From Maricaulis parjimensis (GTDB lineage Bacteria; Pseudomonadota; Alphaproteobacteria; Caulobacterales; Maricaulaceae), in NCBI RefSeq assembly GCF_016817355.1, contig NZ_JADOTT010000003.1:1-64000 (forward strand): DNA of 64,000 bases. Reading direction: 5' to 3'. Below are positions 1 through 64,000 of this stretch, piece after piece. Position 1 is the stretch's first letter, and each line of letters starts with the position of its first letter. A program made the position numbers and the translations under genes. The notes below the pieces were generated by a model that had not been told where the DNA came from, ran no database searches, and saw only the letters and a list, made by a program, of their open reading frames with translations.

Positions 1-50
1 GCTGGGGCCAAACACGACATTTTCGGCATGCACCGCGTGCGGGGCGCTGG
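1..50 (-). repeat. 50-bp exact inverted copy of part of the M56-M23 gene
   Basis: The first 50 bases are, base for base, the reverse complement of positions 9652-9701, which encode the His/Pro-rich linker of the M56-M23 peptidase gene. Identity stops at position 51, next to a dispersed intergenic repeat, and the match reaches the left edge, so the duplicated segment may continue outside the window. It could be the start of a truncated second copy of the linker plus M23 domain on the minus strand, or a contig-end artefact. The identity itself is certain; its meaning is not. Confidence 0.85.
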
Positions 51-54
51 CCCT

Positions 55-208
55 CGTTGGGGAGGGGGACCGCGAAGCGGTGGAGGGGCCGCCGCACAGC
101 GTGCGGCGGTTGGCTGTCTGAAGACGGGCAGGCTTCGCCGCCTTCGGCGGCGCCCCATCGACCCGATGCTGCGCATCGGCCCACTTCCCCACGGGGTGGG
201 GAAGAAAA
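55..208 (-). repeat. Dispersed intergenic palindromic repeat, copy A (reverse orientation)
   Basis: Read on the minus strand this has the same plan as copies at 16771-16910 and 24931-25060. It opens with a hairpin of CTTCCCCA and TGGGGAAG, continues with GTGGGCCGATGC, a variable dinucleotide, then AGCATCGGGTCGA, and after a variable middle ends in a CCCCTCC segment, a small GCTTCGC hairpin and a final CCTCCCC block. The inner part of this copy also carries extra GCCGCC/GGCGGC hairpins. It is non-coding; apparent reading frames across it are by-products of its symmetry. Confidence 0.8.
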
Positions 209-243
209 AGAAAACCCCTCGCCCCTCTCTCTCGTTCGGACCT

Positions 244-280
244 AAAAGAAAAAACCCCGGTCCATCAAGGACCGGGGTTT
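244..280 (-). terminator. Rho-independent terminator of the predicted sRNA
   Basis: Perfect 12-bp stem (252-263 with 269-280), 5-nt loop, then TTTCTTTT on the minus strand. No protein gene on the minus strand lies upstream to use it, which is the main reason to suspect an RNA gene. Confidence 0.75.
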
Positions 281-438
281 GAAGTATGAAGCGGGCGGGG
301 TAGCCCGAATTAGATGGCGCCGGACCCATTCAAGGGGGAGGAGACGGGGTCCGGCGCGATGTCGCACGCCAATATGGGGAGGAGAGGGCGTGCGAAAACT
401 CAGAAGGGGATTTCTGAGGCGCAGCGTCTCCGCCGCGT
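244..438 (-). ncRNA. Predicted small RNA with two anti-Shine-Dalgarno loops
   Basis: On the minus strand four hairpins follow one another with no credible reading frame. Stem 399-405/412-418 (7 bp) has loop ATCCCC. Stem 362-370/387-395 (9 bp, perfect) has a loop containing CTCCTCCCC. Stem 317-327/347-357 (11 bp, perfect) has a loop containing CTCCTCCCCC. Stem 252-263/269-280 (12 bp, perfect) is followed by TTTCTTTT, a Rho-independent terminator. A weak -10-like TATAGA lies at 445-450, so the 5' end near 438 is a guess. CCUCCUCCC-type loops are known from several alphaproteobacterial trans-acting sRNA families, which base-pair with ribosome-binding sites; membership of any named family is inference. 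Confidence 0.65.
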
Positions 439-661
439 CGGGTGTCTATATGCTGCATCCGCGAAGGAAGCAGAAGGCCTATCGCATCATGTCAGTTATG
501 CGAAAATGCGGGCTCGCCACATTCTCGCCATGCATTCTCTTCGCATCCGCCGCAATGCGGCCGCGGTGGCAAAACGCTGCAAACCGTTGCGGCGGGGCTA
601 CCTTTTGTTAAGCGGACCACCCGACACCTCCCCGTTCGATTTGCACGGCTTTGGGGGCAAG

Positions 662-2065
662 ATGTTCAATTTCGGACGCGGCAATGCGGCTGTCGCCATG
701 ACGGACTGCGAAGAGGCGGAGACGGTGTCCAAGCCGGTGATGCAGCCTGTTGGTCACAATGGCTGGTCGCAGGATCTGATCCATGCCCTGCACGCCCTGG
801 AAGCGGGTGAGGTTCCGGCGATTGGCGATCTGCCGGCGGATATCGCTGCGGCGGTGGATTCCCTGTCTGAAAGCCTGAAGCTGCGCGACCGGTCCGGCCT
901 GTCCCGCGCGGTAAGCTTCTCCATGGAAGCCAGTGTCGCCATGGCCTCGGTTTCGCGCGCCACGGGCGATATCCGCGAGGTCGACCAGCGGGCCCAATCC
1001 ATGTCGGCGGCGATCGAGGAGCTGGATGCCTCCATCCGCCAGATCAGCGGATTGTCGGAAACGGCGTCCGGCACCTTGCGCGATGGCGTCGATGAGTCCG
1101 GCCAGGGGCTGGAGGATGTGAAACAGTCCGCCCAGCAGATGGAGCGGATCAGCGCGGCCTATCAGGACATTTCCAACCGGGTCGAGGCGCTGGATGCGGC
1201 CTCCCAGCAGATCTCCGAAATCCTCGAGACGATTTCCGCCATTGCCGGCCAGACCAATCTTCTCGCCCTGAATGCCACGATTGAAGCCGCCCGTGCGGGC
1301 GAGGCCGGGCGCGGTTTTGCCGTGGTGGCCGGTGAGGTGAAGGCTCTTTCGGCCCAGACCGAGAAAGCCACGGGCGATATCCGCGAGCGGATCGAGCGCC
1401 TGCATGGCGAGGTCGTGGGGATTGTCCACGCGGTCGACGGGTCCGTCGCCGCGGTGGACAAGGGCATGTCAGCGGCCGGCCGCGCCGCCGAAGGCGTGCA
1501 GAAGGGCGTCAGCTATGTCCAGGAGAGCGCCAGCCTGGTTGATGAGATCGCCAAGCTGATGAGCGAACAGGCCCAGGCCACGAGCGAGCTGGCCAATGGC
1601 GTCGCTGGTGTCGCCCAGGCCGCCCACAATGCCAGCGGCCGGACCGAGGAAGTCATCGAGGCCGTTGCGGCGTCCGAGCGCGTGGTCGAGCAGAGCTTTG
1701 CGGAATATGACGCGCGCACGATTGATGATTACGTGCTCTTCCGCGCCAAGTCGGACCATCTGATCTGGAAGAAGCGTCTCGCCGAGGTCCTGGTGGGCCG
1801 CGAAGCGATTGATCCGTCGGAGCTTGCGGATCACCACGCCTGCCGCCTGGGCAAATGGTATGACCAGGTCGAGGATGCCTCCCTGTTGGGGCATCCGGCC
1901 TTTGAGGCGCTGGAAGCACCGCACGCCCGTGTCCATGCAGAGGGCAAGGAAGCGGCCCGCTGCTGCAAGGCCGGCGACAAGCTGGGCGCCATGGCTGCCT
2001 ATGACCGGATGGACAAGGCGTCAGCCGAAGTAGTCAAGCTGCTGGATGCGCTGCTGAACCGCTAG
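662..2065 (+). CDS. Cytoplasmic methyl-accepting chemotaxis protein with C-terminal CZB zinc-binding domain
   Basis: A soluble chemoreceptor of 467 residues without signal peptide or membrane segments. The central signalling tip carries the typical [20 protein letters not shown] motif, flanked by long coiled-coil helices. The C-terminal domain has the CZB pattern: a histidine in the [13 protein letters not shown] helix, then [12 protein letters not shown], then [12 protein letters not shown], so zinc or zinc-linked redox sensing coupled to CheA is the likely role. I start at ATG 662, preceded by a GGGGG stretch; the frame stays open upstream to about 314 but that part has no recognisable domain and runs over an sRNA locus. 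The stop overlaps the stop of the convergent LysR gene within one CTAG. Confidence 0.9.
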
Positions 2066-2955
2066 CTCTCCCAGCGCCGGGCCTGTTCGATCAGGAAGTC
2101 GCGGAAGGCGACGATCCGGCGCGAACCGCGCAGCTCGCTGGGATAGACGAAATAGACCTCGAAATCGGGCCCTTCCACATCGGGAAGGATCTCGACCAGA
2201 TTGGCATTCTCGCGCGCGACATAATCGGGCAGGGCGGCGACGCCCATGCCCGCCTCCACAGCTTTCATCACGCCATAGATCGTATTCACTTCGATCACGG
2301 CCGGGCGCGGGGCCTCGCCTTCGGGGCGGCCGACCTTGGCGGCCCAGTCCAGGCCCGGGATCGGAGCCAGTTGTGGCGGGCCGTAATGGATGATCGGGTG
2401 ATCATCGAGGTCTTCCGGCGTTTGCGGCGTGCCATGCTTTTCCAGATAGTCATGGCTGGCATAGAGGTGCTGGCGCACGGACATCAGCTTGCGCTGGACC
2501 AGGTCATTCTGGGTGGAGGGCCAGGGGCGGATGCCGACCTCGGCTTCCAGCCCGGCGAGATCCAGCTCGTGATCGTCCAGCATCAGGCGGATGCGGATGC
2601 CGGGATACTGGATGTGAAACTCTTCCAGCCGGCGAGCCAGCCAGATCGCGCCGAGCGCGGTGGGGGCTGTGACCTTCAACTCGCCGGAGGGCTCATCGCG
2701 GGCATCGTGCACGCGGGCCTCGGCGATGGCGACCTTGCCATGGATCTCGTGGGCTGCCTCGTAGAGGAGATTGCCCGGCTCGGTGGGGATCAGGCCGCGC
2801 GCATGGCGGTGGAAGAGGGTGACGCCGAGATCATCTTCCAGGGCGGCAATCTGGCGCGATACGGCCGATTGCGACAGGCCCAGCATTTCGGCGGCCTTGG
2901 TGAGTGAGCCGGCCATTGCGGCGGCGTGGAAGGTTTTCAGCTTGTCCCAGTCCAT
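2062..2955 (-). CDS. LysR family transcriptional regulator
   Basis: A 297-residue LysR regulator. Residues 1-60 form the winged helix-turn-helix ([20 protein letters not shown]), and about 90-290 the periplasmic-binding-protein-like effector domain ([20 protein letters not shown] onward). The start at 2955 ([10 protein letters not shown]) is preceded by a G-rich ribosome site and removes an unconvincing 31-residue extension. The aldo/keto reductase gene lies 125 bp upstream on the same strand but a hairpin separates them, so this gene probably has its own promoter. The target is unknown; the neighbouring reductase is one candidate. It converges with the chemoreceptor gene through a shared CTAG. 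Confidence 0.92.
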
Positions 2956-3032
2956 GGCCCCGCCCCCTGCCGGAATCAGATGAGTGGAGTGCCACTCTAT
3001 CGGCATACGGTCAAATCGCGAGACAGAAATGC

Positions 3033-3062
3033 GCAAGCCGGCCCTCACCGGGGCCGGCTTGC
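3033..3062 (-). terminator. Hairpin terminator after the aldo/keto reductase gene
   Basis: Perfect 12-bp inverted repeat (3033-3044 with 3051-3062), 6-nt loop, followed on the minus strand by GCATTTCTGTCT, only a weak U-tract. It lies 18 bp downstream of the reductase stop. Confidence 0.6.
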
Positions 3063-3080
3063 CAACGCCAGGGGGAGGAA

Positions 3081-4073
3081 TCAGGCGTTGATATTGGCCG
3101 AACGCGCGGAGGGATAACGCGCACCGCTGACCTTGTCGGCCAGGGCGTTGAGGCGTTCGGTCTGGTTGTCGGTGAGCCGCAATTCCAGCGCACCGAGATT
3201 GGTTTCCAGATTGGCCAGCTTGGTTGTGCCCGGAATGGTGAGGATGTCCTCGCCGCGGCCCAGAACCCAGGCCAGGGCCACTTGTGACGGCGTGGCGCCG
3301 AGCGCGTCGGCAACGGCCTTCACTTCCTCGACGAGGTCGAGATTGGCTTCATAGGCGCCTTCGGCAAAGCGCGGCTGGAACTGGCCGCGGCGGAAATCGC
3401 CATCGGCGGGTTTGTGGTCGCGGGTGAAGGCACCGGTCAGCATGCCCCGGCCCAGCGGGGAATAGGCCACCAGGGAGGCGCCGATCTCACGCACGCCGCC
3501 GAGCTGGGTGTCTTCGATATCGCGGCTGAAGATGGAATATTCTGACTGCAGGGCGGCGATGGGATGGACGGCGTTCGCCTTCACCAGAGTGGCACCGGAG
3601 GCTTCCGACAGGCCCAGGGCGCGGACCTTGCCCTCATCCACCAGTTTGGCCATCGCGCCGACGGTTTCCTCGATCGGCGTGTCGAGGTCGACGCGGTGGA
3701 GATAGTAGAGGTCGATATAATCGGTGCGCAGATGCTTGAGCGATTGCTCGACCGCGCGGCGCATATTCTTTTCCGAACCGTCGACACCGGTCATGGCACC
3801 GGTCTTGGGATCGCGTGTGGGGCCGAACTTGGTGGCGATGATCACCTTGTCGCGGCGATCATGGAAAGCTTCACCCAGCAGGCGCTCATTGGCGCCCATG
3901 CCGTAAAGCTCGGCCGTGTCGAAGTGATTGACGCCTTCATCAATGGCGGAATGAAGCAGGCTGACACCTGCTTCAACCGTCACCGCCGGGCCATAGAATT
4001 CCGACAGGCCCATACAGCCCAGACCGACCGGATTCACAAACAGGCCGGAATGGCCGATTTCTCGCTTGATCAT
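3081..4073 (-). CDS. Aldo/keto reductase
   Basis: NADPH-dependent carbonyl reductase of the (beta/alpha)8 AKR superfamily, 330 residues, cytoplasmic. The catalytic tetrad is visible: Asp and Tyr in FDTAELYGMGANE, Lys in VIIATKFGP, His in YYLHRVD. The N-terminal MIKREIGHSGLFVNPVGLGC and the overall length match the AKR11/YajO-like branch. The start at 4073 has GGGAGAG upstream; a longer frame to 4145 lacks conserved sequence. The physiological substrate cannot be read from sequence; oxidative or aldehyde stress is typical for the group. Confidence 0.9.
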   Translation of the reverse strand: MIKREIGHSGLFVNPVGLGCMGLSEFYGPAVTVEAGVSLLHSAIDEGVNHFDTAELYGMGANERLLGEAFHDRRDKVIIATKFGPTRDPKTGAMTGVDGSEKNMRRAVEQSLKHLRTDYIDLYYLHRVDLDTPIEETVGAMAKLVDEGKVRALGLSEASGATLVKANAVHPIAALQSEYSIFSRDIEDTQLGGVREIGASLVAYSPLGRGMLTGAFTRDHKPADGDFRRGQFQPRFAEGAYEANLDLVEEVKAVADALGATPSQVALAWVLGRGEDILTIPGTTKLANLETNLGALELRLTDNQTERLNALADKVSGARYPSARSANINA

Positions 4074-4203
4074 GTGTCTCTCTCCCGATGCGGGACGGCT
4101 TCTGACGAGCCATCTCCTATTCAGTATGGAGACACAGGATAGCATTTATCCCGCTTCGGGGATAATTCGAAAATTTGGTATGCCCATGCGTGGGTGTGTA
4201 ATG

Positions 4204-5388
4204 CTACCGATCGTCGTTGCTGGACTGGCTATCCGCCGTGTCAGCCGGACGCTCATCCGGGTCCACGGTCGGCAGATCCACGGTGAAGACCTCACCATAG
4301 CGGCCCTCTTCCAGAAGCTCGATCCGGCGTTCCTGGACCGCATTGAGCAGCATCAGCGCATTGGTCGGCAGGTTGGAGGAGCAGCTGGCGGGAATGGCGT
4401 CGCGAGAGCCCAGATTGCCTTCCGGCGCGCTGGAATACATCGTCGTATGCCCGCCCGGGCCGGTGCAGCGCGAGGAGCCATTGATGAGGTCGGCAATATG
4501 CCATTCCTCGACATCGGCCCGCACGGGGCGGTTGCCGGCAAGCTGTTCAGCGGTTTCCTCATTCGCATAGGTGCGAAGATGGGCGCGCAGATCGGCCTCG
4601 AAATTCTCGAACAGATAGGGCGCAGCCTCGTCATAGATGTGCGAGACACGCAGCGCGCTGCGGGACACTTCGACGCCGCGCAGGGAGTTCACGAACTCGT
4701 TCGCATTGCGGTCCAGCTGACGCCAGATCTGGTTGCCGTCAAAGGCGTCGCGCGCCAGTTCCGGGCCGCCAATGGCCCCATTGAAGAAGCCGTAGATGAC
4801 CCGCGGATCGTCCCAATTCTCATAGACGATGCGGATGCGGATATCGTTCAGGCTGAGCGGGACGCCGGCGACCGTGAGGATTTTGGCCTCGAACAGGTCG
4901 TCGCGCGTGCCGTGCGCATTCTGGCGGTTCACATAGGTGAAGGGGTAGTTGAGCATGACCTGCTCGACCACGGCCACATTGTGGAGGTTCATCCAGTAGG
5001 CGAGCTGTTCATCGCGCGGCAGGGAGGCCAGGTCGATCTGTTCCGGCAGGGCTTCCAGATCCCGGCGATAATCCGAGATGGCCGCTTTGTACTCGTCGGA
5101 CATGAGGTGATAGGCGATGCGGTTCGCTTCATAGCGATAGCGGGATTCATTGGCCGAAGAGACGCGCGAACCCGTCGAGATCGAGCGGCGGCGCTCCGGC
5201 TCACGATCCATGATCGGCACATTCAGCACGAAGTCATGCAGAAGGTCGGACCAGACGCCATAATCGACATGGCGCTGGGAGTCCTCATTGGACGCCTGGA
5301 ATTGCGGATAGGTGACCGGTGTGGATGCCAGGGCGCTCGTGCTGCCCAGCAGGGCGGCGGCGAGGCTGACCAAAAGTGCGCGTTTCAT
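4204..5388 (-). CDS. DUF547 domain-containing secreted protein
   Basis: 394 residues with a Sec signal peptide (MKRALLVSLAAALLGSTSALA). The region of about 120-260 matches DUF547: LAYWMNLHNVAVVEQVMLNY, a downstream FEAKILTVAGVPLSLNDIR block, and DDPRVIYGFFNGAIGGP. The family occurs in many proteobacteria and its biochemical role is not established. The C-terminus is acidic and polar (DERPADTADSQSSNDD). It is transcribed alone, with 130 bp to the reductase downstream. Confidence 0.85.
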   Translation of the reverse strand: MKRALLVSLAAALLGSTSALASTPVTYPQFQASNEDSQRHVDYGVWSDLLHDFVLNVPIMDREPERRRSISTGSRVSSANESRYRYEANRIAYHLMSDEYKAAISDYRRDLEALPEQIDLASLPRDEQLAYWMNLHNVAVVEQVMLNYPFTYVNRQNAHGTRDDLFEAKILTVAGVPLSLNDIRIRIVYENWDDPRVIYGFFNGAIGGPELARDAFDGNQIWRQLDRNANEFVNSLRGVEVSRSALRVSHIYDEAAPYLFENFEADLRAHLRTYANEETAEQLAGNRPVRADVEEWHIADLINGSSRCTGPGGHTTMYSSAPEGNLGSRDAIPASCSSNLPTNALMLLNAVQERRIELLEEGRYGEVFTVDLPTVDPDERPADTADSQSSNDDR

Positions 5389-5474
5389 ACTGTAACCCTC
5401 AAGCCTGTAGCTTGGACACGTCTAGAGTGTCTCATCTTGTAGCAAACTTACATCCGCATGACGCATCGGTAAGA

Positions 5475-5497
5475 GGGACGCTTTTTTCAGGCGTCCC
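5475..5497 (-). terminator. Possible terminator downstream of trxB
   Basis: Stem GGGACGC/GCGTCCC (5475-5481 with 5491-5497) about 35 bp past the trxB stop. There is no U-tract on the minus strand, so it may only be an mRNA-end hairpin. Confidence 0.35.
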
Positions 5498-5531
5498 CCC
5501 AATCTGATCCTGCTGCGGCGGATGTAGGGCG

Positions 5532-6476
5532 CTATTCCAGCCCGGCCAGATAACGCTCGGCTTCCAGAGCGGCCATGCAGCCCATGCCGGCCGCGGTGAC
5601 GGCCTGGCGGTAGACATCATCGGTGACGTCACCGGCGGCGAAGACGCCCGGAATCGCGGTCTTGGGCGTGCCGGCTTCCACCTCCAGATAACCGCCGTCC
5701 TTGGTCGGCAGCTGGTCGATGAAGAGTTCGGTGGCCGGGGCGTGGCCGATGGCGACAAAGAAGCCGTGGGCCGGGATGTCGGTCGTTTCGCCGGTCTTGA
5801 CGTTCTTCACACGGACGCCGGTGACGCCGGGCGGATCCATCTCGCCCAGGACTTCCTCGACGGCGCTGTCCCAGACGATCTCGACTTTTTCATTCTTGAA
5901 CAGGCGTTCCTGCATCACCTTCTCCGCGCGCAGGTTGTCGCGGCGGTGCACCAGGGTGACCTTGGAGGCGAAATTGGTGAGGAAGAGGGCTTCCTCCACG
6001 GCGGTATTGCCGCCGCCGACCACGACGACTTCCTTGCCGCGATAGAAGAACCCGTCACAGGTCGCGCAGGCGGAGACGCCAAAGCCCTGGAATTTCTGCT
6101 CGCTCTCCAGGCCCAGCCATTTGGCCTGGGCGCCGGTGGCGATGATCACACTGTCGGCGGTGTAGGTGGTGCCGCTATCGCCCTTGAGCACGAAGGGGCG
6201 CGTTTTGAGGTCGGCTTCGACGATGATGTCGGACACCATTTCCGTGCCGACCTTTTCGGCCTGTTCGCGCATCTGTTCCATCAGCCAGGGACCCTGGATG
6301 ACATCGGCGAAGCCGGGATAATTCTCGACTTCCGTGGTGATGGTCAGCTGGCCACCCGGCTGCAGGCCGGCGATCAGGACCGGTTCCAGCATCGCGCGGG
6401 CGGCATAGATGGCGGCGGTATAGCCGGCAGCGCCGGAGCCGATGATGATCAGGCGCGAGTGACGCGTCTCGGACAT
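5532..6476 (-). CDS. trxB: Thioredoxin-disulfide reductase
   Basis: FAD-dependent, NADPH-using reductase that keeps thioredoxin reduced in the cytoplasm. 314 residues, the normal size. Seen: FAD-binding GSGAAG at 13-18, redox-active CATC at 137-140 (SACATCDGFFY), the NADPH-binding GGGNTAVEEALFL region around 155, and the C-terminal FAD segment GVFAAGDVTDDVYRQAVTAA. The start MSETRHSRLIIIGSG is unambiguous. Downstream lies a 130-bp gap containing a possible hairpin; the phosphatase-like gene is upstream on the same strand at a distance of 106 bp. Confidence 0.97.
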   Translation of the reverse strand: MSETRHSRLIIIGSGAAGYTAAIYAARAMLEPVLIAGLQPGGQLTITTEVENYPGFADVIQGPWLMEQMREQAEKVGTEMVSDIIVEADLKTRPFVLKGDSGTTYTADSVIIATGAQAKWLGLESEQKFQGFGVSACATCDGFFYRGKEVVVVGGGNTAVEEALFLTNFASKVTLVHRRDNLRAEKVMQERLFKNEKVEIVWDSAVEEVLGEMDPPGVTGVRVKNVKTGETTDIPAHGFFVAIGHAPATELFIDQLPTKDGGYLEVEAGTPKTAIPGVFAAGDVTDDVYRQAVTAAGMGCMAALEAERYLAGLE

Positions 6477-6582
6477 GGTTTCACCTTTGATGTCTGGTCT
6501 GGCAGCGCGCGGTCGCGCCGGAGTTTGTGGGCCTTATATAGGGGCTTTCCCGCCCCGTGCAGGGCGGGCCGCAGCAAGCGGG

Positions 6583-7023
6583 CTATGCGGAATTGGCGGG
6601 GATGAGGGCGCGGACCATGGACGGGTCGGCCGGTCCGGGCCAGCCCATCGTCTCGAACGGGTTGCCGCCGGCCTGGCCGGTGGCGAGAAGATGCGCGGCG
6701 TAAAGGTGCGCCGAGCGGGTCCCGGTGCGGCAGTGCAGGACGATATTGCCCGGCTCGGTCTCCAGCAAATGCGCCAGTTCGGCGGTGTGGATCGGGTTGG
6801 CGCCATAGGGGCCGCCGATCGGCATTTCGACGTATTTCATGCCGCAGGCCTTCACTTCGGCGGCATGGTCGAAGGGAAGTTGGGCGATCTCTTCGGGCGT
6901 GCGCGAATTGATGACGAGTTTGACCCCGGCATCGGCCCAGGCGCGGATATCCGTGTCCATGGGCTGGCCGGCCAGCCAGATCCGGCCATGGCGGCAGACG
7001 ATATTGTTTCCTTCCGGTGCCAT
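6583..7023 (-). CDS. Dual-specificity phosphatase-like / TIGR01244-type sulfur transferase family protein
   Basis: 146-residue cytoplasmic protein with a Cys-based phosphatase loop HCRTGTRS at 97-104 (C98, R103). It carries the NSRTPEE and GPYGANPIHT features seen in the beta-lactamase-hydrolase-like/DUF442 phosphatase group, which has been linked to sulfide metabolism or to phosphatase activity depending on the member. The start codon overlaps the stop of the ELM1-like gene (TGATG), so the two are translationally coupled. Its substrate is not predictable. Confidence 0.75.
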   Translation of the reverse strand: MAPEGNNIVCRHGRIWLAGQPMDTDIRAWADAGVKLVINSRTPEEIAQLPFDHAAEVKACGMKYVEMPIGGPYGANPIHTAELAHLLETEPGNIVLHCRTGTRSAHLYAAHLLATGQAGGNPFETMGWPGPADPSMVRALIPANSA

Positions 7024-7994
7024 CAGGCAGTCTCCTCAATCCGTTTGGCGACCGCCGGTTGGTCGGCCCGCCAGCGCCGGATCAGGGCCTGGGCCATGCG
7101 GCCGGTCTCCGCGAGCGGCGCATAGGTCCAGCGATCCAGCCGGCCCAGATAGGGCCGTGTGATATCGCGTCCTTCCAGGGCGGCATGCAGGCGGGCGAAC
7201 TTGCCCGGATCCCCGGCCATGGGCAGGACGTAGACCGGCGCACCCGTCGCGCCAGCCTCCAGCAGCATATTGGTCGATTCCTCGGTCACGAAAATCCAGT
7301 CGGCCGCAGCGAGGAAGGCGAAATAGGGATTGGGGCCGTCACCGTCGAAGAACCAGACGCGCTCGCGATCGGCGAAGCGTTCGGCCAGGCGATCCCGGAT
7401 GGCGTCCGGCGTGCGGCGCGAGACGGTCAGCATCAGGCTGACATCCAGCGCGAGAAGGTCATCAAGCCGCTGTTCCAGATAGTCGGCGATCTGCGGTGTC
7501 ACCTTGAAGCGTTTGGAGGCGCCGCCGATCAGGACGGCGGCGCGTGGTGCGGGCAGGGCGTCGATCTGCGCGGCGAATTCGGCACGGCCTTCGTCCAGCT
7601 TGGCGCGGGAAATCCGGTTGGGCGAGCCGATCATCGAAATCGCATTGGGACGTTTCAGCCGGTCATGATCGGGCGCGATGATCAGGTCGAATTCGCCATA
7701 ATGGCCGCGCGGATCCTGGACATAGACAAAGAACGTGTCCGGGAAGATCCGGCGATGTTTGCGGGCCAGCGGGATGGCGGCGCGGCCGCAGCCGATCCAG
7801 ATGTCCGGATGCGAAGCGGCGGGCAGGGCCACAAGCCCGCCCTTGTGCACCACAACGCGCTCGATCTGGAAGACGCCGCCCAGAGCGTCTGACACGGCTT
7901 CGGCCAGGCCCAGGGCCTGATTCTCAATTCCGCGTCGTCCATCAGAGACAACCCAGATCGTGGGCGTATGGGGTTCGGCATTTGGCGTCGACAT
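7023..7994 (-). CDS. ELM1/DUF1022-like protein (mitochondrial fission ELM1 family)
   Basis: 323 residues. The N-terminus TIWVVSDGRRGIENQALGLA and later VLIGGASKRFKVTPQ and FVTEESTNMLLEAGATGAPV are characteristic of the ELM1 family, whose fold resembles GT-B glycosyltransferases. In plants ELM1 recruits a dynamin; the bacterial role is unknown, and an envelope glycan role is only a guess from the fold. I chose ATG 7994 (MSTPNAEPH) although no good ribosome site precedes it; the longer frame to 8099 would overlap the BlaI promoter. The stop overlaps the phosphatase start. Confidence 0.8.
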   Translation of the reverse strand: MSTPNAEPHTPTIWVVSDGRRGIENQALGLAEAVSDALGGVFQIERVVVHKGGLVALPAASHPDIWIGCGRAAIPLARKHRRIFPDTFFVYVQDPRGHYGEFDLIIAPDHDRLKRPNAISMIGSPNRISRAKLDEGRAEFAAQIDALPAPRAAVLIGGASKRFKVTPQIADYLEQRLDDLLALDVSLMLTVSRRTPDAIRDRLAERFADRERVWFFDGDGPNPYFAFLAAADWIFVTEESTNMLLEAGATGAPVYVLPMAGDPGKFARLHAALEGRDITRPYLGRLDRWTYAPLAETGRMAQALIRRWRADQPAVAKRIEETA

Positions 7995-8051
7995 GCACAG
8001 ACTTAGAAAGGCGTGCTGTCCCAGCGTCAAGACTGTGGCGGGGCCGGGGTG

Positions 8052-8080
8052 TTGACAGGGGCGTGTTACGTGTGTCACAT
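8052..8080 (+). promoter_or_regulatory. Candidate promoter of the blaI-like/M56 operon with overlapping dyad
   Basis: TTGACA at 8052-8057, 17-bp spacer, then TCACAT at 8075-8080 as a poor -10. The 9-bp palindrome TGTGTCACA (8071-8079) overlaps the -10 and is a plausible autoregulatory operator for the BlaI-type repressor. Confidence 0.4.
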
Positions 8081-8103
8081 GGTGCGACGTTTGTAGCAAC
8101 TGC

Positions 8104-8502
8104 GTGGTTCCTGTCGTGAGCTCTACACCGCCATCCCAAGCCGAACTGGCCGTTTTGAAACATTTGTGGGCACGCGGTCCGCAAAGCGCCCGGGAAGTCC
8201 AGGACGGGATCGCCGCGGCGACGGGCTGGTCCTATTCCACCACCCGCACCCTGCTGACCCGGATGACGGAGAAGGGCCTGATCCTGCGCAAGGATGTGCA
8301 CGGGCTTTCGGTCTTCGAGGCACAGGTCGAGAAAGTCTCCCTGATGAGCCGGATGATCCGCGACTTTGCGGCGAATGTTCTCGACATGGACGGCCCGCTG
8401 CCGGGCACGGCCTTCGCTGGCAGCAAACTCTTCTCCGAAGAGGAAGCCGAGGCCCTCAGCCGGCTGCTGGAAACCGGGCCGGATGAGGAGGCGGGCGCAT
8501 GA
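8104..8502 (+). CDS. BlaI/MecI/CopY family transcriptional repressor
   Basis: About 132 residues, GTG start at 8104 (a second in-frame GTG at 8116 is equally possible). Residues 10-80 give the BlaI winged helix: QAELAVLKHLWARGPQSARE and YSTTRTLLTRMTEKGLI. In BlaI/BlaR1 systems the repressor is inactivated on a signal from the membrane M56 protease encoded next to it. Here the downstream gene is such a protease and overlaps by ATGA, so a sensor-repressor pair is strongly implied. The inducer could be cell-wall damage or a beta-lactam; no beta-lactamase gene is nearby. Confidence 0.9.
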   Translation: MVPVVSSTPPSQAELAVLKHLWARGPQSAREVQDGIAAATGWSYSTTRTLLTRMTEKGLILRKDVHGLSVFEAQVEKVSLMSRMIRDFAANVLDMDGPLPGTAFAGSKLFSEEEAEALSRLLETGPDEEAGA

Positions 8503-10175
8503 ACACGCTGCTTCAGGCTCTCATGACCGGGGCCGGGCTCTCCCTCCTGTCCGGCCTGGCGGCCTGGCTGCTTGTGCGGGCCTTGCGTCACCAGATCGCG
8601 GGCGCCGAGGTCAGTGTCTGGCGGATGGCGCGCCTGGTCGCGCTTCTGCCCCTGGGTCTGGCTCCGCTGATCTATCTCGTCCCCCAATCCCTGGATCAGC
8701 CGGCCGGACCCGGACTCTTCTTGCCGCCGGTAGCGCAGTCTGCATCCGCTGTCGTCGAAGCCAGTCCTGCCGGTTTCTCGGCGCCGGGTTTTGAACTGCC
8801 GATGACGGATCTGGCGCTGGCCGTCTATCTGGCCGGACTGGCGACCATGCTGATTGCCTGCATCAGCCGGCATCTCGCCCGCCGCGCGCTTCTGGCGCGC
8901 AGCCGCGAGGCGAGCCATGAGGAGCGCCGACCCTTCGAGGCGATGGCCCGCCGGATTGGCGTGCGTGCGCCGGAATTGCGGATCGGCCCGGCGGGTGTGT
9001 CTCCCTTCCTCACTGGCTGGCGCGGCGTGGTCGTCCTGCCCGACGATCCGACTGTCACGGCTGAGGGGCTGACATATGCCATGGCGCACGAGCTGTGCCA
9101 TCTGCGGCGCGGGGATGAACGCGACCGGCTGATCGGATCAGCGCTGCTGGCACTGGCCTGGTTTCACTGGCCGCTGCGCCAGATCGAGCGGGAATTGGAT
9201 GCGGCGCGGGAAATGGCCTGCGACCGGGACACGTTGAAGGCGCTGGGGGGCGCACAGCGCAAGGCCTATGCGGCCGCGCTGATCGACATGATGCGGACTG
9301 CGGCCCCTGCCGTCTCCGCGTTCGGACCGTCCAACAGGAGACTTCGTGAAATGCGTATCAAAGCCATCATGACCCAGTCGGCCGCGCGGAAGGGGCGGGC
9401 TGTCTGGCTGGCCGCCACCGTGCTGGCCACCGCCGTGCCGATTGCCGGTGCCCAGGCCCTCGTCACCGAACGCCGTACGGCCCTTGCGCCGCATGCCGTT
9501 CACCTGACCGAGCCGGAATTGCATGCCCACGCGCCGCACGAACCGCGCCCGGAACTGGCCGCAGAGCCGGCGGTTGAGCCCGTGGCCGAGCCGGCCCCGC
9601 TGGCCCATGCCGAACCGGCGCCGGTGCAGGCACCGCATCCCGCACATGCGCCCAGCGCCCCGCACGCGGTGCATGCCGAAAATGTCGTGTTTGGCCCCAG
9701 CACCGTCTCGGCACCGCAAGATGCCCATGCCGGCCATGCCTCCTTCGGAGCGGCTGATGCGGTGGCGCCGAGCCTGACGCACGCCGTGGCCCAAGGCCGG
9801 ATTTCCTCGGCCTATGGCCCCCGGCCCTCGCGCCCGGCTGGAGCGCCGCATTTCCACCATGGCTATGACATTGCCGCCGAGCGTGGCACGCCGATTGTCG
9901 CGCCGGGTGCCGGTGTCGTGGTCCATGCCGAAGCCGGTTTCCGGGGCCAGGAGGCCTGGGGCAATACGGTCGCGATCGATCACGGCAATGGCTGGCAGAC
10001 CGTCTATGCTCATATGGAAGGCTTTGATGTCAGCGTGGGCGATCAGGTGATGGCGGGCGAGCAGATCGGCCGTGTCGGTGCGACCGGCCGGGCGACCGGT
10101 CCCCACGTGCATGTCGAGCTGCACCATAATGGCGAGCGGGTTGACCCCAGCGGCTATGTGCCGGGTCTGAACTGA
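8499..10175 (+). CDS. M56 (BlaR1-type) membrane metallopeptidase fused to M23 peptidoglycan endopeptidase domain
   Basis: 558 residues. Membrane helices at about 5-25, 45-62 and 105-122 precede the M56 zinc site HELCH (197-201), with the EMACDRD segment near 238-244. A further membrane helix at about 302-322 leads to a His/Ala/Pro/Glu-rich linker (330-430) and then an M23/LytM domain (about 434-550) with HHGYD (H454, D457) and HVHVE (H536, H538). The predicted topology puts the M56 site in the cytoplasm and M23 in the periplasm. In BlaR1 the outer domain is a beta-lactam-binding sensor; here it is replaced by a potential wall hydrolase or muropeptide sensor. Co-transcribed with the BlaI-type gene. 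Confidence 0.9.
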   Translation: MNTLLQALMTGAGLSLLSGLAAWLLVRALRHQIAGAEVSVWRMARLVALLPLGLAPLIYLVPQSLDQPAGPGLFLPPVAQSASAVVEASPAGFSAPGFELPMTDLALAVYLAGLATMLIACISRHLARRALLARSREASHEERRPFEAMARRIGVRAPELRIGPAGVSPFLTGWRGVVVLPDDPTVTAEGLTYAMAHELCHLRRGDERDRLIGSALLALAWFHWPLRQIERELDAAREMACDRDTLKALGGAQRKAYAAALIDMMRTAAPAVSAFGPSNRRLREMRIKAIMTQSAARKGRAVWLAATVLATAVPIAGAQALVTERRTALAPHAVHLTEPELHAHAPHEPRPELAAEPAVEPVAEPAPLAHAEPAPVQAPHPAHAPSAPHAVHAENVVFGPSTVSAPQDAHAGHASFGAADAVAPSLTHAVAQGRISSAYGPRPSRPAGAPHFHHGYDIAAERGTPIVAPGAGVVVHAEAGFRGQEAWGNTVAIDHGNGWQTVYAHMEGFDVSVGDQVMAGEQIGRVGATGRATGPHVHVELHHNGERVDPSGYVPGLN

Positions 10176-10196
10176 TCCGGTCTGCAGCGATGAGGA

Positions 10197-10223
10197 GGGC
10201 GGTCCCGCCGGGCCGCCCTTTTT
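10197..10223 (+). terminator. Rho-independent terminator of the blaI-M56/M23 operon
   Basis: GGGCGG (10197-10202) pairs with CCGCCC (10213-10218), followed by TTTTT, 21 bp after the stop codon. Confidence 0.75.
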
Positions 10224-10294
10224 GCGCAGATTTCTATTTTGTCTGTCTTTGCAACGAATTGGGGAAATGGGGACTGCAGGACTCTGCTTGCAAT

Positions 10295-10309
10295 TGAGAA
10301 TATTTCGCA
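10295..10309 (+). promoter_or_regulatory. Fur-like 7-1-7 box upstream of the TonB receptor
   Basis: TGAGAATATTTCGCA matches the Fur 7-1-7 pattern TGATAATnATTATCA at 10 of 14 positions. It lies 40 bp upstream of the receptor start, inside a larger inverted repeat TTGAGAAT (10294-10301) / ATTCTCAA (10326-10333), and directly follows CTTGCAATTG, a 10-mer also present in the operator upstream of the peroxidase-exbBD-tonB operon. Iron control is inference. Confidence 0.45.
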
Positions 10310-10348
10310 ATAATAGATGCGACGCATTCTCAAAAGCGGGGTTCAGTT

Positions 10349-12847
10349 ATGAGTTCAATTTCCCGGGTGGCGATGATGGCTGCCCTGGTCGGTTTTTCTG
10401 CGCCGGCCTTCGCCCAGACCAATGATCCGGCCAGCGAAACCGTGCAGCTCGCACCGGTTGATGTGGTCGACACGCAGGCACCGGCACCGGCCTATACCGG
10501 TTTTGATCCGGTCGACACCGGCGTCTCCGTGATCGGCGAAACCGGCATTGCGGCGCATGAAAGCGGTTCCGGGGATGCGATGGATATTGTCCGCCTTCTG
10601 CCCAATGTCCGTTTCGATATCGATCAGGGCGAGGTGGACCGGGATAATTATCTGGACCTGCGCCCCTCGGAGATCTCGATTGCCGGCGGGCAGCCCTATG
10701 ACAATCTCTTCCGGCTGGACGGTGTGCGCATTTCCAACGTCACCGACACCTCCAATGACAACCCCTACAACTATAATGAGATCGCCGGTGCCGGTTCGCA
10801 GACGGTGTTCCTGGATCCGGGCCTGATCGGTGCGATCGAGCTGCGCGACTCCAATGTCTCCGCGCGCTATGGCGACTTTTCTGGCGGTGTCGTGGATGTC
10901 CAGGTCCGGGATCCGGGCGAGGAATTCGGTGTCACCCTGCGCGCCGGCTATCGCAGCGATGATCTGGTCGACTACATCTATGAGGACGGGATTGATGTGA
11001 CCGGTGCGGACGCTCCGCCGACTTTCCTGCGCACGCGTATCCAGGCCAGCGTCGACATTCCCGTCAATGAGCGTTTCGGCCTTCTGGTCTCGCTGGCGCG
11101 CCAGGAAGCGGAGGTCGATTACAATGTTTCCGAAGGCTATGGCGGTGGCATTCGCGGCATGGAATCCAGCTCGGACAATGTGCTGGTCAAAGGCGTTTAT
11201 GATTTCTCCGACACGCTGAGCCTGAACTCGACCCTGATCTGGAGTCCCTATGAGAGCCAGGCCTCCAATCAGAACGGGATCGACAATCTGATCACCACGC
11301 ATGGCGGCGGCCTGACGGCCCGGACCGAGCTGGCGGGCGAGACCGGCGAGACGGACTGGTCCATCCAGCTGGCTTATCTGGACGCGGACATGAGCCGCGA
11401 GGCACCGGCAGCCAATTTCTCCTTCGACTCCGATGCGCCCTCGATCGACTACTGCACCAATACGAATTGTTCCTCCGGCGGGTTTGGCGATCTGGAGCAA
11501 CACCAGCGTGACCTTCAGCTGGAGGGTGACTTCACACGCCCCTTCCTCGGCGGCACGCTGAGCGGTGGCGCGGAATGGTCCTTCACGGAGGCCCGTCGCC
11601 AGCGCACGGAAGACGCCTATGCCTATTCGCGCGGCACCTATAATGCGAATGTTGTCTGTGCCGATGCGGCCAATGACCCGGCCTGTATCGATGGCGAGAT
11701 CGCTTTGCCGACGCGCTTTGTCTATGCCGCCTATGATGCCCAGGCAGAGATCATGCAGACTTCAGCCTGGCTGGAGCAGGAGCGCGACTTCGGTCCGGTG
11801 ACCCTGCGCGGAGGTCTGCGCTGGACGCATGATGATTTCCTGGACAATCACGATGTGGCCGGACGTCTGAGCGCGGCCTGGCAGATCGTCGAAGACTGGA
11901 CGCTGACGGGTGGTCTGAACCGCTATTATGCCGGCGACTTCGTGGGTTATGCCCTGCGTGAAGCCTATCCGGATCTGATCCGGGAGACCCGGGACCCGGT
12001 CGTCTCCGGAACGGACCTCATCTACTCGCCGGACGATTGGACGCTGAACCGCGTGACCCGCCTGTCCAGCTATCGCCAGGCCGATCTGGAAACGCCTTAC
12101 AGTGACGAGGCCACGCTGGCCCTGACTTTCCCGGCTTTCACTGGTGTGGGCCGGATCAAGGCCGTCCAGCGCTGGCACCGCGACCAGATCGTCCGCCAGC
12201 CGGTCATCTCGCTGGACGAGACCGCCGATGGCGACACCTTCACACGCCGCGTCTACTTCCCGTCGAATGAGGGCAACACCGATTATCTCGGCCTGTCGGC
12301 TGAATGGTCAGGCAGCTGGCGCAATCATGCGCTCACCCTGAATGTGAACTGGTCCGACACGACGACCCGCGCGGAAGGCTATGGCGATTATTTCGACGAG
12401 CTGGATACCGAGGAGTTGCTGACGGATCTTGTGATCTATGAGGATGAGATCCTGGCTCTGGCTGAGGTGAATGCGATCAGTACGCGGGCCAATTTCGCCA
12501 CGCCGTTGACGGCCAATGCCAGCCTGGTCTCGTCCTGGTTCAATGATGCGCTGACGACAACGCTGTGGCTGTCCTGGCGTGATGAGTACGAGACGATTGC
12601 TGATACCGGCGTGAACGAAACGCGGGACGGCGTCCGCTATGACGTCTATGGCGAACAGGTGCGTGAGGCCTTCCTGACGACGGACCTCAACATCCTCTAC
12701 ACCCTGCCGGAAACGGAATACGGGCAGGTGGGTCTGGAAGCCCGTATCACCAATCTGTTCAGCGAGTTGCCCTATACGGACTATTCCTCGTCCTCGCCCT
12801 GGCAACAGGGCCGCAGCATCTGGCTGGGTGTGAATTACACCTATTGA
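10349..12847 (+). CDS. TonB-dependent outer-membrane receptor
   Basis: 832 residues with signal peptide ending AFA|QT. Residues of about 60-190 form the plug domain (DIVRLLPNVRFDIDQGEVDR, LDGVRISNV, LRDSNVSARYGDFSGGVVDV), the rest a 22-strand-type barrel ending in the aromatic residues NYTY. It imports a scarce ligand across the outer membrane using TonB energy. The exbB-exbD-tonB genes immediately downstream on the opposite strand are natural partners. Ligand unknown; the Fur-like box suggests an iron chelate or haem. A strong terminator follows. Confidence 0.93.
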   Translation: MSSISRVAMMAALVGFSAPAFAQTNDPASETVQLAPVDVVDTQAPAPAYTGFDPVDTGVSVIGETGIAAHESGSGDAMDIVRLLPNVRFDIDQGEVDRDNYLDLRPSEISIAGGQPYDNLFRLDGVRISNVTDTSNDNPYNYNEIAGAGSQTVFLDPGLIGAIELRDSNVSARYGDFSGGVVDVQVRDPGEEFGVTLRAGYRSDDLVDYIYEDGIDVTGADAPPTFLRTRIQASVDIPVNERFGLLVSLARQEAEVDYNVSEGYGGGIRGMESSSDNVLVKGVYDFSDTLSLNSTLIWSPYESQASNQNGIDNLITTHGGGLTARTELAGETGETDWSIQLAYLDADMSREAPAANFSFDSDAPSIDYCTNTNCSSGGFGDLEQHQRDLQLEGDFTRPFLGGTLSGGAEWSFTEARRQRTEDAYAYSRGTYNANVVCADAANDPACIDGEIALPTRFVYAAYDAQAEIMQTSAWLEQERDFGPVTLRGGLRWTHDDFLDNHDVAGRLSAAWQIVEDWTLTGGLNRYYAGDFVGYALREAYPDLIRETRDPVVSGTDLIYSPDDWTLNRVTRLSSYRQADLETPYSDEATLALTFPAFTGVGRIKAVQRWHRDQIVRQPVISLDETADGDTFTRRVYFPSNEGNTDYLGLSAEWSGSWRNHALTLNVNWSDTTTRAEGYGDYFDELDTEELLTDLVIYEDEILALAEVNAISTRANFATPLTANASLVSSWFNDALTTTLWLSWRDEYETIADTGVNETRDGVRYDVYGEQVREAFLTTDLNILYTLPETEYGQVGLEARITNLFSELPYTDYSSSSPWQQGRSIWLGVNYTY

Positions 12848-12871
12848 GCCAGGCGGTTATCGCGACAATCG

Positions 12872-12900
12872 GGCCCGGACGTTCGCGTCCGGGCCTTTTT
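12872..12900 (+). terminator. Rho-independent terminator with UUCG tetraloop
   Basis: GGCCCGGACG / CGTCCGGGCC perfect 10-bp stem with TTCG loop, then TTTTT. It ends the TonB receptor transcript and separates it from the convergent tonB gene. Confidence 0.9.
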
Positions 12901-12907
12901 GTTCGGA

Positions 12908-13642
12908 TCAGCGCAGGGAGAAGCGGATTTCCGTGGCGAAGCGCCGTGTCTGCCAGGGCGCTTCCTGCGGAGCAGGCGGGAAGGGCGAAGCCCGTGTGAT
13001 CTGCTCCAGGGCGGCCCTGTCCAGGCGACGGGAGCCGGACGAATGGGTCAAACGCGCGTCCAGCACGCGGCCGAGCCGATCGATCTCGAACACAACACCC
13101 ACCACGCCTTCCACGCCGCGCTGGCGGGACATGGCCGGATAGCGCTTCGCCCGTTCCAGGGCGGCCAGAACAAGGCCGTCATACCGGGCGGCACCGGAAA
13201 AGCCGGGATCGGCCTGGGCGTCCTGTGTCTGGGGCGTGTCGCTGTCTTCGGTTTCACCCGTGATGCCGGACGCGCCCTGCACGGTTTCGACCTGTGCGGG
13301 GGCCGGCTCATTGACCGGCTCGGCCGGGGCAGGCGTTACGGGTTCAGGGGCGGCGGGTATGGCGGGGCGGATGTTTTCCCGGCGTCGAGGCTGGATCGGC
13401 TCCGGTCTCACTTCAGTCGGCGGCTCCGGCATTTCCACGGGCTCGGGCACGACCGGCTCGGCGGCAGCCTGACCGGCACTGGCGCCTCTGGATCCCAGGG
13501 CGATCCGCATCTGCCCGGCTTCAACAGTGTCGTCGCGTGTCGAGCTGGACCAGCCCACCCAGACCGCCGCGCCGACGGCGCCGTGCAGGGCCAGAGAGGC
13601 GAGGACCACGCCGCCCAGGGAGGAGCGTGAGAGGGCCGTCAC
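12908..13642 (-). CDS. tonB: TonB family energy-transducing protein
   Basis: 244 residues: one N-terminal membrane anchor (about 10-30), a Pro/Glu-rich periplasm-spanning region (60-135), and the C-terminal TonB domain (150-244) with GVEGVVGVVFEIDRLGRVLD and the final ATEIRFSLR strand. It carries proton-motive energy from ExbB-ExbD to outer-membrane receptors. Its start overlaps the exbD stop by 4 bp (13639-13642), making it the last gene of the peroxidase-exbB-exbD-tonB operon. Confidence 0.92.
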   Translation of the reverse strand: MTALSRSSLGGVVLASLALHGAVGAAVWVGWSSSTRDDTVEAGQMRIALGSRGASAGQAAAEPVVPEPVEMPEPPTEVRPEPIQPRRRENIRPAIPAAPEPVTPAPAEPVNEPAPAQVETVQGASGITGETEDSDTPQTQDAQADPGFSGAARYDGLVLAALERAKRYPAMSRQRGVEGVVGVVFEIDRLGRVLDARLTHSSGSRRLDRAALEQITRASPFPPAPQEAPWQTRRFATEIRFSLR

Positions 13643-14073
13643 GGCGTCGCGCTGTCCGGGTGGATCGCCAGATCGACATGGCCGGCCCCGGCCTCGCGCG
13701 CCAGGTCGAAAGTGGTGATCAGGGTCTGGGCCGGAAGGTCACGGTTGACCAGGAGAATGAGCGGCGGCGCGTCCGCACCGTCGAAACGGCCATTCAGGGC
13801 GGCGCGAACGCTGTCGGCATTGGCCAGGACCTGACCGTCCAGCACCCAGCCCGCCTGCGTCACACCGAGTTCGATCCGGTGCGGATCGGGATCCGCGGCC
13901 GTGGCGCTGTTGGCGGAGGGCAGGTCGACCTCCAGCGTGAAGGGCGCGGCATTCGCGGTCAGCAGCAAAAAGGCCACGAGCATGAAGACGACATCGACCA
14001 GCGGGGTGAGAACGGACCCGTTCTCCTCTTCGCTGTCCGGCTGGTCGTCTCCGGTCTCGTCGGCGGAAATCAT
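13639..14073 (-). CDS. exbD: ExbD/TolR biopolymer transport protein
   Basis: 144 residues with one membrane helix (about 22-42, LTPLVDVVFMLVAFLLLTANA in the order L-T-P to A) that contains the conserved proton-carrying aspartate D27, followed by a periplasmic domain. The acidic N-terminus (DETGDDQPDSEEENGS) is cytoplasmic. The start at 14073 overlaps the exbB stop by ATGA. Gene order exbB-exbD-tonB and tight overlaps identify it as the TonB-linked form rather than TolR, whose partners tolA/tolB are absent. Confidence 0.9.
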   Translation of the reverse strand: MISADETGDDQPDSEEENGSVLTPLVDVVFMLVAFLLLTANAAPFTLEVDLPSANSATAADPDPHRIELGVTQAGWVLDGQVLANADSVRAALNGRFDGADAPPLILLVNRDLPAQTLITTFDLAREAGAGHVDLAIHPDSATP

Positions 14074-14711
14074 GGCGCTGTGCGCTCCGGATCGTGGAGT
14101 TCCACCGCGATGGAGAGGCGCGTCAGCAGGGCGCCGGCCTGACGGGCGCGATCCGCGGTCCAGGATTTCAGCCAGGCGCTTGCCAGGATGCAGGGCATGG
14201 CAATGGTCAGGCCGACGGCCGTGGTGATCATGGCCTGCCACAGCCCGCCCGCGACAATGGAGGGGTCGACGGGTCCGTCATGCGTCTCCAGTCCCTGGAA
14301 GGCCGCCATCATGCCGATCACGGTTCCCAGCAGGCCCAGCATGGGGGCAAGGGCGGCCAAGGTGACCAGACCGCTGCGGCGTCGGGAGAGGGGGCGCAGC
14401 GCATCGCGCAGAGCCTGGCTGGCGGCTTCATCGCGCAGGGCTTTGGGGGCATCGCGCAGGTTCAGCACGGTTTCGATCGCGGACAGGAAGAAAGGGCGGC
14501 TGCCCGCCAACAGCGTGGCGGCAGTCTCAACATCGCCCGCATTGAGCCGGGTCTCGACCTGGCGTCGCAGGGCGGGCGGGACACGCCGGGTCGTCGCCGC
14601 CATGACAAGCCGGTCCAGGATCAGGGCGAGGCCGATGACGGAACAGGCCGCCAGCGGTACCAGGGTCCACACAAGCAAGCCATTATCCGGAGACAGCAGG
14701 TCGGTGATCAT
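14070..14711 (-). CDS. exbB: MotA/TolQ/ExbB proton-channel protein
   Basis: 213 residues, three membrane helices at about 12-35, 112-135 and 148-172. The central helix block APMLGLLGTVIGMMAAFQGL and the third helix region GGLWQAMITTAVGLTIAMP are diagnostic of the family. With ExbD it forms the inner-membrane proton channel that powers TonB. The peroxidase gene ends 15 bp upstream. Confidence 0.92.
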   Translation of the reverse strand: MITDLLSPDNGLLVWTLVPLAACSVIGLALILDRLVMAATTRRVPPALRRQVETRLNAGDVETAATLLAGSRPFFLSAIETVLNLRDAPKALRDEAASQALRDALRPLSRRRSGLVTLAALAPMLGLLGTVIGMMAAFQGLETHDGPVDPSIVAGGLWQAMITTAVGLTIAMPCILASAWLKSWTADRARQAGALLTRLSIAVELHDPERTAP

Positions 14712-14726
14712 GGGGGTGTCTCCCGG

Positions 14727-15881
14727 TCAGAGGCTTTCCAGGAAGGCGGCGAGCGCATCGCGTTCTTCCGGGCTCAGATCCAGCGGGTGCAGGCGCGGAT
14801 CGGTTTTGGGAAAAAGCGGGTCGCCGACATGCTCGCCCCGCGGCTGGGGCCGGGCGCCGCCGGCCGCATAGATATTCACAATGCCCCGCAGATGCGGGAA
14901 CAGGCCGTTATGCATGTAGGGCGCGGTCTCGCCGACATGGCGCAGGCTGGGTGTGCGGAAATCGCCGATATGATCCGGGTCTCCGGTAACGGCATAGCGG
15001 CCCAGATCCTCGAAGCGGCGGCCATAATAGGTCAGGCCGATATTGTGGAATTCATCATCGGTGAGGCGTGGCCCCATATGGCAGTTCGCGCAGCGCGCCC
15101 TGGTGCGGAACAGGTGGAGGCCGAAGACCTGCTGATCGGTCAGCCGGTCATGATCGCCGCGCAGGAAGCGGTCGAATTGTGTCTGCCGGTAGAGCGTGAC
15201 CTGGAAGGCGGCAAGCGCCTCGGCCATGGCCTCCAGCGAAACCGCGTCTTCGCCCAGGACATCGCGGAAATCATGGCGATAATCCGGGTCGGCATTCATC
15301 CGGTTGAGCAGGCTGATCGCATCGGCGGCCATCTCGTCCGGATTGAGGATGGGCAGGATGGCCTGTTCGGCCAGGGAAGAGGCGACGCCATCCCACATGA
15401 GCGGCGACTGGCCGGCCTTGTCGAGCAGGGTGGGCGTGTTGCGGGTTCCGGCCGTGCGGTCATGGCCGAATGAGGTGCGCAAATGATCGGCAAAACGCAT
15501 TTGCGGGCTGTGGCAGGTGGCACAGCTGATTTGGCCGGATGCACTCAGGCCGGGATCATTGAACAGGCGTTCGCCCAGTGCGGCCAGTTCCGGGTCAACC
15601 GGATGCGTCTCGTCCGGGCGCGGCAGGGGGGCGAGTTCGACATAGTCGATATCCGCGTCCACATGCGCGGCCGGCCAATCCGCGCTGGGACCTTCATAAA
15701 CCCCGCGCAAGGCGGCGCCCTGTGCGCAGACCTGCGGGCCGCAGGAGACCGGCGGTTCGGCGGGCTGTTCCGGCGCGGCATCGCTTTGGGGAGCGCCGAT
15801 GGCCGGGCCGGCCAGGATCAATGCAGCCAAGGCCATCACAGCGAAGCCGGGGAACAGATATGTGAACACACGCGTCTGCAT
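14727..15881 (-). CDS. Di-haem cytochrome c peroxidase (CcpA/MauG family)
   Basis: 384 residues, secreted (hydrophobic leader at 5-28). Two c-type haem sites: CATCH in ASGQISCATCHSP and CANCH in CANCHMGP. The order of motifs, the FNDPGLSASG start of the domain and TPSLRHVGETAPYMHNG near the end fit bacterial di-haem peroxidases and MauG-like oxidases. It probably acts in the periplasm, reducing peroxide or oxidising a substrate. As first gene of an operon with exbB-exbD-tonB it hints at a link between redox chemistry and uptake of a metal complex. A perfect 11-bp inverted repeat lies just upstream. Confidence 0.9.
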   Translation of the reverse strand: MQTRVFTYLFPGFAVMALAALILAGPAIGAPQSDAAPEQPAEPPVSCGPQVCAQGAALRGVYEGPSADWPAAHVDADIDYVELAPLPRPDETHPVDPELAALGERLFNDPGLSASGQISCATCHSPQMRFADHLRTSFGHDRTAGTRNTPTLLDKAGQSPLMWDGVASSLAEQAILPILNPDEMAADAISLLNRMNADPDYRHDFRDVLGEDAVSLEAMAEALAAFQVTLYRQTQFDRFLRGDHDRLTDQQVFGLHLFRTRARCANCHMGPRLTDDEFHNIGLTYYGRRFEDLGRYAVTGDPDHIGDFRTPSLRHVGETAPYMHNGLFPHLRGIVNIYAAGGARPQPRGEHVGDPLFPKTDPRLHPLDLSPEERDALAAFLESL

Positions 15882-15893
15882 GGGTCCGGTATA

Positions 15894-15920
15894 AGCAATT
15901 GCAACTTACTTGCAATTGCT
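15894..15920 (-). promoter_or_regulatory. Perfect 11-5-11 inverted repeat, likely operator of the peroxidase-exbBD-tonB operon
   Basis: AGCAATTGCAA (15894-15904), 5-bp spacer CTTAC, TTGCAATTGCT (15910-15920), located 13-39 bp upstream of the peroxidase start. The AT-rich arms and lack of a U-tract argue for protein binding rather than termination. CTTGCAATTG recurs at 10287-10296 upstream of the TonB receptor, suggesting a shared regulator. Confidence 0.6.
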
Positions 15921-16045
15921 GCCTGCAGGTGTGCGACAATCGGGCACGTGCGGCCTGGCAGGCCCGGACGGCCATGTTTTCAATATGATTGGCCTGCCGT
16001 GCCGACGATCCGCTAGTCTTCGACGAAATAGCCGGGGAGGCTTGC

Positions 16046-16759
16046 ATGCGGTTCATGGCAGGGGTGATGGTGGCAGCCGGGATAATGACGGCGCCGGCCT
16101 CCGCCCAGGATTTCATTGAATTCCACACCGAGAATGTCCAGCTCCTGCGCGGCTTCGACTATGAGCTGGGCGATCGCGAGCGGACCATCATCACGCTCGA
16201 ACACGCCAATCGCTGGCGCTATGGCGATCTCTTTGTCTTCGCGGATTTCACCATCGGAGATGATGGCCAGCGCAGCGCCTATGGCGAGATCTCCCCGCGT
16301 CTTTCCCTGTCGCGGATGACGGGACAGGACTGGTCTTTCGGCCTGGTGCGCGATGTCTATCTGGCCGGCAATGTGGAGCTGGGCGATGAGGGGCTGGACC
16401 GGCTTCTTTATGGCGCGGCGGTGGATCTGGACCTGCCCGGTTTCACCTTCTTCAAACTGCACGCCTATCACCGCGATGACCCGCAACGTCCGGGCTCGAC
16501 CTGGCAGGTCAATTTCGCCTGGAACCGGCCCTTCCAGATCGGCGATCAGCGCTTCCTGACGGAAGGCTTTGCGGATCTCGCCGGGGCGGAGGGTTTCGGC
16601 ACAGAGCACCAGCTCGTCGTGCCCCGTCTTCTCTGGCAGGTGCCGGCCTGGGAGCATGTCTGGGTCGGTGTGGAATACCAGTACTGGCACAACAAGTTCG
16701 GCGTGCCGGGTGTGACGGAAAGTGTCTCGCAATTGCAGGTGAAGTTTGTTTTGCCGTGA
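16046..16759 (+). CDS. Tsx-like nucleoside-specific channel / DUF5020-type outer-membrane protein
   Basis: 237 residues with signal peptide ending ASA|QDF. The mature part is rich in amphipathic beta strands with alternating aromatic residues (FADFTIGDD, YGEISPRLSLSRM, VGVEYQYWHNKFGV) and ends in VKFVLP, consistent with a 12-strand barrel like Tsx. Such proteins let nucleosides or other small solutes cross the outer membrane. ATG 16046 has GGGGAGG at 16034-16040. It is divergent from the peroxidase operon and monocistronic. Confidence 0.7.
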   Translation: MRFMAGVMVAAGIMTAPASAQDFIEFHTENVQLLRGFDYELGDRERTIITLEHANRWRYGDLFVFADFTIGDDGQRSAYGEISPRLSLSRMTGQDWSFGLVRDVYLAGNVELGDEGLDRLLYGAAVDLDLPGFTFFKLHAYHRDDPQRPGSTWQVNFAWNRPFQIGDQRFLTEGFADLAGAEGFGTEHQLVVPRLLWQVPAWEHVWVGVEYQYWHNKFGVPGVTESVSQLQVKFVLP

Positions 16760-16770
16760 GGTGACCGCCT

Positions 16771-16910
16771 TTCTTCCCCATTTCATGGGGAAGTGGGCCG
16801 ATGCAAAGCATCGGGTCGAAGGGGTGAATCCCGGTCTGACCTGACGAACCTCGCCCCCACCCCCTCCGTCAGCCTGCGGCTGACACCTCCCCCATCAAGG
16901 GGGAGGAGGG
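16771..16910 (+). repeat. Dispersed intergenic palindromic repeat, copy B
   Basis: Same plan as copies A (55-208) and C (24931-25060): CTTCCCCA/TGGGGAAG hairpin, GTGGGCCGATGC..AGCATCGGGTCGAAGGGG block, variable middle, then CCCCTCCGTC with a CAGCCTGCGGCTG hairpin and a CTCCCCC/GGGGGAG tail. This copy starts 11 bp after the channel gene and may stabilise its mRNA end. Confidence 0.8.
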
Positions 16911-16957
16911 CCACAGTGGCGCGCGGTCTGCGTCTTAAATCTCATGACAGCCAGCGG

Positions 16958-17036
16958 GCCTCAGGGGTTCAGCCGGGTCAAGGGCGCGAAGCGCCATCCC
17001 ACGGTTTCACCCTTGACCCGGCTGAACCCCTGAGGC
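16958..17036. repeat. Perfect 27-bp inverted repeat with 25-bp spacer
   Basis: Arms 16958-16984 and 17010-17036 are exact reverse complements (GCCTCAGGGGTTCAGCCGGG at the outer side). The spacer has its own small GGCGC/GCGCC hairpin at 16983-16995. No coding frame. It follows repeat copy B directly, so 16760-17143 is an accumulation site of palindromic elements. Confidence 0.9.
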
Positions 17037-17080
17037 GGACTCTCGGCAAGAGATTTTGGTGGGGAAAGTGGGGGAGCCCC

Positions 17081-17117
17081 AAAAACCAAAACCGGCGCCC
17101 CATGGGAGCGCCGGTTT
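17081..17117 (-). terminator. Rho-independent terminator of greA
   Basis: Stem 17089-17098 / 17108-17117 (10 bp) followed on the minus strand by TTGGTTTTT, 27 bp downstream of the greA stop. Confidence 0.8.
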
Positions 17118-17143
17118 GAAACTTCAGCGATGAAGCCTGCAGC

Positions 17144-17620
17144 CTAGTGGGCCCAGCTCACATCCATGATCTCATAGCTCTTCAGGCCGCCCGGGGCGTT
17201 CACCTCGGCGACGTCGCCGACTTCCTTGTTGATCAGGGAGCGGGCGATCGGGGAGGAGATGGAGATCTTGCCGGATTTCACATCGGCCTCGTCATCGCCC
17301 ACGATCTGGTAGGTCGACTCTTCTTCCGTATCCTCGTCGAGCACGGTCACGGTGGCGCCGAACTTGACCTGGTCGCCGGACATTTTGGCGACATCGATCA
17401 CCTGGGCGCGGGCGAGCTTGTCCTCAAGCTCCTGGACGCGGCCCTCAATCCAGCCCTGTCGTTCCTTGGCGGCGTGATATTCCGCGTTTTCGGACAGGTC
17501 ACCATGTTCGCGCGCCTCGGAAATGGCGGCGATCACCGCCGGGCGTTCGACGGATTTCAGACGTTTCAGCTCTTCGTCGAGGGCTTTATGCCCGGCGACG
17601 GTCATCGGGATCTTGTTCAT
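17144..17620 (-). CDS. greA: Transcription elongation factor GreA
   Basis: 158 residues, the normal size. The N-terminal coiled coil (1-75) carries the tip motif [20 protein letters not shown] with the acidic residues that enter the RNA polymerase secondary channel and stimulate cleavage of backtracked RNA. The C-terminal domain (80-158) includes [20 protein letters not shown]. It lies 54 bp downstream of carB on the same strand, a common arrangement in alphaproteobacteria. Confidence 0.97.
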
Positions 17621-17674
17621 ACGACCACTTATCTTCGGGAGTGGAGGTCAGGCTAGCCTCCACGAAGTTGACCA

Positions 17675-20600
17675 TCAAGAGTAGGTCTGCAGGGCCACAG
17701 GTTCAAGCGCTCCGTCATCAATACGGCGCAAGGACAGAATCGCCGCCCGCGCGGCCGACGCCGTCGTGTAGCAGGGGATGCGCATGTCCAGTGCCGTGCG
17801 GCGGATGGAATAGCTGTCCAGATGCGACTGGCGGCCTTCCGTCGTGTTGAAGATGAGCTGGACTTCGCCATTCTTCATCATGTCGACAATGTGCGGACGG
17901 CCCTCGAACACCTTGTTGACGCGGGTGACCGGAATGCCGGCATCCTCGAAGACGGTGGCGGTGCCGGCCGTGGCCAGGATTTTGAAGCCCAGCATGGCGA
18001 GCACGCGGACCGGCTCGACCATGGCGGTCTTGTCGCCTTCCTTGAGCGAGATGAAGACCCCGCCGGAGCGCGGCAGACGGACGCCGGCGCCCAGTTCGGC
18101 TTTGGCAAAAGCGCCTTCGAACATGGTGTCGATGCCCATGACTTCACCGGTGGAGCGCATTTCCGGGCCTAGCACCGGGTCGACGCCCGGGAAGCGGGCC
18201 CAGGGCATCACGGCTTCCTTGACGGAGACGTGTTTCGGTGCCGGATCCTTGAGGCCGAATTCCTTCAGCTTGGCGCCGGCCATCACCTTGGCGGCGATCT
18301 TGGCGACCGGCTGGCCGATGGCCTTGGCCACGAAGGGCACGGTGCGCGAGGCGCGCGGGTTCACTTCCAGCACGTAGATCTCGCCATTCTTGACGGCGAA
18401 CTGGACGTTCATCAGGCCCTTCACGCCGATGGCCTTGGCCATGGCGACGGCTTCCGCCTTCAGCTCGTCGATCGTTTCCTGGGGCAGATTATAGGGCGGC
18501 AGGGAGCAGGCACTGTCACCGGAGTGCACGCCGGCTTCCTCGATGTGCTGCATCACGCCGGCCACCCAGACATCTTCGCCATCGCAGATCGCGTCGACAT
18601 CAACCTCGTCAGCATCGGTGAGATAGCGGTCCAGCAGGAGCGGGGACTTGCCGGAGACATGGACAGCTTCGCGCAGATAGCGGTCGAAACTGTCGATCTC
18701 GCGGATGATTTCCATGGCCCGGCCGCCCAGCACATAGGAGGGGCGCAGGACGAGCGGGAAGCCCAGCTTTTCGGCCTCGGTGCGGGCCTGTTCCTCGGAG
18801 GAGGCAATCGCGTTGGGCGGTTGTTTCAGGTTCAGACGGTCCAGGAGGTCCTTGAAGCGCCAGCGGTCCTCGGCCAGGTCGATCGCGTCCGGCGCGGTGC
18901 CGAGGATCGGCACGCCTTCCGCTTCCAGCTCACCGGCCAGTTTCAGCGGGGTCTGGCCGCCATACTGGACGACGACGCCCAGAAGCTCGCCCTTCTCCTG
19001 TTCCTTCGCGATCAGTTCGAGCGTGTCCTCGATGGTCAGCGGTTCGAAATAGAGACGGTCGGCGGTGTCGTAGTCGGTGGAGACGGTTTCCGGGTTGCAG
19101 TTCACCATGATCGACTCAATGCCCATCTCGCCGAAGGCGAAGGCGGCATGGCAGCAACAATAGTCGAACTCGATGCCCTGGCCGATCCGGTTCGGACCAC
19201 CGCCCAGGATGATGGCTTTCTTCGCGTCCGTCGGGTCGCTCTCGCAATCCACCACACCGCCGAAGGCCGGGGTTTCATAGGTGGAATACATGTAGGGCGT
19301 GGCGGCGAAGAATTCGGCGGCGCAGGTATCAACGCGCTTGAAGGCCGGGCGGACGCCGAGATCACGGCGCGCCTTGCGCACTTCGGCTTCTTCCATCTTC
19401 ACCAGTTTGGCGATGCGGGCATCGGAGAAGCCCATGGATTTCAGCTTGCGCATGGCGTCGGCGTCAGCCGGCAGACCGAAGGTCGTCAGGTCTTCCTCGG
19501 CGTGGATCAGGGCCTCGATCTGGCGCAGGAACCAGGGCTCGTAGAGCGAGGCGGCCTGGACTTCATCAACCGAGAGGCCTTCACGGAAAGCCTGGGCGAT
19601 GACGCGCAGACGGTCCGGCGTGGCGACCGAGAGGGCGGCGCGCACGGCTTCCTTGCGGGCGTCCTCATTGGCAGCCTCGTCGGCGCCGGCAATCTCCACC
19701 TCGTCGAACCCGTCCAGACCGGTTTCCATCGAGCGCAGGGCCTTCTGGACACTTTCCTGGAAGGAACGGCCCATGGACATGACCTCGCCCACCGATTTCA
19801 TCGAGGTGGAGAGGCGGTTGTCGGCGCCCGGATACTTCTCGAAGGCAAAGCGCGGGATCTTGGTGACGACATAGTCGATGGTCGGCTCGAAACTGGCCGG
19901 CGTGGCGCCATCGGTAATGTCGTTGGCAATCTCGTCGAGCGTGTAGCCGACGGCCAGCTTCGCGGCGACCTTGGCGATCGGGAAGCCGGTCGCCTTGGAG
20001 GCCAGAGCCGAGGAGCGCGAGACGCGCGGGTTCATCTCGATGACGACCATGCGGCCATCTTCCGGATTGACGGCGAACTGCACGTTCGAACCACCGGTCT
20101 CGACACCGATCTCGCGCAGCACGGCCAGGGAGGCCGAGCGCATGATCTGGTATTCCTTGTCGGTGAGGGTCAGGGCCGGCGCGACGGTGATACTGTCACC
20201 CGTGTGCACGCCCATCGGATCGACGTTCTCGATCGAACAGATGATGATGCAATTGTCCGCCTTGTCGCGGACCACTTCCATCTCGAATTCCTTCCAGCCG
20301 ACAATGGATTCCTCGACCAGGATTTCATCGACGGGGGAGGCATCCAGGCCGGTTTTGCAGATGGCCTGGTATTCCTCGATATTATAGGCGATGCCGCCGC
20401 CCGTGCCGCCCAGTGTGAAGGAGGGGCGGATGATGGCCGGCAGGCCAATCTCCGGCAGAACGGCTTCGGCTTCCGCCATGGAGTGGACCGTGCGCGAACG
20501 CGGGCTTTCCAGGCCGATCTTGTCCATGGCTTGGCGGAAGCGTTCGCGGTTTTCCGCCTTGTCGATGACGTCCGCCTTGGCGCCGATCATCTCGACACCG

Positions 20601-20932
20601 AACAGGTCCAGCACGCCGCGCTTGTCCAGTTCCAGCGCGCAATTCAGCGCGGTCTGGCCGCCCATGGTTGGCAGCAGTGCGTCCGGGCGTTCCTTCTCGA
20701 TCACCTTGGCGACCATTTCCGGCGTGATCGGCTCGATATAGGTGGCGTCGGCCAGTTCCGGATCCGTCATGATCGTGGCCGGGTTGGAGTTCACCAGGAT
20801 GACCCGGTAGCCCTCGGATTTCAGCGCCTTCACAGCCTGGACACCGGAATAGTCGAACTCGCAGGCCTGGCCGATAACGATGGGACCGGCGCCGATAATC
20901 AGGATCGACTGGATGTCTGTGCGTTTAGGCAT
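17675..20932 (-). CDS. carB: Carbamoyl-phosphate synthase large subunit
   Basis: 1085 residues, full length. Two homologous ATP-grasp halves are visible: the first starts [20 protein letters not shown], the second [20 protein letters not shown]. Both contain [11 protein letters not shown] or [10 protein letters not shown] type loops. The oligomerisation domain lies between them, and the C-terminal MGS-like allosteric domain (about 945-1085) contains [20 protein letters not shown] and the [16 protein letters not shown] region. It makes carbamoyl phosphate for arginine and pyrimidine synthesis together with CarA at 25071-26243. Two unrelated genes separate it from carA on the same strand. Confidence 0.98.
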
Positions 20933-21100
20933 GGGGCTTCGGCCTTCATCTGCGTGCGCGCGCGCCTGTCGCGGCTCCCCGGTTGCGGGATGCCGTTCAG
21001 GTGGCTCTGTTTTGGTGCTGAAGCGGGTACCTATCGCGGAATCGGCGGGAAGGTAAGGGGGAAACTGCGCCTTTTCGTGTGTAATCCCGAAAGTCTCTGA

Positions 21101-21143
21101 AATAAAAAGAAAAACGCCCCGGTTATCTTGAATTACCGGGGCG
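21101..21143 (-). terminator. Rho-independent terminator of the metallophosphoesterase gene
   Basis: CGCCCCGGT (21115-21123) pairs with ACCGGGGCG (21135-21143); the minus strand continues TTTTTCTTTTTAT. It separates the upstream gene from carB, so carB needs its own promoter in 20933-21100. Confidence 0.85.
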
Positions 21144-21175
21144 GATTTCCTGGGTCGTGCTGGCGGTGTCGCGGT

Positions 21176-22633
21176 CTAGTTGCGGCAGGTCACATCCATG
21201 GCGTCGATGAAGAAACCCGGGTCCGGGATGGGCGCGCCGCCATTATGGGTTTCGCGGGCATAGAGATAGCGCAGCATGCCCTGCTGGCGGTCGGTGTCGC
21301 TCATACTGTCGATCTGGGCGAGCAGGCTGGAACCGGCCGGGGCGGTATTGGGGTAGTTGGTGGCAAAGTCATAGCTGACCGGAGAGGTCCAGCTGGGTGT
21401 GCTGGTCCAGTCCGTGGTGACAAAGGTCGTTACGCCAACGGGCTGCAGCGCGGCGTCCAGGCTGATGTGTTTGAAGGCCGGGTTATTGTGGTGGTCCGTG
21501 CTGATGCCGGGCACAGAAACCAGCAATTCGGTGATGGTGGAGGCGGCGTCGCAGGCATGCAGGCGGCGGATGCCGTTGAGATGGGTATGCCCCGCGATCA
21601 GTCCGGTGATCTGCGCTTCATGGCGGGCGACCAGGTCCAGCATGACATCCTGCATCCAGCGTCCCTGCAGGCTGGTATCGCTGCCCTGATAAGTCATGGC
21701 GGGGTCCCACATCGTATTCGGCGATGTCTGGCCTGCGGAGCGATAGCCATCCAGACCCGGCGGGACATGCATGGCCAGGAGGACGGCCTCGCCAGCGCTT
21801 TGTGCTTCGGAGAGCTGGGCCGCCACCCAGTCCAGCTGGACGGAGCCGGCTGACGCGGCCGCCTGGCTGCACTGGGTATAATGGGTGGTGTAGATATTCG
21901 TGTTGAGGGCCAGGATGCGAAGGGGCGTCCCGCCGGAACCGACCGGGATGCGGGCCGCGTAATATCCATCGGCCAGATGCGTGCTGTCGATAATGTCCGC
22001 GGCACCGTTCACGACGGGCCAGGCCGCCGGATCAGAGGCGGAGTTGAAGACGGTCTCACCGGCCTCCGTGAAGGGGCAATAATCATTGAGCCCGCCCATC
22101 ATGGCATTGCTGCCCAGCGTGTCGTTATTGCCGGGCAGATAGAGAACCGGGATCGGCGTGCCGGTGGCGATATTGGCCAGCCCGTCCAGCACATGTCCGA
22201 AAATCGTGTCCCGCGTCCCGGCGGGCTCGGAGCTGTGGGTCGGCATGTCACCGAGATAGATGATGAAATCCGGATTGGCGCTGGCGACAACGGCCTGGGC
22301 CTGTACTTGCGTCTGGTCCCAGAAAGTGAGGGTGGTCTCGCAGTAATGGCTGCTGCAGCCGGCCGTGTCCGGCAGAAGGTGGACGTCCGACAGGGCCAAA
22401 TAGGAGCCGCCGGACGGGGCCGGTGCGGCCGCATCTGCGGCCATGACATCCGTCAGGGCCGGCTCCGCCATGGCCATCGCTTCGACCGGTGCGGAAGTGC
22501 GCGCCATGGGCGCTTCGGCTTCCACCATGGCTGGCGCGGTCTCGGACGCGCCGGGTGTTTCCGAACAGGCGGTGAAAGCAAAAAGGCTGACCGACAGGGT
22601 CAGTCCGATCATATGCGTGTAAGTCCGGGCCAT
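21176..22633 (-). CDS. Acid-sphingomyelinase-like secreted metallophosphoesterase
   Basis: 485 residues with an N-terminal export signal and possible lipobox (FTAC, Cys 23). The calcineurin-type metal motifs appear in order: SDVHLLPD, IIYLGDMP, LPGNNDT, AMHVPPG and AGHTHLNG. Order and spacing resemble the sphingomyelinase-like phosphodiesterase group. Likely cleaves a phosphodiester in the periplasm; no substrate can be assigned. The region of 25-75 is an Ala/Met/Pro-rich linker. Candidate promoter at 22700-22728, terminator at 21101-21143, so probably a single-gene unit between carA and carB. Confidence 0.8.
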   Translation of the reverse strand: MARTYTHMIGLTLSVSLFAFTACSETPGASETAPAMVEAEAPMARTSAPVEAMAMAEPALTDVMAADAAAPAPSGGSYLALSDVHLLPDTAGCSSHYCETTLTFWDQTQVQAQAVVASANPDFIIYLGDMPTHSSEPAGTRDTIFGHVLDGLANIATGTPIPVLYLPGNNDTLGSNAMMGGLNDYCPFTEAGETVFNSASDPAAWPVVNGAADIIDSTHLADGYYAARIPVGSGGTPLRILALNTNIYTTHYTQCSQAAASAGSVQLDWVAAQLSEAQSAGEAVLLAMHVPPGLDGYRSAGQTSPNTMWDPAMTYQGSDTSLQGRWMQDVMLDLVARHEAQITGLIAGHTHLNGIRRLHACDAASTITELLVSVPGISTDHHNNPAFKHISLDAALQPVGVTTFVTTDWTSTPSWTSPVSYDFATNYPNTAPAGSSLLAQIDSMSDTDRQQGMLRYLYARETHNGGAPIPDPGFFIDAMDVTCRN

Positions 22634-22699
22634 CTGGTCCCCCCCAATGTCGATCCGTTTCCGGACCGGGGCCGTGCAGCGACGGCCTTGCTGGTATGA

Positions 22700-22728
22700 G
22701 TTTTAGATGGCGGTGTCGATATAGACAA
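22700..22728 (-). promoter_or_regulatory. Candidate promoter of the metallophosphoesterase gene
   Basis: On the minus strand TTGTCT (22723-22728), 17-bp spacer, TAAAAC (22700-22705), 67 bp upstream of the start codon. Confidence 0.35.
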
Positions 22729-22751
22729 CTTTAACGTGGGCGGTGAGGGGC

Positions 22752-24890
22752 TCAGTCCCGCAAACTGTCCAGTTCGCGCTGCATATTGGCGCGGGCCACT
22801 TCGCCCAGACGGGTCTCGAATGTTTCCGTCAGGAAGGTGCGGTCCGCCTCGGCGGCAGCCGCGAGGAAGGCACTGCGTCCGGCCCGGAAATCCGCATCGC
22901 TGACCCAGGCATATTCCTGCCGGATCTGCGCGGCGTAGGCATCGTAAGCGTCAGCTTCGCTGCCCAGGATGGAGAAATCGATGTCGAGGAAGAGATTGTC
23001 GGCCTCATCCTGACCGCCCTCCTGATGGTGGGCTGTCGCCCGGATCAGTGCGGCGACACGCCTGGTCAGCGTCGCGCTTGCCCCGATGGCCGGCAAGGCC
23101 CGTTCGGCCCATTGCGCGCTCTGTTCCTCATTATCGCTGGCCTGCGTGTCGTACACGGCATCATGGAACCAGGCCGCCAGGCGCATCCGGTGCAGGGCCG
23201 GGTCACTGGCTGCGTGCGCGTCGATCTTGTCCAGCAGGTCCGCGACATGGGTGAGGGTGTGATAATGCCTGTGAGGCTCGGAATAGGCGGCAATCAACGC
23301 GTCGGCGAGGGTCGGGTCTTCGGAAAGGCCGGCGGCGCGGGCATGGTCCAGCCAGCGGGAACGCATGAGGGCGGCGTGAGTCATCAGGGTCGGGCCTTCC
23401 AGATTCAGGTTTCGCCACAACATGGGCTGGACGTCGGAGCGCGTTCCGCCCAGCCGTTCGCCGACCAGCCAGTGGGCGCGGTCGTGGAGGAGGGGGATGA
23501 CGGCTTGCAGGTCGAGCAGGCGGTGCTCGGCGGCGCGATAGGCGGCGCCGCGTGTGGCCGGGTCGCTCTCTTCGCGGGCGGTCTGCATGAGGTTTGCGAA
23601 TTCCGGATCGGCAAAGCCGAAATTGTCGGCGAACCCGCCCGGTGCGAAGGGGTCGAGCATGAAGAAGGGATCCGCCTTCAGCCCGCGATTATAGCTGGCC
23701 ACGGCGATGTCGAATTCGCCGGCATCGATCGCCTGGTAGAGATCGGTGGGATAGGAAACGAAAATCTCCGTCTCCACGCCGATCCGGTTCCAGTCATCGG
23801 CAATGGCAATGGCGATCTGCTCATTCACGCCGGTCGTGGTGCGGATTTCCAGCGGACGTCCAATCTCCAAAGGCGGGTTGAGCCGGGAGGGCGGCCATTG
23901 GGTTCCGCGCAGCACGGAATGCGTGGGTGAGGCCGTGGCGTTGAAGAAGCTGGTATTGATGAAATCCCGGTCGATCGCATCGGACAGCGCCTTGCGCACG
24001 GCGGGATCGGCCAGTTCCGGCCGGGCATGATTGGGTTTGAGATAGCGCAGGATCGGCGCGTCGAAGCTCTGAAAGCGTGAGCCGAGGCGTTCGCGCAGGA
24101 AGCCGATCTGGTTGGCCGGCGGATTTTCCGCGAGGTCGAAATCGCCGGCGCGGAACATGCGGGCGCGGGTGGAATCATCGCGCACGGCATCGATGCGGAT
24201 GGCGGGAATGGCGACTTGGTCGGCGTCGTAAAAGCGCGGATTCTTCTCCATGAGGAGGTGGAGCTGGCTTTCCTCGCGCATGAGATAGGCGCCAGCGGTG
24301 ACGATATGGTCCGGGCGGACCCAGTCCAGGCCCACCTGGTCGATGACATGGCGCGGGAAGGGATAGAATTCGCGCATCAGGATCGGGAAGAGACCCAACG
24401 GCGTGTCGAGGTGGAAGACGACTGTGCGGTCGTCCGGTGCTTCAACGCCCAGCGCGCTGGGGGCGAGCTCGCCGCGGTGCACAGCGCGGGCGTTCGCGAC
24501 GGCGTAGAAATCCCCCAGAATGGCGAAACTCTCAGCCGGATCGACAATCCGCCGCGCCGACCAGGCCACGTCCTCGGCGGTGAGCGGATGCCCGTCCGAC
24601 CAGGTCAGGCCCTCACGCAGGCGGAAAGTCCAGCTCAGCCCGTCCTGCGAGACGTCCCAGCTTTCCGCCAGGCCGGGGGCCAGCCCGCCATCCGACCCGT
24701 ACTCGGTCAGCCCGGCATGGATCTGCTTGTAGACCAGCGCCGCCGCCGCAAACTCGCCCCGCGCCGGATCAAGACTGTCTGGCAGGCCGCTGAGGGCCAC
24801 ACGGAAGAGATCGGCGGGCGGTCCGGAGCGGCCGCAGGCCGCGAGGGCTGTGGCGGAAGAGGCGACAAGAAGGGTGCGGCGCGAAAGCAT
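22752..24890 (-). CDS. Family 5 peptide-type solute-binding lipoprotein fused to an HD-superfamily phosphohydrolase-like domain
   Basis: 712 residues. Residues 1-19 form a twin-Arg-like lipoprotein leader (MLSRRTLLVASSATALAACG). Residues 30-500 are an oligopeptide/dipeptide-binding SBP_bac_5 domain (GLAPGLAESWDVSQDGLSWT, HIVTAGAYLM, ADDWNRIGVETEIF). From residue 503 a second module starts with MTHAALMRSRWLDH and carries HYHTLTHVADLL, AAWFHDAVYD and TAHHQ, typical of stand-alone COG4339-type HD proteins of about 200 residues. At the junction (23384) the HD start ATG overlaps an out-of-frame TGA (TGATG), as if two coupled genes had been merged by an indel. No permease genes adjoin. The start 24890 avoids entering the repeat at 24931. 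Confidence 0.8.
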   Translation of the reverse strand: MLSRRTLLVASSATALAACGRSGPPADLFRVALSGLPDSLDPARGEFAAAALVYKQIHAGLTEYGSDGGLAPGLAESWDVSQDGLSWTFRLREGLTWSDGHPLTAEDVAWSARRIVDPAESFAILGDFYAVANARAVHRGELAPSALGVEAPDDRTVVFHLDTPLGLFPILMREFYPFPRHVIDQVGLDWVRPDHIVTAGAYLMREESQLHLLMEKNPRFYDADQVAIPAIRIDAVRDDSTRARMFRAGDFDLAENPPANQIGFLRERLGSRFQSFDAPILRYLKPNHARPELADPAVRKALSDAIDRDFINTSFFNATASPTHSVLRGTQWPPSRLNPPLEIGRPLEIRTTTGVNEQIAIAIADDWNRIGVETEIFVSYPTDLYQAIDAGEFDIAVASYNRGLKADPFFMLDPFAPGGFADNFGFADPEFANLMQTAREESDPATRGAAYRAAEHRLLDLQAVIPLLHDRAHWLVGERLGGTRSDVQPMLWRNLNLEGPTLMTHAALMRSRWLDHARAAGLSEDPTLADALIAAYSEPHRHYHTLTHVADLLDKIDAHAASDPALHRMRLAAWFHDAVYDTQASDNEEQSAQWAERALPAIGASATLTRRVAALIRATAHHQEGGQDEADNLFLDIDFSILGSEADAYDAYAAQIRQEYAWVSDADFRAGRSAFLAAAAEADRTFLTETFETRLGEVARANMQRELDSLRD

Positions 24891-24930
24891 GCGGGGAGCA
24901 TGGCGCGATTTTGGAGCGGGGCTCAATGTT

Positions 24931-25060
24931 TTCTTCCCCATCCCATGGGGAAGTGGGCCGATGCGGAGCATCGGGTCGAAGGGGTGGCGCGACAGCGCCG
25001 ATTACGGCTTCGCCGCCCCTCCGTCCGCTTCGCGGACACCTCCCCATGGAATGGGGAGGA
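24931..25060 (+). repeat. Dispersed intergenic palindromic repeat, copy C
   Basis: Most regular of three copies: CTTCCCCATCCCATGGGGAAG, GTGGGCCGATGCGGAGCATC, GGGTCGAAGGGGTGG, GGCGCGACAGCGCC-type hairpin, CGGCTTCGCCG hairpin, CCCCTCCGTCCGCTTCGCGG and CCTCCCCAT..ATGGGGAGG. It fills the gap between carA and the fusion gene. Confidence 0.85.
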
Positions 25061-25070
25061 AAGTCGGATC

Positions 25071-26243
25071 CTAAGCCTCGACCTTGCCTTTCAGCTCGCC
25101 GACGAAACGGTCGAAGACGCCGAAACTGTCTTGCGGGCCGGGGGAGGCTTCGGGGTGGTGCTGGACGGCCCAGACGGGCTTGTCGGTCAGTTTGAAGCCG
25201 GAATTGGAACCGTCGAACAGGGAGACATGGGTCTCCACCGCATTGGCCGGCAGGGTGGAACCGTCGACGGCGAAACCGTGATTCATGGAGACGATCTCGA
25301 CCTGGCCGGTCTCGTGGTTCTTCACCGGGTGGTTCGCGCCGTGATGGCCCTGGGGCATTTTGGCGGTCTTGGCACCGATGGCGAGGGCGAGCATCTGGTG
25401 GCCCAGGCAGATGCCCAGGGTCGGGATGCCGGCTTCGACGACGGCCTTGATCGTCGGCAGGGCGTATTTGCCGGTCTCGGCCGGATCGCCCGGACCGTTG
25501 GAGACGACAACACCATCCGGGTTGAGCGCCTTAATGTCCTCGAAGCTGGCTTTGCCCGGCAGGACGGCGACGCGGGCGCCGGCTCCGACCAGGAGGCGCA
25601 GGATGTTGGCCTTCACGCCATAATCCAGAACCACGACGCGCGGGCCGTCTTCCGGGCCTTCGGCATAGCCTTCGCCCAGCGTCCAATTGCCTTCATTCCA
25701 GTCGGTATTGTCGGTGCGGGCGACATCGGCGGCCAGTTCGCGGCCTTCCATGGTCGGGGCGCCGGCCGCGGCGGCCTTGAGGGCCTCGAAATCGATATTG
25801 CCGTTGGGATCATGCGCGATGGCGCACATGACCATGCCTTTTTCGCGGATGCGACGGGTGAGGGCGCGCGTGTCGACACCGGTCAGGGCGACAATGCCGC
25901 GATTGCGCAGCCACTCGTCGAAGCTGACCTCGGCGCGCCAATTGGCCGGCGGGGTGATCGTGGCGCGGGAGACCATGCCGACAGCGGCCTTGCGGGCCGG
26001 GTCCGAAGCGGCTTCCTCGTCCTCGCCATTGGCGCCGACATTGCCGACATGGGGGAAGGTGAAGCAGACGACCTGGCCGGCATAGGACGGGTCGGCCAGG
26101 ATTTCCTGGTGGCCGGTCATCGCCGTGTTGAAGCAGATTTCCCCGACAGAGGTGCCCGTGGCGCCGGCGCCATAACCGAAAAGAACCTCTCCGCTGGCCA
26201 GTGCGATCGCGCCGGTGGCTTGGGTCGGGGTGTCTTGCGTCAT
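25071..26243 (-). CDS. carA: Carbamoyl-phosphate synthase small (glutaminase) subunit
   Basis: 390 residues. The N-terminal CPSase domain (1-150) contains VGEICFNTAMTGHQEILADP; the C-terminal class I glutamine amidotransferase has the nucleophile Cys in TLGICLGHQMLALAIG and the His/Glu pair in VQHHPEASPGP. It supplies ammonia to CarB. First of a run of minus-strand genes leading to carB, but a repeat, two genes and a terminator intervene, so the two subunits are probably not on one transcript. Confidence 0.98.
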   Translation of the reverse strand: MTQDTPTQATGAIALASGEVLFGYGAGATGTSVGEICFNTAMTGHQEILADPSYAGQVVCFTFPHVGNVGANGEDEEAASDPARKAAVGMVSRATITPPANWRAEVSFDEWLRNRGIVALTGVDTRALTRRIREKGMVMCAIAHDPNGNIDFEALKAAAAGAPTMEGRELAADVARTDNTDWNEGNWTLGEGYAEGPEDGPRVVVLDYGVKANILRLLVGAGARVAVLPGKASFEDIKALNPDGVVVSNGPGDPAETGKYALPTIKAVVEAGIPTLGICLGHQMLALAIGAKTAKMPQGHHGANHPVKNHETGQVEIVSMNHGFAVDGSTLPANAVETHVSLFDGSNSGFKLTDKPVWAVQHHPEASPGPQDSFGVFDRFVGELKGKVEA

Positions 26244-26611
26244 GGCGGTCTCCAGAGCCTGTCGGGTGGCGGGCGGCGCGCGATCAGAATCGGCGTCCGG
26301 CTCCGTCCGGGTAAACGGGCGCTTCGCTAGTCCCTAAGTGGGGCGCGGTCAATCCCTGCAGGAATGCATGCCGGCTTTTCGATCACGCTTTGTGACGGGA
26401 GAATGATTAGCACTTGATTCTTTTTTGACATGCTTCTATTTCCCCGCCCCTCGTTTCGGGGGCACGGATCGCGTGCCGGAGTCGATGTCAGGAACAGGCC
26501 TTAATACGCTCGAAACCCAAGCGCTGAAGAATTCGCGCGAAAGCCAAGTTCTGCACACCGAAAAATTTCGAACGGCTTGCCAGAGGGCAGCCAGAATGGA
26601 TCAATTCAATC
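26244..26611. other. Divergent intergenic region carA / yqeY
   Basis: A 368-bp non-coding stretch. It contains the candidate carA promoter at 26324-26352, an isolated TTGACA at 26425-26430 pointing toward yqeY without a clear -10, and a short GTTTCGGGGGCAC/GTGCC region. No convincing small gene, riboswitch or pyrimidine attenuator is seen. Confidence 0.5.
26324..26352 (-). promoter_or_regulatory. Candidate promoter of carA
   Basis: Minus strand TTGACC (26347-26352), 17-bp spacer, TAGCGA (26324-26329), about 80 bp upstream of the carA start. Good -35, weak -10. Confidence 0.4.
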
Positions 26612-27079
26612 ATGTCTCTTCGTGAACAGATCACCGGGGAAATGAAATCCGCCATGAAGGCCGGCGAGAAAGCGCGTCTGTCCACGCTGCGTCTCGTGTC
26701 CGCTGCCATCAAGGATCGTGACATCGCGGCGCGCGCCGAAGATCGCTGCACCGGATGTGAAGAAACCGAGATCATGGCGATCCTGCAAAAGCTGGTGAAA
26801 CAGCGCGAGGAAAGCGCTGTGACCTATGAAAAGGCCGGTCGTCTGGATCTGGCCGAGGCGGAGCGCGCGGAAGCCGATGTCGTGCGCGAATTCCTGCCCA
26901 AGCCGATGGATGCCGCCGAGATTGCCAAGGCCGCGGAGACCGTGGTCAGCGAGCTGGACGCGTCGGGCCTGAAGGATATGGGCCGCGTCATGGGCGAGCT
27001 GAAAACCCGCTATGCCGGCCGTATGGATTTCGGTCAGGCGGGCGCCAAGGTGAAACACCTCCTGGCCGGCGCGGCCTAG
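26612..27079 (+). CDS. yqeY: GatB/YqeY domain-containing protein
   Basis: 155 residues, all alpha-helical: MSLREQITGEMKSAMKAGEK, LSTLRLVSAAIKDRDI, EIMAILQKLVKQREES and FGQAGAKVKHLL are the family hallmarks. It resembles the tail domain of amidotransferase subunit GatB, which contacts tRNA; the role of stand-alone YqeY is not settled. The loop that is usually polar and acidic reads RCTGCEE here, adding two cysteines. Upstream of the dnaG-rpoD region as in many proteobacteria, with a lipoprotein gene inserted between. Confidence 0.92.
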   Translation: MSLREQITGEMKSAMKAGEKARLSTLRLVSAAIKDRDIAARAEDRCTGCEETEIMAILQKLVKQREESAVTYEKAGRLDLAEAERAEADVVREFLPKPMDAAEIAKAAETVVSELDASGLKDMGRVMGELKTRYAGRMDFGQAGAKVKHLLAGAA

Positions 27080-27166
27080 AGGCCAAACCTCAAGAAAATC
27101 AAGAATCCGGCTTGCGGGCTCCGGCCCGCTCTGCTCCTCTCCGTTAGGCAACCAATGGGGGGGTGA

Positions 27167-29146
27167 ATGGCGCAACGGATTCGCACGCGGCCGGTTTGGC
27201 TGATGATGGGCGTTCTGGCCGGGGCTGGCGCGCTGCTGTCGGCCTGCAGCACGCTGGGTCCCGCCTCCGGGCGTCTCGACAGTTTCCAGGATGATGAGGA
27301 ACTGATCGCCTTTCTTGAGGGTGAGCAGGGTGATGCGGCTGATGGTCCGGTCCCGAACGAGCCGGAACCCGTCTACGGATCGCCTCCGCCGCCTCCATCC
27401 CCGCCGCCTCCGCCCCCACCTCCGCCGCCCCCGCCACCGTCAGCGGATTATGGTTCGGATGCGATCGCCGGGGTGGAAGAAATTGTGGTCACCGGATCCC
27501 GCATGGGCGGGCCGGAGAATGAGAGCATCACCAATACCCAGGTCCTCGGCGTGGATGAGGGCGGGATCGTCAAGAATGCTGGCGATTTCCTGATCGTGCT
27601 GCGCCGCGGCCGGCTCTTCACCCTGTCGACGGCCAATGGCGCGATCGAGGCGGTGGACCGGATCGACGTCTTCCCGCCGGGTGTCGAGGACCCGGACGGC
27701 TGGTATGACGAGATGCTGGTTGAGGGCAGCACGATCATCGTGATCGGCTTCAACTACATGTTCGGCGCCACCGAGATCAGCCGCTTCGAAATGTCGGAGA
27801 GCGGCGCGCTGAGCTATGTGGACACGCATTATCTGCGCTCGGATGATTATTATTCCAGCCGCAATTACGCCTCCCGCCTGATCGGCGAAACACTGATCTT
27901 CTACACGCCTCTGCCATCCTATTACTGGCGCGCCGACAGTGCGCTGGACCTCTTGCCGGGCATGGCCGTCTGGGATGGCGAGAGCGAGGATTTGACCTAT
28001 CAGCGCCTGGTCACGGCCAGCGATGTCTATCTGCCGCCCTCCATCAAGGACTACGGGTTCGATGGCGTCGATGCCTTGCACACGGTGACGCGCTGCGACC
28101 TGTCCGATGGCGGGTTCGACTGTTCGGCCACGGTTGTGATGGGCCCGTCGGGGCGGACTTTCTACGTGGCGCGGGATGCCGTCTATGTCTGGCTGGGGGA
28201 GCGCTGGTATGCGAGCGCTGAAAACATGCTCTACCGCATTCCGCTGGATGGCAGCGAACCCTCTGCCGCCCAGGTTCGCGGCATGCCGGTCGACCAGTTT
28301 TCCTTCCATGCCGAGGCGGACCGGCTGAATGTCCTGGTCGCACCGCATGGCGGTGGGGACTGGATGTGGTCGCCGGAATTCTCCGAAGGCCAGCCCGCCC
28401 TGTTGCAATTGCCGCTGGAGCGTTTCGGGTCCGGAGATGATGAAGCGCTGGCGGAGGATTATCGCCTTCTGCCGACCATCGGATGGCGCGGCGTGGACCG
28501 GAACCGCTATGTTGGCGACTGGCTCTTCTTCTCTGTCGCGGATGCCGACGGCACGCTGGCCGCCGTACCGCTTGATGGCGGTGCCGTGGAGGCGTTTGAA
28601 CTGGGTGGCCGGATCAGCCGGATCGAGGTGATGGGCCGTGATGCCGTCGCCGTCGGCCAGGATGGCGGACTGGTCTTCTCCACGATCGACCTGTCCGGAG
28701 AGACGCCGAGCCTGTTCAGCCAGGTCACCCTGGCCGGCCTGTCGGAAGCGGAAAGCCGCAGCCAGGCGTTCTTCTACCGTCCCGATGCGGATTCGGAGAG
28801 TTTGCGGGAGGGGCTGCTGGGCCTGCCCGTCATGACCCAGGGCGAGGGCTACAGCCAGGGTGCCGACATGGTCTTCCTGCGCCGCACGGAAGGCGCGCTG
28901 GAGCGGTTCGGACGCCTGCAATCGCGCCTGACCCGCAGCGGATCGCGCGATGGCTGTCTGGTCTCGTGTACGGATTGGTATGGCAATGCGCGACCGATCT
29001 TCCTGCGTGACCGGATCTTTGCCCTGCTGGGCTATGAGCTGATCGAGGGCGAGGTCGGCGACAAGCGGATTGAGGAGATCGGCCGGGTGGATTTCCGTCC
29101 GCCGCCGGCGCCATCCGTGCCGTCCGTGCCGGCACCTCAGCCCTAG
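27167..29146 (+). CDS. Beta-propeller domain lipoprotein with polyproline linker
   Basis: 659 residues. Lipobox LSAC at 24-27, then an acidic segment and a polyproline stretch (about 72-91). After it comes EEIVVTGSRMG, a motif normally found at the start of TonB-receptor plug domains, then TNTQVLGVDEGGIVKNAGDF, the opening signature of the Beta_propel family (PF09826), and a long beta-rich region with repeated hydrophobic-aromatic strands to about 640. The C-terminus is again Pro-rich. Probably anchored to an envelope membrane, function unknown. A good GGGGGGG site precedes ATG 27167. The 87-bp gap after yqeY has only a small GCGGGC/GCCCGC hairpin. Confidence 0.8.
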   Translation: MAQRIRTRPVWLMMGVLAGAGALLSACSTLGPASGRLDSFQDDEELIAFLEGEQGDAADGPVPNEPEPVYGSPPPPPSPPPPPPPPPPPPPSADYGSDAIAGVEEIVVTGSRMGGPENESITNTQVLGVDEGGIVKNAGDFLIVLRRGRLFTLSTANGAIEAVDRIDVFPPGVEDPDGWYDEMLVEGSTIIVIGFNYMFGATEISRFEMSESGALSYVDTHYLRSDDYYSSRNYASRLIGETLIFYTPLPSYYWRADSALDLLPGMAVWDGESEDLTYQRLVTASDVYLPPSIKDYGFDGVDALHTVTRCDLSDGGFDCSATVVMGPSGRTFYVARDAVYVWLGERWYASAENMLYRIPLDGSEPSAAQVRGMPVDQFSFHAEADRLNVLVAPHGGGDWMWSPEFSEGQPALLQLPLERFGSGDDEALAEDYRLLPTIGWRGVDRNRYVGDWLFFSVADADGTLAAVPLDGGAVEAFELGGRISRIEVMGRDAVAVGQDGGLVFSTIDLSGETPSLFSQVTLAGLSEAESRSQAFFYRPDADSESLREGLLGLPVMTQGEGYSQGADMVFLRRTEGALERFGRLQSRLTRSGSRDGCLVSCTDWYGNARPIFLRDRIFALLGYELIEGEVGDKRIEEIGRVDFRPPPAPSVPSVPAPQP

Positions 29147-29249
29147 GGGCTTGCAGGATGACATCCGTCTGCCGGTTTAAATCGACCCGCGGCCGTTTCG
29201 CGTGCATCATGTCGGGCTCAACCGGACTTGAGTGGGCTCGACGCGTTTC

Positions 29250-31073
29250 ATGCGGCTGAATGAGGATTTCATCGACGAGATCAAGGCGCGGATTCGTCCG
29301 TCCGAGCTGATCGGCCGCACCGTGCAGCTGAAACGGCAGGGGCGTGAATTCGCCGGCCTTTCGCCCTTCAAGAAAGAGCGCACGCCTTCCTTCTTCGTCA
29401 ATGATGAGAAGCGCTTCTATCACTGCTTCGCCTCGGGCAAGCATGGCGACATCTTCACCTGGCTGGAGGAGATGGAGGGGCTGTCCTTCATGGAGGCGGC
29501 CGAGCGCCTGGCCGGGGAGGCGGGTCTGCGCCTGCCGGAGCCGGATCCCCAGGCGGCGGAGAAACAGGTCCACCGCAAATCCCTGGTGGAGTGGATGGAG
29601 GCCGCCCAGGCCCATTTCATGCGGTCCCTGTTCGGACCCCATGGCGAACCGGCGCGGCAATATCTCAAGAGCCGGGGGCTGACGGGTGAGGATTGCAAAC
29701 GTTTCGGGATCGGTTTCGCGCCGGACAGCCGGACCGGGCTGAAGGACGAACTGGTGACAGCGGGGGCACCGGTCGGCGATCTGATCGAGTGCGGCCTGTT
29801 GATCCAGCCGGATAATGGCTCGCCCTATGACCGTTTCCGTGACCGGATCATGTTCCCGATCCACGACCCGCGCGGCCGTCTGGTCGCCTTTGGCGGCCGG
29901 GCCCTGTCCAAGGAAGCGCGGGCGAAATATCTCAACTCGCCGGAAACGCCGATCTTCCACAAGGGCTCGGTCCTCTACCGTTTCCCCGAAGCCCGCCGGG
30001 CAGCGAGTGATCCCAAGCAAAGCATTCGCGGCCTCATCGTCGCGGAGGGCTATCTGGATGTGATCGCCCTGGCCCGGGCCGGGCTGGAGCATGGTGTCGC
30101 CCCGCTGGGCACAGCGATCACGGAAGAGCAATTGCAATTGCTCTGGCGTGCTGGTGGTGAGCCGGTCATGTGCCTGGATGGCGACCGGGCCGGCCGGGCC
30201 GCGGCCTTCAAGGCGGCCGACCGGGCCCTGCCGCTGCTGCAGCCAGGCAAGACACTGCGCTTTGCCTTCATGCCGGAAGGCAAGGATCCGGACGACATAT
30301 TGCGCGAGGACGGCGCCAATGCGCTGCGCGCCATGCTGACCGAAACCCGTTCCCTGGCCGACATGCTGTGGGAGCGTGAAGTCGGCGTTGAGCCGCTGGA
30401 TGATCCGGACCGTCGCGCCGGTTTCCGCCGCCGCATCCGCGGCCTGGTCGCACAAATTGCAGATGGCGACATCAAGGAAGAATACCGGCGCGAATTCGAT
30501 ACGCGCATGGAGGCCCTGTTCGGGTCGCGTCCGCGCTCGACCTATAACCGCAAGGGCCCGGGACGCCTGCCCAGGCTGGGTGCGAGCCCGGATCTGAAGC
30601 GCGCCGCGCGCCCGGCGCCGGGCGCGGCCGATGCGCGAATCCTGCTTTTGGCGGCGATTGAACACCCCGAAATCGCCCTCGATCAGGTGGAAACGCTGGC
30701 GCTTTTGCCCCTCGGTTCGCTTGACAGTCTGCGGGACGCCGTTTTAGACGCCTGCTCTTCTGGGCAGTCTGTGCCCCCGGACACGCTACGGGCCCTCTTG
30801 GCCGAAGCCGGTTTTGCGGCAATATTAAAGCGTTTGGACGGGGAACGGGGACCCATGCGGGCAGTTTTGGGCGGCAATGAAGCCTCAGCGCGGACGCGTG
30901 CGGAGTCTTGGATGCGGCTTGCTTCTGCCTATATGGAACGAAGTGAGGCACAGCGCCGGCGCGAAGAAGTACGCGCCCGGCTCGATGAAGAAATTGACAG
31001 GGCAGATTCGGAAAGCGTGAGACGACTGGTGGAGATCCGGTTGCGCGAGACATCGCGGTCCGAGCCGTCCTGA
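29250..31073 (+). CDS. dnaG: DNA primase
   Basis: 607 residues from ATG 29250 (MRLNEDFIDEIKARI); a GTG at 29232 would add six residues. The N-terminal zinc-binding domain is degenerate: SPFKKERTPSFFVND instead of CPFH, and YHCFASGKHGD instead of CFGC, so three of four ligands are absent. The TOPRIM core follows (RGLIVAEGYLDVIALARAG, MCLDGDRAGRAAA, GKDPDDILREDG) and the C-terminal helicase-binding region covers about 450-600. It makes RNA primers for replication forks. Placed between the lipoprotein gene and rpoD, as in the classical macromolecular synthesis cluster. Confidence 0.97.
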   Translation: MRLNEDFIDEIKARIRPSELIGRTVQLKRQGREFAGLSPFKKERTPSFFVNDEKRFYHCFASGKHGDIFTWLEEMEGLSFMEAAERLAGEAGLRLPEPDPQAAEKQVHRKSLVEWMEAAQAHFMRSLFGPHGEPARQYLKSRGLTGEDCKRFGIGFAPDSRTGLKDELVTAGAPVGDLIECGLLIQPDNGSPYDRFRDRIMFPIHDPRGRLVAFGGRALSKEARAKYLNSPETPIFHKGSVLYRFPEARRAASDPKQSIRGLIVAEGYLDVIALARAGLEHGVAPLGTAITEEQLQLLWRAGGEPVMCLDGDRAGRAAAFKAADRALPLLQPGKTLRFAFMPEGKDPDDILREDGANALRAMLTETRSLADMLWEREVGVEPLDDPDRRAGFRRRIRGLVAQIADGDIKEEYRREFDTRMEALFGSRPRSTYNRKGPGRLPRLGASPDLKRAARPAPGAADARILLLAAIEHPEIALDQVETLALLPLGSLDSLRDAVLDACSSGQSVPPDTLRALLAEAGFAAILKRLDGERGPMRAVLGGNEASARTRAESWMRLASAYMERSEAQRRREEVRARLDEEIDRADSESVRRLVEIRLRETSRSEPS

Positions 31074-31126
31074 TACGGATTTAAATTCCCATTGCGCCAA
31101 AGGGCGGCGCGACAAGGAACGATTAA

Positions 31127-33229
31127 ATGAGCAAAGCTGCCGAAGCCAACGACGCATCGGAAAACCAGGACGGTCCCCTGCTGGACCTGACGGACCAGTC
31201 GGTCAAGAACATGGTCAAAGCCGCCAAGAAGCGCGGTTATGTGACCCATGACGAGTTGAACGCCGTTCTGCCGAGCGAGGAATTCTCCTCCGAGCAGATC
31301 GAGGACGTCCTCGCCCAATTGTCGGAAATGGGCATCAATGTCGTCGACAGCGAGACCGATGTCGATGACGACAATAATGATGCCGACAGCGGCAAGAAGG
31401 CCAAGTCCTCGTCCAGCAATGATGATGACGACGACAGCGATGATGACGAGGAAAGCGACAGCCGGGCTGTCGCCGCCAGCGGCAAGACCGCCGTCGTCGG
31501 CCAGAACACGCCGTCCTCCGCCGACCGCACCGATGACCCGGTGCGCATGTATCTGCGCGAGATGGGGTCTGTGGAACTCCTCTCCCGCGAGGGCGAGATC
31601 GCCATTGCCAAGCGTATCGAGGCCGGCCGCAATGCGATGATCCGTGGCCTCTGCGAGAGCCCGCTGACCTTCGAAGCCATCATGGTGTGGCGGGACGAGC
31701 TGCAGGAAGGCGAAGTCCTTCTGCGCGACATCATCGACCTGGATGCCACCTATGGCGGCCAGCAGGCCGAAGCCGCGGACGATGAGGACGGTGAAGAGGG
31801 CGAGGGCGGTGAGACCGCATCGACCGACGCCAAAGCGCCCAAGTCCGACGATGAGGATGAAAAATCCGACGACGCCAAATCCTCCGATGACGAGGATGAG
31901 GACGGCGATGGCGAAAGCTCCGAGGACGGGGATGATGATGACGACGACGATGATGACGGCGCGTCGCTCTCCCTTTCGGCCATGGAGGCCGAGCTTCGCG
32001 AAGGTGTGATGGAGACGCTGGACAGCATCGCGTCCGACTTCTCCGCCTTCCGCAAGCTGCAGGACAAGCTGGTGGCCGCCCGTATCGAGGGCAAGGACCT
32101 GACCAAGCAGTCCCGCGAGAAGTATGAGGGCCTGCAGAACTCCATCGTGACGCAGCTCAATACGATGCACCTCAACAATGCGCGTATCGAAGCCCTGGTC
32201 GAACAGCTTTATGCGATCAACAAGGAACGCATGTCGCTGGAAGGCAAGCTGCTGCGCATGGCCGATGCCCATGGTGTGCCGCGCGCGCAGTTCATGGACA
32301 GCTATTTCGGCAATGAACTGAGCCCGGACTGGCCGTCCGGCATGGCCGGTACGTCCAAGGCCTGGGACCGTTTCATCGAGCGGGAATCCGAGGATGCCGG
32401 CAAGATCCGTGACGAACTCGCCGATCTGACCCAGCGTGCTGGCGTGCCGATCGAGGATCTGCGCCGCATCGTGCGCACCGTCCAGAAGGGCGAGCGCGAG
32501 GCCCGCGTGGCCAAGAAGGAAATGGTCGAGGCGAACCTGCGTCTCGTCATCTCCATCGCCAAGAAATACACCAATCGCGGCCTGCAATTCCTGGATCTCA
32601 TCCAGGAGGGCAATATCGGTCTGATGAAGGCCGTCGATAAGTTCGAATACCGCCGCGGCTACAAATTCTCGACCTATGCCACCTGGTGGATCCGCCAGGC
32701 GATCACCCGCTCGATCGCCGACCAGGCGCGCACCATCCGTATTCCGGTGCACATGATCGAGACGATCAACAAGATCGTCCGCACGAGCCGCCAGATGCTG
32801 CACGAGATCGGCCGCGAGCCGACCCCGGAAGAACTGGCTGAAAAGCTCGCCATGCCGCTGGAGAAGGTTCGCAAGGTGATGAAGATCGCCAAGGAACCGA
32901 TCTCGCTGGAAACGCCGATCGGCGATGAGGAAGACAGCCATCTGGGCGACTTCATCGAGGACAAGAATGCCGTCCTGCCGATCGACGCCGCCATCCAGGC
33001 CAATCTGCGCGAAACCACGACCCGTGTGCTCGCCAGCCTGACCCCGCGCGAAGAACGCGTCCTGCGCATGCGCTTCGGTATCGGCATGAATACCGACCAC
33101 ACGCTGGAAGAAGTCGGCCAGCAATTCAGCGTGACGCGCGAACGTATTCGCCAGATCGAGGCGAAAGCCCTGCGCAAGCTGAAACACCCGAGCCGCTCGC
33201 GGAAGCTGCGGAGCTTCCTGGACAACTGA
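31127..33229 (+). CDS. rpoD: RNA polymerase sigma factor RpoD (sigma-70)
   Basis: 700 residues. Region 1.1 at 25-75, region 1.2 at [20 protein letters not shown], a non-conserved region with two long Asp/Ser/Glu tracts (about 84-105 and 220-280), regions 2-3 including [40 protein letters not shown] and [11 protein letters not shown], and region 4 with [13 protein letters not shown]-like sequence and the helix-turn-helix [20 protein letters not shown]. The primary housekeeping sigma factor. AAGGAACG precedes the ATG, 53 bp after dnaG. Confidence 0.98.
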
Positions 33230-33257
33230 TCCGGAGCTTTCGGGATTTGAGACATGG

Positions 33258-33285
33258 AAAAGCCGGCCTTTGGGCCGGCTTTTTT
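33258..33285 (+). terminator. Rho-independent terminator of rpoD
   Basis: AGCCGGCC / GGCCGGCT 8-bp stem (33261-33268, 33273-33280) with TTTG loop and flanking AAA/TTTTT. Confidence 0.88.
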
Positions 33286-33326
33286 GTGGCTTGCCCTCAC
33301 CCTGCAAACCACCGCACAAATCCCCC

Positions 33327-33749
33327 ATGCCCCTCCATCGCCTCCACATCAACACCACCGGCCCCGGCCTTTATGAGTTCACACGCGAAGCAAAAAACTT
33401 CGTTCGCGAATCAAAAATGGATGCGGGCCTGCTGACGGCCTATGTGCGGCACACGTCCTGTTCGCTGACGATCCAGGAAAATGCAGATCCGGATGTGAAG
33501 CGGGATCTCAATGAGTTCTTTGCGCGGCTGGTGCCGGGGGCGGATCATCCGTCCATGTCCTGGCTGTGGCATACGACGGAGGGGCCGGATGACATGCCGG
33601 CGCATATCAAGGCGGCGCTGACCCAGACCTCGATCGGGATACCGGTGGAGGCGGGGGATTTGCTGCTGGGGACCTGGCAGGGGCTCTATCTGTTCGAGCA
33701 TCGCGAGCGGCCGCACCGTCGCGAGATTGTCCTGCATATGGGTGGCTAG
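33327..33749 (+). CDS. yjbQ: YjbQ family protein (UPF0047; secondary thiamine-phosphate synthase family)
   Basis: 140 residues, full length for the family. Signature segments are [38 protein letters not shown], and [20 protein letters not shown]. Members show weak thiamine-phosphate synthase activity, but the true role is unclear. The start at 33327 (MPLHRLHIN) follows the rpoD terminator by about 40 bp and lacks a strong ribosome site; a longer frame to 33270 runs into the terminator and is unlikely. Confidence 0.9.
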
Positions 33750-33770
33750 GCCCGGCCGGGGGCGCCGCAG

Positions 33771-36212
33771 TCAGCTGGCGCGGCTTTCCCGCATCGGGCG
33801 GGCGTCACGGCGCACGCGATAGCCTTCCACCAGCTGGCGCATCGTCTGTTCCAGCTTGGCGGGGTCGATCGGCTTTTCGGTGTGGGCGTCAAAGCCCAGG
33901 CGGGTATAGCGGGCAACCTGGTCGGACATGACATTGGCCGTCAGGGCGACAATCGGCTTGGGCACGCGATCCTGCTCGCGCTCGAACTGGCGGATGGTGC
34001 TGGCCGCGTCCTCGCCATTCATCACCGGCATCTGGATGTCCAGCAGGACGAGGTCATAATCGCGGGCCTGGAAGGCTTCGACCGCGGCCTGGCCATTGGG
34101 CACCATGTCGACCTCGACACCCAGCTGGGCGAGATAGGCTCGCAGCACGAATTGGTTGATGTCATTGTCCTCGGCCGCCAGGACCCGCAGCGGATGCCCG
34201 TCGAGGGTGAGGCCGCCATCGGCTGCCTGCGGCTGGGCTGGTTGCATCTCGGTCTCCTGGTGTTCGCTGAGTGGCAGGGGAAGCGCGACAATGAAATGCG
34301 TGCCTTCGCCCGGCTTGCTGTCGACCGTGATCACGCCGTCCATCTGGTCCGTGAGACCCTTGCAGATCGCCAGGCCCAGACCGGTGCCGCCATAGCGGCG
34401 TGTGGTGGAACTGTCGGCCTGCACGAACTTCCCGAACACGGCCTCGCACTGTTCCTGCGTCATGCCCACGCCCGTGTCGCGCACGGACAGGGTGACGGTG
34501 TCTTCATCGGCCGGCGCCTCAATCGTCAGCGTCACCGATCCGTGCTCGGTGAACTTCACGGCATTGGCCACGAGATTATGGACGATCTGGGAAAGGCGGG
34601 TCGGGTCGCCGACACGGTCCTGGCCGGCGGGGTCGTTGACGTCGACGATCAGTTCCAGCCCGCGGCGTTCGGCCGCGTCGGCATAGAGCATCTGGGCGCG
34701 CTCGGCGATCTTGGCGAGGGAGAAGGGCGTGTTTTCCAGCACGACCTGACCGGCCTCGATCTTGGAGAGGTCGAGAATATCGTCCAGCAGGTGCATCAGC
34801 GTGTCGCCGGAACGGGTGATGATGTCCAGCTTGCCGCGGACATCCTCGGGCAGGCCGGTCTTGGCGAGCACGCGCGCCATGCCCAGAATCCCGTTCATCG
34901 GCGTGCGGATCTCATGGCTCATATTAGCCAGGAATTCGGATTTGGCGCGATTGGCGGCATCGGCCTGTTCGCGGGCCTGCACCAGATCGGTGATATCGGT
35001 GATGGAACCGGCCATGCGCACGGCACGGCCATGACGCCGATGGGCCAGGCCACGAATGTGGAACCAGCGATAGGATCCGTCCTCGCACAGCAAGCGCGCG
35101 CGCTCATTATAGGAACCCGAACCGGCGACATGGGCTTTGAGCGCGTCCATCACGGGTTTGCGGTGATCCGGATGCAGGCGCCCGGCAAAGGTGGCGGACG
35201 TGGTGGTCAGCGCCTCTTCCGGCCCGCCGAGCAATTGCACCAGGCGCGGCGAGTGGTAGAGCGCATCGGTCTCGATATTCCAGTGCCAGAAACCGGCAGC
35301 CGAGCCGCGCACTGCGAGTTCCATGCGTTCACGGCCGCGTTCCAGCGCGTCGACCGCGGCTTCCCGGTCCTCGCGCAGCTGGTGCTCGCGCGCGGCCAGA
35401 CGGCGCAGGGCGTGCAGCGCGGAACCCAGGCCGGCGGCCACGAAAATCCCGATCAGGAAAACGGCCAAGGGGGTCTTGGAATACTCTTCGGCGAACAGGG
35501 CTTCGGTCGGATACAGATCCAGTGTCCAGACAGAGCCGGGCAGTTCCACCGTGCGGTGGGCGGAGATGTCCGTCGTTGCGGGTGTTCCCGTTGTCTGGAT
35601 CGGATTGCCCGCTTCGCCCACCACGATGGCGATGTATTCGGGATAGACATCCGGGATGGAGGTCTGGACCAGGGTGTCGATATTGAACACGCCGACCAGG
35701 AGACCGTCGAATTCCTCTTCCACGAAGAGCGGGAAATAGGTCAGGAAACCGGATCCGCCCTGGACCAGGCTGATCGCGGCGCTGGAATTGGTGCGACGGT
35801 TATTGACCGCTTCCATCACGGCCTGGGCGCGATAGGGCTCGAACAATATGTCCAGGCCCAGTACGCGCTCATTGCCTTCCAGCGGCTCGATCCAGGCCAG
35901 GCGATAGTCCGGATTGGCCCATTGCACGGCCTGCAGCTCCGGCTGGTCGGCGACATAAGCGCCCGCATCCACGCGCCAGCGATCTTCCGTCATGCCGCCG
36001 GACATCATCCAGCGGTCGGCCATGCGTTCCAGGGAGGCCAGATTGTCCCCGACCCGGTCGGCCAGGTTGAAACGGATATTGGTGGCGATCTCTTCCAGAT
36101 GAACCCGGACCGCATAGCGCTCCTGGGCCCGCATCTGCCAGGCCAGTGCCGAGAAAGCGGCAAGGCAGGCCAGTCCGGCAATCAAGGGGAAAAAGGGTCG
36201 AATTCGGGTCAT
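33771..36212 (-). CDS. Hybrid sensor histidine kinase/response regulator with CHASE-type sensor
   Basis: 813 residues. Membrane helix at 8-24, a periplasmic CHASE-like sensor (about 35-240; GGSGFLTYFPLFVEEEFDG), second helix at 248-270, coiled linker, PAS domain (300-410), HisKA with phospho-acceptor H433 in NMSHEIRTPMNG, HATPase_c (540-645; VANAVKFTEHG, DTGVGM, YGGTGLGLAICKGL) and a receiver domain (675-795) with phospho-acceptor D725 in LVLLDIQMP. It would pass phosphate to a histidine phosphotransfer protein not found in this window. Signal unknown; CHASE domains bind small ligands outside the membrane. Confidence 0.93.
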   Translation of the reverse strand: MTRIRPFFPLIAGLACLAAFSALAWQMRAQERYAVRVHLEEIATNIRFNLADRVGDNLASLERMADRWMMSGGMTEDRWRVDAGAYVADQPELQAVQWANPDYRLAWIEPLEGNERVLGLDILFEPYRAQAVMEAVNNRRTNSSAAISLVQGGSGFLTYFPLFVEEEFDGLLVGVFNIDTLVQTSIPDVYPEYIAIVVGEAGNPIQTTGTPATTDISAHRTVELPGSVWTLDLYPTEALFAEEYSKTPLAVFLIGIFVAAGLGSALHALRRLAAREHQLREDREAAVDALERGRERMELAVRGSAAGFWHWNIETDALYHSPRLVQLLGGPEEALTTTSATFAGRLHPDHRKPVMDALKAHVAGSGSYNERARLLCEDGSYRWFHIRGLAHRRHGRAVRMAGSITDITDLVQAREQADAANRAKSEFLANMSHEIRTPMNGILGMARVLAKTGLPEDVRGKLDIITRSGDTLMHLLDDILDLSKIEAGQVVLENTPFSLAKIAERAQMLYADAAERRGLELIVDVNDPAGQDRVGDPTRLSQIVHNLVANAVKFTEHGSVTLTIEAPADEDTVTLSVRDTGVGMTQEQCEAVFGKFVQADSSTTRRYGGTGLGLAICKGLTDQMDGVITVDSKPGEGTHFIVALPLPLSEHQETEMQPAQPQAADGGLTLDGHPLRVLAAEDNDINQFVLRAYLAQLGVEVDMVPNGQAAVEAFQARDYDLVLLDIQMPVMNGEDAASTIRQFEREQDRVPKPIVALTANVMSDQVARYTRLGFDAHTEKPIDPAKLEQTMRQLVEGYRVRRDARPMRESRAS

Positions 36213-36273
36213 GTCCGGGCGCGCTGTTGGGCCGGACAGTAAAGCCGATCGGGGTTAACGTCGCCTTATGCCA

Positions 36274-37188
36274 CTAGTCGGTTTCGCTGCCGTCCAGCAG
36301 GCGCTCATAACTTTCAACCAGGGCCAGATAGGGCGGCACGACCGTGTTCTGCAGACCGTCCGGCGTTGTCATCGCCATCTTGATCTCGAAATGCAGGTGG
36401 ATCGTGGTCGCGCTATTGCCGAATTCATTCGACACGAAACCCAGCCGGTCGCCGCGTTCCACCTCATCGCCGACCTCGACCAGGAGCGTGTCCTTGTCCA
36501 GGTGGAGATAGGTGTAGCGCACGCCCTCATCGGTCATCAGGCGGACCGAATAGGAGCCGATCGAGGTGATCGTGCCGCTCTCGGCCGCGACGGCCCAATG
36601 CGTGTCATCCTGACAGGTGGCCGGGCGGATGTCCTGGCCCTGGTGTCCGGTGCCGGCCGGGCAGAGCGGGGTGGAGTATCCGCGCGTCTCACAGAAATTG
36701 TCGCGCCAGGCATAGGTGTAGTTCTCGGCATGGCACTGGCCGCCCCCCGGTCCGAGATAACCGCCATGCATGTAGACTTGGGAATTGGCATAGGCCTGTC
36801 CCATCTCCATCGGGAAGCGCATGGCCGGGGCGTAATTGATCTGTTCGGTCTGGCCGGTGCCGCTGTCCTCGATCAGATCGCCGGGCGGCATGTAGGAGAA
36901 GGTGTCACCGGAGGCATCCACCGGCTCGGCCGGCTCTTCTTCCACAGGCTCTTCAACCGGTTCTTCGGCGGGTTCCTCAGCCGGTTCCACTGCGGGCTCT
37001 TCGGCGGGCTCTTCCGCGGGTTCCTCGACCGGTTCCTCGGCAGGTTCCTCAACCAATTCTTCGGCGGGCTCCTCAACCGGGGCAGCCGGTTCCGGCGCGT
37101 CATCCTTGAGCGGCGGCCACCAGATCATGGCGGCGATGCCGGCAGCCGCGACCGCGGCGGCGAGGGAGAGTTCGACAGGACGTGACAT
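36274..37188 (-). CDS. M23 family metallopeptidase with Glu-Pro-rich spacer
   Basis: 304 residues: membrane anchor or signal at 8-25, then a low-complexity spacer of EEPAEEPV-type repeats (about 33-90), then an M23 domain with HQGQDIRPA (His and Asp ligands) and HLHFEIKM near 265-275. Extra cysteines (GGGQCHAENYTYAW, FCETRG, LCPAGTG, ATCQDD) suggest periplasmic disulfides. A peptidoglycan endopeptidase or binding factor whose rigid spacer may let it reach across the periplasm. Its start overlaps the preceding gene's stop (TAATG). Confidence 0.85.
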   Translation of the reverse strand: MSRPVELSLAAAVAAAGIAAMIWWPPLKDDAPEPAAPVEEPAEELVEEPAEEPVEEPAEEPAEEPAVEPAEEPAEEPVEEPVEEEPAEPVDASGDTFSYMPPGDLIEDSGTGQTEQINYAPAMRFPMEMGQAYANSQVYMHGGYLGPGGGQCHAENYTYAWRDNFCETRGYSTPLCPAGTGHQGQDIRPATCQDDTHWAVAAESGTITSIGSYSVRLMTDEGVRYTYLHLDKDTLLVEVGDEVERGDRLGFVSNEFGNSATTIHLHFEIKMAMTTPDGLQNTVVPPYLALVESYERLLDGSETD

Positions 37189-37934
37189 TACGGGCCTCCC
37201 AGGGATCCGCGGGTTCCCGGCAGGATCTGCAGGGAATCCATGAGGCCGCGCCCGTATTGGGGTGAGGCGCAGCGGGCATCCCCTTCGGGGTCATCACATT
37301 CGATCGTGATCGAATAGGCGATGCCGTAACGTGTGAAGGACACTTCCCGACCGTATTCGGTCTGTTCGGTGCGATAGCCTTCCGGGCCGGAACCGCGAAT
37401 GCGGCGGGCGGAGATCGCCGTATTGGGCTGTGCATGGGCGAGGCGCGTGCAGAACACCTCCACCAGGACATCCTCGCCAGTGATGGAGAGGGTGTAGAAA
37501 TCCCCGCGCGGGAAAATCATGGTCAGCGGTTCCCGGCTGAAGCCGAGGGCGGAATAGGTCGGCACCAGGATCGGCACTTCGGTCTGGGCGAGGCGTTCCG
37601 GGTCGAGATTGCGGGGGACCGGGAACGTCCGCACCTGACGCGACAAACCGACTTCCGGACGAAAATTCTGGGCCGAATTGGCCGCGGCCACGCGGGCATC
37701 GACACGGGCCTGGTCCCAATTGACCTGGACGGCCACCGGTTCGCTCGGCGTGGCCGTCTGCACGGTCTGCGCCTGCAGGGGCTGCAGATTCGACGTGTTG
37801 AGGCGTGTCGGGTCGATCTGGGTCGGGACCGGCTGGCCGGTCGGTTGCGTGGGCACGCTCTGCGCGGCGCTGCTGGCGGAAACCAGCAGCACGACAGCGA
37901 CGGACGTCAGCCACGGATAGCGTCGGGTCATCAA
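37188..37934 (-). CDS. Uncharacterised periplasmic protein
   Basis: 248 residues with a signal peptide ending ASSAAQS. The mature N-terminal third is Gln/Thr/Pro-rich (TQPTGQPVPTQIDPTRLNTS), followed by a globular region with FPRGDFYTLSITGEDVLVEV and two Cys pairs (VFCTRLAHA, IECDDPEGDARCASP). I do not recognise the family. Translational coupling with the M23 peptidase gene suggests a joint envelope role, perhaps as its regulator or partner. Confidence 0.75.
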   Translation of the reverse strand: MMTRRYPWLTSVAVVLLVSASSAAQSVPTQPTGQPVPTQIDPTRLNTSNLQPLQAQTVQTATPSEPVAVQVNWDQARVDARVAAANSAQNFRPEVGLSRQVRTFPVPRNLDPERLAQTEVPILVPTYSALGFSREPLTMIFPRGDFYTLSITGEDVLVEVFCTRLAHAQPNTAISARRIRGSGPEGYRTEQTEYGREVSFTRYGIAYSITIECDDPEGDARCASPQYGRGLMDSLQILPGTRGSLGGP

Positions 37935-38185
37935 TTATCTCCCCCTCGGGACAAGCATAGCGCAGTTTTCCACAAATTGCATGACGCCAGGATGAGCGAA
38001 ATTCCCACCCTGGATTGCAAGCCGCGTGCCTGCAGGCGGCGGGCCCGCCACGCGTTTCATTCTTCGCTAAGGGATTCGGGTGGATCACTTCACCCGCGTT
38101 GGCCGACTATTCAGCGACGCGCCGTTGAATTTGTGCGCTGTTCAGCCTATGTGCACCGCAAAATGTAGTGTCCAGGAGAAGCGCA

Positions 38186-38551
38186 ATGCGCCTCACCATG
38201 ATGAAATGCAAACTCCACCGTGCGGTCGTGACCCAGGCGGATCTGCATTATGAAGGCTCGATCTCGATCGACCGTGATTATCTCGATGCGGCCGGCATCC
38301 TGCCGTACGAGCAGGTGGATGTGCTCAACATCAATAATGGCGAGCGTTTCACCACCTATGCCATCGAAGCGCCGCGCGGCAGCCGCACCTTCGGCATTAA
38401 TGGTGCCGCAGCGCGTCTGGCCCAGCCGGGCGACCGCATCATTGTGGTGGCCTATGCCGAGATGGAAGCGGTCGAGGCGGAGCAATTCCAGCCGACCGTG
38501 GTCCTGCTGGACGAACACAACCAGATCAAGACCAAGCCGCAAGCAGCCTAG
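38186..38551 (+). CDS. panD: Aspartate 1-decarboxylase proenzyme
   Basis: 121 residues. Pyruvoyl-dependent enzyme making beta-alanine for pantothenate. The self-cleavage site Gly-Ser is present in [15 protein letters not shown], and further family motifs are [24 protein letters not shown] and [12 protein letters not shown]. The start at 38186 ([13 protein letters not shown]) is set by AGGAG at 38174-38178; the frame extends 6 codons upstream without support. Monocistronic. Confidence 0.96.
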
Positions 38552-38595
38552 CCGGCAGCCGGACGGGGCGATCCCGCGTCCGGCTCTTTTGGCTT

Positions 38596-39306
38596 TCAGT
38601 CCGCGATGCAGAAACTGGCATTGACGGTGGCGGTCACGGTGAGTTCGCCAGCGGCGACGGGTGTGGCGCTGTCCGACACCATGCCGTAGGCGCGTTCCAT
38701 ATAGACCGGCTGCGGCGAATAGCTGTTTTCGCTCATGGAACGGATCCCGCACAGCTCAAACCCGGCGGCATCGGCAAACAGGTCGGCGCGGGCCAGCAGG
38801 CTGGCAATCGCTTCGCGGCGGGCCTCGTCCATCGCGTCATCCGTATTCTCGGCACCAAAGCGGACCGAGTTGATATTATTGGCACCGGCCCCGACCATGG
38901 CATCGATGGCCTGGCCCACCGCGCTGGTGTCGCGCACCTTGGCGGACACGGTATTGCGGGCCTCATAACCGATAATGTCGCGCTGGACCTGGTTATTGGT
39001 CCGGTTTTCCGAATAGACCGGCGACACCGAGAGCTGGGCCGTCTGCATGTCGCTGGCATCGACGCCCGCCCGGCGCAGAGCGGCGAAGACATCATTCATC
39101 ATGCGGGCATTCTCGCGGACCGCCTGTTGGGCATTGTCCGCACGGGTCACGACGCCGGAACTGATCATCGCGTATTCCGGCGCCATCTGAACACTGGCCG
39201 AGGCGGACAGGTTCAGTGTCGGGATATCGGCCTCGCTCTGAGCGAGGGCCGACGGGGCGGCCAAGCTGACCAGGGCGGCGGAGGAAACAAGCAGGGTACG
39301 AAACAT
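38596..39306 (-). CDS. SIMPL (DUF541) domain periplasmic protein
   Basis: 236 residues, signal peptide ending ALAQ. SIMPL features: IPTLNLSASASVQMAPEYAM, VSPVYSENRTNN, IIGYEARNTVSAKVRDTSAV and the C-terminal VTATVNASFCI. Family members (for example BP26-like proteins) assemble in the periplasm or associate with interleukin-1 receptor-associated kinase in the eukaryotic founder; the bacterial function is unclear. AAGGAG precedes ATG 39306. A second SIMPL protein lies at 56400-57170. Confidence 0.88.
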   Translation of the reverse strand: MFRTLLVSSAALVSLAAPSALAQSEADIPTLNLSASASVQMAPEYAMISSGVVTRADNAQQAVRENARMMNDVFAALRRAGVDASDMQTAQLSVSPVYSENRTNNQVQRDIIGYEARNTVSAKVRDTSAVGQAIDAMVGAGANNINSVRFGAENTDDAMDEARREAIASLLARADLFADAAGFELCGIRSMSENSYSPQPVYMERAYGMVSDSATPVAAGELTVTATVNASFCIAD

Positions 39307-39516
39307 GGGTGCGCTCCTTTTGGGGGCTGTCAGGCAGACCGGTGCGGGCCGGTGTGTTGGATCATGTCCTAACCCGAACATGTGACGCCTGTCTGCAGCC
39401 TGAACGCGCGGGCCCGACAATCGCCACCATGATTGCGCCTGTGTCATGAAAGCGTGCAATCCCGGCTTGGCGCGCGCCGCCACACCTCGTATTCCTTGCC
39501 CACGCGCCATCCGCGC

Positions 39517-39593
39517 GGGCCTGTAGCTCAATTGGTTAGAGCCGGCGGCTCATAACCGCTTGGTTGGGGGTTCGAGTCCCTCCGGGCCCACCA
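39517..39593 (+). tRNA. tRNA with CAT anticodon, probably tRNA-Ile2 (lysidine type) or elongator tRNA-Met
   Basis: 77 nt including encoded CCA. Acceptor GGGCCTG pairs with CGGGCCC, D-arm GCTCAATTGGTTAGAGC, anticodon loop CTCATAA (anticodon 39551-39553), T-arm with GGTTCGAGTCC. The GGGCCTGTAGCTCA 5' end is that of alphaproteobacterial isoleucine tRNAs, favouring Ile2, whose C34 would be modified by TilS; Met cannot be excluded by eye. Not an initiator tRNA: position 1 pairs with 72. The 3' end is the attachment site of the island that follows. Confidence 0.93.
39579..39593 (+). other. attL: left copy of the 15-bp att core inside the tRNA 3' end
   Basis: CCTCCGGGCCCACCA at the tRNA tail is repeated exactly at 41103-41117. 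The bases beyond differ on both sides, so the duplication is 15 bp and brackets an AT-richer segment, the usual footprint of a tyrosine-recombinase integration at a tRNA. Confidence 0.85.
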
Positions 39594-39599
39594 AATCTT

Positions 39600-39623
39600 T
39601 TTAAGTACTTGAAACTACTTACT
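39600..39623 (+). repeat. Left 24-bp subterminal repeat (possible integrase arm site)
   Basis: TTTAAGTACTTGAAAC is the first part; 21 of 24 positions equal 41069-41092 in the same orientation. Six bp from the att core. Confidence 0.7.
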
Positions 39624-39720
39624 AAAAGAACGCTCCGAAACTTACAAACTTTTTGGGATTTTGGTGCCTCGGATGGTTGGTGTCGTTCCAGTCTTTTCGG
39701 GGCGAGGGGAATGGTCTTGC

Positions 39721-39734
39721 TTCGTTTGAACGAA
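39721..39734. promoter_or_regulatory. Palindrome upstream of the HEPN gene
   Basis: TTCGTT-TG-AACGAA, 6-bp arms, about 90 bp upstream of the preferred start. It could bind a regulator; no promoter elements can be fixed around it. Confidence 0.3.
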
Positions 39735-39825
39735 ATTGTGGACGTACAGCTCGCGTTGCGGCGCTTGAGTTGTTCTTTTGATTGCGTTCAACTTTTACTT
39801 GGTTCGACGGATTGGAGCGCACGAA

Positions 39826-41007
39826 ATGGTGGGAGATGCGTCAAGGGAAGTGATTGTCCGGGTTCAGTCCCACTTTCGTGAACATGAGCACAGCTCGATT
39901 GACATAGATGTCCTACTTCACGGACCTATCCCTGAGTTTGGCCTTTACTCGAATTTGCTCAGGGAAGTGCGAAGCGACCCTTGGACCAAGAGGTTCGAAG
40001 GCCGAAAAGTGCCGACGAGCTATGGAGCTCGCGGAATTGGAGAGCGGGACATTGCCCGTTTCCTGCTGTGGACGATGGGCCCGGATGGTGACCTTGACGC
40101 TGCGGTAGAAAAATTTGAGCAAACCATCGACGGTGAGAGCCTTCGTTTTGTCGTCGTGGTGCCGTTGATGCGAATGGAACTTCTACAAAGTCGGCAGCTA
40201 TCCAACGGTGTGTTTGCAGCAGCAACCATTTCAGATGTTCGTGATCTTCCGGCGTCTCTGCTTTCGCTAATGTCTGACACCATTCCGGGTCTTAGCGCGG
40301 ATGACACTGCTGCATTGGTTTTTGAAACGAGGTTGGCGCCGGTGTTCACAGAAACTGGGCCGGGTTTGCCCCAGAGCTGGCTTGGGGAAGTAGCGCGGGT
40401 AAAATCCGAAATTGACGAAGTGGTCCGGGTCATCGCGCTCTCCAGAAACACCGGAATTCGCAAATTGCCATACTTCACTTACACAGATTTTGGTCCTGAT
40501 CTCGGCTACTCTCCCACAGGAAATGAGGCGTACCACCACATAATGCCGGAGTTGTTTTCAATCGAACCGGTCGCAGAAAGAATCGACAAACTCATTGCTC
40601 TGCCAACCAAGACTCGTGAGCTATTGTCGCGTATTCTGGAAAGATATCATCGATCTTTGCTGGACAGGGACGATGTGGACCGTTCGATAAATCTGACTAT
40701 TGCGCTCGAAAGTTTATTCATTGGCGATAATAGTAGTGAGATCAGTCATAGGATTGCTGAACGGGCTTCTTGGTTGCTTGGCGAGGACGTAGAAAAGCGG
40801 CTCGAGATTTTCGGTGTGATGAAAGCGATTTATGGCGCGCGATCAACCGCCGCTCACCAGGGAAAGTTGAAGCGAGGATTCGACGTAGGTCTACTCGATC
40901 AAGCGGCCGACATTTTCGTTCGCGCAGTCGACAAAATTTTGACACTGCAAAGTAGGCCGAACGAAGATGCGTGGAAGCGCATAGTGCTTGGTGGTGAATT
41001 TAAGTGA
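39826..41007 (+). CDS. Apea-like HEPN domain protein, possible defence effector
   Basis: 393 residues from ATG 39826, set by GGAG 8 nt upstream; a TTG at 39778 would add 16 residues. The N-terminal two thirds (to about 255) match no family I know. The C-terminal 110 residues look like an Apea-type HEPN domain: LLSRILERYHRSLLDRDD, INLTIALESLFIGD, ISHRIAERASWLLGED and YGARSTAAHQGKLK, which holds the R-x4-H ribonuclease motif (R339, H344). HEPN RNases act in toxin-antitoxin, abortive-infection and CRISPR-linked systems, and ApeA itself is an anti-phage protein. AT-rich codons and position on a tRNA island support acquisition by transfer; activity is inferred. Confidence 0.75.
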   Translation: MVGDASREVIVRVQSHFREHEHSSIDIDVLLHGPIPEFGLYSNLLREVRSDPWTKRFEGRKVPTSYGARGIGERDIARFLLWTMGPDGDLDAAVEKFEQTIDGESLRFVVVVPLMRMELLQSRQLSNGVFAAATISDVRDLPASLLSLMSDTIPGLSADDTAALVFETRLAPVFTETGPGLPQSWLGEVARVKSEIDEVVRVIALSRNTGIRKLPYFTYTDFGPDLGYSPTGNEAYHHIMPELFSIEPVAERIDKLIALPTKTRELLSRILERYHRSLLDRDDVDRSINLTIALESLFIGDNSSEISHRIAERASWLLGEDVEKRLEIFGVMKAIYGARSTAAHQGKLKRGFDVGLLDQAADIFVRAVDKILTLQSRPNEDAWKRIVLGGEFK

Positions 41008-41068
41008 GGTTTGTAACTTCACTTGTAACTCATTGAAACGCATCACATGGTTTGTAAGATTTTTCCCA

Positions 41069-41092
41069 TTTAAGTAATTGAAAATATTTACT
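41069..41092 (+). repeat. Right 24-bp subterminal repeat (possible integrase arm site)
   Basis: Matches 39600-39623 at 21 of 24 positions, direct orientation, 10 bp from the right att core. Confidence 0.7.
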
Positions 41093-41102
41093 TTACATGA
41101 CT

Positions 41103-41117
41103 CCTCCGGGCCCACCA
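41103..41117 (+). other. attR: right copy of the 15-bp att core
   Basis: CCTCCGGGCCCACCA, identical to the tRNA 3' end at 39579-39593, but without the rest of a tRNA. The region 41118-41251 beyond it is high-GC non-coding chromosome with small hairpins (for example CGAACCC/GGGTTCG at 41199-41215, a possible end signal for the S41 gene). Confidence 0.85.
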
Positions 41118-41251
41118 TTTCCTCGATCTTACGGCAGTGCGCTGCGCGAAAGTCGCCGACGGGGCGGCCCATCAGGGGCCGACGCGCCGGCGCGCTTGCG
41201 AACCCTGCGGGTTCGGCCATGTCGCTCATCTCCGAAATTTGGACCAGACGC

Positions 41252-42523
41252 CTATTCAGACCGCACGGCAATATCGTCGATGACCCACTCCAAAACCGGG
41301 TCGCGGGCCATCCGGTAGTCGTCCGCAGTCGTCGCAATCCGGACATCGGGTGCCAGGGCTTCGTCAACGGGTTCGGCGAAGCAGAAGCGGCGCTTGGAAT
41401 AAGTGATCAGGAAGCCGGAATTGGGCAGGTTGAACTGGCCCATGTCCTGATAGCCGCACGGTGTGGCACCGGTCGGCTCGCCGACCCGGCGGGCATTGAG
41501 CAAGTCGGCATATTGAGCGGAATTGGACATGGCCGCGGAGAAGGTGATGCCGCTGGTCAGCACATAGACCCCATTCTGCCAGTCCAGCGTATCGACGAGA
41601 TTGAGGTACTCGGCCAGCAGCAGTCCGACATAGAAATTGCCGCCAAAATTCTCGCGGAAATCGATCGCGATATTGCGAATGCCCCGGGCTTCGAGCACCT
41701 CGGCGACCGATTGGGCGAAGGCGTCCATCGCGTCCTCGGACGGATAACTGTCAAACCGGATATATCCCAGATTTTTATCGTCGAGCGCCGCGAAGCGAAT
41801 GCCCGGGGCCTCGATCACATCCGGGCCTGGACCCATCGGCTGGCGATAGCTGATGTGCTGGTCCACACGCTCGCGAAACGCTTGCGTGGTGACAGCGTCA
41901 AGGGAAAGCGTTTGCCGCCTGCCGTCCTTTTCAAGGGTGATGCGGGTGGTCGACGCGCTTGGCGACAGGCCGATGGCGTGCCCGAGTTCGGCAATGGTGA
42001 GATACATCCCTACCCGGACAGCTTCGGAATGCGGGTTCTCGACGAAGGGGAGATAGGGCGCCAATTGCTCCAGAACGGCGTCCATCTCTTGGCCATTCCA
42101 GTGGGTGATCCGGGCGCCCAGCAGGGCGATGTTGTCCCGGGATGTTGCGACGATGAGGGCCTCGCCTCCGATCCATCTCACCTCGATCGGATAGCGGTGA
42201 TAGCCGGAGCCCCAGAGCGGCATGGCGGTATGCCCGTCACCGATCGCGTGCGTTATGCGCATGAGCGACGCCACGATCTGGGGATCCGACAGGGAGGGCA
42301 ATGATGCCGTGAGCGCATCGACCTGACTGTAGAACCGGTCGCGCGGCAGAGAGTGGAAGAGGTCGATATGCCGGGCTTCCAGCGTCTCCGCATAGACTTC
42401 GATATCTTCCTGCCATGCGATCTGGCGCTCGTCCTGAAAGGCGTGGGCGTTCGGGGCGGTCGCCAGCAGGGCGCCCAACAGGAGGAGGCTGCGCGGCGCG
42501 TGTTTGGTTAGGTCTGAAATCAT
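41252..42523 (-). CDS. S41 family peptidase-like secreted protein
   Basis: 423 residues, signal peptide ending NAHA. The C-terminal half has the tail-specific protease core: LGYIRFDSYPSEDAMDAFAQ, IAIDFRENFGGN, and LTSGITFSAAMSNSAQYADL with the probable nucleophile Ser in TFSAA, followed by RVGEPTGATPCGYQDM. A central PDZ-like stretch (about 120-230) precedes it. Probably a periplasmic serine hydrolase or peptidase; substrate unknown. The lysine of the usual Ser-Lys dyad cannot be placed with certainty. Confidence 0.78.
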   Translation of the reverse strand: MISDLTKHAPRSLLLLGALLATAPNAHAFQDERQIAWQEDIEVYAETLEARHIDLFHSLPRDRFYSQVDALTASLPSLSDPQIVASLMRITHAIGDGHTAMPLWGSGYHRYPIEVRWIGGEALIVATSRDNIALLGARITHWNGQEMDAVLEQLAPYLPFVENPHSEAVRVGMYLTIAELGHAIGLSPSASTTRITLEKDGRRQTLSLDAVTTQAFRERVDQHISYRQPMGPGPDVIEAPGIRFAALDDKNLGYIRFDSYPSEDAMDAFAQSVAEVLEARGIRNIAIDFRENFGGNFYVGLLLAEYLNLVDTLDWQNGVYVLTSGITFSAAMSNSAQYADLLNARRVGEPTGATPCGYQDMGQFNLPNSGFLITYSKRRFCFAEPVDEALAPDVRIATTADDYRMARDPVLEWVIDDIAVRSE

Positions 42524-42734
42524 CTGTCAGTCTCGTTTTGTCAGGGTGTCTTGCCATGGCCTGCGAATGGGCAAGCGGTCGAGCAGACTTTCATTGGTTT
42601 GGTCTCTACTGGCACGGCACTGGGCGGCTGAACACGACACCAACCCGACACCGATCCGTCAGCCTGCAATCGCGTCGGGTCGGACCCGTGTCGACACGCC
42701 CGGTCCAGCAGGATGACGGCGCTGGTATCTGTGT

Positions 42735-42753
42735 CCCAGTCTGTCAGACTGGG
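42735..42753 (+). other. Hairpin in the leader of the membrane-protein gene
   Basis: CCCAGTCT-GTC-AGACTGGG, 24 bp before the GTG start. Too far from a U-tract to be a terminator; may affect translation. Confidence 0.35.
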
Positions 42754-42776
42754 GCCGGGCCTGCAGGGGGGATTCC

Positions 42777-43499
42777 GTGACTGAAAAAATCGGTGTTGAT
42801 GATCTGGCCGAGGATGTCTTCGGTCTGAACATCCGGGGCTTGCGTTCCATCGGCGTGATCTGGATCCGTCCGGCGGTCTATTTCAGCGCGGCGCAGGATG
42901 CTGGCTGGGACGGACGGTTCACGCCGTCCATTCGATTGTGGCTGTCCTTGATTGCCCTGACCTCCCTGTTCCAATTCATCTGGATCGGAAGCGACACGCC
43001 CTTGGTGGCCGCCTATGCGGAGGGGTTCCGCAATGCGGGTCTTGTGCCGCCGGAGGGCATGACCCTCCAACAATTGGGTGAGCGGGCCGCACTGTGGATC
43101 TATGCCCTTGCGCCCATGGTCCAGCTTGCCCTCTTTCTCCTTGTCCTGGGCTTCTTCCCCTTCTGGGGCGAGCGCGCCACCTACAGCCTGGCGCTCCGGC
43201 GCGTGTTCGGCGTGATGATCCCCAGTGCCACCCTGCTGGTGCTCTTCTTGCCCGCCCTGGCGCTGGTCCCGTCATCCCAGGTCGCCATGATCGGCTACGT
43301 GATCGGCGCGGTGACCTTCCTGCTGGATGCGCTGACCGGCTACCGCGCGGCCTTTCCGGTCGCCTCGGCCTTCGGTCGGCTTTGGCGGGCGGCCTTGCTG
43401 GCTCTGTGCATCCTGATCCTGAACGTGATTGCGAATGTCGGCGCCCAGATCGCCGGGATTGTCCTGGTGAGCTACCAGTTCGGCCTGTCCGCCGGGTGA
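42777..43499 (+). CDS. Uncharacterised integral membrane protein
   Basis: 240 residues, GTG start at 42777 with GGGGGG 7 nt upstream. Four or five membrane helices at about 55-75, 112-133, 148-168, 175-192 and 205-232. The N-terminal RGLRSIGVIWIRPAVYFSAA followed by FTPSIRLWLSLIAL recalls the start of DUF3667-like proteins, but I cannot assign a family. Transport, assembly or regulatory roles are all possible. The vanadium-haloperoxidase-type gene follows at 136 bp. Confidence 0.65.
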   Translation: MTEKIGVDDLAEDVFGLNIRGLRSIGVIWIRPAVYFSAAQDAGWDGRFTPSIRLWLSLIALTSLFQFIWIGSDTPLVAAYAEGFRNAGLVPPEGMTLQQLGERAALWIYALAPMVQLALFLLVLGFFPFWGERATYSLALRRVFGVMIPSATLLVLFLPALALVPSSQVAMIGYVIGAVTFLLDALTGYRAAFPVASAFGRLWRAALLALCILILNVIANVGAQIAGIVLVSYQFGLSAG

Positions 43500-43635
43500 T
43501 GCGGGCGGGATGAATCCCCTGCGACCGGTGCGCCAACCGGATGCGCCCTGTGTGAACCTCCCGCGACAATCTCAGCCAAGGCCTTGATTGCGTTGCGTCA
43601 GGGGATCAACCTGCGCGCGACAGGGGAGAGTTGTC

Positions 43636-45144
43636 ATGTTGTCCATGGTTGTGGCTTTGGGTCTGGGTTCGGCGCTGATGAAGCAGGTGCCGCCGCCGGC
43701 CGATGCGTCCGCGATCCAGCAATGTACCGATCTGGCCGGCGATGAGGCGTTCGAGCCGAGCGCCGCCTATCACTGGACGGATGTGCTGCTGGAAGTGTCG
43801 GCGCGTGAGGTTTTGCAGGTGGGCGCGCGGCCGACCGTATTGTCGCGCCAGATGGCGATCGTGGAAACCGCCATGTTCGATGCCTGGGCCGCCTATGACG
43901 ATGCGGCGGTCGGCACGCGCTATGGCGCGGCGCTGCGCCGCCCGGAGGGTGAGCGAACCGAGGCCAATAAGCAGATCGCGATTGCCTTTGCCAGCTATGT
44001 CGCCCTGCTCGACCAATTCCCCAGCCTGGAAGACCATATCCGGACCCGTTTTGCCGATGCCGGTTTCGATCCGGATTTCGCCGGGCGCGATCCGGCCACG
44101 CCGGAAGGGATTGGCCGGCTCGCCGCCGAGGCCGTGATCGCCGCGCGTCATCATGACGGGGCCAACCAGCTGGGCGATGAGGCCGGTTCCGACGGCACGC
44201 CCTATTCGCAATACATCATGTACCGCCCGGCCAATCACCCCAATGTAATCCTGGATGCCGACCGCTGGCAGCCGATCCCGGCGTCTGACGGGATGGGCGG
44301 CACGGCGGTGCAGTCCTGGCTGACGCCGCACTGGTACCGTGTCCAGACGTTCGGCCTTGAAAGCAGTGACCAGTTCCGGGCACCGCCGCCGCCCCTGGTC
44401 GGCAGCGAGCAGCTGGAAGCCGAGGCCCTGCAGGTCGAGGAAATGAATGCCAATCTCTCCAACGAGGAGAAGGCGCTGGTCGAATTCATGCGGGATGGGC
44501 CGGCCTCGACAGGCCAGTCCGGCCATTGGCTGCAAATGGCCCAGGTCGTGTCCTGCCGGGACCGCAATGATCTGGACACGGATGTGCGGATGTATTTCGC
44601 CGTCGCCAATGTCTCCATGGATGCCTTCATCGCCTCCTGGGACAGCAAAATCTATTACGACACCTCGCGCCCCTGGACGCTGATCCGGCATTATCGCGGC
44701 GAGGAAGTGATCGAGGCCTGGGGTGGTCCGGGCCAGGGTACGGTCGAAGTGACGGCCACGGAATGGCATCCCTATTCGCCGCGCACCTTCCCGACCCCGC
44801 CTTTTGGCGGCTATCCGTCCGGGCATTCCACCATCTCCGCTGCCGCAGCGGACACGCTGCGCCGTTTCACCGGGGATGATGAATTCGGTTATTCCGTGGA
44901 AGTGCAGGCCGGAGCGATGACCGAGCCGGGCTATGAACACACACCGGTGGTCCTGGAATTCCCGACCTTCACCGAGACCGCCGAGATGGCCGGTATTTCC
45001 CGCCTCTTGGGTGGCTATCACATCATGGCGGACAATGTGGAAGGCCTGGCGATGGGGCGGCGCGTGTCGGCATATGACTGGCCTATCATCCAGTCCTATT
45101 TCGACGGGACCGCGGAGATTGCGGATCCGGTCCGTCCGGACTGA
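43636..45144 (+). CDS. Vanadium-dependent haloperoxidase / PAP2-like enzyme
   Basis: 502 residues from ATG 43636 (GGGGAGAG upstream), with an N-terminal hydrophobic leader. The three phosphatase/haloperoxidase motifs are in the C-terminal half: K and RP in KIYYDTSRPWTLIRHY, PSGHS in PFGGYPSGHSTIS, and SR-x5-H in GISRLLGGYHIMADN. The N-terminal helical half (AREVLQVGARPTVLSRQMAI) is typical of bacterial vanadium-haloperoxidase relatives of this size. It could oxidise halides with vanadate in the periplasm or act as a phosphatase. A TTG at 43588 would give a longer, poorer start. Confidence 0.82.
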   Translation: MLSMVVALGLGSALMKQVPPPADASAIQQCTDLAGDEAFEPSAAYHWTDVLLEVSAREVLQVGARPTVLSRQMAIVETAMFDAWAAYDDAAVGTRYGAALRRPEGERTEANKQIAIAFASYVALLDQFPSLEDHIRTRFADAGFDPDFAGRDPATPEGIGRLAAEAVIAARHHDGANQLGDEAGSDGTPYSQYIMYRPANHPNVILDADRWQPIPASDGMGGTAVQSWLTPHWYRVQTFGLESSDQFRAPPPPLVGSEQLEAEALQVEEMNANLSNEEKALVEFMRDGPASTGQSGHWLQMAQVVSCRDRNDLDTDVRMYFAVANVSMDAFIASWDSKIYYDTSRPWTLIRHYRGEEVIEAWGGPGQGTVEVTATEWHPYSPRTFPTPPFGGYPSGHSTISAAAADTLRRFTGDDEFGYSVEVQAGAMTEPGYEHTPVVLEFPTFTETAEMAGISRLLGGYHIMADNVEGLAMGRRVSAYDWPIIQSYFDGTAEIADPVRPD

Positions 45145-45153
45145 TTGCAGCGG

Positions 45154-45600
45154 TCAGCCGGCCTTGCGCTGGCGCTCCTGCCAGACATCAGCGCTGTGGG
45201 ACCGGGATGATGCCGGCGGGCCTTGCTCGCCGGTCTGCAATTCCAGCCAGTCACGGGCCTCGGCCTTGGAATTGAAGATCTCGATCTTGCCGTCTTGCGC
45301 CCGCGTCAGTTCGGCCATGCGTTCGGTGAAATCACGCTGATCGGCCAAGCAGATCACGGCCGCGGTGAAATCCTTGAGCAGGGCAGAGATCGCCCGGGCG
45401 CGGTATTCGAACTCATCCTCGTCGAGAATGAAGGCGACCAGCCGGACATCGCAGAGAATCTTGGGGGTGGGGAAATGCGTTTGCATGCGGCGGACGGACT
45501 GCACGATCTGCGGTTCGTCCTCATGGAAGATCTCGCCTGACGCGTAGAGTTCCATCGTATCGCCGACGGGTCTCAGTTCGAAACCGTCTTCGGTATACAT
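45154..45600 (-). CDS. SpoIIAA/STAS-like small protein
   Basis: 148 residues. GFELRPVGDTMELYASGEIF, an alpha segment (IVQSVRRMQTHF), then PKILCDVRLVAFILDEDEF and RARAISALLKDFTAAVICLA give the alternating beta-alpha pattern of SpoIIAA-like STAS folds. The tail (GPPASSRSHSADVW) is disordered. Such proteins often sense or relay signals by partner binding. The partial gene at the right edge (63790) has a similar plan. It converges with the haloperoxidase gene, 9 bp apart. Confidence 0.55.
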   Translation of the reverse strand: MYTEDGFELRPVGDTMELYASGEIFHEDEPQIVQSVRRMQTHFPTPKILCDVRLVAFILDEDEFEYRARAISALLKDFTAAVICLADQRDFTERMAELTRAQDGKIEIFNSKAEARDWLELQTGEQGPPASSRSHSADVWQERQRKAG

Positions 45601-45859
45601 ATCGCCTCGCCATCCTTATCCGGTTGCCCTTCTGGCCCCGGTTTCGTTGCGCGTGAGCATGCGCAGTCAGCGTTTCCACCCTGTTAAGTCGGATCTCATA
45701 GAATATGAGTGATCGCATCCTGGGCGTGTGGGGCTCTCACCGGGGTGCGGCGTTCGCGTTGTAAAAATTGTGTAAAGCTTGCACGCGAAATTGATTAAAG
45801 GTTGTGCGGCGTTTCCTTAACGCCCATCGTTTATACAGCCAGGTGAAGTGAGGGTGACG

Positions 45860-47689
45860 ATGAATTTCTGGCGTTGGGTGGATCAGCTGACAGGCGCGAA
45901 CCCGCAGGTCGATCTCGACCATGCGGTGCGCTGCCGTATTGCCTTGGCCTTTACCGGCGTCTTCACCCTGATGAGCGCGGTCAATGCCGCCCTGATGGCC
46001 TTCGTCGTCGAAGCCCGCCCCGGCATGGTGGAACTGGGCCTGATCGGCGGCGTTGTCGGCGGCGCGCTCGGCGGTATCGGCCTCTGGCTGCGCCGTCCGA
46101 ATTTCACCATCGCCCTGATGATCACCATGGGATCCGCCGTGGTCGCCCTGGCGGCGGTCGCCAATCGCGGCTCCTTCCCGCCCTCCACACTCTATGTGCC
46201 GGGCATTCTGCTGGGTGCCTATATCGCTTGGGGCATGCGCGCTGTTCTGGTGGCCATCCTCCCGGTCGGTTTCTATTTCGGCTACATCGTCTGGTCGGCC
46301 TATCAGGCAGATGGCGGCGAACTGGCCTTCAGCCCGCAGGAAATGCTGAACATCCTGGTCACGGCTGCGGCCATGTCCTGCCTGTGGATCGTTCTGTTCG
46401 GGACCAGCTTCCGTTCGGCGGCCCAGGAGGCCCAGGACGCGCTGACCCGCAATAACAACCGGCTCAAGGTCGCCCTGAAAGCCGCCCAGGCGGCCAATCG
46501 CGCGAAATCCGAATTCATCGCCAATATGAGCCATGAGGTCCGCACCCCGCTCAATGGTGTGCTGGGCATGACCAGCGTCATGCTGCAGGACCCGTCCCTG
46601 TCCGATGAGCACAAGCACTCGCTGAAGCTGATCGATACCTCGGGCAAATCCCTGCTGGGCCTGCTCAATGATGTGCTGGACCTGTCCAAGATCGAGGCCG
46701 AAGCGCTGGAGCTGGAGACGCGCGATTTCGACATGGTCGAAATGGTGGAGGCCGCGACAGAACACTGGTCGGCTCAGGCCAAGTCCAAGGGGCTGGAACT
46801 GGTTGTCCAGCGCGAAAAGGCCGAGGAACGCCTGGATGTCCAGGGCGATCCGTCCCGCGTGCGCCAGGTGCTCAACAATCTGATCTGCAATGCGGTGAAA
46901 TTCACCCATCGCGGCAAGATCACCGTCAATCTGTCCCATGGCAGCATGCAGGCCGATGGCCGCGTGCCGATCCGCATCGTGATCAAGGATACCGGTATCG
47001 GCATTCCGCGCGACAAGCAGGACACGATTTTCGACGCGTTCAGCCAGGTGGATGCCTCCACCACCCGCAAATATGGCGGTACGGGTCTGGGTCTGGCGAT
47101 CTGCCGCCGCTTGCTGAACATGATGGGTGGCCGGATTGCTGTCTCCAGTGAGCCGGGCCGCGGCTCCACCTTCACGGTGGAACTGGCCCTGGAACCGGGG
47201 ACGGCGCCTGTCGCCACGCCGACACCGGACGCGATCGCCAAGATCGTGCCGGTTGGTCTCAAGCGTATTCTGGTGGTCGACGATGTTGTGACCAATCAAC
47301 TCGTCCTGCGCGCCATGGTCCAGCAACTCGTCCAGAGCGACGAACTGATCATTGATGTGGCGTCCGGCGGCCGCGAAGCCGTGAACAAGGCGGCGGCGAC
47401 TCAGTATGATGTCATCCTGATGGACATCCAGATGCCGGAAATGGATGGCGTCAGCGCCATGCATTGCATCCGCCAGAACCGCAAGGCGGCGACGGCGCAG
47501 GTCGTGGCTGTCACGGCCCTGGCCTCGGAAGATCATCGCCGCCAGTTCGAGGCGGAAGGCTTCTCGGCCTATCTGCCCAAACCGGTGGAATTGCCGGACC
47601 TGCGCGAGGTTCTCGCCGGGATTCTGACCGAGCCCGCCGAGCAGGCCGATCCGGGCCCGGCTGTTCGTGCCGGTGCGATGCGGGCCTAG
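45860..47689 (+). CDS. Membrane-bound hybrid sensor histidine kinase/response regulator
   Basis: 609 residues from ATG 45860 (GAGGGTGACG upstream; GTG at 45848 is an alternative). Six membrane helices in 20-185 form the sensor, with no extracytoplasmic domain, MASE-like. HisKA with H225 in NMSHEVRTPLNG, HATPase_c (NAVKFTHRGK, DTGIGIP, YGGTGLGLAICRRL) and a receiver domain with D522 in VILMDIQMPEMDG. Probably feeds a phosphorelay. The stop shares CTAG with the convergent TPP-enzyme gene. Confidence 0.93.
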   Translation: MNFWRWVDQLTGANPQVDLDHAVRCRIALAFTGVFTLMSAVNAALMAFVVEARPGMVELGLIGGVVGGALGGIGLWLRRPNFTIALMITMGSAVVALAAVANRGSFPPSTLYVPGILLGAYIAWGMRAVLVAILPVGFYFGYIVWSAYQADGGELAFSPQEMLNILVTAAAMSCLWIVLFGTSFRSAAQEAQDALTRNNNRLKVALKAAQAANRAKSEFIANMSHEVRTPLNGVLGMTSVMLQDPSLSDEHKHSLKLIDTSGKSLLGLLNDVLDLSKIEAEALELETRDFDMVEMVEAATEHWSAQAKSKGLELVVQREKAEERLDVQGDPSRVRQVLNNLICNAVKFTHRGKITVNLSHGSMQADGRVPIRIVIKDTGIGIPRDKQDTIFDAFSQVDASTTRKYGGTGLGLAICRRLLNMMGGRIAVSSEPGRGSTFTVELALEPGTAPVATPTPDAIAKIVPVGLKRILVVDDVVTNQLVLRAMVQQLVQSDELIIDVASGGREAVNKAAATQYDVILMDIQMPEMDGVSAMHCIRQNRKAATAQVVAVTALASEDHRRQFEAEGFSAYLPKPVELPDLREVLAGILTEPAEQADPGPAVRAGAMRA

Positions 47690-49236
47690 ATTTCGGCCAC
47701 GATCAGGTGCGGCCCGCCGGCCTGGATCGCCGCCTTCAGCGCATCATCAAACTCACCGGCGGTATGGGCCCGCTGCGCCGGAACGCCGAAGCCTTCGGCC
47801 AGTTTCACCCAGTCCATTTTCGGATTGTCCAGCGACAGCATTTGCTGCGCCGCCGGACCCGGCTCGCCGGCACCGACCCGGGACAGCTCGACATTGAGCA
47901 CCAGGTAGGAATGGTTGGCGAAGACGATATTGATGACATTCTGCTTCTCGCGCGCCTGAGTCCACAGGGCCTGAAGCGTATAGGCCGCGGCGCCGTCACC
48001 ACACAGGGCGAAGACCTGCTTGTCCGGACAGGCCAGCGCCGCGCCGACGGCCTGGGGCATGCCGGACCCGATCGCTCCGCCGGTCAGGCACAGCCATTCA
48101 TGGCGCGGACCATTATCGATCCAGGGGAAGACCCCCATGCCGGACGTGGTCGAGTCGTCGCAGATGATGGAATCCTCGGGCATGTGCCGCAGCATGGAAA
48201 TGCCGACATAGCCGGGATTGAGCTTTTCATCCGGGAAGAGTTTGGGCGCCTGGCTGCGCTCCGGCTTGGCCAAGGGCGTGTCGGCACCCAGCGCGTCGGC
48301 CAGGTCATTCAGCGCCTGTCCGATATCATCGGCCGGCCCGCCCAGATGCACCGTCTTCGCGCCCTCCGGCGTCAGCTCGCCCGGCAGGCCGGGATAGGCG
48401 AAGAAGGCGACGGGCGGTTTGGAGCCGGCGATGACCAGGAGATCACTGCCGGCGAGTTCCTCCAGCGCCTGCTCGCCGAAATAGGCCAGGCGGCGCGGCG
48501 AGACCCGGCCCTGGCCCCGCGAAATGCGCGGCACGAACGTGTCCATGAAGAGCTGGGCGCCGGTCGCTTCGGCTATCCGGCCGGCTGTCTCCAGCGAAGC
48601 TTCCAGACAGGCATCATTGCCCAGGAAGAGGACGGGTGACTTGGCCGCTTTGATCGCTTCAGCCACGGCTGAAACCGTGTTGGCGCCGACCGGGTTCGGG
48701 CCCGGCATGGGCTGGGCCTCCAGCACGTCCGGCTCCTCGTCCGACCAGGCGCAATCAGCGGGCAGGGTCAGTGAGGCGACGCCGCGTTCCGGACCATAGG
48801 ACTGGCGCACGGCTTCCACGGCCATGCTGGAGACTTCCGACGGGTCATTCACCCGGCCCACCCAGCGGGACATGGGTTCGCACACCGTATCGACATCACT
48901 GGTCAGCGGGGCATCCAGTTCCAGGTGATGACGGGCATGATCCCCGACAATGTTGACGACGGGAACATAGCCGCGGCGGGCATTGTGCAGATTGGCCAGG
49001 CCATTGCCGACGCCCGGGCCGAGATGGAGCAGGGTGCAGGCCGGCTTGCCAGCCATGCGGCCATAGCCATCCGCCGCGCCGGTCGCCACACCTTCGAAGA
49101 GGCAGAGCACGGATTGCATGCCCTCGATCCGGTCGAGAGCGGCCACCATGTGCATTTCCGATGTGCCCGGATTGGTGAAACAGACTTCCACACCTTGATT
49201 GATCAGCGTTCTGACCAGGCTCTCTGCAGCAAACAT
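47686..49236 (-). CDS. Thiamine-pyrophosphate enzyme, acetolactate synthase large-subunit family
   Basis: 516 residues. Catalytic Glu in LFEGVATGAADGYGRMAGKP, N-terminal Pyr domain start GVEVCFTNPGTSEMHM, central domain around 190-330, and the TPP/Mg motif GDGAAAYTLQALWTQA with downstream Asn in FANHSYLVLN. Shorter than true acetohydroxyacid synthases (about 570) and without a regulatory subunit gene nearby, so a decarboxylase or carboligase acting on another 2-oxo acid is as likely as valine/isoleucine synthesis. Overlaps the kinase stop in CTAG. Confidence 0.85.
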   Translation of the reverse strand: MFAAESLVRTLINQGVEVCFTNPGTSEMHMVAALDRIEGMQSVLCLFEGVATGAADGYGRMAGKPACTLLHLGPGVGNGLANLHNARRGYVPVVNIVGDHARHHLELDAPLTSDVDTVCEPMSRWVGRVNDPSEVSSMAVEAVRQSYGPERGVASLTLPADCAWSDEEPDVLEAQPMPGPNPVGANTVSAVAEAIKAAKSPVLFLGNDACLEASLETAGRIAEATGAQLFMDTFVPRISRGQGRVSPRRLAYFGEQALEELAGSDLLVIAGSKPPVAFFAYPGLPGELTPEGAKTVHLGGPADDIGQALNDLADALGADTPLAKPERSQAPKLFPDEKLNPGYVGISMLRHMPEDSIICDDSTTSGMGVFPWIDNGPRHEWLCLTGGAIGSGMPQAVGAALACPDKQVFALCGDGAAAYTLQALWTQAREKQNVINIVFANHSYLVLNVELSRVGAGEPGPAAQQMLSLDNPKMDWVKLAEGFGVPAQRAHTAGEFDDALKAAIQAGGPHLIVAEI

Positions 49237-49289
49237 CGACCTTCCCCTTGCTTCGCTTTTCGCGTCTTGGGGGCAAGGTTGGGCCTTGC

Positions 49290-49314
49290 GGCCGGAATGT
49301 CCAGCATTCCGGCC
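49290..49314 (-). terminator. Hairpin downstream of the RND efflux operon
   Basis: Perfect 10-bp stem GGCCGGAATG/CATTCCGGCC, 5-nt loop, 20 bp after the permease stop. No U-tract. Confidence 0.45.
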
Positions 49315-49333
49315 ATACAGGTTTGTGGATGGT

Positions 49334-52300
49334 CTATGCGGCCGCTCGTTCCGCGCGGATCTTGAAGAAGAGCGCGTAGAGCACCGGCACCGCGATCATG
49401 GTCAGCAGGGTGGCGAAAGTCAGCCCGCCGATGATCGTCACCGCCATGCCCTGGAAGAAGGCATCGAACAGCAGCGGCGTCATGCCTAGGATCGTGGTCG
49501 AGGCGGCCAGGAGCACCGGGCGCAGACGGCTGACCGAGCCATCCCGTACGGCATCCATCCGGTCGGCCCCGCCCTTGATGCGCATGTCGATCTCGTCGAC
49601 CAGCACGATCGCATTCTTGATCAGCATGCCCGACAGGGAGAGCAGGCCCAACAGAGCGGTAAAGGAGAAGGCGACATTGGTCGCCAGCAGGCCGATCACC
49701 ACACCATTCACCGCCATCGGCACGACGGCCCAGATGATCAGCGGCTGGCGCACCTTGGCAAACAGCATGAAGGAGATGGTCAGCATGGCGATGAAGGTGA
49801 GCGGCAATTGTCCGCCCAGGGATTCATTCGCCCGCACCGAGGCCTCGTGCTCGCCACCCCATTCCAGGGAATAGCCGACCGGCAGCTCGATCGCCTCCAT
49901 CAGCGGGCGGAAGCGTTCGAAGGCCTGGGCCGCGGTTTCACCTTCGGGAGGATTGGCCCGCACGGACAGGGTGCGCGTGCGGTCGCGCCGCTGGATCAGG
50001 ACATCCTCGAAATCCAGGGCAAAGGAGGAGACGACCTGGTCGATCGGCACATAGGCTTCCTGGGAGGAACTCCAGACCAGGCGCTCGGACAGATAGGCCG
50101 GGTCGGCGCGTTCCGAGGCGGGCGCGCGGGCGATGATCGGAATGAGTTCCTCACCCTCGCGGTGCACGCCGACCTGACGGCCATCCGTGGCGAATTGCAG
50201 GGCATTGGCCAGGTTCTCGCGGGTGACACCGATCGTCTGGGCACGGCCCTCGATCAGGACCGGGCGCAGGGTGGGTGTGCGATTGCGCCAGTCCGTGCGG
50301 ATATCGATGAAGCGGCCATCCTCATAGAGGCGGGCAATCGCCTGTTCCGACAGGTCGCGCAGGACATCGGCATCCGGCCCCATGAAGCGCGCTTCCAGCT
50401 GGGCCCCGGTCGGCGGGCCGAACACGATCCGGTCCACACGGGCATCCACATCGGGATACTGGTTGCGGACATGGTCCAGGATACGGTCCGCCAGGGCCGG
50501 GATCTCGTCGCGATGACGGGTCTGGACGATGATCTGGCCATAGGCTGTATTGGGCTGTTCGGAGTGATAGGTCAGCATGAAGCGCGTTGCGCCGGCGCCG
50601 ACAAATGTGTCGAAGCTGACGGTTTCCGGCTGCTCGCCGACATAGGTGCCGATATCGCGCAGCGTGACGTCGGTGGTCAGGATGTCCGTGCCTTCGGGAT
50701 GTTCGACATTGACGTAGAACATCGGCGTATTGGCCGGCGGAAAGAAGGCATTCTTCACCTGGCCGAAGCCGGCATAGCACACCACGGTCACACCGATCAG
50801 GCCGATCAGGACCAGCCAGCGATGCCTGAGGGCACCGCCCAGCAGGCCGCGATAGGCGTTGAACAGGCGGCCGGAATAGATCTCGTCATCGCTCTCCGGC
50901 TCACCCTCGCGTGCCAGGCTCGCTTCGCGTTGGGCCGAGAAGAGATGGAAACCGACCATGGGCACAACGGTCACGGCGATCACCCAGCTCAACAGGAGGG
51001 AAATGCCGATCACGGCGAACAGGGAGAAGAGGAATTCACCGGTGGCATCCGGCGACAGGCCGATCCCGGCAAAGGCCAGAATGCCGATCACCGTGGCGCC
51101 CAGCAGCGGCCATTGCGTCGAGGTGACGGCATCCTCGGCCGCATCGAGGCGCTTCTTGCCGCGCATCACACCGGTCAGCATGCCTTCGGCGACGACGATC
51201 GCATTATCGACCAGCATGCCCATGGCGATGATCAGCGCGCCCAGGGAGATGCGTTCCATCTCGATGGCGAACATGTCCATGAAGAAGATGGTGCCGGCGA
51301 CGGTGAGGAAGAGGGCGCTGCCCACGGTCAGGCCGGCGCGCCAGCCCATGAAGACGCACAGCACGCCCACCACGATGGCGATCGACAGGGCGAGGCTGAA
51401 CAGGAAGGAGTTGATCGCTTCATCGACGACGATGTGCTGCTGGTAAATCGGGTGGAGCTCAAAGCCCAGTGGCAGGCCGGCTTCCAGCTCGGCCAGACGC
51501 GCTTCAACGGCATGGCCGACATCGACGATATTCGCGGTCGGCAGGCCGGCCACGCCCAGTGTGAAGGCGGGCATATTATTGTGGTAGATGAACTGGTTGG
51601 GGCGTTCGACCGGGGCGCGGATCACCTCGGCGAAATCGGACAGGCGGATGGCCTGGCCGCCATTGCGCGGCGTGATCAGCAGGTTTCGGACCGCGTCCAC
51701 CCCGCCCAGCGTTTGCGGAATCTCGATGCGGACATAGCGGCCATCCAACGGAGCTGAGCCGGCAGACACCACCGTGTTTTCCCGGTTCAACTCGGCCAGC
51801 AAACCCTCATAGGACAGGCCCAGCCGTGCGAGGTTTTCCTGGGAAATCTCGATATAGATGCGCTCTTCCGGTTCGCCCTCGACGGCGACCTTGGCGACAT
51901 CCTCCACGGTGAGGAGTTCGCGCCGCAGCATGCGCGCGACATCGCGGATCCGGTCATCGGAATAACCCTCGGCGGTGACCGCATAGAAGAGGCCATAGGT
52001 ATCGCCGAAATCATCGAACACGATGGGCGTGCCTGCGCCCGGAGGCAGGCCGGAGATTGCGTCGGAGACCTTGGCGCGCAGCTCGGTCCAGACATCATTG
52101 ATGTCGGCACTGTCGATCGTGTCCTGCATCTCGACATGGATTTCCGACATGCCGGGCGAGGATTCCGAGGTGATCGTGTCGACCGCATCCATCTGCTGGA
52201 TCGCGATCTCCAGACGTTCGGTGACTTCCTGCTCCACCTCTTCCGCGGTTGCGCCGGGATAGGGGGTGAAGATGATCGCCTGCTTGATCGTGAAGGCCGG

Positions 52301-52435
52301 GTCTTCCAGCCGGCCGACATTGTTGAAGCCGAAAAGCCCGCCGAGCAGGCAGAACAGGATGACCAGCCAGGTCAGGACCGGCTTTTCGATCGAAAGGCGC
52401 GCCAGGGAGACGGCCGGGTTCTGTGGCAGGCTCAT
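49334..52435 (-). CDS. RND family efflux transporter permease (HAE1/AcrB-like)
   Basis: 1033 residues, the size of AcrB relatives, 12 membrane helices. Seen: N-terminal LSIEKPVLTWLVILFCLLGG helix, large periplasmic loops with FTPYPGATAEEVEQEVTERL, helix 4 with LVDNAIVVAEGML (proton-relay acidic residue), second half starting near HRWLVLIGLIGVTVV, and LLGLLSLSGMLIKNAIVLVD. A proton-driven exporter working with the adaptor encoded upstream. Its start overlaps the adaptor stop by ATGA. An outer-membrane channel gene is not in the window. Substrate unknown. Confidence 0.95.
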   Translation of the reverse strand: MSLPQNPAVSLARLSIEKPVLTWLVILFCLLGGLFGFNNVGRLEDPAFTIKQAIIFTPYPGATAEEVEQEVTERLEIAIQQMDAVDTITSESSPGMSEIHVEMQDTIDSADINDVWTELRAKVSDAISGLPPGAGTPIVFDDFGDTYGLFYAVTAEGYSDDRIRDVARMLRRELLTVEDVAKVAVEGEPEERIYIEISQENLARLGLSYEGLLAELNRENTVVSAGSAPLDGRYVRIEIPQTLGGVDAVRNLLITPRNGGQAIRLSDFAEVIRAPVERPNQFIYHNNMPAFTLGVAGLPTANIVDVGHAVEARLAELEAGLPLGFELHPIYQQHIVVDEAINSFLFSLALSIAIVVGVLCVFMGWRAGLTVGSALFLTVAGTIFFMDMFAIEMERISLGALIIAMGMLVDNAIVVAEGMLTGVMRGKKRLDAAEDAVTSTQWPLLGATVIGILAFAGIGLSPDATGEFLFSLFAVIGISLLLSWVIAVTVVPMVGFHLFSAQREASLAREGEPESDDEIYSGRLFNAYRGLLGGALRHRWLVLIGLIGVTVVCYAGFGQVKNAFFPPANTPMFYVNVEHPEGTDILTTDVTLRDIGTYVGEQPETVSFDTFVGAGATRFMLTYHSEQPNTAYGQIIVQTRHRDEIPALADRILDHVRNQYPDVDARVDRIVFGPPTGAQLEARFMGPDADVLRDLSEQAIARLYEDGRFIDIRTDWRNRTPTLRPVLIEGRAQTIGVTRENLANALQFATDGRQVGVHREGEELIPIIARAPASERADPAYLSERLVWSSSQEAYVPIDQVVSSFALDFEDVLIQRRDRTRTLSVRANPPEGETAAQAFERFRPLMEAIELPVGYSLEWGGEHEASVRANESLGGQLPLTFIAMLTISFMLFAKVRQPLIIWAVVPMAVNGVVIGLLATNVAFSFTALLGLLSLSGMLIKNAIVLVDEIDMRIKGGADRMDAVRDGSVSRLRPVLLAASTTILGMTPLLFDAFFQGMAVTIIGGLTFATLLTMIAVPVLYALFFKIRAERAAA

Positions 52436-53508
52436 CGCGGCAGGTCCAGCGGCTCGCTTTGGGACAGGGGACGCACGGCCATGCCTTCATAAAGGGAAGA
52501 GACGCCGGCGGTCACGATGGGCGTGCCCGGCTCGACGCCGCTGGTCAGGATGACGTGGGCGCCGCTCAACCCGTCGGTTTCCACCGGGCGGGCGGATACG
52601 GTGCCGGTCGTTTCGTCATAGACCCAGACCACGCGGCTGCCATCGGGACGTTCCGCGACCGCCGCGACGGGCACGCGCACCGTGGCGCGCTGTTCGGCGT
52701 CACGCGCGAATTCGGCGGACACGCTCGCCGTCATGCCGGGCAGGATATTGGCGGGCAGATCGGCGGGCAGGGCGGCAATGGCGCGATAGGTGCGCGAGGC
52801 GGCATCCGGCTCGGAGACAAGTTCCCGCGGCTCCAGATCGAAGGACCGGCCCGGCAGGAAGGAGAAGGTGGCGGTCAGCGAACGCAGATTGGACTGGTCG
52901 AATGTGGCGACCATGTCTTCGGAAACCGGGATGGAGACGCGCAGTTCGCCGACATCCTGGATGCGGGCAATCGCCTGGCCCGGCGAGACAATGGTGTAAT
53001 TGTCCACCAGGCGGCGGCTCACCAGCCCATCGAAGGGCGCTTCCAGCGTGGCATAGCCCAGATTGCGGCGGGCCGTTTCCAGCGCCACGGCGCGCAGGTC
53101 GTACTGGGTCTGGGCATTGTCCAGGGCGGCCTGGGAGGCAATCCCGCGATCATGCAGGGTCTGCTGGCGCTCCAGATCATTGCGGGCCTGCTGCAGCTGG
53201 ACACGGGCTTCGCGCTCGGCGCGCTGGAAATCTTCCAGGTCGAGCTGGGCGACCAGGTCGCCGCGGGCAATTCGCTGGCCTTCATTGAGCGGCAATTCTG
53301 CCAGCTGTCCACCGACCTGGAAGGCCATGTCCACGGTCAGGCGCGCTTCGACACGGCCGACAAATTCATGGCTGGACTGAGCGGACAGGGCTTCCACCTG
53401 GCCAAGTTGGACCAGGCGCGGCGGCGCTTCTTGCGTGACCGTTTCGCCCGAGCAGGCGCCCAGGAAAAGGGCAGCGGCCAGAGGCAGGGCAAAGGGGCGG
53501 GCGGTCAT
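52432..53508 (-). CDS. RND efflux periplasmic adaptor (membrane fusion protein) lipoprotein
   Basis: 358 residues; lipobox LGAC (Cys 19). Lipoyl-like halves flank a coiled-coil hairpin (about 85-150; DFQRAEREARVQLQQARNDL), followed by the beta-barrel (VSIPVSEDMVATF) and membrane-proximal domain (TDGLSGAHVILTSGVEPG). It bridges permease and outer-membrane channel. Start overlaps the tetR stop, stop overlaps the permease start: a tightly coupled tetR-adaptor-permease operon. Confidence 0.94.
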   Translation of the reverse strand: MTARPFALPLAAALFLGACSGETVTQEAPPRLVQLGQVEALSAQSSHEFVGRVEARLTVDMAFQVGGQLAELPLNEGQRIARGDLVAQLDLEDFQRAEREARVQLQQARNDLERQQTLHDRGIASQAALDNAQTQYDLRAVALETARRNLGYATLEAPFDGLVSRRLVDNYTIVSPGQAIARIQDVGELRVSIPVSEDMVATFDQSNLRSLTATFSFLPGRSFDLEPRELVSEPDAASRTYRAIAALPADLPANILPGMTASVSAEFARDAEQRATVRVPVAAVAERPDGSRVVWVYDETTGTVSARPVETDGLSGAHVILTSGVEPGTPIVTAGVSSLYEGMAVRPLSQSEPLDLPR

Positions 53509-54053
53509 GCATGCATCTCCCGGGACATCGCCAGAAGGCGTTCCAGAATGGTTGTGATTTCGGTTTCCCGGACATGGCGCAGGCCGAGCAGCTGGCTCAG
53601 CTTCAGCCCGTCCAGGCTCAACAGGATGATCTGGGCCAGGACCGGATCGGCCGAACTGTCGGCCACGCGCTGGAACTCCACCGCGATCGGCGCGGTGGCC
53701 GCTTCCAGCAGGCCGGGCTGTTCAGCGGAGGCCGCCAGCAGGGCCTGGGACACACTGTCCGGCGCCTTCATCCGGCCGAGCAGGGCTTCCACGACCCGCG
53801 GCAGGACCGGTTCGCCGGCCGCTTCGGCCGTTTCACGAGCGGCCGCGATCTCGGCGAGAATGCTGTCGATCATGCGGGCGACCATGGCTTCCAGCAGGGC
53901 CAGCTTGTTGGGGTAGTGATAGAGCACGCCCCCTTTGGAGACCTGGCTCTCGGCGGCAACAGCATCAATCGTCAGCCGGCCGGACCCGTCGCGGGCGACG
54001 ACAGCTTCGGCGGCATCGAGGATGACATCCTTGGTGTTCGGCTTTTCCAGCAC
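53505..54053 (-). CDS. TetR/AcrR family repressor of the efflux operon
   Basis: 182 residues from GTG 54053, chosen because AAAGGA lies 7 nt upstream and the protein then starts VLEKPNTKDVILDAAEAVVA as expected for TetR. An ATG-led longer frame would begin inside the operator. HTH at about 25-50 (TIDAVAAESQVSKGGVLYHY), ligand domain after that. First gene of the operon and very probably autoregulatory through the two 14-bp palindromes immediately upstream. Confidence 0.92.
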   Translation of the reverse strand: MLEKPNTKDVILDAAEAVVARDGSGRLTIDAVAAESQVSKGGVLYHYPNKLALLEAMVARMIDSILAEIAAARETAEAAGEPVLPRVVEALLGRMKAPDSVSQALLAASAEQPGLLEAATAPIAVEFQRVADSSADPVLAQIILLSLDGLKLSQLLGLRHVRETEITTILERLLAMSREMHA

Positions 54054-54089
54054 GGGCAGTCCTTTGAGAATTGTTGCGCTGCACATAAA

Positions 54090-54126
54090 CCGTCCAGACG
54101 GTACAGTCAATACCGTCCGGACGGTA
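54090..54126 (-). promoter_or_regulatory. Tandem TetR operators upstream of the efflux operon
   Basis: Two palindromes ACCGTCCAGACGGT (54090-54103) and ACCGTCCGGACGGT (54113-54126), centres 23 bp apart, both followed by ACAGT. The second is fully symmetric. They lie 37-73 bp upstream of the tetR start. Confidence 0.85.
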
Positions 54127-54307
54127 CAGTAACGCTTTCATGAATCCCGCCATGAGGTTGGGCCTGCGCCGAAAACCCGCTTTTCATCGCCCCGCCAACC
54201 AGGGGTAGTGATCTGATCCAACACGTCTTTTGGCTAGTGGATTCATGATCCGGGCCCGCCTATCCAGCCCGTGCGGGGGCATGGGCAAAGGTGAGGCGGA
54301 GAGCCAG

Positions 54308-55216
54308 ATGAGTTGGATTGTTCGGAGTGTGGCCGTGGCGGCAATGATCGCCGGCCTGATCAGTGTTGAGCCGGCGCAGGCCTATGGGCGCGACGGTCAC
54401 CGCATCGTGTGCGACCTGGCCTATCGTTATCTGTCCGACGCAGCACGCACCGAAGTCGACCGTCTGGTCGCCGAGGATCCGCAATTCACCCATTTCCGTG
54501 ATGTCTGCTCCTGGGCGGACGAGGTGCGGGGCTCCACCCACCGCCATACCGCGCCCTGGCACTATATCAATCAGGAGCGCAATGACCCGCATGTCGATGC
54601 CGAGGATTGCGCCGAGAATGGTTGTGTCACCTCCGCCATTGATCTTCACGCCGGCATCTTTGCGGACGCATCCCGCAGCGATGCGGATCGTCTGGAAGCG
54701 CTGAAATTCCTGGCGCACTGGATGGGCGATATCCACCAGCCCCTGCATGTCTCCATCGCGGGTGACCGGGGCGGCAATGATATCAATGTGCTCTGGCGCG
54801 GCGAGCGTCACACCAATCTCCACCGGGTCTGGGACAGCGAGATCATCCTGGACTACATGGCCGGGGAGTGGGCCTGGGCCCCGGCCGACGAGCGCTGGCA
54901 GTATTTCGCCGAGGAATTGGCGGCCGGCATTCCGCTGGCCGGCGTGGATGTCTACACGCCCCTGGACCCGATCGGCTGGGCGCAGGAAAGCCATGACATC
55001 GTGCGCTCGCGCGAGTTTGCCTATTACTGGGCCCGCGCAGAAAACGCCCCGATCGAGCCGGGCGACCACTACTACGAGACCGGTCTGCGCATTTCGCAAC
55101 AACGCCTGCAGGCAGCCGGTGTCCGCCTGGCCGGCCTGCTGAACCAGATCGTGGAAGGCCGTACACAGACCGCCCGCACCGTTCCAGACCTTCCCGGTTC
55201 CGGCGCCCTGGACTGA
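54308..55216 (+). CDS. S1/P1 family nuclease
   Basis: 302 residues with signal peptide ending AQA. Zinc-ligand segments appear in order: YGRDGHRIVCDLA at the mature N-terminus, FRDVCSWADEVR, PWHYINQ, LKFLAHWMGDIHQPLHVSI and GGNDINVLW, NLHRVWDSEI. A secreted zinc nuclease for single-stranded DNA/RNA and 3'-nucleotides, probably for nutrient scavenging. The usual N-terminal Trp is replaced by Tyr if cleavage follows AQA. GGAGAG precedes ATG 54308. Confidence 0.92.
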   Translation: MSWIVRSVAVAAMIAGLISVEPAQAYGRDGHRIVCDLAYRYLSDAARTEVDRLVAEDPQFTHFRDVCSWADEVRGSTHRHTAPWHYINQERNDPHVDAEDCAENGCVTSAIDLHAGIFADASRSDADRLEALKFLAHWMGDIHQPLHVSIAGDRGGNDINVLWRGERHTNLHRVWDSEIILDYMAGEWAWAPADERWQYFAEELAAGIPLAGVDVYTPLDPIGWAQESHDIVRSREFAYYWARAENAPIEPGDHYYETGLRISQQRLQAAGVRLAGLLNQIVEGRTQTARTVPDLPGSGALD

Positions 55217-55262
55217 TCCTCCGGCACGGGGCGTGCGGGCCGTAAACGGCTTGTCGGACTTG

Positions 55263-55277
55263 TTAGGATACGGTTAA
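55263..55277 (+). promoter_or_regulatory. CtrA-like box upstream of the SDH protease gene
   Basis: TTAG-N7-TTAA (one mismatch to TTAA-N7-TTAA), 32 bp before the start codon. CtrA is the cell-cycle regulator of Caulobacterales-type bacteria; binding is not shown. Confidence 0.35.
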
Positions 55278-55308
55278 TATTTCCCTCTGTGCGCGTCGGC
55301 GGGGGTCG

Positions 55309-56403
55309 ATGCCATGTGAGGGGGTGAGCGTGATTGACGGGATTGATAATTCTGTCCTGATCGGGTCGGTGGCGGCAGCCTTGGTGCTGCTCGCCCTGAT
55401 CGGCTTTGCGATCATGGCGCATATCAATCGCCAGCAGACCACGCATGACCGCCAGCAAATCGTCAAACTGCGCCGCAAGCGCTTTGCTGACTATGCCGCG
55501 GCGAAGCAGGAATATGAGCGGCTGCGCAAGAAGATCGAGACCGGCAATACGGTGCTGATCGATCTCATCCATGACCTCGGCGATGATTTCGTCGGCCGCG
55601 ACAGCGCGCAGCAGCAGATCGCCTTCGACGAAGCCTTCGAGGCCGTGGCCTCGATCCGCCAGGCCAATGCGCGGGCCAATATCGTGGTCGTGCTGCACAC
55701 TCTGGGCGGCTATGCCCGCCCGGCCCACATGATCGCCCAGGCGCTCAAACAGCATCTCAAGAAGGCCAAGGGCCATCACAATCCGCGGCGCGAGCCCAAG
55801 GTCGTGGCCTATATCCCCTATGTCGCCATGTCCGGCGGCACGATGATCGCCCTGGCCGCCGACAAGGTGGCGATGGATCCGACCGCCTCGCTCGGTCCGA
55901 TCGACACGATCTATGGCGGCTTCCCGTCGGATGCCTACAAGGCGCTGCTGGAGCAGAAGGGCGTGCTGGCGACCCAGGACGTGCTCGTCATGCTGGCCCA
56001 TGAGGCGGAGAAATACGATCAGTACGCCTTGAAAGTGGCGCGCCAGATCGTCAATCCGGCGCACAAGCCGCACGGCAAGCCGAACGACAATTCCCTGGCC
56101 GACCATTTGGCTTCCGGCAGGCTGTCCCATAGCCAGGCCATTTCGCCGAAAGAGGCCAAGGATCTGGGCATGAATGTCTCGCCCAAGGTTCCCGAGACGA
56201 TTTACGGCCTGGTCGATGCCCGTATCCGCATGATCAATACGCGGCTGGAATACGAGACCTCGGACCAGGATGATGATGAAGGCGAGGGCCATGGCCGCGC
56301 CTCCGGCGGCCATACCCGCCGTTCCGGTGATCCGGGGGAAGAGGCCAAACAGCGCCTCGACCACCAGATCCGCCAATCCCTGCGCGGCCTGGTCCGGATC
56401 TAG
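55309..56403 (+). CDS. SDH-type serine protease (PF01972 family, ClpP/crotonase fold)
   Basis: 364 residues. One N-terminal membrane helix (about 15-37), a charged coiled coil (42-90), then a ClpP-like domain: IVVVLHTLGGYARPAHMIAQ, VVAYIPYVAMSGGTMIALAA with the probable nucleophile Ser in MSGG, and ADKVAMDPTASLGPIDTIYG. Related to SppA-type signal-peptide peptidases and anchored at the inner membrane. Start: ATG 55309 after GGGGG; GTG 55330 is also possible. Stop shares CTAG with the convergent SIMPL gene. Confidence 0.85.
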   Translation: MPCEGVSVIDGIDNSVLIGSVAAALVLLALIGFAIMAHINRQQTTHDRQQIVKLRRKRFADYAAAKQEYERLRKKIETGNTVLIDLIHDLGDDFVGRDSAQQQIAFDEAFEAVASIRQANARANIVVVLHTLGGYARPAHMIAQALKQHLKKAKGHHNPRREPKVVAYIPYVAMSGGTMIALAADKVAMDPTASLGPIDTIYGGFPSDAYKALLEQKGVLATQDVLVMLAHEAEKYDQYALKVARQIVNPAHKPHGKPNDNSLADHLASGRLSHSQAISPKEAKDLGMNVSPKVPETIYGLVDARIRMINTRLEYETSDQDDDEGEGHGRASGGHTRRSGDPGEEAKQRLDHQIRQSLRGLVRI

Positions 56404-57170
56404 TCACTCGTGCTTGGCTCGACCAGTTCGAACCGGACCGTGATCCGCTCCTCATAGCGCCGGACTTCCGGATCCAGTTGCAGTGGAATGCTCGCAATGG
56501 CCGGCTCCTCCGCAGCAAGCATGGGTTCGGCGAAGGCTATTCGGCTCCGCGGCATCGCGCCACCATTGTAGAAGTCCTCTACCGTCTGGATCTGGATAAC
56601 GCGTCCGAGCTCCAGTCCGGCGGCATCGGCCAGCAGAAGGGCCTGGCTGCGGGCATCTTGATAGGCGGCCTGTCGAGCCTGCTGAGTCTGATGACCCTCG
56701 TCCCGACGGTAGAAGCCGCTGAGTTCGCTGCCCCGGGCTCCCAGTTCGCTGGCCAGACTGGCCAGGTTTCCGGCTTCGCTGACCGGCCCCGCTTCAACAG
56801 AGATACTGATCTCAACGCCATGGCCGACCGGCACACAATTGGCCGGCCGGTTATAGCTGCGCCGGCAATCAGACTGTTCATAGGCTGTCCGGATGTTGGC
56901 ATCATTCCGGTTGACCTCGATCCAATCCAGCCCCTCCATCCGGGGCAGGATGTCCGCGATCCGGTCACTGATCTCGCTGGCTTCGCGCAAGGCGGCCTCG
57001 CGGTCCGGCCCATTGGCTTCGACAAACAGGCTGAGCCTGAACGCATCTGGCTCGGCTTCGGTTTGGCCGCGTCCTTCGACCAGGACAAACTGTGTATCGT
57101 CAGCTGCCGGCTGACAGGCGGCCAGTGCCAGGCTTCCGGCCAGAAGCCCGTAGCGGATATAAGGTGACAT
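56400..57170 (-). CDS. SIMPL (DUF541) domain lipoprotein
   Basis: 256 residues; lipobox LAAC (Cys 19). SIMPL domain from about 30: FVLVEGRGQTEAEPDAFRLS, AREASEISDRIADI-like helix, LASELGARGSELSGFYR, and the final RYEERITVRFELV. Start at 57170 has GGGAGAAC. A paralogue of 38596-39306 but lipid-anchored. Convergent CTAG overlap with the SDH protease gene. Confidence 0.85.
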   Translation of the reverse strand: MSPYIRYGLLAGSLALAACQPAADDTQFVLVEGRGQTEAEPDAFRLSLFVEANGPDREAALREASEISDRIADILPRMEGLDWIEVNRNDANIRTAYEQSDCRRSYNRPANCVPVGHGVEISISVEAGPVSEAGNLASLASELGARGSELSGFYRRDEGHQTQQARQAAYQDARSQALLLADAAGLELGRVIQIQTVEDFYNGGAMPRSRIAFAEPMLAAEEPAIASIPLQLDPEVRRYEERITVRFELVEPSTSD

Positions 57171-57289
57171 GAGTTCTCCCCCTTGATTTGCGCCCCAAGC
57201 GCCCCCATTCAACGGCCAGTGGCCGTTGTTCGATGGCAACAATCACAAATGGCCAAACTGAGGCTTCAACCCAGCAGGAGAGTGGCATT

Positions 57290-57757
57290 TTGAAGGCTGA
57301 ACTTTACGCCGATGTCCGCAAGCAGATCGCATCCGTGATTGCCGGAGAGACGAGCCGGACCGCCCGTTATGCGACCGCGTCCTGCCTGCTCCGCGAAGCC
57401 TTCGGCGAACGCTTCTTTTGGTGTGGCTTCTATGAGGTCGATCCGGCCAAGGGCGATGAGCTGGTGGTCGGGCCCTATCAGGGCACGCTGGGCTGTTTGC
57501 GCATTCCCTTCTCCAAGGGTGTCTGCGGTGCCGCGGCTGCGACCGGCAAGACCCAGCTGGTGGAAGACGTTCACGCCTTCCCCGGCCATATCGCCTGCGA
57601 CAGCCGCTCCAATTCGGAAATCGTGGTGCCGGTCCTCGATGCCAACGGCCAGCTGGCCGCCGTGCTGGATATCGACAGCACCGAATTCGGCGCCTTCGAC
57701 TCCGAGGACCAGGCCGGTCTGGAAGCCATCTGCGCCGATCTCCTGACAATCGCCTGA
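57290..57757 (+). CDS. GAF-domain free methionine-(R)-sulfoxide reductase
   Basis: 155 residues from a TTG at 57290, chosen because GGAG lies at 57277-57280 and the protein then begins LKAELYADVRKQIAS like its relatives; ATG 57233 would add 19 unconserved residues. Single GAF domain with the catalytic cysteines in GTLGCLRIPFSKGVCGAA and GHIACDSRSNSEIVVPVLD. It reduces free methionine-R-sulfoxide using thioredoxin; the trxB gene is elsewhere in the window. Confidence 0.9.
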   Translation: MKAELYADVRKQIASVIAGETSRTARYATASCLLREAFGERFFWCGFYEVDPAKGDELVVGPYQGTLGCLRIPFSKGVCGAAAATGKTQLVEDVHAFPGHIACDSRSNSEIVVPVLDANGQLAAVLDIDSTEFGAFDSEDQAGLEAICADLLTIA

Positions 57758-57873
57758 CCCGAAAGGATCGGGCGGCAGGACCGGGTTTGGGTTTGGGCAT
57801 GGTCCCGCCGCCCTGGCCCGGCCGTTTTGGGGCGCCGCGCGATCAGCGGCTGGCCGGGCGTATGGCTGGAGCG

Positions 57874-58788
57874 CTAGCGCGCGACAATCTCGACGCGGCG
57901 ATTGAGGGCGCGTCCATCTTCGGAAACATTCGTGGCATCGGGCGCCAGCGGACCCACGCCGCGGGCCTCCAGCCGGTCCGGATCAATCCCGTAATCCTCG
58001 ATCAGGGCGGTGCGCACCGAGGCGGCGCGACGTTCGGACAGACGCAGATTATAAGCCAGGCTGCCGGTCATGTCGGTATGGCCGACAATGTAGAGTGACA
58101 GGCCGGGACGCTGGACCAGCAGGTCGTTCAGGGCAGTCAGGGCCGGAGCGGACTCTGCCAGCAGTTCATCGCTGTCATGGGCAAAGAGCAGCCCGTCGAC
58201 GCGGACATGTCCTTCCGCATCCAGTCCGCCGGCCAGCGCTTCGGCACTGATCGCCACCAGGCCGCGATCCATCTCATCCGTCTCGACGATATCGATCGAA
58301 GTGCCATGCCGGCCGACACCGATCGCGATATAGGCCAGATGCCCTTCAAAGCTCAGCGTGCCGACCGCGTAATGGGAGTTGGGCCCGTTGATCGCCCGCA
58401 TCTCATTGGCCTGGTAGAAAGCATTGCGCGAGGAGGAGGTGGTGCAGCTGCCATCCCCGGCGCAAGCCCAGATCTCGCGGAAACCGGCCTCATCCAGGGC
58501 TTCGCGGTAATTGGTGAAAATCTCCAGTTCCGAGCGCTCGTCCGGATTGTCGAAATAGAGCCGTGTGATCCGGCCCTCGATCCGTTCGGTCACCGCTTGG
58601 CGGGCATCGAAATCAAATCCGGTGATCAATGCATAGGCGTCATAGCGCCAGGTTTCGCCACCGCCGTCGGAACCCGGATAGGGCGAGATCAGCGGATGAC
58701 CGGAGACCTCTTCCTGGGCCAGCGCTGCGGTCACGGTCCCGGCGATGATCAGGGTCAGGGTAAGGCAGGAAATAATCGTACGGATCAT
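57874..58788 (-). CDS. OmpA family outer-membrane/peptidoglycan-associated protein
   Basis: 304 residues from 58788 (MIRTIISCLTL), AAGGA upstream. Signal peptide ending ALAQ. N-terminal domain of about 25-190 has a Cys pair (WACAGDGSC) and resembles DUF4892-like regions; the C-terminal OmpA domain (about 195-304) has DGLLFAHDSDELLAESAPAL, YIVGHTDMTGSLAYNLRLSE and GPLAPDATNVSEDGRALNRR, including the peptidoglycan-binding Asp and Arg. Follows the CARDB-like gene by 5 bp, one operon. Confidence 0.9.
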   Translation of the reverse strand: MIRTIISCLTLTLIIAGTVTAALAQEEVSGHPLISPYPGSDGGGETWRYDAYALITGFDFDARQAVTERIEGRITRLYFDNPDERSELEIFTNYREALDEAGFREIWACAGDGSCTTSSSRNAFYQANEMRAINGPNSHYAVGTLSFEGHLAYIAIGVGRHGTSIDIVETDEMDRGLVAISAEALAGGLDAEGHVRVDGLLFAHDSDELLAESAPALTALNDLLVQRPGLSLYIVGHTDMTGSLAYNLRLSERRAASVRTALIEDYGIDPDRLEARGVGPLAPDATNVSEDGRALNRRVEIVAR

Positions 58789-58793
58789 GACAA

Positions 58794-59948
58794 TCATCCT
58801 TCGCATTGGGCCATGGCGGCAAAGCTTTGGGAGGGGGCGTGGAAACAATGGAGGATCGTGTTGTCGCCTTCGGCGGTTTCCGCGATCCGGTTGGTGGCGT
58901 CGAGCGTGATCTCGATCAGCACGTATTCATAGTCCTGGCCCCATTCGCCCACGAGATCGTCGCCGGCACCGAGCAGGTTCACATTGATCGCCATCGGGCG
59001 AACCTGGTTGACCGCGATGTCATGGATCGGGGCGACCCAGGGATTGGACCAGCCATCCCCGCCGCGTTCCCCCGGACCTTCATTGAGCCTGACATGAACC
59101 TCGACCGGGCAGTGGTAGACGGCATGGAAATCATCCTGTCCGGCATTCTCAACGCCGAAATGCATGGCGAGCCGGTTCAGCGTGACATGGCCGCCGGCAA
59201 GCCGGTTCTCCACCCGCAGCGCCTGATCGGGCGAGACCGGGCCGGGCTGGGCGGTGAGCTGGCCGAAGCGGAATTCGACATCCTGGCCGATCGGCAGGCG
59301 ATAGATGTGGCAGGGGTCTTCCTGCAGGCTCGCGCCGGTCAGGTCCGGCGGGCCGGAGGATGCGTCTTCATCATCATCCTGGTCCGGGACAGGGGCGTCG
59401 TTGATTTGCGGACCTGTGTCATCTCCACCTTCGCCGCCGGAGCTCCACACCACAGGTGGATCGCCAATGCCTTCCACGAAGATCACGCCGGAGCCGCGGA
59501 ACTCGCCATCCAGCACAAGATTGCCCAGTTCGATCGTGTGCACCGGAGCCGGGCTCATCAGCCCGGTCATCCCGGTCGGACCTTGTTTGGACTCCGAGTA
59601 GACAGTGCGCCATTGCATATTGGTGTCGAAATTGCGGACCTGCACTTCGAACTCCCGCCGTGTCTGGCAGTCGGGATCGGCGAACGCGACGGCTGATGTG
59701 ATGCTGGCAAACCCGTTGGCATCCGTGCTGGTAGCCGGCCAGTTGGCGGTATTCCACCAGCCGCCTGGCGTTCGGACCCGAACGCGGGTCTGAAGATTGG
59801 CCAGCGGCCAGGCATGATCGGAGATGCTGCCGAAGCCGGGGTGAACGCCGACCAGCCGCATATCGGCCTGCCAGCGGCAATTGGCCTGGGCGGTTCCGCT
59901 GAGGGCCAGCATGGCCACCAGGCTTGTCAGACATACCAGAATCCGCAT
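58794..59948 (-). CDS. Secreted protein with CARDB-like C-terminal domain
   Basis: 384 residues, signal peptide ending AQA. N-terminal half: WQADMRLVGVHPGFGSIS, then a domain with GGWWNTANWPATSTDANGFA. An acidic linker (DDTGPQINDAPVPDQDDDED) leads to a C-terminal Ig-like domain ending ITLDATNRIAETAEGDNTIL, the CARDB signature for adhesion or cell-surface proteins. Multiple cysteines suggest disulfides. Probably periplasmic or surface-exposed, coupled with the OmpA gene; function unknown. Confidence 0.75.
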   Translation of the reverse strand: MRILVCLTSLVAMLALSGTAQANCRWQADMRLVGVHPGFGSISDHAWPLANLQTRVRVRTPGGWWNTANWPATSTDANGFASITSAVAFADPDCQTRREFEVQVRNFDTNMQWRTVYSESKQGPTGMTGLMSPAPVHTIELGNLVLDGEFRGSGVIFVEGIGDPPVVWSSGGEGGDDTGPQINDAPVPDQDDDEDASSGPPDLTGASLQEDPCHIYRLPIGQDVEFRFGQLTAQPGPVSPDQALRVENRLAGGHVTLNRLAMHFGVENAGQDDFHAVYHCPVEVHVRLNEGPGERGGDGWSNPWVAPIHDIAVNQVRPMAINVNLLGAGDDLVGEWGQDYEYVLIEITLDATNRIAETAEGDNTILHCFHAPSQSFAAMAQCEG

Positions 59949-60025
59949 CGCGTCCTCCCCGCTGCCGTTTCAAGTTTTCCCGCAGGTTCAGTCCTTCCGG
60001 GAAACCTGATGGCATAATACATTTG

Positions 60026-60056
60026 CTGAATGAATGTTCAATGAATATATTTTCAG
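60026..60056. promoter_or_regulatory. AT-rich dyad region between divergent genes, candidate TetR operator
   Basis: CTGAA (60026-60030) to TTCAG (60052-60056), enclosing the 10-bp palindrome TGAATGTTCA (60031-60040). It stands out in high-GC surroundings and sits 31-61 bp before the tetR start. Confidence 0.4.
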
Positions 60057-60086
60057 TGAATTGATTCGTGTGTCCGGAGTGGAAAA

Positions 60087-60692
60087 TTGGCCAAGCGCCG
60101 CAGCGAGCAGAAGGACGAGACCCGGGCCAAGCTGGTGACGGCCGGGGCGAGCGTGTTTGCGCAGAAGGGGCTGGAGGGCACGCGGATCGGGGATATCGCC
60201 CGTGAAGCCGGTGTCGCCATGGGCACGCTCTATACCCACTTCCCGGACAAGGATGCGCTCTTTGTCGAAGTGATGCGCGCCGGCAAGGAGACCGTTCTGG
60301 CCGGCCTCTACCTGACCCAGTCCATGGATGGCAGCCGGACCGAGATTGATCGCGCCGCCATGGCCGGCGTCGTGGCCTTTGCCGCCCTGCATGGCCCGCT
60401 CTTCCGCCTCCTGCTGTCTCGCGGGGCCGGGGATGATCCGATCCAGCGCGAAGTTGTGGATGCCATCGCGCAATTGCGGGTCAGCGAGCTGCGCCAGGGC
60501 CAGGCCGATGGCTGGGCGCGTCCGGATCTCAATCCCGAAGCCGCGGCGCGCTGCGAGGTCGGTGCTGTCTTCCACCTGCTCGACTGGTGGCTGGACGATC
60601 GTGAGCGGATGTCGGAAGAAGACCTGATCGACCAGCTCTGCCTGATCCGCCGTTTCGGGGTGGAAGGCCTCATCCCGCCGAAAGAGACATGA
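60087..60692 (+). CDS. TetR family transcriptional regulator
   Basis: 201 residues, TTG start at 60087 after GGAG. HTH in residues 15-62 (VFAQKGLEGTRIGDIAREAG, GTLYTHFPDKDALFVEV), ligand domain thereafter with HLLDWWLDDRERMSEEDL near the end. Overlaps the downstream peptidase gene by ATGA. The target may be that gene or the divergent CARDB/OmpA pair, with the AT-rich dyad between them. Confidence 0.9.
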   Translation: MAKRRSEQKDETRAKLVTAGASVFAQKGLEGTRIGDIAREAGVAMGTLYTHFPDKDALFVEVMRAGKETVLAGLYLTQSMDGSRTEIDRAAMAGVVAFAALHGPLFRLLLSRGAGDDPIQREVVDAIAQLRVSELRQGQADGWARPDLNPEAAARCEVGAVFHLLDWWLDDRERMSEEDLIDQLCLIRRFGVEGLIPPKET

Positions 60693-61411
60693 CCACGCAT
60701 ACCATCCAGCTTCACGGCCGCGAGATTGCCTTCACGCTGAAACGATCACGTCGTCGCACGATCGGTTTTTCCATCTCGCGTGCCGGTCTGGCTGTGACCG
60801 CGCCGATGCGCGTGTCCGAGCGCGAGATTGGCCGGGCGCTGGAGAGCAAGGCGGGCTGGATTCTCACCAAGCTGGATGACTGGACTAATCGCCCCGCCCG
60901 CCGCGAACTTGCGCTGGAAAGCGGGGAGCGCCTGCCCTGGCTGGGTGGCGAGCTGGAATTGGTCATCCGGGGTGAGGGCGTGCGCACGGCCGTTCGGCGC
61001 GAGGCGGACCGGCTGATCCTGAAGGCCGACCCGGCCCTGACCGGCGAGCTGCGCGAGCGCACGCTGAAATCCGCCCTGCAACGCTTTTACAAGCGCGAGG
61101 GGGAGGCGCTGATGGCGCCCAAAGTGGAAGCCTATGCCGCCCAGCTCTGCCGTCCGGTCCGCAAGGTCATCATCCGCGACCAGAAACGCCGCTGGGGTTC
61201 CTGCGCTTCCGATGCCACCATCCGTCTCAACTGGCGCCTGATGGGCTTCCCGGAAGCGCTGATCGACTATGTCTGCGCCCACGAGGCCGCCCATCTCGTC
61301 CAGCCCAATCACTCTCCCGCCTATTGGCGCGTGGTGGAAAGCCTGATGCCGGACTGGCAGGACCGTCGCAACCGCATGCGCGCGGAAGCGGATCGCTGGG
61401 TGGCGTTCTAG
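60689..61411 (+). CDS. YgjP-like zinc metallopeptidase (M48/DUF45 family)
   Basis: 240 residues, cytoplasmic. HExxH site in YVCAHEAAHLVQPNHSPAYW, with the preceding KRRWGSCASDATIRLNWRLM block that defines the YgjP/DUF45 family. Substrate and role unknown; the family may be tied to DNA or protein quality control. Co-transcribed with the TetR gene. Confidence 0.88.
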   Translation: MTTHTIQLHGREIAFTLKRSRRRTIGFSISRAGLAVTAPMRVSEREIGRALESKAGWILTKLDDWTNRPARRELALESGERLPWLGGELELVIRGEGVRTAVRREADRLILKADPALTGELRERTLKSALQRFYKREGEALMAPKVEAYAAQLCRPVRKVIIRDQKRRWGSCASDATIRLNWRLMGFPEALIDYVCAHEAAHLVQPNHSPAYWRVVESLMPDWQDRRNRMRAEADRWVAF

Positions 61412-61504
61412 CGGTTTGCCGCAACTGTTTCCCTACGGAACATTAAGCCGTCTGTAGGCTTCCTGTGTTTGCTTGCCTGCCAATAGAACGGCCAGACAGG
61501 GATG

Positions 61505-61519
61505 CGTGATGCGATCACG
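61505..61519. promoter_or_regulatory. CGTGAT-gcg-ATCACG palindrome before the second TonB receptor gene
   Basis: 6-3-6 dyad, 19 bp upstream of the preferred start, so at mRNA level it could be a small hairpin near the ribosome site or a regulator site. Confidence 0.35.
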
Positions 61520-61537
61520 CTGATTTCAGGGGACATG

Positions 61538-63628
61538 ATGAACCGCAAACTGTTTCTCGCCAGCGCCGCGCTGGCCGCAATGGCCTGCACGCCGGCCTGG
61601 GCCCAGACCGTGTCGCATGACGGGGCCGTGCTGACCTATGAGCCGCCCTATTTCGAGGCCTACAACCCGGTAACCGCGCTCGACATGGTGCGGCAGGTGC
61701 CCGGCTTCTCGATCGATAATGGCGCGTCCGTGCGCGGCCTGGCCGACACCTTTGCCAATGTCCTGGTGGACGGGGAGCGGCAGAACACCAAGTCGGAATC
61801 CATCCAAGACATCCTGCAGCGCATTCCTGCAGACCGGATCGAACGTGTGGAACTGGTGCGCGAGGCGGTGCCGGGTGTCGACATGCGCGGCCAGTCCCGC
61901 GTGGTGAACCTGGTTTTGACCTCCGGCAGTGCCCGCTCGACCACGGTTTCCGCCGGGATCGACTATTTCGTGGGCAGTGATGTCGCCGTGCCCGGCTTTG
62001 ATGTATCGACCAGTTGGGAAATCGGCCAGACACGCCTGACCCTGGGTGCCGGACTGGCCCAGAATGCGGCGCCCTCCCTGCGCAGTGAGCGCTTTGAAGA
62101 CGCCGCGGGCACCCTGATCGAGACCCGCGATGAGCGGACCTCCCAGCGCTTGATGACGCCCTCGCTGAATGGGTCGGTGAACCACGTCTTCGAGGACGGG
62201 TCGCGCATCAATCTCTCGCTCAATGGCAGCTATTCGGAAACCCTGGTGAATGACCGCTCCCTGGTCGATGACGCGTCCGGTGCGCCGGACCGGGTCGAGC
62301 TGTTCCGCTCCGATGTTGAGGAAACGAGCTGGGAAGGCACGCTGACCTATGAGCGGCCCTTCAGCGAAAGCGTGTCCGGGCAAGTGGTCCTGCTCAACCG
62401 CGACGACACCTATGAGTCTGCCGACAGCTTCCTGTTTGCGCCCTATGCCGGATCCGGCAGCACGACCTGGTTCGACAATGCGGTGGACAGTGGCGAACGG
62501 GCCCTGCGCGGCACGCTGACCTGGGAGATGAGCGAGCGGCATTCCTTCGAGTTCGGGGCGGAGACCGCGCTCAACTATCTCGACAATGCCCTGGCGATCA
62601 CCGAGGACACGGGCTCCGGACCCGTCGCCGTGCCCCTGCCGGTGGCCAATACGCGGGTCGAGGAACGCCGCAGCGAGCTCTTTGCCTCCCATGTCTGGCG
62701 CCCGATGGACGATGTCACGGTGGAGTCCGGCTTCCGTTTTGAACGCTCCACCATCGAACAGACCGGTGATGCCAGCCGCGAGCGCTCCTTCAACTATCCC
62801 AAACCGTCGATTTCGCTGACCTGGACCCCGTCCGAAGAGACTCAGTGGGAGTTCACCCTTGTGCGCTCGGTGGCCCAGCTCTCCTTTGACGAGTTCGCCA
62901 GTGAGGTGAATCCGCGCGACGACCAGACCCTGATTGGCAATCCGGAACTCGTGCCGCAGAAGACCTGGCGCGGTACCGCCCGTTGGGAGCGGCGCTGGGG
63001 CGAGGATGGAACCGTCTCCGTCTCGCTCACCCATGAACGCGTCCAGGATGTCCAGGATTCCCGTCCGGTCACCCTGATCCTCGATCCCAATGCCGTGCCG
63101 GTGGCTTCGGTCACCTTCGACGCGCCGGGCAATATCGGGGATGGTCACCGCACCTATCTCATCATGGAGACCAGCTTGCCGCTGGACGGGTATGGACTGG
63201 GTGATGCCCGGCTCAACCTGACCGGTGTGCTGCGTCATACCGAAGTGACCGACCCGACCACCGGCGCCACCCGCCGCTTTGCCGGCAATGAGGACTGGCG
63301 CCTGTCCGCCGATTTCCGCCAGAACCTGCCGCAGCGGGACCTGGCCTGGGGCTGGCGCGCCTATGTCCAGGGCAATGAGGACCTGTTCCGCTATTCGGAC
63401 GGGTATGATTTCGACCGCACCGATCCCCAGCTGACCGTCTTCGTGGAAACCACGATCATCGAGGGCATGACGATCAATCTGGAATATGGCGACTTCACCG
63501 CCGCCAACCAGCGCCGTACCCGCACTTTCTATGATGGCAGCCGGGCGAATGATGTGGTTCGCGCCCGTGAAATCCAGGATCGGGATCTGGGCGGCTATGT
63601 CTCGCTCTGGGCGAGGGCGACCTTCTAG
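61538..63628 (+). CDS. TonB-dependent outer-membrane receptor
   Basis: 696 residues. Start at 61538 (MNRKLFLAS), six nt after AGGGG; ATG 61535 is adjacent. Signal peptide ends AWAQ. Plug domain at 30-150: VTALDMVRQVPGFSIDNGAS, VRGLADTFANVLVDGERQNT, ADRIERVELVREAVPGVDMR. The barrel follows, ending in the aromatic residues of LWARATF. Resembles plant-polymer/metal-type receptors without a family ligand call. No Fur-like box is seen upstream. Confidence 0.9.
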   Translation: MNRKLFLASAALAAMACTPAWAQTVSHDGAVLTYEPPYFEAYNPVTALDMVRQVPGFSIDNGASVRGLADTFANVLVDGERQNTKSESIQDILQRIPADRIERVELVREAVPGVDMRGQSRVVNLVLTSGSARSTTVSAGIDYFVGSDVAVPGFDVSTSWEIGQTRLTLGAGLAQNAAPSLRSERFEDAAGTLIETRDERTSQRLMTPSLNGSVNHVFEDGSRINLSLNGSYSETLVNDRSLVDDASGAPDRVELFRSDVEETSWEGTLTYERPFSESVSGQVVLLNRDDTYESADSFLFAPYAGSGSTTWFDNAVDSGERALRGTLTWEMSERHSFEFGAETALNYLDNALAITEDTGSGPVAVPLPVANTRVEERRSELFASHVWRPMDDVTVESGFRFERSTIEQTGDASRERSFNYPKPSISLTWTPSEETQWEFTLVRSVAQLSFDEFASEVNPRDDQTLIGNPELVPQKTWRGTARWERRWGEDGTVSVSLTHERVQDVQDSRPVTLILDPNAVPVASVTFDAPGNIGDGHRTYLIMETSLPLDGYGLGDARLNLTGVLRHTEVTDPTTGATRRFAGNEDWRLSADFRQNLPQRDLAWGWRAYVQGNEDLFRYSDGYDFDRTDPQLTVFVETTIIEGMTINLEYGDFTAANQRRTRTFYDGSRANDVVRAREIQDRDLGGYVSLWARATF

Positions 63629-63638
63629 GCCGATCTGC

Positions 63639-63665
63639 GGGTGGTGTCCGGACCGGACGCCACCC
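63639..63665 (+). terminator. Hairpin downstream of the second TonB receptor gene
   Basis: 12-bp stem (63639-63650 with 63654-63665) with one T-G wobble and a 3-nt loop, 10 bp after the stop. No U-tract follows. Confidence 0.5.
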
Positions 63666-63789
63666 GGTCGGGCCGGCGGGGCGCAAACCGCCATATACCA
63701 ATTGCTCACGATTGCGGGCGATTCTCCCCTGAGACGCGAAAAAGACCGGGGCGCCAAGACGCCCGGCACCGCGTCGGGAGGAAATTGCC

Positions 63790-64000
63790 ATGTCGGAACC
63801 CGGTGGTTTTGATGAAACAGCCATGGCGGACGGCCGCGTGCTCGTGGCCACCCTGCGCGGCGAGACAAGTTTGAGCGGCGCGTTATCAGCCGTGACCGAC
63901 CGGGTCGAGCGAATCCGCAAGGCGGGGAATCAGGGCCTCGTCATGGATTACAGCGGCTGCACGCTCACGCATCCCATCGAGGAATATTCCCGCATTGCGG
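63790..64000 (+). CDS. SpoIIAA/STAS-like protein, truncated by window edge
   Basis: The first 70 residues of a gene that runs off the right edge. GGGAGGAAA precedes ATG 63790. GRVLVATLRGETSLSGALSA, an amphipathic helix, GLVMDYSGCTLTHPIEEYSR show the strand-helix-strand plan of STAS-like proteins, and resemble the protein at 45154-45600 in layout. Function unknown. Confidence 0.6.
   Translation, partial: MSEPGGFDETAMADGRVLVATLRGETSLSGALSAVTDRVERIRKAGNQGLVMDYSGCTLTHPIEEYSRIA

Follow-up and report, generated by a model that had tools for sequence, protein, structure and literature searches.

The window, by which we mean the whole 64,000-nt stretch of Maricaulis parjimensis DNA analyzed here, carries close to its left end a probable standalone small RNA (sRNA) of about 198 nt, located on the minus strand between positions 244 and about 442 and possessing its own terminator. 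Its 5′ end is predicted at 441–443 from the position of a -10-like hexamer. The minus strand of positions 230–450 folds at -100 kcal/mol, compared with a mean of -66.1 kcal/mol (sd 4.3) for 200 dinucleotide shuffles, none of which equaled it (z = -7.95). Fold and alignment delineate a 5′-terminal hairpin (421–436), an upstream hairpin with a UCCCC-rich loop (399–418), a small GGGC hairpin (292–307) and an intrinsic terminator with a 12-bp stem and a U tail (244–280). Between them lie two hairpins that expose the anti-Shine-Dalgarno (aSD) sequence CUCCUCCCC in the loop, aSD hairpin 1 at 364–393 (motif at 376–384 in plus-strand coordinates) and aSD hairpin 2 at 317–357 (335–343). Beyond the 3′ end of the sRNA the contig stops after 243 bases, and the gene downstream is convergent in six of eight relatives (recognized by eye; the other two are L003 and L006). 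At one locus (L014, genome G025) the convergent gene after the sRNA looks Dps-like by eye. A preliminary description of this DNA had proposed a small RNA with two aSD loops and an intrinsic terminator on the minus strand, with no adjoining protein gene for that terminator to serve; both claims are supported, the former by the fold, by covariation and by the loops in 12 of 12 aligned copies. The hairpins at 421–436 and 292–307 are missing from its list of stems, and the regulator link, the promoter box and the relatives are additions beyond it.

The neighboring gene, on the opposite strand (662–2065, +), encodes a chemotaxis receptor (MCP), recognized as an open reading frame with a family match, and G001 and G004 have a 57% identical MCP at the corresponding position. 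We chose position 662 as its start. The frame itself (314–2065, +) extends upstream without a stop as far as an ATG at 314, across the complement of the sRNA, and automatic annotation may place the MCP start inside the sRNA locus. Next follows, at 2062–2955 (-), a LysR-type gene for a cysteine-free protein of 297 aa, which PDB and Ciceribacter matches point out as the lsrB/vtlR orthologue. The usual partner of lsrB, the thioredoxin reductase gene trxB (TIGR01292 above cut-off), is located at 5532–6476 (-) with two genes between it and lsrB; in many relatives the two adjoin.

The best PDB match of the LysR gene product, at 275 bits (next entry 106), is 9hh1, identified through PMC11975290 as LsrB of Agrobacterium tumefaciens. 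Its best match in Ciceribacter lividus scored 277.5 bits at 43% identity (next 113.9), and the reverse comparison, made against the window gene and two of its own paralogues only, gave 271 bits versus 110 and 101. In Ciceribacter, trxB immediately precedes the lsrB gene, and an AbcR RNA (αr15, 114 bits) and an ArsR-like gene follow it, the layout that passages of PMC7486931 describe for Agrobacterium. In a tree with an open fork, the LsrB-like rows stood apart from four paralogues with support of 81/91. Reciprocal best match and trxB neighborhood identify the window gene as an orthologue of LsrB/VtlR, an activator of AbcR1 and NfeR1 in rhizobia according to passages of PMC8844928, PMC7486931, PMC10746234 and PMC7143759.

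One LsrB-like match per genome was found in 77 of the 79 genomes of the window's family, and matches with E ≤ 1e-65 occurred in 108 of 190 genomes of the class, with three genomes having more than one. Across the class, trxB lies upstream at 26 of 29 inspected lsrB loci (one of them a partial match), and 23 of the 29 proteins are cysteine-free. The redox-active pair of A. tumefaciens LsrB, C144/C273, of which C273 is required for peroxide resistance in the passages on it in PMC11975290, is absent from the window protein, which has no cysteine at all. The proteins of 10 congeners likewise have none, that of L014 has one, and of the 11 other family members in the tree set two are cysteine-free, while nine carry one or two cysteines. 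Since LsrB is without cysteine here, the Agrobacterium thiol switch cannot be its input.

Upstream of the predicted start, the minus strand holds a -10-like hexamer GCATAT (448–453) and, 17 bases from it, a weak -35-like hexamer CTTCTG (471–476), both found by eye from the alignment. Farther upstream lie a conserved stretch GCATAACTGACAT (489–501) with the LsrB/VtlR consensus GCAT-N3-TG-N3-T and a second conserved stretch TGCATGGCGAGAATG (520–534), perhaps a further half-site. The consensus comes from passages of PMC8844928 and PMC7486931, which place the VtlR box at -61 to -49 of the S. meliloti abcR1 promoter (PabcR1), before CTTGAC-N17-CTATAT; when the last base of the -10 hexamer is numbered -7, the window box lies at about -60 to -48, before CTTCTG-N17-GCATAT. 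The box of the Ciceribacter AbcR1 promoter is itself GCATGCCAGACAT. The TG of the exact box occurs in 6 of the 12 aligned copies (CG in five, AG in one), a relaxed form in all 12 and also in five loci of genus g5 without a nearby LysR gene; both strands of the 64-kb window together hold 11 exact boxes. A ChvI reading of the TGACAT within the box was set aside in favor of the VtlR box, whose consensus is matched exactly and at the distance given in the literature.

Clear copies of the sRNA were found by DNA search of 61 genomes, the own genome included, in 10 of 18 congeners, together with one partial copy in another genus; with the window these form a 12-row alignment. Standard pairs fill 97.3% of its pair cells against a shuffled mean of 92.7% (0 of 500 shuffles equal) and further pair types, at 20, show no excess over the shuffled mean of 22.5 (497 of 500 shuffles as high), figures that are no probabilities because the rows share kinship. 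Sliding the helix partners cuts pairing to 28.1–45.1%. Changes on both sides affect 10 of 43 pairs: four of seven in aSD hairpin 1, two of 11 in aSD hairpin 2 (nine pairs invariant), three of nine in the terminator helix, where 100% of cells are paired, and none in the small GGGC hairpin. The weakest helix is the upstream hairpin at 399–418, with 89.3% of cells paired. CTCCTCCC occurs twice per copy in all 12 rows, and the CUCCUCCC of both loops is invariant.

A covariance model built on the three hairpins in the middle of the sRNA (cut-off E ≤ 0.01) matched 34 of 299 genomes of the order. Thirty of the resulting loci were inspected: a LysR gene is present at 19, one more is the window itself, two have an MCP gene between the LysR gene and the sRNA, and five, of genus g5, combine hairpin and box with no LysR gene within 1.5 kb upstream. 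Three loci of family f5 (L060, L062, L065) were rejected; they have neither a LysR gene nor CUCCUCCC loops and resemble a different element. Model matches in f2/f3 (G065, G095, G203, G206) lie outside the inspected loci. DNA search and model combined place the sRNA in 14 of the 18 congeners; in the other four the DNA search gave no sRNA match, the one in G012 being confined to the terminator. At g5 and g14 loci a shorter variant has a single aSD hairpin.

A second conserved C-rich multi-hairpin element was seen at about 400–530 of locus L268 (G014), with its own-genome copy outside the window (G000:C1:545092–545216). It has loops CCCCCC, CCCCUCCC and CUCCUCCCCC and a conserved stretch upstream, is matched at the DNA level in the own genome and in 18 of 18 congeners, and gave no above-threshold Rfam match. 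It is possibly another sRNA outside Rfam.

The linkage of aSD hairpins to lsrB was assessed at 77 lsrB loci of the family, picked by lsrB and not by the RNA, by scanning 900 nt downstream. A hairpin with an aSD loop follows on the same strand at 38 of the 77, compared with 3 of 77 in the opposite-strand control, and such an lsrB locus exists in 14 of 19 genera; 39 loci have no such hairpin by the test used. The window was scored as a miss because the MCP gene intervenes, at least one of the 38 hits, L211, is spurious, L210 has no downstream sequence, and five of the seven genera with no or few hits were seen in the census scan only. In many relatives the sRNA begins some 150–250 bases after lsrB on the same strand. 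In other orders, 17 of 29 lsrB loci (L165–L191) have CCTCCCTG(T/A) downstream, often within ACGTCTCCCAGACGTGAAGCCTCCCTGTTxGACT followed by a terminator, with sub-threshold likeness to SorX, SorY and suhB; an Rfam scan over threshold of 20 of the 29 class loci gave no match. At L179 and L190 several consecutive aSD hairpins follow lsrB in sets hundreds of bases apart, which suggests tandem sRNAs.

Over gathering scores, Rfam recognized a single tRNA in the window and nothing else. With lowered thresholds, the top matches in positions 1–900 were αr14 (RF02344; 30.7 bits, gathering score 58.8), 6C (30.3, 47) and CcsR1 (RF02791; 28.0, 65.3). The preliminary description had likened the RNA to families with CCUCCUCCC loops and proposed an Rfam covariance search; the likeness is borne out as a resemblance to αr14 and CcsR1, with neither reaching its gathering score. 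6C, an actinobacterial family, was dropped as below threshold, as were anti-hemB, suhB and others. The αr14 trait of three hairpins with an identical CCUCCUCCC loop is absent, the sRNA having two CUCCUCCC loops: the exact CCUCCUCCC nonamer occurs nowhere in the window copy and once in 5 of the 12 copies, CUCCUCCC twice in all 12. Another αr14 trait, an upstream LsrB-type site, is present at the sequence level at 489–501; Hfq independence is a further trait of that family. Three own-genome αr14 matches (L030, L033, L038) appear as terminators behind genes and were rejected, and four weaker ones (≤23.2 bits) lie outside those inspected. AbcR/αr15 (RF02345; gathering score 40 bits) had no match in the window and none in 100 genomes of the order, a search in which none of its control genomes matched, the positive control being the separate scan of Ciceribacter. 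The αr15 trait of adjoining lsrB/vtlR is seen in relatives, where the sRNA lies directly downstream; in the window the MCP gene intervenes. Members of the cuckoo RNA family consist of two to four adjacent hairpins, each with CCUCCUCCC in its loop; the sRNA has two adjacent aSD hairpins, but with CUCCUCCC in place of the exact nonamer, and may or may not belong there. Related text is found in section 2.7 of PMC3927594. By the tests made, the sRNA appears to be a cuckoo/αr14-like aSD RNA and not a member of αr14, αr15 or CcsR1; among the matches listed in a search of open-licence papers, we found no description of it.

Several characterized RNAs invite comparison. NfeR1 of Sinorhizobium meliloti (αr14), which LsrB activates through an upstream site and which targets transport mRNAs (passages of PMC10746234 and PMC7143759), likewise has aSD motifs in hairpin loops, but these are three identical CCUCCUCCC loops, whereas the sRNA combines its two CUCCUCCC loops with additional hairpins and a separate terminator. 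By eye, the Ciceribacter αr14 copy reads GCAT-N6-CATGATG-N31-CTATAT where the window reads GCAT-N6-CATGATG-N31-GCATAT. AbcR1 (αr15) is described in passages of PMC8844928, PMC7486931 and PMC7143759 as lying next to lsrB/vtlR and trxB, with an LsrB box near -60, aSD motifs and transport targets; the sRNA shares the neighborhood, the box near -60, the aSD motifs and, as predicted, transport targets, but differs in sequence and hairpins. The CcsR1–4/cuckoo RNAs also expose aSD loops in adjacent hairpins, but they share a transcript with a DUF1127 protein, driven by an RpoHI/HII promoter (passages of PMC10253847). No sign of such an arrangement was noticed here, where the gene order observed has lsrB, and the MCP gene, upstream. 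ChvR of Caulobacter crescentus represses a TonB-dependent receptor, a target type predicted for the sRNA; it is under ChvI-ChvG, lies upstream of recF and is reported, in passages of PMC6237742, without conservation outside C. crescentus. SisA–D (αR8), also of C. crescentus, are sRNAs with an aSD-type seed that repress many mRNAs (passages of PMC12559287), but the seed is a single-stranded UUUCCUCCCU, the promoter motif is not common to the sRNA, and one copy adjoins an N-formylglutamate amidohydrolase gene, unlike the sRNA.

Ribosome-binding sites complementary to the loops are few. The pattern GGGAGGAG-N3-10-ATG has 14 sites in the own genome versus 2 for the reversed pattern, and a frame of at least 90 residues begins at nine of the 14. 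A Pfam scan of six yielded a sugar transporter, a GcvT-like protein, a DctP-type solute-binding protein, a TonB-plug protein, a sigma-70 region-4 fragment, taken for an internal start, and a lipoprotein (no above-cut-off Pfam match, lyase-like by eye); L073, L081 and L083 are outside the scan results. Exact complementarity to the sRNA extends over at most 12 bases at the DctP-type and lipoprotein sites, 11 at the sugar transporter, 10 at the GcvT-like and 9 at the TonB-plug site. The DctP-type, lipoprotein and TonB-plug genes lie within 27 kb of one another (G000:C10:53635, 55188 and 80317), and this region of about 53–80 kb is perhaps one uptake island. In the ten congeners, GGGAGGAGA-N2-9-ATG has 50 sites versus 4 reversed; three of the 50 are simply the complement of the sRNA itself. 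The site of the TonB-dependent receptor is kept in 10 of the 11 genomes of the genus (G009 lacks it, and the G007 frame is interrupted after 106 residues), that of the lipoprotein in six and that of a TonB-like protein, assigned by eye with an N-terminal part lacking a Pfam match, in five.

As a control, the Shine-Dalgarno sequence AAGGAGA gave 69 sites versus 8 reversed. Of 30 with loci, 29 gave a frame, mostly housekeeping where recognized by eye; a Pfam scan of ten frames gave matches for seven, including one outer-membrane efflux protein but no nutrient uptake gene. The loop-complementary sites lean to uptake genes, in classes that were judged after the hits had been seen, partly by eye, and in small numbers. 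Duplex energies were excluded as proof, being circular for sites chosen by motif, and strong Shine-Dalgarno sites can persist for translation alone, which counts against the target reading. The preliminary description had expected a global regulator with a stress or envelope role. The 14 own-genome sites, about five of them at convincing gene starts, speak against the first; a role in nutrient uptake or the envelope fits the predicted targets, while stress is unsupported, the nearby LsrB being cysteine-free.

Taking together the structure and its covariation, the invariant loops, the terminator, the promoter box and the LsrB orthologue as read from the sequence, we assign a probability of roughly 0.64 to an LsrB-activated, trans-acting aSD sRNA of about 198 nt that blocks the translation of uptake genes. 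LsrB, a LysR-type activator, would bind the GCAT-N3-TG-N3-T box about 60 bases before the start and recruit RNA polymerase to the weak sigma-70 promoter, from which the sRNA would be transcribed. Through its two CUCCUCCCC loops the sRNA would then base-pair with a few mRNAs at their GGGAGGAG-type ribosome-binding sites, most of these mRNAs encoding envelope functions in nutrient uptake (a TonB-dependent receptor, a TRAP-type solute-binding protein, a sugar transporter and a secreted lipoprotein). This pairing would block their translation, in a mode of action like that of AbcR1 and NfeR1.

We consider it unlikely that the locus encodes a cuckoo/CcsR-type stress sRNA, controlled by RpoH or another regulator such as ChvI, and that its proximity to lsrB is incidental. 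The resemblance to CcsR1 and αr14, the transcription of the R. sphaeroides ccaF1-CcsR operon from an RpoHI/RpoHII promoter (passages of PMC10253847) and the five g5 loci without a LysR gene in the 1.5 kb upstream would suit such an RNA; the same five loci, however, keep the relaxed VtlR-type box, as do all 12 copies, the box lies at the published distance, and aSD hairpins are linked to lsrB at 38 versus 3 of 77 loci. The same-strand position 150–250 bases after lsrB in many relatives could also mean that the hairpins have no promoter of their own and form the 3′ untranslated region of lsrB mRNA, with or without processing. This is improbable, since an opposite-strand MCP gene intervenes in the window, G001 and G004, a conserved -10 hexamer, box and upstream stretch precede the sRNA, and the g5 copies do without a LysR gene within 1.5 kb. 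Likewise improbable is a decoy for ribosomes or an RNA sponge that does not bind mRNA starts: the Caulobacter RNA CrfA, which sponges aSD-type sRNAs (passages of PMC12559287), indicates that RNA-RNA traffic at such seeds exists, but the sRNA has 9–12 bases of complementarity to a few start sites, one of which is kept in 10 of 11 genomes. Compensatory changes, invariant loops and a same-strand terminator with a U tail make functionless or untranscribed inverted repeats, or a merely bidirectional terminator, the most far-fetched explanation.

Beyond the window, we tentatively raise, as a possibility that falls short of an even chance, that much of the Alphaproteobacteria inherited a trxB-lsrB-aSD-sRNA module from a common ancestor. 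At the outset LsrB would have been devoted to activating an aSD sRNA that restrains nutrient uptake, and would have had no thiol switch; AbcR1, NfeR1 and the redox cysteines would have come later, and the downstream RNA would have been repeatedly remodeled, giving two CUCCUCCC hairpins in the genus of the window, a single one in sister genera and a SorX/αr8-like 3′ module in other orders. New is the proposed link of this aSD sRNA to an LsrB-type regulator, by which a C-rich sRNA outside Rfam gains a predicted activator and a short target list. If LsrB drives the sRNA, regulator and RNA would form one old module that is open to study in free-living bacteria without a host, and rhizobial LsrB may have acquired its redox role secondarily.
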